Positions 1-25,691 of a DNA stretch of 25,691 bases are shown one piece after another. Each line of letters opens with the position of its first letter. Position 1 is the stretch's first letter. The position numbers and the translations under genes were made by a program. Under the pieces are notes generated by a model, which was not told where the DNA came from, searched no databases, and saw nothing but the letters and a program-made list of their open reading frames with translations. The DNA comes from a virus, in the IMG/VR virus record IMGVR_UViG_3300021437_000075, positions 1-25,691 of that record. One strand, given 5' to 3'.

Positions 1-1
1 C

Positions 2-544
2 GAACAGCCGTTCCCGCCGATGCTGCGCTACCAGCCGCGCATGACCTACGTCCACGACGATAAGACTAAGACGAAACACCCGTGCATGGTCGCGCGCTTC
101 GTGTCGCCGGACGCCAGCGTTTCGACGTTTCATCTTACTTACCTGGATGGATCAGGACGCAAAGCCGATCTGCCTGCGGTGCGCAAGCTGTGGCCGGGCA
201 AGGTTCCCGATGGCGGGGCCGTTCGTCTCGCGCCGTCTGCAGAAACCATGGGGATTGCGGAAGGCATCGAAACCGCAATGAGCGCTATGCAGGTATTCGA
301 CGTTCCGGTCTGGTCCGCGCTCAATTCGGGCAACCTGTTCAAGTGGCAACCGCCCGCTAACGTCCGCAACGTGCTGATCTTTGGCGATGCTGACGAGGGC
401 TTCGACGGCCAGACGAAAGCCTACGCGTTGGCGCACCGGTTGAAGCTTTCCGGGCTGAATGTCGAAGTACGAATGCCGGATTTTATCGGCACCGATTGGA
501 ACGACTATTTGCAATCGATAAAGCCTGAATTGGTTGGTGCATAA
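2..544 (+). CDS. Toprim-domain primase/helicase-type protein, C-terminal part (5' end outside window)
   Basis: The reading frame is open from base 2 upstream of the first ATG (20), so this is the 3' end of a longer gene cut by the window edge. The visible part contains a Toprim-like core: GIAEGIETAMSA (the glutamate-bearing first strand), VWSALNSGNL, and VLIFGDADEG with the paired acidic residues, then an alternating helix/strand region ending in a TDWNDYL motif. This pattern is typical of the Toprim_3 domain at the C-terminus of phage DNA primases and primase-helicases, which make RNA primers for replication. The N-terminal zinc-binding part expected for such proteins is not in the window. 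It ends in TAATG next to the following small ORF. The family call is from memory of these motifs; whether a helicase domain was also present cannot be seen. Confidence 0.8.
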   Translation, partial: EQPFPPMLRYQPRMTYVHDDKTKTKHPCMVARFVSPDASVSTFHLTYLDGSGRKADLPAVRKLWPGKVPDGGAVRLAPSAETMGIAEGIETAMSAMQVFDVPVWSALNSGNLFKWQPPANVRNVLIFGDADEGFDGQTKAYALAHRLKLSGLNVEVRMPDFIGTDWNDYLQSIKPELVGA

Positions 545-567
545 TGTGGGTTAGATTGGGGGAAGTA

Positions 568-756
568 ATGCCAAATGTGCTAATCTCTATCGGCACCCAA
601 ATAGAAGCCGTCCGCGATGAAGTCGAAAGGCATACGCTGGCCCTCGTCCAGACCAGCGGATCGCGCCGTGAAGCAAAGATATATCTCATCTCAAGACTTC
701 AAGCCGCAGTCGAAACCCTAGAGCAAGTCCGGGAACAACGGAGGGCCGCAGAGTGA
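568..756 (+). CDS. Small hypothetical protein, helical (62 aa)
   Basis: I do not recognise a family. An ATG at 544 overlaps the stop of the primase gene, but the ATG at 568 is preceded by a purine-rich ribosome-binding site (GGGGGAAG, 558-565) and is the better start. The product is charged and probably alpha-helical, with a C-terminal half rich in Arg, Gln and Glu (ending EQVREQRRAAE) that may form a coiled coil. Its TGA overlaps the GTG start of the methyltransferase-like gene, so the two are probably translationally coupled. Confidence 0.6.
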   Translation: MPNVLISIGTQIEAVRDEVERHTLALVQTSGSRREAKIYLISRLQAAVETLEQVREQRRAAE

Positions 757-1418
757 GCGTATCGAAACCAAAAGGCGGCGTTGCTGTCATGGCGAATCGG
801 CATGAGGCCGTTGATAGCCTGGACTTCTTTCCTACGCCGCCATGGGCGACTCGGGCGCTGCTTGTGCATGTTCTTGGCGATGTGAGCGGATGTTCGTGCT
901 GGGAGCCCGCAGCCGGTGCGGGTCATATGGCCGAAGTCCTGCGGGAATCGTTTGAAACGGTGCGCGCTAGTGATGTGCATGACTACGGCAAGCGCTACGA
1001 AATCGGCTCATTTGTCGGCCAGGGCCCAGACGTAGCGCCAGCGGCGACGGCCGATTGGATCATCACCAATCCGCCGTTTAATCTGGCTGTTGAGTTTGCT
1101 GAGCGCGCGCTTGGAATAGCGAGTGATGGCGTGGCTTTGCTGGTTCGGACCTCATGGCTGGAATCGGCAGACCGCTATGAGCGTTTGTTTAGAGATCGCC
1201 CGCCATCGCAAGTCGGTTTGTTTGTTGAGCGTGTTCCGATGGTCAAAGGCCGGTGGGACCCGAAGGCTTCGACGGCCACAAGTTATGCATGGATTGTTTG
1301 GCGTCCATTCATGAAAAAGAGCGAAACGAAAATCGTCTGGATTCCGCCATGTTGTCGAACGGCGCTAACAATTCCGGGTGATGTCGTGCGATTTGCAGGC
1401 GAAAAGGAAGTCGCATGA
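753..1418 (+). CDS. Phage DNA methyltransferase-like protein (N6-adenine type)
   Basis: The 221-residue product has an AdoMet-binding motif I (WEPAAGAGHM, residues 50-59) and the catalytic motif IV NPPF (106-109, in WIITNPPFN), the order found in amino-methyltransferases acting on adenine in DNA. An FFPTPPW segment lies at about 25-31, common in phage-encoded relatives. No target-recognition domain of useful size is seen, and there is no restriction endonuclease gene beside it, so an orphan methyltransferase protecting phage DNA is likely. The GTG start at 753 is preferred because GGAGG lies at 740-744 and the start overlaps the previous stop (GTGA); an ATG at 789 is the alternative. The C-terminus overlaps the next ORF by ATGA. 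Target sequence is unknown. Confidence 0.75.
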   Translation: MSVSKPKGGVAVMANRHEAVDSLDFFPTPPWATRALLVHVLGDVSGCSCWEPAAGAGHMAEVLRESFETVRASDVHDYGKRYEIGSFVGQGPDVAPAATADWIITNPPFNLAVEFAERALGIASDGVALLVRTSWLESADRYERLFRDRPPSQVGLFVERVPMVKGRWDPKASTATSYAWIVWRPFMKKSETKIVWIPPCCRTALTIPGDVVRFAGEKEVA

Positions 1419-1582
1419 AGCAAGGATCTGGAATTCGCGTAGGCCGTGGCTTTGACCTCATCACGGACAAGCGCGGCAAGCAGGAATTGAAACCTAAGAA
1501 GACGTTCCGCCTGTCGTTCACGCAGCAACTCGCCAAGAAAGCCGCAGCCAAGAAACCAAAATACGGGAAGCCAAGAACATGA
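1415..1582 (+). CDS. Small basic hypothetical protein (55 aa)
   Basis: This short frame starts with an ATG overlapping the stop of the methyltransferase-like gene (ATGA) and ends in a TGA overlapping the next ATG. The product is very basic, with a lysine-rich tail (AKKAAAKKPKYGKPRT) that could bind nucleic acid. I recognise no family. Support comes from the unbroken start/stop overlaps on both sides, not from homology. Confidence 0.45.
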   Translation: MKQGSGIRVGRGFDLITDKRGKQELKPKKTFRLSFTQQLAKKAAAKKPKYGKPRT

Positions 1583-1650
1583 ACCTTCACATCATCGGCT
1601 TTGCCATTTGCCTTGTCTGCGGAGTTGCTCTTTGGGGGATGGATAGATGA
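1579..1650 (+). CDS. Tiny putative membrane peptide (23 aa)
   Basis: ATG overlaps the stop of the preceding small ORF and the TGA overlaps the ATG of the next one. The peptide is almost wholly hydrophobic (HIIGFAICLVCGVALWG) and would span a membrane once. It is too short for a family call. It is listed because it fills the gap in a chain of overlapping ORFs; it could instead be chance. Confidence 0.3.
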   Translation: MNLHIIGFAICLVCGVALWGMDR

Positions 1651-1787
1651 CCACCTCCGACGCCATCGCCGATGCTCAAGCCCGTATCGACAGCATTATA
1701 TCGGCCGGACACACGCAGTTCATCACCATCCGGGCCGATACGGTGCGCAAGCTCATTGAAGCCGCAAAACTCGCAAAGGATAATTGA
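1647..1787 (+). CDS. Small hypothetical protein (46 aa)
   Basis: The frame begins at an ATG overlapping the previous stop (ATGA) and ends in TGATG with the next gene. The product (begins MTTSDAIADAQARIDSII) looks like a short helical protein. No family is recognised. The chain of one-base and four-base overlaps with both neighbours is the main support. Confidence 0.4.
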   Translation: MTTSDAIADAQARIDSIISAGHTQFITIRADTVRKLIEAAKLAKDN

Positions 1788-1987
1788 TGAGCGGACTTCG
1801 CAAAATCTGCAAGCAGTTCGGATCGATCAAGGCAACGGGCGCTGATGGCAAATCCGTGGTTCATGTTTGGGATTACGTTACCGGCGAACCATGCCTTCAA
1901 AGTGAAATGCCTAGCGGGTCGGAACGCCATAAGGCCAGGATGAAAATACTGAAAGCTGAACTTGAAGCAGCAAGGGGGAAGCAATGA
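1787..1987 (+). CDS. Small hypothetical protein (66 aa)
   Basis: It starts at the ATG at 1787, which shares one base with the previous stop, and ends overlapping the start of the DUF3307-like gene by ATGA. The first half looks like a small beta-rich segment (KSVVHVWDYVTGEPC) and the C-terminal half is a charged helix (RHKARMKILKAELEAARGKQ). No family is recognised. Confidence 0.5.
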   Translation: MSGLRKICKQFGSIKATGADGKSVVHVWDYVTGEPCLQSEMPSGSERHKARMKILKAELEAARGKQ

Positions 1988-2358
1988 GTTTTTTTACTGC
2001 CGATCAACTCGTTGCTCATGCAGTCGGCGACTATATCCTCCAATCTCACTGGATGGCGACTGAGAAAACGAAGCAGCACACAGCGGCGGCAATTCATGCT
2101 GTCTGCTACACGCTGCCATTTTTGCTTATTACGCAGTCACCGGCAGCACTGGCTGCGATCTGCGTTCCTCATTTCTTCATCGACCGCTTTCGGCTCGCAC
2201 GGTTTGTCGTGTGGGCTAAGAACGGCGCGCGCGGCCCTGTGACTGCGACCGGCTACGCCGACGACGTTCCGGCTTGGCTATCGGTCTGGCTGCTCATCGC
2301 AGCCGACAACATCATTCACGTCATCACGAACGCAATTGCTCTGCGCTATTTCCAGTAA
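1984..2358 (+). CDS. DUF3307-like phage membrane protein
   Basis: The 124-residue product resembles the DUF3307 family: an N-terminal HAVGDYILQSHWMATEK segment, a hydrophobic helix with a conserved histidine (IHAVCYTLPFLLI), a HFFIDRFRLARFVVW segment, and a C-terminal DNIIHVITNAIALRYF helix. The spaced His and Asp residues lie near hydrophobic helices. The function of this family is not established; it occurs often in phages and prophages. A GGGGGAAG ribosome-binding site sits just before the ATG, inside the end of the previous ORF. The gap to the NusG-like gene is 38 bases and holds its ribosome-binding site. Confidence 0.7.
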   Translation: MSFFTADQLVAHAVGDYILQSHWMATEKTKQHTAAAIHAVCYTLPFLLITQSPAALAAICVPHFFIDRFRLARFVVWAKNGARGPVTATGYADDVPAWLSVWLLIAADNIIHVITNAIALRYFQ

Positions 2359-2396
2359 CCGCGTGACCTCTCAACCAATACAAAGGACACGCCGCC

Positions 2397-2990
2397 ATGA
2401 ACTGGTACTGTGTGACAACGCCGCCGCAAAACGAGTTGAAGGCTGCATCGGCAATCGAGCGGGTTGGCTTTCAGGTGTCGGCTCCCGTCGATATCGTGGT
2501 GAAGCGCGCTCAGTATTCAAAAAAGACGGACGAGGTGCCGCCAATCGAGGCGCGGGCAAAGCCGTTGATTGCGCGCTATGTGTTCGTCCGCTTTGGCGAT
2601 CCCAGCGATTTTATCACCATGCGCCAGCGCATTCTCGAACTCCCGTTTCAGCGGGAGAACGGTTTGTCGTTCGCAGAGGGCCGGAAATTGATCACTGGGT
2701 GCCTTGGCTTTAACGGCCAGTACTCACCCATCCCCGACCGTGCCGTGCGCCTCCTTGAGACGCTGGCGGGGCAGCGCAGCCGCGCAGCTTACTACCAGAT
2801 GCATAACGGTGGGATTAAAACCCGTCAGCTTGGCGTTGGTGATGTTGCCCGCATTGTCGATGGCCACCCGTTCGCCGGACGCCAAGCCGAAATCACCAAG
2901 GCGCGAAAGCAATACGCCACGATGCTCATTGAAGCGTTAGGCGGTATGCGGGCCGTCGAAGTCGATTATAAGTGGTTGGAAGCCGTGTAA
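2397..2990 (+). CDS. NusG-like transcription elongation/antitermination factor
   Basis: The 197-residue protein starts with an NGN-type fold (WYCVTTPPQNELKAASAI at 3-20; YVFVRFGDPSDF at 61-72) and ends with a KOW-like domain (VGDVARIVDGHPFAGRQAEI). Both are the hallmarks of NusG/RfaH paralogs, which ride on RNA polymerase and suppress pausing or termination. A ribosome-binding site AAAGGA precedes the ATG. The length is close to that of bacterial NusG. Because it lies immediately upstream of the non-coding stretch and the late module, it may act as a phage antiterminator for late transcription, but that role is inferred from position only. Confidence 0.8.
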   Translation: MNWYCVTTPPQNELKAASAIERVGFQVSAPVDIVVKRAQYSKKTDEVPPIEARAKPLIARYVFVRFGDPSDFITMRQRILELPFQRENGLSFAEGRKLITGCLGFNGQYSPIPDRAVRLLETLAGQRSRAAYYQMHNGGIKTRQLGVGDVARIVDGHPFAGRQAEITKARKQYATMLIEALGGMRAVEVDYKWLEAV

Positions 2991-3146
2991 CGCGCACTTG
3001 ATTTTAAGACGCAAATCACTCAGAGTGCATGTCAAGGTGTTTCTGAATGTGCGGTCCAGTAGACCCGTTCAGCCCTGCGGACGGTTAGGCAAATGTACGC
3101 CAGTGACCCGTTTTCCGCATGATGGAGGCGTGTGCCTCAAACGAAT

Positions 3147-3221
3147 TGGTCTTGGTGTAATATCAGCAGCATGCTCGGCTCCAAACCGAGAGGATCGGGT
3201 GCAAATCCCGAAGCCCTGCCA
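3147..3221 (+). tRNA. tRNA-Trp(CCA)-like element, possibly degenerate
   Basis: A perfect anticodon arm is present: CTCGG (3174-3178), loop CTCCAAA (3179-3185, anticodon CCA, reading UGG), CCGAG (3186-3190). A four-base variable region is followed by a T-arm TCGGG/CCCGA (3195-3199 / 3207-3211) with a seven-base loop TGCAAAT. A D-stem GTGT/GCAT (3155-3158 / 3169-3172) is possible, but the D-loop lacks the usual GG. The acceptor stem pairs TGGTCTT with AAGCCCT with two mismatches and leads to an encoded CCA at 3219-3221. Geometry is right, but the mismatches and D-loop suggest a divergent or decaying tRNA. A phage-carried Trp tRNA or an old attachment-site remnant are both possible. Confidence 0.5.
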
Positions 3222-3234
3222 CTCCAAAAGCATT

Positions 3235-3287
3235 ACGCCCCAGTTCCTCAAGCACGCGAAACCGCGAACGAAGAGCCGGGGCGTTTT
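3235..3287 (+). terminator. Branched hairpin followed by TTTT, possible terminator
   Basis: ACGCCCC (3235-3241) pairs perfectly with GGGGCGT (3278-3284), followed by T residues to 3287. The large loop encloses a smaller hairpin CGCG-AAAC-CGCG (3255-3266) and a TTC/GAA helix. It lies just after the tRNA-like element, where a terminator or processing signal would fit. The large outer loop makes this weaker than a textbook terminator. Confidence 0.35.
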
Positions 3288-3453
3288 ACAAGACGCAGCA
3301 CATACTCAAATTCGGCTGGTTTTATCGCGAACGCGTCCAGGCCCTGCCGCCTGCGACCAACAAACCAAGCAACCAAATCAGCCGATACCCTTCCTATTTA
3401 GCTGTGCCGTTGGGCAGATTTAGGGCGCAACGCTGAACAAAATAGCAGGATTG

Positions 3454-3645
3454 ATGAAAGACCTTTCCGGCATCATCGCAACGCTCAAGCACTGGCTCTT
3501 CGAGATCACCACGGTTTGCTTGCTGCTTCTGCTCGCGGCTACCGCCGTCAAAGCAACCGGACTCATCAACATCAACATCTTGCGCGGCATCGGTCACGTC
3601 GAAATGGCCTATTTGGCCGGCGCGCTTTATCTCCTCAAGAAATAG
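3454..3645 (+). CDS. Small membrane protein (63 aa), holin-like in size
   Basis: Starts at the ATG at 3454 with AGCAGGA just upstream. The product has one strong transmembrane segment (ITTVCLLLLLAATAVKATG) and a second, shorter hydrophobic C-terminal stretch (EMAYLAGALYLLKK). Size and topology resemble small holins, and the position before other late genes would fit, but no family is recognised and no endolysin gene is adjacent, so the lysis role is only a possibility. Confidence 0.55.
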   Translation: MKDLSGIIATLKHWLFEITTVCLLLLLAATAVKATGLININILRGIGHVEMAYLAGALYLLKK

Positions 3646-3673
3646 TTTGCGTCCATCCCATACGGAGGACACC

Positions 3674-4690
3674 ATGCACTCAGCTCTTTCCAAAGAAAGC
3701 GTTCGTAAGATTTCCCTTTACGTTGGCCTAATCGGCCTCGTCGTCGGTATGGGTATGGCGTTCGAGTATGGGCGTGCAATGAGCATGCTGCATGCCGCAA
3801 GTCTCGGGCTTCTCGCCATCGTCGTGTCTATCGCGTTCATTGCCCGCGAGGTCTACGCCTCGGAAGGCAAGCGCTTTGCTGCTAACATGGCGCTAATTGC
3901 TGGCCTCGCGTTCTCAGTTGGTGAGTACGGAACGCACTTCGGCTATACCGTCGGCACCCGAGTTGCTGAAACGCAGCAAACCGGCGTGACCAACGCAACT
4001 TACGCCGCCATCCAAAAGAACCGCGAGAGCGAAGTCGCCAACCTCGATATGTGGAAAGCCCAGCTCAAAAGCCTGCTTGAAGCCAATGCTTGGGCCGCGA
4101 CCGTAAAAGCCGACGCCATGCGCGGCAAGCTCGAACTGGCCAATAAAGAAATCGCCGATGAAACCGCACGCGGCGGATGCAAAGCCAAGTGCAACACGCG
4201 CATGAAGGAGCGTGATGATTTGGCAGAGCGTATCGGCAAGATCGAACAGGCCGAAGATCTGACCAAGCGCATCGAAGCAACCCAACGCATCCTCGACAAG
4301 AAGGTGGACGTCGCCGCTAAGACGGAATTCCACTCATCCAAGATCGTGAATCAGACGGCCGGTTTTGCCCAGATCGCCACGTGGTCAGACGAGCCGTCGG
4401 CATCAGCCTTGAGCTGGACGCAGTTGCTACTTGGTGCCATCATTGCCGCGATCACCACGTATCTGGCCCCGTTCTGCCTCAGTTTCGCATTCTCTGGCAT
4501 GGCAAATACCGGATCGCCCCAAGCGTCTGCTGCGGGATCAAATTACGGCCGCCCGGCAAGCTATGATTTGCCGAAGCTGCCAGCCCCGCAGTCTCAGCAC
4601 TTCCACACCCGCGAGATTGTGCCGGATCGTTCCTCGCTCGCTCAAATGCGCGCCGTCATCGAAGCCCGTCATGGTGCCGTCCATGCCTAA
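3674..4690 (+). CDS. Membrane protein with central coiled coil (338 aa)
   Basis: The start at 3674 follows a strong GGAGGA site (3664-3669). The N-terminal 95 residues contain three hydrophobic segments (about 13-33, 42-58 and 72-95). A long charged helical region follows (about 100-215), likely a coiled coil, interrupted by a GGCKAKCN segment with two cysteines (169 and 173). A fourth hydrophobic stretch lies near 247-275 (WTQLLLGAIIAAITTYLAP), then a disordered tail rich in Pro, Ser and Gln. I do not recognise the family. The layout suggests a membrane-anchored protein with a large helical domain on one side. It could be involved in host takeover, lysis or superinfection exclusion, without direct evidence for any of these. 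It overlaps the next gene by eight bases. Confidence 0.7.
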   Translation: MHSALSKESVRKISLYVGLIGLVVGMGMAFEYGRAMSMLHAASLGLLAIVVSIAFIAREVYASEGKRFAANMALIAGLAFSVGEYGTHFGYTVGTRVAETQQTGVTNATYAAIQKNRESEVANLDMWKAQLKSLLEANAWAATVKADAMRGKLELANKEIADETARGGCKAKCNTRMKERDDLAERIGKIEQAEDLTKRIEATQRILDKKVDVAAKTEFHSSKIVNQTAGFAQIATWSDEPSASALSWTQLLLGAIIAAITTYLAPFCLSFAFSGMANTGSPQASAAGSNYGRPASYDLPKLPAPQSQHFHTREIVPDRSSLAQMRAVIEARHGAVHA

Positions 4691-4952
4691 GGCTAAATTC
4701 GTCAAGGCAACCGGCCTCACCGAAGCCCTGCTTAAGCAGATGGGACTCTTCGGAATCGTGATGCCTTGGCGAACCATCTACTACCGCGACAACTGGAACA
4801 AATGCCCTACGTTCATCCGTCATGAGATGGTGCATATTGAGCAGATCGAACGCGAAGGCGCTGTCAAATTCACGGTCAAGTATCTATATTGGCTGATGAA
4901 ATACGGGTATCGTAATAATCCATTTGAAGTTGAGGCGTATGACCGCGCATGA
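4683..4952 (+). CDS. Predicted zincin metallopeptidase-like protein (89 aa)
   Basis: The product carries HEMVH (residues 47-51), an HExxH zinc-binding motif, and about 30 residues later NPFEVEAYDRA (79-89), whose glutamates (82 or 84) could supply the third zinc ligand as in gluzincins. Between them lies an aromatic-rich helix (FTVKYLYWLMKYGYR). The protein is very short for a full peptidase; similar short HExxH modules occur in phages and in DUF4157-type domains. Start choice is uncertain: ATG 4671 or 4683, both inside the previous gene and neither with a clear ribosome-binding site. A long upstream extension in this frame is a shadow of the previous gene. The stop overlaps the next ATG by ATGA. 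Substrate is unknown. Confidence 0.6.
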   Translation: MPKAKFVKATGLTEALLKQMGLFGIVMPWRTIYYRDNWNKCPTFIRHEMVHIEQIEREGAVKFTVKYLYWLMKYGYRNNPFEVEAYDRA

Positions 4953-5245
4953 GCGACACCGAAGCCCTGATCGATCGCATTCTTCTTGCTGCAGAGGCAT
5001 TCCCCAAGGAAATCGCCCGCAATGTCATTCGTGCGCTGCTCACCGAAAAGCCAGCAGAGTTTGTCAAGGTCGGCTCGCATACCCGCCCTGACGGCCAGAA
5101 GTTCAATGTCCTTGCCTATGGTGCGCCAGAAGTCCCCAAGGCACCGCACAACGCTGGAACGCCATTGAAAGCCGAAGAGATCACGAGCGTCCTCACCCAA
5201 TGGAACGCAGAAGCCAAGCAAACCATAGAGGGGATGAAGCCGTGA
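4949..5245 (+). CDS. Hypothetical protein (98 aa)
   Basis: Starts with ATGA overlap with the zincin-like gene and ends overlapping the GTG start of the next gene. The N-terminal half is helical (EALIDRILLAAEAFPKEIARNVIRALL), followed by a short beta-like segment (KFNVLAYGAPEVP) and a C-terminal helix. No family recognised. Confidence 0.65.
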   Translation: MSDTEALIDRILLAAEAFPKEIARNVIRALLTEKPAEFVKVGSHTRPDGQKFNVLAYGAPEVPKAPHNAGTPLKAEEITSVLTQWNAEAKQTIEGMKP

Positions 5246-5412
5246 TCGATGCGCAAACCATCAGTGATGCCCTCAACTCGTTTCCCATCCCGACCCGTGG
5301 CCGCATGCTTATTCTCTCTTGGCCCCAAGCCCGTGATTTAGGCATGTCTTGGGGTAAGTGGGCTGTCCTACCTGACGCAGGAGACGGGCTTAAAATGCTG
5401 AAAGGACGATAA
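5242..5412 (+). CDS. Small hypothetical protein (56 aa)
   Basis: GTG start at 5242 overlaps the previous stop (GTGA) and is preceded by AGAGGGG. An ATG 42 bases further upstream in frame lies inside the previous gene and is less likely. The product (contains ISDALNSFPIPTRGRML and SWPQARDLGMSWGKW) has no family I recognise. Confidence 0.5.
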   Translation: MIDAQTISDALNSFPIPTRGRMLILSWPQARDLGMSWGKWAVLPDAGDGLKMLKGR

Positions 5413-5415
5413 GCC

Positions 5416-5523
5416 GTGAATGAACTTGGAGACGAGAGGTTTCTCACCCCATGCCTCAAGGATATGACGCCGGCTTCAATAGCGGATGCTTTGGGCAGCG
5501 TTCAAAGCGAGGCAAAGACGTGA
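5416..5523 (+). CDS. Tiny hypothetical ORF before terS (35 aa)
   Basis: GTG at 5416 opens a 35-codon frame (begins MNELGDERFLTPCLKDM) that ends in TGA overlapping the GTG proposed as the TerS start. The run of GTGA-type overlaps from 4949 onward favours it as a real coupling ORF, but its reading region could instead be the N-terminus of a longer TerS starting at 5451. No family recognised. Confidence 0.3.
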   Translation: MNELGDERFLTPCLKDMTPASIADALGSVQSEAKT

Positions 5524-5990
5524 GCCTCGATGGACTGACACCGAAGCAAGAAGCGTTCGTCTCTTCCTACCTTGAGACTGGGAATGCAACCGAAGCCTAT
5601 CGCCGTTCTTACGATGCTAAGAACATGAGCGAGGCAACAATCAACGTTAAGGCGTGCGAGCTACTAAAAAACGGTAAGGTCGCGGTAAGATTGCAGGTAC
5701 TACAAGAGCGCGCAGCTTCAAAAGTCGTTCTAACACGGGCATGGGTGCTCGAACGTCTTATGCGAAACGCCGATAAGGCCCTCGAACTCGAAGACCTCAC
5801 AGCTTCGAACAAAGCCCTCGAACTTCTCGGCAAGGTAGATGAGCTTTCGCTATTCGTGGAGCGGACGAGTGCCACCACAGACAATCGACATACTGTCTCG
5901 ACGGAGCCTGTATCCGCGTTTCATGAGTTCCTTGCTGGCTCTGCCGGAGAACCATCAGAAAAGCCATCTAAGGGATCTGTACCGAACTGA
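5520..5990 (+). CDS. terS: Terminase small subunit
   Basis: The 156-residue product begins LTPKQEAFVSSYLETGNATEAYRRSY (spread over residues 6-31), the helix-turn-helix start typical of Terminase_2 type small subunits, followed by a second helix pair (ATINVKACELLKNGKVAVRL) and an oligomerisation coiled coil near VLERLMRNADKALELEDL. Small subunits bind the packaging site on concatemeric DNA and load the large subunit. Start: GTG 5520 has GAGG nearby (5510-5513) and overlaps the preceding ORF; an in-frame ATG at 5451 would add 23 residues and is the alternative. The C-terminus overlaps the start of terL by about 68 bases in another frame. Confidence 0.8.
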   Translation: MSLDGLTPKQEAFVSSYLETGNATEAYRRSYDAKNMSEATINVKACELLKNGKVAVRLQVLQERAASKVVLTRAWVLERLMRNADKALELEDLTASNKALELLGKVDELSLFVERTSATTDNRHTVSTEPVSAFHEFLAGSAGEPSEKPSKGSVPN

Positions 5991-8499
5991 CCTCTATGCG
6001 CTCCTGCGCTATGGCTTGCGCCGGCCGGACGTAGACCATGAGTGGGTGTTCCAGCGCTGTAGAGAAGTCCAACGGGATATGAACGGCGTGCTCGATTTGT
6101 GGGCCAGAGAGCATTATAAAGCTGTAGACTTGAATGAGCCTGTTGCAACTCCATCGGGGTGGCGTAAACACGGTGATTTGGAGCCAGGTGATTATGTGTT
6201 TGGGCCGGACGGAAAACCAACGCTAGTTGTGGCTCGAACCGAAGTATTTGCGGATGCGGACTGCTACCGCGTAACGTTCTGCGACGGGTATGCAGTGACG
6301 GTGAGTGGTGAACATCTCTGGACCGTTGGGTTGCCGGACAAATCTAGGATCAATGGGACTAATCTTCGTAAGAAGTGGAAGTCTGTAACTTTAAACACTT
6401 GCGCGCTAGCTGATCACGTCTCGCTGGCACATCAGTTCTCATCGCGGCGATACCCTGTGGTCCCTGTAGCCGAAGCAGTTGAGTTGCCAACGCTGTCATT
6501 GCCGCTTGACCCTTATGTTTTGGGCGTCTGGCTAGGTGATGGTTCTCTTGGCGGCCCTAATGTTACGGCTGGGCTGAATGACGCTCAAGAAATGACAGCG
6601 TTGCTAGCCGCGACAGGGATTAAGGTTCGCCAGCGCGTTCATAGCAACGCTGTCACACTTGCGTTGGGTTCTGGTACCCGAGGCAAGAATGGGTCGTCTG
6701 ATGTTACGAATGCCTTGCGCTCGTTGGGTATTCTAAAGGCGAAGCGTATTCCTGCCAGCTACCTTGCGTCATCTGTCGATCAACGCTGGTCTTTGCTGCA
6801 AGGTCTAATGGATACGGACGGGTCATGTGCAATTAGCTGTGGCCAAGCCCTATTCTGCGCGGCAAACGAGGCTCTGGCAGAGGACGTGTTCGATCTCGTT
6901 CAATCGCTTGGCCTTAAAGGCACGCTTAATAAGCGGCATGGCATGTACAAGGGCGAACGCCGTCCTTATTGGCAGGTGCAGTTCTTAGGTCGTGCGGATA
7001 ATCCGCCATTTCGAATGGCGCGAAAAGTCCGGTATTGTTCAGCCTTTGGCAACAAGGCTGTGCGCAAGGTCAAGAGCGTTGAGCCCGTTGCTCCGGTTCC
7101 AGTATCCTGCATTCAGGTGGCGCGTGATGATGGGCTTTATCTGATCGGTCGCAATTATGTGACGACGCATAACTCAACGATCCTCACATTTGCCGGTTCG
7201 ATCTTCCGTATTATCCGCAGCCACGGCGAGAACTCCCCCGAGGAGCGCGAAGTGACGATCGGTATATTCAGCCATACCAAGCCGATTGCTAAAGGGTTTC
7301 TGCGCCAGATCAAGTACGAGCTGGAAACCAACGACCATCTGCAAAAGGTTTACGACGATATCTTCTATGCCAACCCGCGCAAGGACGCGCCCAAGTGGAC
7401 GGAAGACGAGGGAATCCGGGTCATTCGCACGTCAAACCCGAAAGAGGCCACCGTTGAAGCCCACGGCCTTGTTGACGGACAGCCGACCTCGAAGCACTTC
7501 CTGCATCGCCAGTACGACGACGTTGTGACCCTCGAATCCGTCACATCGCCCGATATGATCGCCAAGACGACGCAAGCCTATGAAATGAGCGACAATCTCG
7601 GGACGGAAGGCGGCACGTTTAGCCTGGTCGGCACGCGCTACCACTTCGCAGACACTTACGGCGCCCTGATGAAGCGCAAGAGCGTGAAGGTCCGCACGCA
7701 TCCTTGCACTTACGACGCCACGGAGAACTTCGAGCCTGAGAATTGTGTGCTGATGAAGCCTGAAACCTTGCGTGACAAGCGCATCAATCAGGGTCCGTAC
7801 ACCTTCGGCACGCAGATGCTACTCAACCCGAAAGGCGACGACGCCCAAGCCTTCCGCCGCGAGTGGATCAAGACCATCATCGATCCCGAGCGGCACGGCC
7901 TCAACGTTTACATTCTAGTAGATCCGGCCAACGACAAGCGCAAGACGAACGACTACACGTCATTTTGGGTGATTGGGCTTGGGCCTGACAAGAATTACGT
8001 GGTTCTCGACCTCATTCGCGACCGTATGAACCTGACCGAACGCGCTGAAATGCTGTTCGAGCTTCACCAAAAGTTCCGCCCGTTGCGGGTTGGTTATGAA
8101 AAGTACGGGATGCAGGCCGATATCCAGCACATTCAGTACCTGCAGAAAGAGCGCAACTACCGCTTTGATATCGTGGAGCTGGCCGGCGCAACGCCCAAGC
8201 TCGACCGCATTCGACGCCTGATCCCGTTGTTCGAGCAAGGCCGCATCTATCTGCCCCGTGCCCGCACCTACACCAACTACGAAGGCGTGACGCAAGACCT
8301 CGTTTCGATCTTCATTCACGAGGAATATGCGGCATTTCCGGTCATGAGCCATGACGACATGCTGGATTGTCTTGCTCGCATCGTAGACCCGGAGTTCCCG
8401 ACGTATTGGCCATCCAGCGGTAGCGGACACAAGCCGCAAGTTCTGACCCAAAGGCCAGTCACACCGCAACGTCCTAGCGTGGTTACGCAGCGGTACTGA
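5923..8499 (+). CDS. terL: Terminase large subunit containing an in-frame intein
   Basis: Packaging ATPase and nuclease. The precursor is 858 residues from ATG 5923; removing the 351-residue intein leaves about 507, a normal TerL length. The N-extein ends REHYK and the C-extein begins STILTFAGS, which rejoin as HYKST, the variant Walker A loop of this TerL type. Further motifs are QYDDVVTLES (Walker B region), SLVGTRYHFADTY (coupling motif), and RNaseH-like nuclease acidic residues in ILVDPAND and SHDDMLDCLARI. Before splicing the ATP-binding loop is broken, so activity should depend on intein removal. The start is uncertain: ATG 5839 lies in terS and looks like a shadow extension, ATG 5923 has no strong ribosome-binding site. 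A hairpin with TTTT follows the stop. Confidence 0.93.
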   Translation: MSSLLALPENHQKSHLRDLYRTDLYALLRYGLRRPDVDHEWVFQRCREVQRDMNGVLDLWAREHYKAVDLNEPVATPSGWRKHGDLEPGDYVFGPDGKPTLVVARTEVFADADCYRVTFCDGYAVTVSGEHLWTVGLPDKSRINGTNLRKKWKSVTLNTCALADHVSLAHQFSSRRYPVVPVAEAVELPTLSLPLDPYVLGVWLGDGSLGGPNVTAGLNDAQEMTALLAATGIKVRQRVHSNAVTLALGSGTRGKNGSSDVTNALRSLGILKAKRIPASYLASSVDQRWSLLQGLMDTDGSCAISCGQALFCAANEALAEDVFDLVQSLGLKGTLNKRHGMYKGERRPYWQVQFLGRADNPPFRMARKVRYCSAFGNKAVRKVKSVEPVAPVPVSCIQVARDDGLYLIGRNYVTTHNSTILTFAGSIFRIIRSHGENSPEEREVTIGIFSHTKPIAKGFLRQIKYELETNDHLQKVYDDIFYANPRKDAPKWTEDEGIRVIRTSNPKEATVEAHGLVDGQPTSKHFLHRQYDDVVTLESVTSPDMIAKTTQAYEMSDNLGTEGGTFSLVGTRYHFADTYGALMKRKSVKVRTHPCTYDATENFEPENCVLMKPETLRDKRINQGPYTFGTQMLLNPKGDDAQAFRREWIKTIIDPERHGLNVYILVDPANDKRKTNDYTSFWVIGLGPDKNYVVLDLIRDRMNLTERAEMLFELHQKFRPLRVGYEKYGMQADIQHIQYLQKERNYRFDIVELAGATPKLDRIRRLIPLFEQGRIYLPRARTYTNYEGVTQDLVSIFIHEEYAAFPVMSHDDMLDCLARIVDPEFPTYWPSSGSGHKPQVLTQRPVTPQRPSVVTQRY
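6121..7173 (+). other. Intein (class 3 signature) with LAGLIDADG homing endonuclease
   Basis: 351 codons in frame inside terL. The first residue is Ala, not Cys or Ser (AVDLNEPVATPSG, block A), and the last are VTTHN followed by extein Ser. The block B region is TVSGEHLWTVG with His65 and Trp67; block F is VSCIQVARDDGLYLIGRN with Cys330; Thr349 precedes His350-Asn351. Trp (B:12), Cys (F:4) and Thr (G:5) together are the defining set of class 3 inteins, which use the block F cysteine as the first nucleophile. Two LAGLIDADG motifs are intact: LGVWLGDGS (134-142) and LLQGLMDTDGS (225-235), each with an acidic residue. The segment looks more AT-rich and uses codons such as TTG more than the flanking extein, consistent with later arrival. 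Confidence 0.93.
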
Positions 8500-8542
8500 G
8501 TAATGCACACGGACTAAGCCGATGTTTCCTTGTATCGGCCCC

Positions 8543-8560
8543 GTGATTTCGATCACTTTT
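8543..8560 (+). terminator. TTCG-loop hairpin with TTTT after terL
   Basis: GTGAT (8543-8547), loop TTCG, ATCAC (8552-8556), then TTTT. A second hairpin lies just upstream (GCCGAT 8518-8523 with ATCGGC 8534-8539). The left arm can also pair with a second ATCACG at 8562-8567, giving an alternative fold. A weak rho-independent terminator or processing site between terL and the head genes is likely. Confidence 0.45.
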
Positions 8561-8576
8561 CATCACGCAAAATGGG

Positions 8577-8804
8577 GTGCTCGTGACCGCTGAAATCGTC
8601 TCGCATCCAAGTTCGAATTACACGCCACGGCTCGCCCTGCTTGAGCTGATCGCCCGTGTTGATCAGATCCACGATATCACCTGCGTCATCACTCTTAAGG
8701 ACGGCATGCGCCTTGAGGTGGTCCGGTCTGAAACCACACAGCAAGATGTTGCTGCTGCTGCCGTTTGGCTCAACGATTATGCCCTTCAACTGCTCAAAGC
8801 TTAA
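8577..8804 (+). CDS. Small hypothetical protein (75 aa)
   Basis: GTG at 8577 (or GTG 8583) opens a frame after the terL terminator-like hairpin. The product has a pattern of helix (YTPRLALLELIARVDQI), strand (DITCVITLKDGMRLEVVRSE) and C-terminal helix (VAAAAVWLNDYALQLLKA), compatible with a small alpha/beta fold. No family recognised. It lies between terL and the portal cluster, where small virion or packaging-accessory proteins are common. Confidence 0.5.
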   Translation: MLVTAEIVSHPSSNYTPRLALLELIARVDQIHDITCVITLKDGMRLEVVRSETTQQDVAAAAVWLNDYALQLLKA

Positions 8805-8817
8805 AGGAGACTACGAT

Positions 8818-9066
8818 ATGGGAATGGGAGGCGGCGGTCCATCGACCCCAGCACCGGCACCGGTCACGCCAACGCCACAGCCGGACGATCCAACGAGCAT
8901 CGAAAGCCAGCAGAACGCGGCGCTTGTCGCCCGGCGCCGTGATGGTGCTTCGGCGCATCTGCTGTCAGGCCAACAGGGCGTTACGTCTGACCCTGAAACC
9001 GATCGCAAGAGATTGTCAGGCTCGGCCCCGCTTGGCGGGGCGCCATCTTCAGCATTGATGAGGTAA
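8818..9066 (+). CDS. Small Gly/Pro-rich hypothetical protein (82 aa)
   Basis: ATG 8818 follows a strong AAAGGAGA site (8802-8809). The product begins MGMGGGGPSTPAPAPVTP, a disordered Gly/Pro-rich start, and has a charged middle (SQQNAALVARRRDGASAHLL) and a tail DPETDRKRLSGSAPLGG. Short proteins of this style often sit just before the portal gene in short-tailed phages; their role is unknown to me. It shows weak similarity to the next gene (MGxGG start; D-x-E-x-x-R-K near an SG tail), suggesting a tandem duplication. A frame extending upstream to 8656 overlaps the previous gene and is not favoured. Confidence 0.65.
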   Translation: MGMGGGGPSTPAPAPVTPTPQPDDPTSIESQQNAALVARRRDGASAHLLSGQQGVTSDPETDRKRLSGSAPLGGAPSSALMR

Positions 9067-9070
9067 GCAC

Positions 9071-9298
9071 ATGGGTTTTGGTGGATCAAAGAGCAGTAAC
9101 AACTCGGCACCCGCGCCAGCAACAACGGCAGTCACCCCGCCATCAAGCGATAGCGTGACCCGCACAACGCAGGCCACGCAGTTGCAGCGTGCAGACAGCA
9201 ACCCAAGCCCGCAGCTTTTGGCTACGCCGCAGGCCACGACCGATGATGAGCAGCGCCGCAAGGTCATGAGCGGCGGTACGTCGTCGTTAGTTGGGTAA
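9071..9298 (+). CDS. Small low-complexity protein before the portal (75 aa)
   Basis: Begins MGFGGSKSSNNSAPAPATTA and is rich in Ser, Thr, Ala, Pro and Gln, so probably disordered; the tail TTDDEQRRKVMSGGTSSLVG resembles the tail of the preceding gene product. No catalytic motif. It is four bases from the preceding stop and three bases before the portal start, so it is clearly in the same operon. A minor virion component or assembly helper is possible but not shown. Confidence 0.6.
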   Translation: MGFGGSKSSNNSAPAPATTAVTPPSSDSVTRTTQATQLQRADSNPSPQLLATPQATTDDEQRRKVMSGGTSSLVG

Positions 9299-9301
9299 TC
9301 G

Positions 9302-11167
9302 ATGGCTATCCCCGCACTTCTCGCCCAAGACGACCAGCAGGCGCCCGTTCCGTTGAAGCTTTCGGCCAATCAGCCGAAGGCCCACGACGCGATGAAGGAC
9401 AAAGTTGCGTCGATCTTGTCGTATGCGCTGAAGCTGCGCGACGGTCCAAGCCGTTCGCAGTGGCGTATCTTGTGGGAAGAGTGCGCACAGTATTTCCACC
9501 CCAACCGGCTCGGGTTTACCTCAACCCATGTGCCCGGCGATGACCGGCATTTGAATGTCACCGGCTCCATTGCCGAACTTGCCCGCCGGTCGCTCTCGAC
9601 AGCAATGAGCACGATGTTGCGTCCGGCCGGCAAGCAGTGGTTCAAGTGCCGGACCCGCAATGAAACGCTGATGGGTGATGAGAGTGTGCGCGCATGGTGC
9701 GATATCGCTACACGGCTCACCTATTCCGCATTGTACGACCCCCGCGCGGGCTTCGAAAAGCAGTGCAGCGAGTGCGATGCGGACATCGTTACGTTTGGAA
9801 CCGGTGTGTTGCAAATCGGGTGGGAAAAATCCAAGCGCCATTTGAAATTCAAGACCCATAGCCTCGCAAACGTGGTGCTCGCGCTGAATGATCTTGGCGT
9901 CTACGACCAGGCTTTTGTGTTCTGGAAGCTGACGCTGCGCCAGATCGTGGCGATGTTTGGCGAAGAGAATCTGCCAGCGCACCTCAAGGACGAACTGACG
10001 AACGGAGATCCGCAGCTTGACAAAGAGCACGAGGTTTTGCACGCCTGTTTGCCCAACGGCGACTTCAAAGCGTTTGGATTGGGCGCCCAACGTCTGCCCT
10101 ACGCCTCGTTTTGGGTCGATGTGACGAGCAAAGAGATGCTCAACGCCTCGGGATACTATGAATTCCCCTATGTGTGCTCGCCATGGGACACGACAACAGG
10201 CGAAATCTACGGCCGCTCGCCTGCCATGACGGCACTGCGGGATGCTCGCTTGGCCTCGACCGTCACGCGGACCTTGGTTGATGCGGCTGAGAAGGCTCTA
10301 AACCCTCCATTGGTAGGCTACGCCGATGCAATCCGGGGCAATTTGGAGCTGTTCGCTGGCGGCATGACGATGATTGACACCACGGGTTTGCCCCAAGGTG
10401 CAAATGACCCGATCAAGCCGATTCAATTAGGTGCGCAGCCCAATCAGATGCTCGATTTTCTCAAGATGATTGAGGATCGCATTGGAGCGGCGTTCTTCCG
10501 CGATATTCTGGAGCTTCCCAGCCCCAAGGCTGACAGCATCACGGCGACCGAAATCAACGCCCGTCAGGATCAGTATTTGCGCCAGGCGGCGCCGATCTTC
10601 TCGCGCTTGGAAGCTAACTATAACGCCGGGATCATGAACCGCGTGTTCGCAATTCTGTTGCGTGAGGGCGTGTTCCCAGATCCTCCGAAGGCGCTCTACG
10701 GCCAGGACATCACGTTTGAATACGATAGCCCGATCAAGACGGCGCGCGACCAGTCCGAAGCGATGAAGATCGTGCAGGGCATCCAGACGATTGCAGGCTT
10801 TGCGCAGATGAATCCCGCCGTACTCGACAACATCGACTTCGATGTGACTGCACGATACGTCGGCCAGCGTGCAGACCTCCCGCAGTTGATTTTTACGCCT
10901 CTGGATCAGATGATGCAGGCCCGTGAGGCCAAGGCCAAGGAAGCACAACAGGCCAAGATGGCCCAACTTGCCCAGACCGCAGGCCCCGGCGTTGCCGCTC
11001 TCATGGGTGGAATGGCCAAGGCTAAGCAGGCGGGCATGCTCGACCAGCGCAATCCGGCCGTGCCATCGCCAGCAGATCCAGGTCAGGCCGACCCGTCACA
11101 ACAGACCGGTTTGCCCCCTGTTGCACCCGGCACGATGCAGGAACTTAGCACGATGTTTGGCGCATGA
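9302..11167 (+). CDS. Portal protein, T7-type head-tail connector
   Basis: The 621-residue product matches the head-to-tail connector family of short-tailed phages in length and in recognisable segments: RSQWRILWEECAQYFHP near 53-69, the TGSIAELARRSLSTAMSTML helix near 88-107, CSECDADIVTFGTGVLQIGW, PWDTTTGEIYGRSPAMTALRD, and SITATEINARQDQYLRQAAP near 420. Twelve copies are expected to form the ring at one capsid vertex through which TerL pumps DNA and to which the tail adaptor docks. The C-terminal 80 residues are Ala/Gln/Met- and then Pro-rich and probably disordered. The ATG follows the previous stop after three bases; no strong ribosome-binding site is visible, suggesting coupling. It overlaps the next gene by ATGA. 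Confidence 0.9.
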   Translation: MAIPALLAQDDQQAPVPLKLSANQPKAHDAMKDKVASILSYALKLRDGPSRSQWRILWEECAQYFHPNRLGFTSTHVPGDDRHLNVTGSIAELARRSLSTAMSTMLRPAGKQWFKCRTRNETLMGDESVRAWCDIATRLTYSALYDPRAGFEKQCSECDADIVTFGTGVLQIGWEKSKRHLKFKTHSLANVVLALNDLGVYDQAFVFWKLTLRQIVAMFGEENLPAHLKDELTNGDPQLDKEHEVLHACLPNGDFKAFGLGAQRLPYASFWVDVTSKEMLNASGYYEFPYVCSPWDTTTGEIYGRSPAMTALRDARLASTVTRTLVDAAEKALNPPLVGYADAIRGNLELFAGGMTMIDTTGLPQGANDPIKPIQLGAQPNQMLDFLKMIEDRIGAAFFRDILELPSPKADSITATEINARQDQYLRQAAPIFSRLEANYNAGIMNRVFAILLREGVFPDPPKALYGQDITFEYDSPIKTARDQSEAMKIVQGIQTIAGFAQMNPAVLDNIDFDVTARYVGQRADLPQLIFTPLDQMMQAREAKAKEAQQAKMAQLAQTAGPGVAALMGGMAKAKQAGMLDQRNPAVPSPADPGQADPSQQTGLPPVAPGTMQELSTMFGA

Positions 11168-11430
11168 GCGCTCCCGTCGCGACAGCAAATCAAGACATGG
11201 CGATGGTCTACCATGCGGTGTTCTCGACTCCGCAAGGCCGCATCGTTCTTGAGCATATCCTGAACCGTGTGTGCGCGCTGGATACGCCAATCACTACGGT
11301 TGGAGGAGAATTGAACATGGCCTCTCAGGTTGGCGCCCGCAACATTGGCCTGATCATCAAGGCCCTCGCTACTGCCCCACTCACAAGTGTGCGTCCCAAC
11401 GTTCAAACGGAGAAACCGACGAATGAGTGA
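11164..11430 (+). CDS. Bbp19-like small phage protein (88 aa)
   Basis: Begins at ATGA overlapping the portal stop. The core YHAVFSTPQGRIVLEHIL followed by NRVCAL and later an NIGLIIKAL helix resembles the Bbp19-type proteins found beside the portal in short-tailed phages such as Bordetella BPP-1. Their function is not well known; the position between portal and scaffold suggests a head-assembly role. The tail overlaps the scaffold start by eight bases, and the scaffold's ACGGAGA site lies inside this gene. Confidence 0.65.
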   Translation: MSAPVATANQDMAMVYHAVFSTPQGRIVLEHILNRVCALDTPITTVGGELNMASQVGARNIGLIIKALATAPLTSVRPNVQTEKPTNE

Positions 11431-12394
11431 AGCAGCCGCAGCCCCGGCCACCTCGGCACCCGCTGATACCAGCGCCCCGACCGCTGGAAGCGCAATTCTG
11501 AGTGGTGGCGTATCTGGTAATGGATCGGCTCCCGCCGCGCCCCCAGTAAGCGCGGACGGTCAGGGCCACAACAGCGGTGGGGCCTTCGATAAGGATGGCA
11601 ACTGGCGCTCGTTCTTCTCGGAGGGGCTGGACGAAACCTACGCCAAGGACTGGAACAATTGGTCGTCGCGCTACGACAGCCCGCAGAACTTCGCGAAAGG
11701 CTATGTCGAGCTGCGCAAGAACGCCGTCATTGTGCCCAAAGACGATGCCAAGCCAGAAGCCTGGGATGAAGTTTACAATCGGCTCGGACGGCCAAAGAGC
11801 CCAGCGGACTACAAGTTCAATTGGGCAAAAGATGTTCCAGCTCTCCAGCCTGCCGAAGTCGAGGCGCAGGAAAGCCTGCGCAGCGTCCTTTACAGGAGCG
11901 GGGCAAATCAAAAGACAGTTGACGCGCTGATTACATGGAACGGCGAACAGCGCAAAGTGATGTCCGATAGCTGGGATGTATCCGCCAAGACCAAGACGGA
12001 TCACAACGTCAAGGTTCTGAAATCGGCATGGGGTCCAGACTTCGACGCCAACGTGAATATCTACAATACCACGCTCAAGAACTACGCCGGCCAGAATTAC
12101 GACTCGTTCAAGACGATGCGTCTCGATGATGGCTCGTTCCTGGCCGATCATCCCTCGTTCGTCCAGTTGATGACCAAGGTTGGCCGCGAGCGCGCCGAAG
12201 ACGACATGAATCCAAGTTCGTTCAACGCCAGCGCTCGCGAAAGCGCACAAGAACAGATCACCAAGCTCGAAAACGAAGCGCTCGCCAAGGGGTTGAACCC
12301 GACCTCGCAAGGCTGGCCGCACGCGCAGCTTGATCCGCTTTACAAGAAGGTTCACGGCTCCAAGCCGATGGGACCGGGCCAGATATACGGCTAA
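11423..12394 (+). CDS. Capsid assembly scaffolding protein
   Basis: The 323-residue protein sits between portal and capsid genes, the standard place for a podovirus scaffold. The first 55 residues are Ala/Pro/Ser/Gly-rich and disordered. The middle resembles other short-tailed phage scaffolds: WSSRYDSPQNFAKGYVELRKN, then VPKDDAKPEAWDEVYNRLGRP and SPADYKF. The C-terminal third is helical and charged (ITKLENEALAKG) and ends KPMGPGQIYG. Scaffolds guide capsid subunits into a shell and then leave. ATG 11423 is chosen for its position after ACGGAGA (11407-11413); an upstream in-frame start lies in the previous gene. A long frame on the opposite strand here is a shadow. Confidence 0.8.
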   Translation: MSEAAAAPATSAPADTSAPTAGSAILSGGVSGNGSAPAAPPVSADGQGHNSGGAFDKDGNWRSFFSEGLDETYAKDWNNWSSRYDSPQNFAKGYVELRKNAVIVPKDDAKPEAWDEVYNRLGRPKSPADYKFNWAKDVPALQPAEVEAQESLRSVLYRSGANQKTVDALITWNGEQRKVMSDSWDVSAKTKTDHNVKVLKSAWGPDFDANVNIYNTTLKNYAGQNYDSFKTMRLDDGSFLADHPSFVQLMTKVGRERAEDDMNPSSFNASARESAQEQITKLENEALAKGLNPTSQGWPHAQLDPLYKKVHGSKPMGPGQIYG

Positions 12395-12400
12395 CCATTT

Positions 12401-12550
12401 TCAGCTTGGCACCCCGCACGCGGACCTAAGCTGACTGTACGCCTACCGCTTACCCATCACGCTCACGAGCCCCGGCACCGGGCTGCAACCGTCTTCTTGC
12501 CAGAACGGCAAATGGAGGGCGCACGCGGCTGTCAGTTAGGCACCCTCCAT
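12401..12550 (+). other. Run of four hairpins between scaffold and capsid genes
   Basis: Four successive perfect inverted repeats occur in about 150 bases: TCAGCTT/AAGCTGA (12401-12407 with 12428-12434), AGCCC/GGGCT (12468-12472 with 12480-12484), TTGCC/GGCAA (12497-12501 with 12507-12511) and, directly abutting it, ATGGAGGG/CCCTCCAT (12512-12519 with 12543-12550). No coding frame crosses it convincingly. It could be a structured RNA leader, a processing or termination region, or flank linked to the adjacent homing endonuclease. There is no clear T-run on either strand. Confidence 0.45.
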
Positions 12551-12591
12551 GATCGTGGACAATTCAACCTCTATTCGACGGAACAGACGGA

Positions 12592-13113
12592 CTAAAGCAA
12601 ACCAAGGCTTTTGTTTGTGACGGCGAATGCACCGCGATGCTTCACTATGGCTTCATCGTAGGCGATTGCCGCTTCTCTGGCGGTAAGAAAGAAACCTACC
12701 TTGACCCATTCACCACGCACCCGAAACCGCGAATAGTAACCGCGTTTAACAGCAAAGACGCCACGAAACTCAGCATTTCCTGTCTTCTTACGCTGGTTCG
12801 CATAGTTGTCACTCGTATCGCATGATCGAAGATTTGCTCGGCGGTTGTTCAAACCGTTGCCGTCAGCATGATCAACCAACTCTACATTAGGAAGAATGAG
12901 GCGGTGCAGAAGCTCTTTTCTGCCGTCGCTAAGTTTGGCTCTGGCGTATGGATTGGTTCTCTTATGGCCTGCCCATTGGGTATGCCATTTTCGATTAGCG
13001 AGAAAGTTACGATCTTCCGGGGAAACAAAGGTCAATAGACCTCCTGTTAGTGGCGCGAAGCTGTGCTCACCGCATTCGCAATCATATGCAACCGCCGTCC
13101 TGGTCTTTGCCAT
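12592..13113 (-). CDS. HNH-AP2 homing endonuclease, antisense insertion
   Basis: Reverse-strand gene for a 173-residue protein. The start at 13113 is chosen because AGGAGG lies five bases before it; an ATG six codons upstream lacks such a site. The N-terminus has a small cysteine pair (YDCECGEH). The HNH core is visible as LLHRLIL (His70), ELVDHADGNGLNN (Asp81-His82, Asn90) and RRANLRSCDTSDN. The C-terminal AP2-like DNA-binding domain follows (EFRGVFAVKRGYYSRFRVRG through FFLTAREAAIAYDEAIVKH). Such proteins nick or cut a specific site and spread by repair copying. It lies between scaffold and capsid genes and opposes late transcription, suggesting its own promoter. No intron is recognised around it. 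Confidence 0.9.
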   Translation of the reverse strand: MAKTRTAVAYDCECGEHSFAPLTGGLLTFVSPEDRNFLANRKWHTQWAGHKRTNPYARAKLSDGRKELLHRLILPNVELVDHADGNGLNNRRANLRSCDTSDNYANQRKKTGNAEFRGVFAVKRGYYSRFRVRGEWVKVGFFLTAREAAIAYDEAIVKHRGAFAVTNKSLGLL

Positions 13114-13150
13114 AAGCGCCTCCTGTTTCATTCAGAATAGCGGAAGCCCC

Positions 13151-13171
13151 ACTCGGTATCAAGCGCCGAGT
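13151..13171. repeat. Short inverted repeat between HNH gene and capsid gene
   Basis: ACTCGG (13151-13156) and CCGAGT (13166-13171) form a six-base stem with a nine-base loop. It lies in the 88-base gap between the divergent starts of the HNH-AP2 gene and the capsid gene. It may be an operator or leader hairpin; there is no T-run. Confidence 0.3.
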
Positions 13172-13201
13172 TGAATCTTAGATCAATGAAAGGAATGCCA
13201 C

Positions 13202-14062
13202 ATGGCTGGACCTAGCATCGATCAGGCTTTCATCACGAAATTTAACAGCGACTTGCATTTGACTTTTCGTCAGATGGGACCGTTGTTTCGTGGCCTGGTC
13301 CGCACCGATGCCCAAGTTAAGGGCGACTCTGCACGCTTCTACAAGTTCGGTTCCATTGCTGTCGGCCCAAAGGCCCGCAACGGTGAGATCGCCGCTTCGA
13401 ACGCCGATACGTCTTACGTGACGGCGTCGATGACGGACAAGTACGCGCTGATCTATCTCGATGAGCTGGATCTGACCAAACTCGCTGTCGATGTTCGCGG
13501 CGGGTATGTGAAGGCCGGTGCTGCCGCGTTCGGGGTTGCAACGGACGATTATATTATCACCGCGCTCCAGACCGGCCGCAACGCGTCTTATGCCATCGAC
13601 AATACGGCGGCGACGTACAAGTCGATCGACCGTGGCACGGCTCTCAAAATCGGCGAACAGCTGGACCGCAACAACGTTCCGCGTGACGGGATGCGTTTCT
13701 GCGCTGTCACTCCGCACGCGTGGTCTGCTCTGATGTCGATCGATCAGTTTGTGCGCTCGGATTACAACGGCGCCGAAGATCTTCCGTTCAAGCGCATGGG
13801 TCGCCCGGTGCGGACGTGGAACGATATTCACTGGTTCGTTTCCAACCGTCTTCCCGGCGTCGGCACCTCTGCGGCCTACTGCTACGCGTTTCATCGCGAA
13901 GCGGCTGGCCACGGCATCAACGCCGATCTCAACACGTCATGGGATTGGGAAAACGATCGCCGCGCCTGGTCGATGTCTGGCTCGATGTCGCAGGGGGCCG
14001 TCGTGATCGATGACCTCGGCATCGTCGAAGTCAAGCTCGACGACACCCAAGCCCTGCCATAA
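13202..14062 (+). CDS. Major capsid protein
   Basis: The 286-residue product follows a clear AAAGGAA site and lies after the scaffold gene. It has features of HK97-fold capsid proteins of short-tailed phages: an N-terminal helical arm (IDQAFITKFNSDLHLTFRQM), a beta-rich extended loop (GDSARFYKFGSIAVGPKARN), a long spine helix region with DEYI-type acidic and hydrophobic pattern (DKYALIYLDELDLTKLAVDV), and a C-terminal A-domain (FCAVTPHAWSALM; GRPVRTWNDIHWFVSNRLPG; ending GAVVIDDLGIVEVKLDD). Hundreds of copies form the shell. A hairpin terminator beyond the next small gene may help give this pair high expression. Confidence 0.85.
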   Translation: MAGPSIDQAFITKFNSDLHLTFRQMGPLFRGLVRTDAQVKGDSARFYKFGSIAVGPKARNGEIAASNADTSYVTASMTDKYALIYLDELDLTKLAVDVRGGYVKAGAAAFGVATDDYIITALQTGRNASYAIDNTAATYKSIDRGTALKIGEQLDRNNVPRDGMRFCAVTPHAWSALMSIDQFVRSDYNGAEDLPFKRMGRPVRTWNDIHWFVSNRLPGVGTSAAYCYAFHREAAGHGINADLNTSWDWENDRRAWSMSGSMSQGAVVIDDLGIVEVKLDDTQALP

Positions 14063-14074
14063 GGAGCATGAACC

Positions 14075-14347
14075 ATGGCTTATGATGGAACTTATCTTTC
14101 TGTCGATCAGTACGGCGGAAAGAGCAACAAGCTGGTGTTTTGTTATGACACCACGGACGCCGCCGCGGCTATTGCCGGGGCGGGTTATTTCTCGGACGGC
14201 GTGACGCGCGGCATGCAGTTGGGTGACGTTGTGATCGTCACTCAGAAAGCATCGCTGCCGAACGGCGCCGGTTCCGGGATCTCGGTTTACTGCGTCTCGG
14301 CCGTGTCCGGGGCCGCGGCGACCGTAATCAAGACGGCTACGGCTTAA
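14075..14347 (+). CDS. Small structural protein after the capsid gene (90 aa)
   Basis: The ATG is 12 bases after the capsid stop, with AAGGAG in the gap. The product is rich in Gly, Ala, Val and Thr and looks like an all-beta protein (LSVDQYGGKSNKLVFCYDT; FSDGVTRGMQLGDVVIVTQK; SGISVYCVSAV). Its co-transcription with the capsid gene and the terminator after it suggest high expression and a decoration, cement or head-fibre role; no family name can be given with certainty. Confidence 0.6.
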   Translation: MAYDGTYLSVDQYGGKSNKLVFCYDTTDAAAAIAGAGYFSDGVTRGMQLGDVVIVTQKASLPNGAGSGISVYCVSAVSGAAATVIKTATA

Positions 14348-14351
14348 CTCA

Positions 14352-14386
14352 GGGCGCGGCTCAATTCCGGGCCGCGCCCCCCCTTT
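14352..14386 (+). terminator. GC-rich hairpin terminator after capsid operon
   Basis: GGGCGCGGC (14352-14360) and GCCGCGCCC (14371-14379) form a perfect nine-base stem with a ten-base loop, followed by C residues and TTTCT. This is a good rho-independent terminator candidate, though its T-run is short, so read-through into the tail genes is likely. Confidence 0.65.
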
Positions 14387-14402
14387 CTCAACATGAGGCA
14401 CC

Positions 14403-14846
14403 ATGTCCTTACGCGCGCAACGCAAATCCCTATCCCGGTGGGCCGATAGTCAGACCCGCGCCCGGTTCGATTACGACACCAATGAACACCTCATGGGCGA
14501 AATGCTCAATGACGCCTATTTCTCGACCATGTACGCCGATTTTCGTCCCGGCGACCTGATCTATGTAACTGACGCCGCCCAGCAGCGCGCTACGCTGATC
14601 GTGGCCGACATTGATCCCGTCTCTCATCTTGTCCGTCTCGATATCGACACGACGCACACCCAAGCCCCGGTGACGGCGGTTGAAAAGGGCAATGACGCAG
14701 GATTTGCGATCCGTTGGAAAGGGCCGCGTGGCGGCAAGTTCTGGATTGTCTCAAACACTGGCGAGATGATCGAGCGCGATATCGAATCCAAGCACGAAGC
14801 CGAACGCCGGTTGAAGAACATGCTTGAAGGGGTCAAGGCGGCGTGA
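14403..14846 (+). CDS. Hypothetical virion-module protein (147 aa)
   Basis: First gene after the capsid terminator; ATGAGGC lies just before its ATG. The product has a basic N-terminus (MSLRAQRKSLSRWADSQTRA), a central beta-rich portion (RPGDLIYVTDAAQQRATLIV, HLVRLDIDT) and a C-terminal helix (EAERRLKNMLEGVKAA). No family recognised. Its place between capsid and tail adaptor, and its overlap with the adaptor start (GTGA), make a head-completion or minor structural role plausible. Confidence 0.55.
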   Translation: MSLRAQRKSLSRWADSQTRARFDYDTNEHLMGEMLNDAYFSTMYADFRPGDLIYVTDAAQQRATLIVADIDPVSHLVRLDIDTTHTQAPVTAVEKGNDAGFAIRWKGPRGGKFWIVSNTGEMIERDIESKHEAERRLKNMLEGVKAA

Positions 14847-15457
14847 GCGAAACCAAAACGTCGATCACTAACCTAGCCCTGCGTGCGATCGGATCTTACC
14901 GGATCGATGACTTTGACACCGACACCGGGGCAGAGGCGCAGGTTGCGCGCGACGTGTGGGATGCAGCCCGCCGGGATGCGCTTGCATCCCACGAATGGCG
15001 GTTTGCAATCCGTGTTGTTCAGCTTGCGCAAGCAGGGGAAACTCCTGCCGGTCTTTATGGCTATGCCTATCCGTTGCCGTCGAACTTCATTGCGCTCAGT
15101 TCTGTTTCAGACCGGTCTTCGCTCGACCCGGCGTTGCGTGAATTCGATATGATCGATGTTCCAGCTTCCGACGATGAGCCGCGCTTGTGCATTGTTGCGA
15201 ACAAGACGGCGCTATTCATTGAGTACGTTTATGATCATGCCAAGGTTGGGTCATGGCCGCCGTGGTTCGTAACGTATATGGCTGCTAAACTCGCGGCGCA
15301 TATGGCGGGACCACTCAAGAGCACGACGGAGGCTGATCGTCTCGAAACCTTGGCTCGCGCCAAGTTGGGCGTTGCCCGCACTCGTGACAGCACGCAGCAG
15401 CCTGTCCGCGATACCCCAATGGGATCGTGGGTTTCCTCGATGCGGACGCGCCGTTGA
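14843..15457 (+). CDS. Tail tubular protein A-like adaptor (gp11-like)
   Basis: The 204-residue product matches the adaptor that binds below the portal in T7-like phages: it begins with the typical helix ITNLALRAIGSYRIDDF, then VARDVWDAARRDALASHEWRFA, followed by GYAYPLPSNFIALSSV and an EYVYD segment before PPWFVTYMAAKLAAHMAGPL. GTG start overlaps the previous stop. The stop overlaps the ATG of the nozzle gene, so the two tail proteins are translationally coupled. It is expected to form a ring of twelve copies that closes the portal and carries the nozzle. Confidence 0.85.
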   Translation: MSETKTSITNLALRAIGSYRIDDFDTDTGAEAQVARDVWDAARRDALASHEWRFAIRVVQLAQAGETPAGLYGYAYPLPSNFIALSSVSDRSSLDPALREFDMIDVPASDDEPRLCIVANKTALFIEYVYDHAKVGSWPPWFVTYMAAKLAAHMAGPLKSTTEADRLETLARAKLGVARTRDSTQQPVRDTPMGSWVSSMRTRR

Positions 15458-18366
15458 TGCAGTCTAACCCTCCCGTCATCAACACGACCGGCGGCCAAGT
15501 CGGCGAGCTGATGCAGGCGCGCGTTGACGTGCCTAGCTATACCAACGGCTCCGAGCTGATGGAGAACTTTTGGCCCTATGCTCAAGGGCCAATGACGCGC
15601 CGTCCGGCCCTGGAGTACATTGATACGTTCGTGGATAGCGCCAAGCGCGGGTTTCAGATCCCGTTCGTGTTTTCCGCTGACCAGTCCTACAACATCCTGG
15701 CTACGTCGGATGGATTTGAGTTCTTCATTCAGGACGGAAAAGTCACAATCCCGGCCGTTACGGCATCAATTACCAACGGTAAATTCATCGACGCATCGGC
15801 CTGGAATAACGTCTCAACGGGCACAGCAACGATGACGATCATCAACGGCAAGTGCTATCTCGACAGCCGGGGCGCTGATCGGGCCGCTGTTGAGCAGGGC
15901 ATCACTATAAGTGATGTCGGGGTACTCCATGTCGTGACGTTTGAAGTGCTGAACGGGCCTGTTGATTTGTCCATCGGGTCAGGGTCTGGACTCACTGATT
16001 ACGTTCATTATGCGAGTCTTCCAACTGGATACCATGCGATTGAGTTCACGCCCACAGCGAATGCTGCCTATATCAATTTCAGCCATAGCGACAATGCGGG
16101 CCGCATTGTCGATAATGTCGCTATCATGCGGGCCACAACACGTTACATCGTTCCGCATCCGTATACAGAGGCAGACCTTGCGAACCTTCATTGGCAACAG
16201 ATCGGGGATGAGCTATATCTAACCGTCAAGGGGTATCACCCACGGCGCCTGCAACGGCGCGGGCACCGCTCATGGTCAATGACGTTGTTCCTCCCATCAA
16301 ACGGCCCAATGGGCGACCCGAACACCAGCGATACCACGCTAACACCATCGGACACTGAGGGCGAAATCACGATCACGGCCAGTGTCGATACGTTCGATAC
16401 TGACGACCAATATACGCTGTTCCAGATGACACACAGCGGTCAGGACGTGTTCAAAGTCGGAACCGCAGTCGGGCACTATACTAAGGGCGTTAAAATAACC
16501 GGCATCGGCAACGCCGCCCGCACGTTTGCCTACTACATCACGGGAACGTTTGTCGGCACGGTCGCCTTGCAGCGGTCGAGCGGCAACGAAAACTCCTATG
16601 CAGATTACACGACGTTTACCGTTCCAACGTCGAACAGCTTCAATGACGCGCTCGATAATCAGACGTGGTATTATCGGCTGTACGTGAAGGCATATACGTC
16701 AGGCACGATCAACCTAGAGATCATCGCGCAAGGCGGGTCACAGACTGGCATCGCCCGATGCACGGAGTATCTGACTCCAACCACCATCAAGGCCGAAGTG
16801 CTCACGCAGTTTGGCGCATTCCAGGCCACAAATGTGTGGAAGCGCGGGGCATGGAACGCCAAAGATGGGTTCCCCGTGTCAGTCGCCCAAGGCTATGCCC
16901 GCCTTTGGATGGCGCGCGGGATCAAGATTTGGGGGTCTGTCTCCGACGACTTCGGGTCGTTTGACGAAAGCAACACGGATGCCGACAAGGCCTTGTCGCG
17001 CACGGAAGCGACAAGCCAAGACGGTATCCGGTTCCTTGCGTTCGGCACACATTTGCTGATCGGAACACAAACCGGGGAATCGATCGGCTCGCCCAACACT
17101 AACGCCCAGCCGGTGGGCCCGACGAACTTTGAAACCAAAAAGCAGGGCCAGGACGGCGTTTCGACGCTACGGCCTGTTGTGGTTGGGGCATCTGCCATCT
17201 ACCCGCACCGGTCACGCCGCCGCTTGATGCAGTTGGTCCAAGACCCCAAGGCGCTATCAGACACGCAATATGCGAGTGTAGACCTGAACCGTCTTTCACC
17301 TGAATTGCTATGGGACGGAATCAAGCAGATTGCCATTCAGCGCGAACCGGAACGGCGCATTTATGTGGTGCTGGCCTCGGGTATCGTGCGCGTATTGCTG
17401 TTCCGCCGTGAAGAGGATGTCGTGGCGTGGTCTACCATCAAAACTCAAGGCATCATCGAGAACGTCAACATCATTGCGCAGAACGATCAGGATGCCGTTT
17501 ACTTCGTAGTCCGGCGCAAAGTCGGCGGCGTGTGGAAGCGATTTGTCGAGCGGTTCGCCAACGAAATCTATCTAAACGATGAGGACTATTACCACCTCGA
17601 CAGTTCGCTTGCGCTCCCGCTTGCGCGGCCGGATACCAAGGTTACGCCGTCCGGCACGACAGGAACAATCACGCTCGAAACCGATGATCCATGCTGGCTT
17701 GTGACTGATGTTGGTTCGGTCGTGTGGGTCAATGGTGGTCAGGTTTCAATCACCGGATACGTCGATACAACCCACGTCACCGGTACAGTGAACTTCAATC
17801 TGCTCGCAACCGATAAGACGGACGGAACCGACCCGGCGCCGTCCGGCCGGTGGGGGATTGGTCAGCCTGCTATGACGCTCTACGGCCTAGAGCACCTCGA
17901 AGGCATGCGTGTCCGCGTATACGGTGATCAATCGGACATGGGATATTTCACAGTTTCGGCCGGTGCCGTTGCCTTGCCGCGCCCCATCACCGTGGCGTAT
18001 GTCGGGCTTGATTTCTCCGCCACGGGTCAAGATGGCCGGTGGAAATCGCAGCGCTTGAGTTACGGCGCACAGCGCGGCTCGGCGCTCACCATGAACAAGG
18101 CCATCAAGGGATTGAGCTTCATGCTCTACCGTTCCGGCGATGGCCTATCGTTTGGCGGAAGTTTCAAACCAGCGGAACAGCATCCGGTCAACACGCGCCT
18201 GGCCAAGGGCCAGGCTGGCGCACCCATCGCGCTGTTTTCCGGCGAACGCATAGAGGCGCACGATGCTCGTTATGCTACCGACCCGAGGCTCTACTTCACG
18301 GTATCCGGCCCTGCTCCCTGCACCATCACCGGATACGTCCCAACCGTCGATACCCACGAAAGATAG
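15457..18366 (+). CDS. Tail tubular protein B-like nozzle (gp12-like) with an inserted beta-sandwich domain
   Basis: The 969-residue protein starts MQSNPPVINTTGGQVGELMQ with a typical nozzle N-terminus (NFWPYAQGPMTRRPALEYID near 38-57). The expected PHPYTEADLANLHWQQIGDE segment comes only after about 125 extra residues (around 103-226). This insert (begins ITNGKFIDASAWNNV, ends RIVDNVAIM) resembles carbohydrate-binding beta-sandwich modules. Later segments include VGPTNFETKKQGQDGVSTLR and FRREEDVVAWSTIKTQGIIE, usual for this family. Six copies are expected to form the tail tip and hold fibres. ATG 15457 is chosen for the one-base overlap with the adaptor stop; a GTG 30 bases upstream is an alternative. 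It is longer than T7 gp12 (about 790 residues). Confidence 0.85.
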   Translation: MQSNPPVINTTGGQVGELMQARVDVPSYTNGSELMENFWPYAQGPMTRRPALEYIDTFVDSAKRGFQIPFVFSADQSYNILATSDGFEFFIQDGKVTIPAVTASITNGKFIDASAWNNVSTGTATMTIINGKCYLDSRGADRAAVEQGITISDVGVLHVVTFEVLNGPVDLSIGSGSGLTDYVHYASLPTGYHAIEFTPTANAAYINFSHSDNAGRIVDNVAIMRATTRYIVPHPYTEADLANLHWQQIGDELYLTVKGYHPRRLQRRGHRSWSMTLFLPSNGPMGDPNTSDTTLTPSDTEGEITITASVDTFDTDDQYTLFQMTHSGQDVFKVGTAVGHYTKGVKITGIGNAARTFAYYITGTFVGTVALQRSSGNENSYADYTTFTVPTSNSFNDALDNQTWYYRLYVKAYTSGTINLEIIAQGGSQTGIARCTEYLTPTTIKAEVLTQFGAFQATNVWKRGAWNAKDGFPVSVAQGYARLWMARGIKIWGSVSDDFGSFDESNTDADKALSRTEATSQDGIRFLAFGTHLLIGTQTGESIGSPNTNAQPVGPTNFETKKQGQDGVSTLRPVVVGASAIYPHRSRRRLMQLVQDPKALSDTQYASVDLNRLSPELLWDGIKQIAIQREPERRIYVVLASGIVRVLLFRREEDVVAWSTIKTQGIIENVNIIAQNDQDAVYFVVRRKVGGVWKRFVERFANEIYLNDEDYYHLDSSLALPLARPDTKVTPSGTTGTITLETDDPCWLVTDVGSVVWVNGGQVSITGYVDTTHVTGTVNFNLLATDKTDGTDPAPSGRWGIGQPAMTLYGLEHLEGMRVRVYGDQSDMGYFTVSAGAVALPRPITVAYVGLDFSATGQDGRWKSQRLSYGAQRGSALTMNKAIKGLSFMLYRSGDGLSFGGSFKPAEQHPVNTRLAKGQAGAPIALFSGERIEAHDARYATDPRLYFTVSGPAPCTITGYVPTVDTHER

Positions 18367-18411
18367 GGCGTTCCCGTTCCAGTTCATCCCGATCCGTAAA
18401 ACGCACCTCGA

Positions 18412-18775
18412 CATGATGGCGGTGGCCTACGACCGGACGGTTCCTGATTTCAACAAGGTGTTAGGCCGCTCGATGGTTGATGACCGGTTCATCCCGTTGG
18501 GGTTTGCGCTCGCGTATTTCGAACCGAGCGGACTCGTCAGCATTCACGCGCATTTTGGACAATGGTTCCGCAAATACCCCAAGGATATTTTACGCGGATT
18601 AAAGCATACAATCGACGAACTAAGGGACATGGGAATCAAAGACGTGTACACTGCGGTTGATATCGGAATTGACGGCGCATTTACCCTTGTTGAGTGGTTG
18701 GGTGGCGTACCCACGGGCGATCAACATGAGATTGGCCCGATCTATAAGATGGCCCTCAAGGATATGAAAATCTGA
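18412..18775 (+). CDS. gp13-like internal virion protein with GNAT-type fold (DUF2833-like)
   Basis: The segment FALAYFEPSGLVSIHAHFGQ, a helical DILRGLKHTIDELRDMG and the closing WLGGVPTGDQHEIGPIYKM follow the strand-helix-strand order of the acetyltransferase-like domain found in T7 gp13 and relatives. Place after the nozzle gene and before the gp14-like gene also fits. The start is unclear. ATG 18412 avoids overlap, but the family-like first strand (FIPIRKTHLD) lies just upstream and in frame; the next upstream ATG is 18263, well inside the nozzle gene. No evidence for enzyme activity. The stop overlaps the HNH gene start. Confidence 0.6.
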
Positions 18776-19551
18776 TGATGAGTGTCGAACGAATCCGGGA
18801 GATGTTCAACTATGATCCGCAAACCGGCGTGTTCACGTGGAAGGTAGGCCGCAACGCTGGAAAGCGCGCAGGATACATGCAGCCTGATGGCAAGCGGGAG
18901 ACGGTCCAAGTTGACCGCAAAAACGTCGATGCGGCGCGTGCGGCATGGGCCTACATCAATGGATCGTTCCCGGCTAAGAAGCTAGACCACATCAACGAAG
19001 ACCCGCTCGACAATAGAATTTCTAATCTGCGCGAGATCGTCAAGGTTGACCCGACGCAGGAGCTAACCGCTGCACGGTTGCGCGAGCTTCTGACCTACGA
19101 ACCAGAAACCGGCAAATTCTACCGCAACACACGCCACGGTGGCACGGTGAGCGGTCGCGAGACGGGAACGCTTGACCCATCAACCGGGTATGTTCGGATC
19201 AGCGTTGATAACGTCAGGCATCACGCGCATCGTTTGGCATGGCTCTACGTGTTTGGGAGCTGGCCCATGCAAACGGTTGACCATGCCAACATGGATAAGG
19301 CCGATAACCGGCTGGTCAATTTGCGTGAGGCGACGCACTCGCAAAACGCATGCAACAAACCTGCGCAGGCCAACAATATGTCGTCCGGCGTCAAGGGCGT
19401 TACGTGGTCAAAGCGGAAAGGTAAGTGGAAAGCCCAAATTGGCTTTGAGGGTCAGTATAGAAGCCTTGGCGAATTCAATAGCGTAGACGAGGCATCCGAG
19501 GCGTACCAAGCCGCAGCAATCAAGCTGCATGGCGAATTCGCGAGGTTCTGA
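18775..19551 (+). CDS. HNH-AP2 homing endonuclease with duplicated HNH region
   Basis: The 258-residue product has two related N-terminal units followed by an AP2-like domain. Unit 1 (about 4-88) has NYDPQTGVFTWK and KKLDHINEDPLDNRISNLRE; unit 2 (about 99-185) has TYEPETGKFYRN, HAHRLAWLYVFGSWP and TVDHANMDKADNRLVNLRE. Unit 2 keeps the HNH set (His152, Asp169-His170, Asn178), whereas unit 1 has Ala54 where the first His would be. The C-terminus (SGVKGVTWSKRKGKWKAQIG to SVDEASEAYQAAAIKLHGEF) is AP2-like. ATG 18775 shares one base with the previous stop; ATG 18778 is equally possible. It interrupts the internal virion protein cluster on the coding strand without breaking a gene. Confidence 0.9.
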   Translation: MMSVERIREMFNYDPQTGVFTWKVGRNAGKRAGYMQPDGKRETVQVDRKNVDAARAAWAYINGSFPAKKLDHINEDPLDNRISNLREIVKVDPTQELTAARLRELLTYEPETGKFYRNTRHGGTVSGRETGTLDPSTGYVRISVDNVRHHAHRLAWLYVFGSWPMQTVDHANMDKADNRLVNLREATHSQNACNKPAQANNMSSGVKGVTWSKRKGKWKAQIGFEGQYRSLGEFNSVDEASEAYQAAAIKLHGEFARF

Positions 19552-19553
19552 GC

Positions 19554-20054
19554 TTGGCCTTCGCAGCGATGATCGGTCCACTGATTAGTGGGATAGCTTC
19601 TATAGCTGGTGCTGTGATGAGCGCTTCTGCTCAGTCAGCTCAGGCTGACCAACAAGAACAGGTCGCGGCTTGGAATGCAGCCAGAGATAGAGAGCAAGCG
19701 GCAATCGCGCAATCTAAAGGCGCGGTCGATAGCTATAATCAACAGCGCAAAGGAGAGCAAGCCGCAGCGCAAGCCCGCGCCGGGATGGCGCAAGGCGGTG
19801 CCGACACGACCGAAGGAACACCGCTCTTGCTGGCACAGAAGTTTGCGAGCGAAACAAAATGGCGGGAAAACCTGGCCATGGCGGACGCTCAAAACCAGCA
19901 GCACAACCTCGAAAACAAAGCGAGCGCGGAAGAGTACCAAGGCCAAGTCTCGGCCAATGCATCACGTTCGTCTGCGTCTGCGTCCCTGCTGTCTGGATTT
20001 GCAGGCGGCATCAAAACAATCGGCAGCTTTGGCGCAAGCGGAGGTTTTGGTTAA
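19554..20054 (+). CDS. gp14-like internal virion (ejection) protein
   Basis: TTG start at 19554 is chosen because GAGG lies upstream at normal spacing; ATG 19569 is an alternative. The 166-residue product begins with a hydrophobic helix (AMIGPLISGIASIAGAVMSA), then a long Ala/Gln/Glu-rich helical region and a C-terminal Gly/Phe-rich tail (GSFGASGGFG). This layout matches the small internal core protein (gp14) of T7-like phages, which is ejected and inserts in the outer membrane at infection. The order gp13-like, (HNH), gp14-like supports the call. Sequence similarity in this family is low, so confidence is moderate. Confidence 0.65.
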   Translation: MAFAAMIGPLISGIASIAGAVMSASAQSAQADQQEQVAAWNAARDREQAAIAQSKGAVDSYNQQRKGEQAAAQARAGMAQGGADTTEGTPLLLAQKFASETKWRENLAMADAQNQQHNLENKASAEEYQGQVSANASRSSASASLLSGFAGGIKTIGSFGASGGFG

Positions 20055-20489
20055 ATGCCAGATATTCTAACTCCTGGTCCGTTCGGGACGACGATCAAAT
20101 ATAAAGACATGGGCGACGGCACGCATGCACGCGCTGACCAGCTGCCGGCGTCTACCGCGAATACGTCGTGGTCATATGCGGCGGCGGCCGGCGGGATCGT
20201 CAACACAACTGGCGTGACGATCAAAGCGGCATCTGGAGCTGGAAATCGCAACTACGTTTCGAGCCTACAGCTGGCCAACTCGGGCGCCGCTGGAACAGAT
20301 GTGCAGATCCGTGACGGCGCCGCGGGAACGGTGCTATGGCGCGGCTATGTGCCAGCCGGGGCGAACGGAGAATGTCACAACTTTACGCCCCCTCTCAAGG
20401 GTACGGCAAATACTTTGCTTGAGGTTGGCTTGAGTTCCGGCACGACGGTTGCCGTCTACGTCAACGTTCAGGGCTATGTAGGGGTCTGA
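20055..20489 (+). CDS. Beta-rich phage structural protein (144 aa)
   Basis: The ATG follows the previous stop with no gap. The second half has a pattern I associate with a small beta-sandwich found in phage genomes: NYVSSLQLANSGAAGTDVQI, then RDGAAGTVLWRGYVPAG, PPLKGTANTLLEVGL and a final VAVYVNVQGYVGV. No transmembrane segment. A virion surface or minor structural role is plausible; I cannot name the family. The stop overlaps the next ATG by one base. Confidence 0.6.
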   Translation: MPDILTPGPFGTTIKYKDMGDGTHARADQLPASTANTSWSYAAAAGGIVNTTGVTIKAASGAGNRNYVSSLQLANSGAAGTDVQIRDGAAGTVLWRGYVPAGANGECHNFTPPLKGTANTLLEVGLSSGTTVAVYVNVQGYVGV

Positions 20490-23400
20490 TGGCAGTCACG
20501 ATCCCAACGCCTGATGAAGCCTTCGGCGCGGCACAGGCCCCAAGCGCCGTCAATCCAGCGCAGATCGACCCGCGCGTTGCTCATGCGACGGGCCAGGCAG
20601 GCCATGCGTGGCAGAATGCGCTTGAGGCTGTGGGCGGGGCGTTCGGTGAAATCGCCGGACGTGTGGCGCAGACCAACGATGCCACGGCGGAAGCCCGCGC
20701 GAAGCTCGACTGGTACAAGGCCGATCAGGAAAACTGGCGTAACCTTGCCATGGGTGCCCAGCAGGACGGAACGGGCTGGGAAAAGGCCCCGTCCGTTTAC
20801 GATCAGACGCGGCAATCGATTCTCGACAAGTATCCGATTTCCAACCCCCAGCAGCGCCAGAAGCTTGACCTATGGATGCAGCATGAATCCGCACAGCGCG
20901 GGTTTAGTGCAGCCGATCAGAAGCAAAAGGCACTTGGCGGGTATTATACCGGCATCGAGGACAAGGAAATCACCGGGGCGGTCCAGTCGCTCCAGTCCGA
21001 TCCGAGCCAACAGAACTACGACAAGCAGGCCGGGGCTTTGCAGGCCCTCGTAGATAGTGGGCGCGGGCTCTATCATTCGAACGGCTCGGCAGACGCCCGC
21101 AAGGCGCAGATCCAGGGCGCTCTGCTCATGGGGCAGTATCAAGCCCTGTTGCGATCGGACCCGGATGCTGCCGCCATTCTGATCGACAAGATCCGCCGCG
21201 GTGAGCACGAACTGCAGGGCGGACAGAACTACATTCCGCCGAACGGGTCGCAGCCGTCGCGCATGACGTTCCCGGTTCCCGGCATCAATCCAGATGATGT
21301 GCCGCGATCGGGCGGCGCTGAAAACTCACGCGAGCACATGGGTCCGCGCGGTGGCGGAAATCATGCCGGCTGGGACATTCCAGGCCAAGTCGGTTCGCCC
21401 GTGGTGGCGGCTGGTGATGGTGTGGTCATCAAGTCCGGCGAGGGTCAGGGCTACGGATCGTACGTCGATATTCAGATGGCCGATGGCACGATCCATCGCA
21501 TGGCCCATCTCGGAAATACCGACAAGGGCGGCAATCAGCAAGGAATTGTGCCGGGGATTGCGGCAGGAACGCAGGTCAAGCAGGGCCAGCAGATCGGGGC
21601 GCTCGGATACTCTGGCAATGCGGGCAAAGAGTTCCCGCATGTGCATTATGAAGTGTTCCCGGACAAAGCAGCCTACGACAAGGCGCAGGGCCAATCGAGC
21701 CGGGCCAGCGCCGATCTGCGCATCAACCCGCGCGATTACTTCGCCAAGGCGAATGGGTTGGGCGTACCGGCTGCGAACGATAATGTAAGCCAGCCCTCAA
21801 GCGTCACTGGCGGCGGCATCGACCGGTCTGCATTCAGCGCAGAATTGCAGAAACCAGAGGTGCGTGACCGTCTCTTGGCATTGACTGAGGCCGAAGTCGG
21901 CAACCAAGGCCCTGAAGCGCATCAAGCGTTCATGGAGACGATCTTCAACCGGGCTTCCGCGCGCGGTCAATCGCTCTGGGACACGATGCATGGCTCGTAC
22001 TTCCCAGACGTTACGCATCAACGCACCGAAGCGCGATCTGGCGACCCGCAGTTGGCGGAGAAGTATGGCCGTGCATTACAAAGCGTTGTGGCTGGATCGA
22101 ACACGTCTGATTATGCGACCGGCAATGCATCTGGAACGGTCGGCTTTGCAGGCGGTCCACAGACAAAAGAATTTAATGGCGAACGGTTTGGGATCGAGGG
22201 TCCTGATCGAAAATGGGCGGATGAGGCCCGCAAGGGCGGTGCAGCACCACCGGTCGCGCAGCGCGGGCTGGCCCAATACGCAGGGCTTGGCGGTCCTAAA
22301 GGCGTTGTCTCGGATGCCTCCAACGCACCCGCCGCTGAATACCAAGGCGGCGCACAAGCCCAGTCCGTCGATCGCGCTGGCCTCCCCCCCGCGGCCAATC
22401 CAGACGATATCCTCAAGGGCTCGCAGCATGGCGGGTCAGAGGTTGGCGACGACACCGGCACGGCGCAGCAGCCAGGACAGCAGGGCAATTCTGCGACGAT
22501 CCCAACGCCACAAGGACAAGATCAGGGCGCACCGCAGCAAGGTCAGCAACAGCAGGGCGGGCTTGCGGCCGATCTGCGTGAGCAAATCCAGGGCGTGCAC
22601 GACGCGGCGAAGTCTGACCCCGGCGCGCGGCTGGTCGATTCCCTACCGCAAGACTTGGTTGATAAGGTTCGCGAGATGCTGCCCGGCTTACCCGAAGAGG
22701 GCCTAGCCAATCTCACCATGGGCCAAGCCTCGCAGATGCTGGAGCAGATCGTTCCGTCTGATGCCAGCGGCGGCATGGGGATGCAGGAGTTCCCGCTCGC
22801 CCGTCTCAAGCAAGGCCAGACGTTCAGCGTCAAATCCAAGTTCGGCGACATCACGGTGTCTGCGGACGCGCTCAACGCGCTCGGCCTCGACAACAAGAAC
22901 AAGAAAGCCCTGGATCAGATGTACCGGCAGGCCGTCGAAGGCCAGCGGTTCAAGTGGCAATCCGACATCAAGGATGACCTCAAGCAGATCGAACAGACCG
23001 GCATCGGGAAATCTGACGCCGAAATCGCCAAGTGGATCAAGTCAGGTCCGGGCCGCCTGCCCAATATGAAAAACCAGATTCAAGCGTATCAAGAAAAGCG
23101 CGTGCAGATGAAGATGGCGTTCGATGCTGCGTCTGGTATCGAAACCATGAGCCCAGAGGATGCGATTGCGCAGATCCAGGCCTATAATCCAGCCCGCCCC
23201 GGCGTCGATCAGGGCGGCGCACGGTATAATCAACTCGACTACGCCTATCAGCACGCCTACCGCAAACTACAGGCCGTGCAGAAGATGCGTGACCAAGACC
23301 CGGTCACGGGCGTGTCAGGCGGCGCGGTCAAAGTTGGGACTAAGGAAGTCAATCTATCTCCTGCTCCTGAGATCGAAAACGCCAAGCGGTTGTTGGGCCC

Positions 23401-24100
23401 TGGCGACTTGACACCCAACGGCCAAATCATGATCGGGCCGGGTGCGGCGCCTACGGGTCCAGCCGAAGCCGGGGCTCCGGACAAGTCCAAGCGCATCGAG
23501 TTCCTGATTGAAAACCGTCTTGCAGCCCAGCAGCGTGTTGGGGTTTATACGGCCAGCCAGCGCACAATCACCAAGGCCGAAGCCGACGATCTGCTGCGAT
23601 TAGGTGATCCTAAAGACCTCTCTGACCAGCAAATCAGCGATGGCATGAAAGCGGCATGGGGCCGGGCACAGCAGACCTATGGCTCGTATGCCCCGCGTGT
23701 GTTGGAAGATGCGGTCAAGCTGACCAAGCATAACGATGTTGAGAAGGACGCAGCGGCGCGTATTGTTGGTCCAATTGTGCGCGGGGAAGCAAAGGCGCTC
23801 GAAGAGGCTAAACGCGGACCGCAACAGTCATGGTCCAGCTACATCGGTGGCATGTTCGGCGGTGGCGCGAAGAACGATGGCCCGATGGGCCCGCCTGCAC
23901 CGGCATGGGCCACGGGTGCCAACCCCGGCAAGGATGCGCCTAGCGCGCCGTCGGCCCCGCAGGCACCATCACAGCCTGCTCCGCCTCCCGCTCCGACCGC
24001 AAAGCACAAGGCTTGGCTCAAGAACAACCCGGAAGGGCGGTCTGCGTATGAGGCCAAGTTCGGCAAGGGATCAGCTAAAGAGATTCTTGAGGCGAACTAG
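20489..24100 (+). CDS. Large internal virion protein with M23 peptidase and probable SleB-like hydrolase domains (1203 aa)
   Basis: An M23/LytM peptidoglycan endopeptidase domain is visible: HAGWD (His292, Asp296), HRMAHL in the middle, and PHVHYEVF (His384, His386) complete the zinc site. A second domain at about 455-595 begins LLALTEAEVGNQG and MGETI-like IFNRASARGQSLWD, ends FNGERFGIEGPDRKWADEA, and resembles SleB-type cell-wall hydrolases, with Glu467 or Glu469 as candidate catalytic residue. A Gln/Pro/Gly-rich linker follows (about 655-692), then long helical regions and a Pro-rich linker near the C-terminus ending WLKNNPEGRSAYEAKFGKG. In T7 the comparable large ejection protein (gp16) carries a transglycosylase; here the wall-cutting activity appears to be different. 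The stop TAG interlocks with the antisense gene stop in CTAG. Confidence 0.85.
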   Translation: MAVTIPTPDEAFGAAQAPSAVNPAQIDPRVAHATGQAGHAWQNALEAVGGAFGEIAGRVAQTNDATAEARAKLDWYKADQENWRNLAMGAQQDGTGWEKAPSVYDQTRQSILDKYPISNPQQRQKLDLWMQHESAQRGFSAADQKQKALGGYYTGIEDKEITGAVQSLQSDPSQQNYDKQAGALQALVDSGRGLYHSNGSADARKAQIQGALLMGQYQALLRSDPDAAAILIDKIRRGEHELQGGQNYIPPNGSQPSRMTFPVPGINPDDVPRSGGAENSREHMGPRGGGNHAGWDIPGQVGSPVVAAGDGVVIKSGEGQGYGSYVDIQMADGTIHRMAHLGNTDKGGNQQGIVPGIAAGTQVKQGQQIGALGYSGNAGKEFPHVHYEVFPDKAAYDKAQGQSSRASADLRINPRDYFAKANGLGVPAANDNVSQPSSVTGGGIDRSAFSAELQKPEVRDRLLALTEAEVGNQGPEAHQAFMETIFNRASARGQSLWDTMHGSYFPDVTHQRTEARSGDPQLAEKYGRALQSVVAGSNTSDYATGNASGTVGFAGGPQTKEFNGERFGIEGPDRKWADEARKGGAAPPVAQRGLAQYAGLGGPKGVVSDASNAPAAEYQGGAQAQSVDRAGLPPAANPDDILKGSQHGGSEVGDDTGTAQQPGQQGNSATIPTPQGQDQGAPQQGQQQQGGLAADLREQIQGVHDAAKSDPGARLVDSLPQDLVDKVREMLPGLPEEGLANLTMGQASQMLEQIVPSDASGGMGMQEFPLARLKQGQTFSVKSKFGDITVSADALNALGLDNKNKKALDQMYRQAVEGQRFKWQSDIKDDLKQIEQTGIGKSDAEIAKWIKSGPGRLPNMKNQIQAYQEKRVQMKMAFDAASGIETMSPEDAIAQIQAYNPARPGVDQGGARYNQLDYAYQHAYRKLQAVQKMRDQDPVTGVSGGAVKVGTKEVNLSPAPEIENAKRLLGPGDLTPNGQIMIGPGAAPTGPAEAGAPDKSKRIEFLIENRLAAQQRVGVYTASQRTITKAEADDLLRLGDPKDLSDQQISDGMKAAWGRAQQTYGSYAPRVLEDAVKLTKHNDVEKDAAARIVGPIVRGEAKALEEAKRGPQQSWSSYIGGMFGGGAKNDGPMGPPAPAWATGANPGKDAPSAPSAPQAPSQPAPPPAPTAKHKAWLKNNPEGRSAYEAKFGKGSAKEILEAN

Positions 24101-24294
24101 TCAATATCGCGGTCGAAGTGAAGAAACGTCGCCACGCCAGCTAGGTACCCAATCACCATGGCGTATTCTGGCGACTTATTAGCATATCCTAACCATGCAA
24201 ATACCGGCGTCATGATATCAGTTGTGAGCCGGAAGATGGCAACAGTGATGAATGCGACGTAAATAAATAGCTTGATAATCCGCCATAGTCTCAT
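24097..24294 (-). CDS. Small antisense membrane protein, paralog of its upstream neighbour (65 aa)
   Basis: Second gene of a reverse-strand pair. ATG 24294 overlaps the stop of the upstream gene by ATGA. The product has a first hydrophobic helix (LFIYVAFITVAIF), the segment PVFAWLGYANKSPEY, and a second hydrophobic stretch (AMVIGYLAGVATFLHF). Its first 41 residues align with the 60-residue partner without large gaps (WR...hydrophobic...WxGxxxKSP). Its stop overlaps the stop of the large internal virion protein gene. A longer frame to 24345 exists but the coupled start is preferred. Holin, antiholin or exclusion roles are possible guesses only. Confidence 0.55.
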   Translation of the reverse strand: MRLWRIIKLFIYVAFITVAIFRLTTDIMTPVFAWLGYANKSPEYAMVIGYLAGVATFLHFDRDID

Positions 24295-24473
24295 GGCGGT
24301 GATTTCGGTGGGAAACCGAACCAAGTTGTGACCGCATCGACGCAAATATTGATACGCTTTTTCAGCCAGATAGCTATGTAAATTGCCAGTAAAATTGAGA
24401 TGCCGCGCCAGAAAAATTCCGGCGATTGTATGAGTCTTAAGAAGACCTGAAAACCATCATCTTGAGGATTCAT
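24291..24473 (-). CDS. Small antisense membrane protein (60 aa)
   Basis: First gene of the reverse-strand pair. Its ATG (24473-24471) and the ATG of the forward-strand gene (24472-24474) share the palindrome CATG, so the two genes are head to head. The product has an amphipathic N-terminus (DDGFQVFLRLIQSPEF), one transmembrane segment (ISILLAIYIAIWL) and a C-terminal AVTTWFGFPPKSPP that matches the middle of the next gene product, so it looks like a shortened paralog. No strong ribosome-binding site is visible. Confidence 0.5.
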   Translation of the reverse strand: MNPQDDGFQVFLRLIQSPEFFWRGISILLAIYIAIWLKKRINICVDAVTTWFGFPPKSPP

Positions 24474-25691
24474 GGCTGACCGCGATTACGCCTCCGAATT
24501 AAACGGACTCGACAGTCCAGCACCGGCGCCTCCGCGCCAAGGACCGCGCAATTATGCGGCTGAGTTGGACGGGCTGGACGGTGCCAACGATAATTCTGGC
24601 GCGCCTAATCCGCAAGCTGCGTTTTCCGCTCCTGGCGAATTGCACCCTGCCGTTGCTGCGGCATCGCAGGAAATAATCGTGCACACGCAGCAGCGCCGTG
24701 ATGCAACAAGGCAAATTGAGGCGACCCGTTCTGACATGGGCGCGCTCGAAAACGAGTTGGACGCCTACCAGAAGCAGCACGCGTATTATTCTGACTTAGC
24801 AGCGATGGGGAAGGACGCAGGCCAGCCGCAAGAGATTCTTGATGGCAATGTGGCATCGATGGCGCGCAAGGTTGAAGTTACCAAGGCTAAGATCGAAAGC
24901 GCGCGCAATCTGGCATGGGCACAAGAAAGTGGCTGGAAGATCGGTGCAATGCGCGGAGGCATTGGGTTTGCCAGTTCCGTCGGGGCTGGACTTGGCCAGT
25001 ATGGGCTTGACGCCAACATTCCAGATCTAGCGGAGTTTGGACGCGGCGTTTCCGATATCATGAAGGAAGCACAAGGCGGATTGCCACCGGCAACAACTTG
25101 GGACGAGGCCAAGAATGGACAGGCTGGACGGTATCTTGCGGAAGGCGTGAGCAGCAACGCCGTGGCAGGTATTCCGTTCGTGGCTGCATATATGTCAGGC
25201 GGAACGCCAACTGTGCTTGCGATTGCAGCAATCTCAGGTCACGGCCAAATGGCCGAAGCGCTCGATAATGCCAAGGTTGAAGATCCGGCAACCCGCCAGC
25301 GCGCGATCTATACTTACGGGTCGGCTAGTGCCCTGATGCAGGTTATCGTCCCTGTCGGTGTTTTCAGGGCGATGGGCAACCCAGCACAGCAGGCGCTGAC
25401 GGCTAGCTTTGCCAAGATTTCGGTTGACGCTGCCAAGGGCACTTTGACAACGACGGTTGCGCAAGCTTTGGCCATGGCAGCGTCCGACGTGACCACGCAA
25501 TACGGCGTGAAAGACGCGGCTGGAAAGCCGATAGACTGGGATGAGATCTTTGCCAACGTGCCGGAATCTATGCGCCAAGGTGCAATGGGCGGGTTACTGT
25601 TTGGTGCTGCGCATGTGGCAGGCAAGGTTCGCAATGGTGAATACCGCGTGCTCACACCGGCAGAGATGCGCCGTCAGGCTGAGGCCAAGCA
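24472..25691 (+). CDS. Large internal virion/ejection protein, 3' end outside window
   Basis: The frame is open from ATG 24472 to the end of the window (406 codons) with no stop. TTGAGG lies just before the ATG. The N-terminus carries two copies of a short motif, RDYASELNGLD and RNYAAELDGLD (residues 4-14 and 26-36). A coiled-coil region follows (about 85-150), then Gly/Ala-rich hydrophobic stretches (GAMRGGIGFASSVGAGLGQY; GIPFVAAYMSGGTPTVLAIA; AMGGLLFGAAHVAGKV) compatible with membrane insertion. This layout and its position after the M23-containing protein suit a T7 gp15/gp16-type ejection protein forming a channel through the envelope. The rest of the gene, and any enzyme domain, is not visible. 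Confidence 0.75.
   Translation, partial: MADRDYASELNGLDSPAPAPPRQGPRNYAAELDGLDGANDNSGAPNPQAAFSAPGELHPAVAAASQEIIVHTQQRRDATRQIEATRSDMGALENELDAYQKQHAYYSDLAAMGKDAGQPQEILDGNVASMARKVEVTKAKIESARNLAWAQESGWKIGAMRGGIGFASSVGAGLGQYGLDANIPDLAEFGRGVSDIMKEAQGGLPPATTWDEAKNGQAGRYLAEGVSSNAVAGIPFVAAYMSGGTPTVLAIAAISGHGQMAEALDNAKVEDPATRQRAIYTYGSASALMQVIVPVGVFRAMGNPAQQALTASFAKISVDAAKGTLTTTVAQALAMAASDVTTQYGVKDAAGKPIDWDEIFANVPESMRQGAMGGLLFGAAHVAGKVRNGEYRVLTPAEMRRQAEAK

Follow-up and report, generated by a model that had tools for sequence, protein, structure and literature searches.

A predicted class 3 intein in the Walker A loop of a phage large terminase subunit, and the evidence that its family moves

A gene for a large terminase subunit (TerL) whose Walker A loop is split by a long in-frame insert raises two questions: what kind of element is the insert, and does it still move between phages? 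The gene lies in what we call the window, the whole stretch of DNA analysed, which is the complete 25,691-base IMG/VR record IMGVR_UViG_3300021437_000075 and possibly only part of a phage genome. The features of terL, its insert and the small terminase gene described below are all on the plus strand.

The interrupted terminase gene

From the open reading frame list and its translation, the insert is a 351-residue segment at 6121-7173 within a TerL frame (5839-8499) that is uninterrupted by stops across 886 codons, insert included. The junction codons are AAA (Lys, 6118-6120) followed by GCT (Ala1, 6121-6123) on the N side, and AAC (Asn351, 7171-7173) followed by TCA (Ser+1, 7174-7176) on the C side; with a slash marking the junction, the peptides read LWAREHYK/AVDLNEPV and GRNYVTTHN/STILTFAG. 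Codon-level inspection of both junctions thus reproduces exactly the boundaries proposed in the first-pass annotation, and the splice residues that it named (Ala1, Trp67, Cys330, Thr349, His350 and Asn351) are all in place; His65 in block B is added here. The insertion point falls between Lys and Ser of an HYK/ST Walker A loop, the first half of which (A-R-E-H-Y-K) occupies 6103-6120 and ends in a Lys that is invariant among relatives. The same annotation had called this sequence a Walker A loop, and that placement is borne out by relatives, some of which have a normal GKS Walker A at this point (REHGK/SS), and by a structure model of an empty-site TerL (L004), in which a strand (75-77) precedes the insertion point and a helix (87-100) follows it, as in a P-loop. 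The mean pLDDT of that model is 76 and is low in the loop itself; in a fold search it matched terminase structures, the best being the terminase of the T7-like phage PhiV-1.

The remainder of the gene is recognizable as a large terminase. The C-extein (7174-8499) carries Ser+1, the rest of the ATPase with a Walker B-like YDD (7513-7521), and an RNase H-like nuclease, and it matches the phrog_38 terminase family (4.9e-47) and Terminase_6C (1.1e-5); profiles and the fold search agree on a TerL-type ATPase joined to an RNase H-like nuclease. Terminase_6C was the only Pfam terminase profile to match, Terminase_1 being absent, which puts the protein outside the host family of the mycobacteriophage intein TerL1-a, and a profile search of this TerL against PDB sequences returned matches at chance level only. 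The N-extein probably begins at a GTG at 5869 (5869-6120), rather than at the ATG that opens the frame at 5839: a GGAG lies seven bases upstream (5858-5861), and the GTG is in register with the starts of three relatives (L001, L003 and L004). The spliced product is therefore more likely to have 525 residues (535 from the ATG) than the 507 given in the first-pass annotation, a figure that fits an internal Met codon at 5923; the 351 residues given there for the free intein stand.

The small terminase subunit is encoded just upstream (5451-5990; PF03592 Terminase_2, 2.8e-13; phrog_51), and terL is followed by genes for portal, capsid, tail and internal virion proteins. The host looks like an uncultured phage of the T7-like (podovirus) type; isolated phages gave no DNA-level match to the window, and the N-extein used alone as a query found no match in phages. 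Three other genes of the window deserve mention in their own right. A free-standing HNH endonuclease with an AP2 domain (18775-19551), between the tail and internal virion genes, is a second likely homing element. The gene at 753-1418 matches part of phrog_799, a family of phage DNA methyltransferases (profile positions 202-398 of 458), and may be truncated, and a 1203-residue protein (20489-24100) with an internal M23 peptidase domain at about residues 291-396 is probably a virion-associated lysin.

Class 3 signature and predicted fold

Class 3 inteins are distinguished by Trp at B:12, Cys at F:4 and Thr at G:5 (the WCT signature), together with His at B:10, His at G:6, Asn at G:7 and Ser or Thr at +1 (PMC5222942). 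The insert has Trp67 (6319-6321), Cys330 (7108-7110), which is the predicted initiating nucleophile, and Thr349, the last being followed by His350 and Asn351 in block G (7165-7173); a predicted catalytic His65 (6313-6315) and Ser+1 complete the set. Position 1 is Ala, where class 1 requires Cys, Ser or Thr.

With TerL and the intein as queries, 20 distinct alleles were recovered at exactly this TerL site, the window allele included. One of them (L091) is in a contig of Pseudomethylobacillus aquaticus, presumably a prophage, and the others are in viral contigs. His65, Trp67, Cys330, Thr349 and Asn351 are kept in all 20, and position 1 is Ala, Asp, Gly or Met in every one, never Cys, Ser or Thr. 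The same five residues are invariant across 89 homologous inteins, many of which interrupt the P-loops of other proteins between Lys and Ser or between Lys and Thr, while the penultimate His is found in 86 of the 89. Because the patterns used in the homolog search were taken from the endonuclease motifs and not from the WCT positions, this conservation is independent of the way in which the homologs were found. Relatives in IMG/VR were retrieved by the alignment search but not with the intein as a single query sequence; the Pfam Intein_splicing profile was undetected in the record despite the clear class 3 homology. Among solved sequences the best matches are class 3 DnaB inteins (7e-19), with the HxW, C and THN motifs aligned.

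The fold model leads to the same assignment. An AlphaFold2 model of the intein (pLDDT 93.2) shows a HINT fold. Its splicing domain superposes on that of the class 3 MsmDnaB intein (6bs8), with 125 residues fitted at 1.3 A and 39% identity, and the full-length model can be aligned with PI-SceI, itself an intein that contains a LAGLIDADG endonuclease (336 residues, Z 28). With the WCT residues invariant, no position-1 nucleophile at this site, class 3 members as the closest solved sequences and class 3 phage inteins as the nearest named relatives, the window TerL almost certainly carries an intact class 3 intein, as the first-pass annotation had argued. That annotation held that standard class 1 homologs at this site would speak against its reading, and a scan of the position behind the conserved N-extein, limited to Cys1 and to CGN codons for Arg, yielded a single locus, L176, whose frame there is 24 codons long and hence no intein.

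Two groups of variants lie close to this family. In three related same-site class 3 alleles (L143, 885-1850; L181, 550-1509; L184, 3806-4741) the penultimate His is replaced by Phe or Cys (TFN, TCN) and the other signature residues are kept; these alleles should be useful for probing the role of that residue in class 3 splicing. Elsewhere, the WCT signature occurs together with Cys or Ser as the first residue in inteins of Acidovorax phage ACF1 (L185, 460-1512) and of two further loci (L136 and L175); a position-1 nucleophile alone is thus no ground for excluding class 3.

Predicted homing endonuclease and horizontal movement

The first-pass annotation considered both LAGLIDADG motifs intact and suggested that the element may still be mobile; the first point was confirmed and the second is now stronger. 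The endonuclease domain spans approximately residues 119-299 (6475-7017) and has the PI-SceI/I-DmoI fold, with a Pfam LAGLIDADG_3 match (PF14528, 3.4e-5) over residues 224-292. Motif 1 (VLGVWLGDG, 6517-6543) contains the predicted catalytic Asp140 and motif 2 (LQGLMDTDG, 6796-6822) the predicted catalytic Asp233, and there is no stop. Asp140 is invariant in the 20 same-site alleles and Asp233 in those alleles and the homologs, conservation that, coming from the motifs used in the search, is not independent of how the homologs were found.

The site itself is often unoccupied: 83 loci of this TerL family have no insert there (68 once copies are removed), and when mapped on an 88-member TerL tree, the distribution of the intein requires 13 changes. 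In the intein tree, the window allele forms one clade with those of L003, L182 and L096 (support 100/99). The extein data reject that clade (p-AU 1.1e-6, and 1.3e-61 without the long-branch L096), the groups for these tests having been picked after the intein tree had been seen. Because the two trees conflict so strongly, we read the element as one that moves horizontally among alleles of this site, and that evidence comes mainly from relatives of the window allele.

The most direct trace of movement comes from one pair of relatives. L050, with an intein at 978-2000, and L064, which is empty, are about 95-97% identical outside the insertion region; within 58 bp on either side of the insertion they differ at 34 of 115 positions, compared with 9 of 415 just beyond (p 4e-17). 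This 115-base segment has the highest mismatch of the 3.8 kb compared (maximum elsewhere 17, mean 5.6), and the empty allele is seen a second time in another locus, L065, whose sequence in this region equals that of L064. Since repair of a cut site from an intein-bearing template would leave such a pattern, it is likely to be a co-conversion tract of about 58 bp on each side from a recent homing of a class 3 intein, and the pair thus resembles a natural record of one homing event. Chimeric assembly is a possible source of the mismatches, but the chimera would need to cover just a short stretch and extend about the insertion to both sides, with the insertion at its centre. For the window's own flanks, the GC3 of the 10 codons on either side was non-significant as a sign of co-conversion (32 of 505 segments were as low), and among the empty alleles found none was close enough in sequence to the window for comparison.

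Does the window allele itself still home, or has it been domesticated, splicing faithfully with an endonuclease that is dead or unused and passing by vertical inheritance? The closest intein known to us from these searches, that of L003 (IMG/VR 3300048588_000251), is 69% identical and its extein 71%, and divergence of the two at about the same rate is what vertical descent would predict. On the other hand, the nearest exteins (L001, L002, L004 and L006) are all empty at the site, and the extein tree pairs the window with L001 and L003 with L004 (supports 94 and 93). The intein also has a GC3 of 0.516, against a minimum of 0.63 over 392 equally long segments from the other genes tested. Furthermore, both catalytic Asp residues are intact in a stop-free frame, the fold model is confident throughout the endonuclease domain, and between the window and L003 endonucleases replacement changes are far fewer than the silent ones, which are saturated and for that reason make dN/dS imprecise. 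Domestication is therefore a minority reading, which we consider unlikely, and the endonuclease of the window allele is probably still active.

Proposed mechanism and known systems

Following the biochemistry of class 3 inteins, Cys330, which would form a triad with His65 and Thr349 against which Trp67 packs, would attack the Lys/Ala1 bond and form the block F branched thioester. The N-extein would then pass to Ser+1, Asn351 would cyclise with the assistance of His350, and an acyl shift would link Lys to Ser and restore the HYKST P-loop. In homing, the endonuclease would cut the P-loop codons of empty terL genes carried by co-infecting phages, and the intein would be copied into the break during repair. 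We infer by analogy with related elements that the window allele would splice, would do so in this order of steps, and would cleave DNA. From what is known of P-loops, the unspliced TerL would be unable to hydrolyse ATP, making packaging dependent on splicing.

This dependence invites the idea of a switch. Redox-responsive splicing has been reported for a mycobacterial DnaB intein (PMC6195587), and by analogy oxidation or modification of Cys330 might keep TerL unspliced with its P-loop broken, so that the element would be retained as a redox-gated control of packaging and not only as a selfish gene. DNA packaging would then wait on the state of the host cell, a possibility that we regard as improbable. 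Less probable again is a class 2-like intein that merely resembles class 3, splicing directly from Ser+1 with Cys330 dispensable: lack of a position-1 nucleophile is a class 2 hallmark too, and the WCT inteins that begin with Cys or Ser blur the class borders. Against it, Ala1 rules out class 1, Cys330, Trp67 and Thr349 are invariant in the homologs, class 3 members are the best-matching solved sequences, and the class 3 inteins tested were unable to fall back to the class 2 route (PMC5222942). Least credible of all is a non-splicing insertion, whether a terL pseudogene or a TerL cleaved into two proteins, given the open frame with every splice residue present, the flanking small terminase and virion genes, and the lack of any other recognised packaging ATPase among the genes searched.

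Class 3 inteins are known in phages, and an origin there has been proposed for them. In mycobacteriophages, terminase is the protein that most often hosts an intein, and five terminase inteins have been proven to splice and two to cut empty alleles (PMC5050341). The mycobacterial class 3 inteins MsmDnaB1 (6bs8) and MchDnaB1 (6rix/6riy) have the same WCT, with His65 and Trp67 identically numbered and a splicing domain 39% identical (1.3-1.7 A rmsd); in MchDnaB1 the triad is Cys124-His65-Thr143 with Trp67 (PMC7664689). These are mini-inteins without an endonuclease in a bacterial helicase, whereas the window intein has an endonuclease and resides in a phage TerL.

Closer in setting are TerL1-a to -e of mycobacteriophages (for example Gaia, Baka and Bethlehem; PMC5050341), which interrupt the ATPase domain of terminase and include class 3 inteins; TerL1-a sits between the Lys and Thr of the P-loop, the same point as the window insertion. 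Their hosts, however, are Terminase_1 proteins of other phages, whereas the alleles described here occupy a T7-like/phrog_38 TerL of uncultured phages, and the mycobacteriophage inteins are only about 36% identical to the window intein over its full length, the level of the best matches in annotated phages. Gordonia phage YungMoney (GK/S) and phage ACF1 (GK/T) likewise have WCT inteins at a terminase P-loop, 33-36% identical, in TerLs different from that of the window, ACF1 adding its Cys at position 1. As the first-pass annotation stated, class 3 inteins occur in phage terminases. L003 shares the site and the TerL family and is a separate allele, whose own nearest exteins are also mostly empty. 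Given a best annotated-phage match of about 36%, a TerL family without a close isolate and a nearest relative at 69%, this is a new allele family and no new mechanism, class 3 inteins and insertions between Lys and Ser or Thr of the P-loop being already familiar in phage terminases. Its 20 alleles share a single, well-defined P-loop site in a TerL family with many empty relatives, and so make homing and splicing of class 3 inteins testable outside mycobacteriophages.
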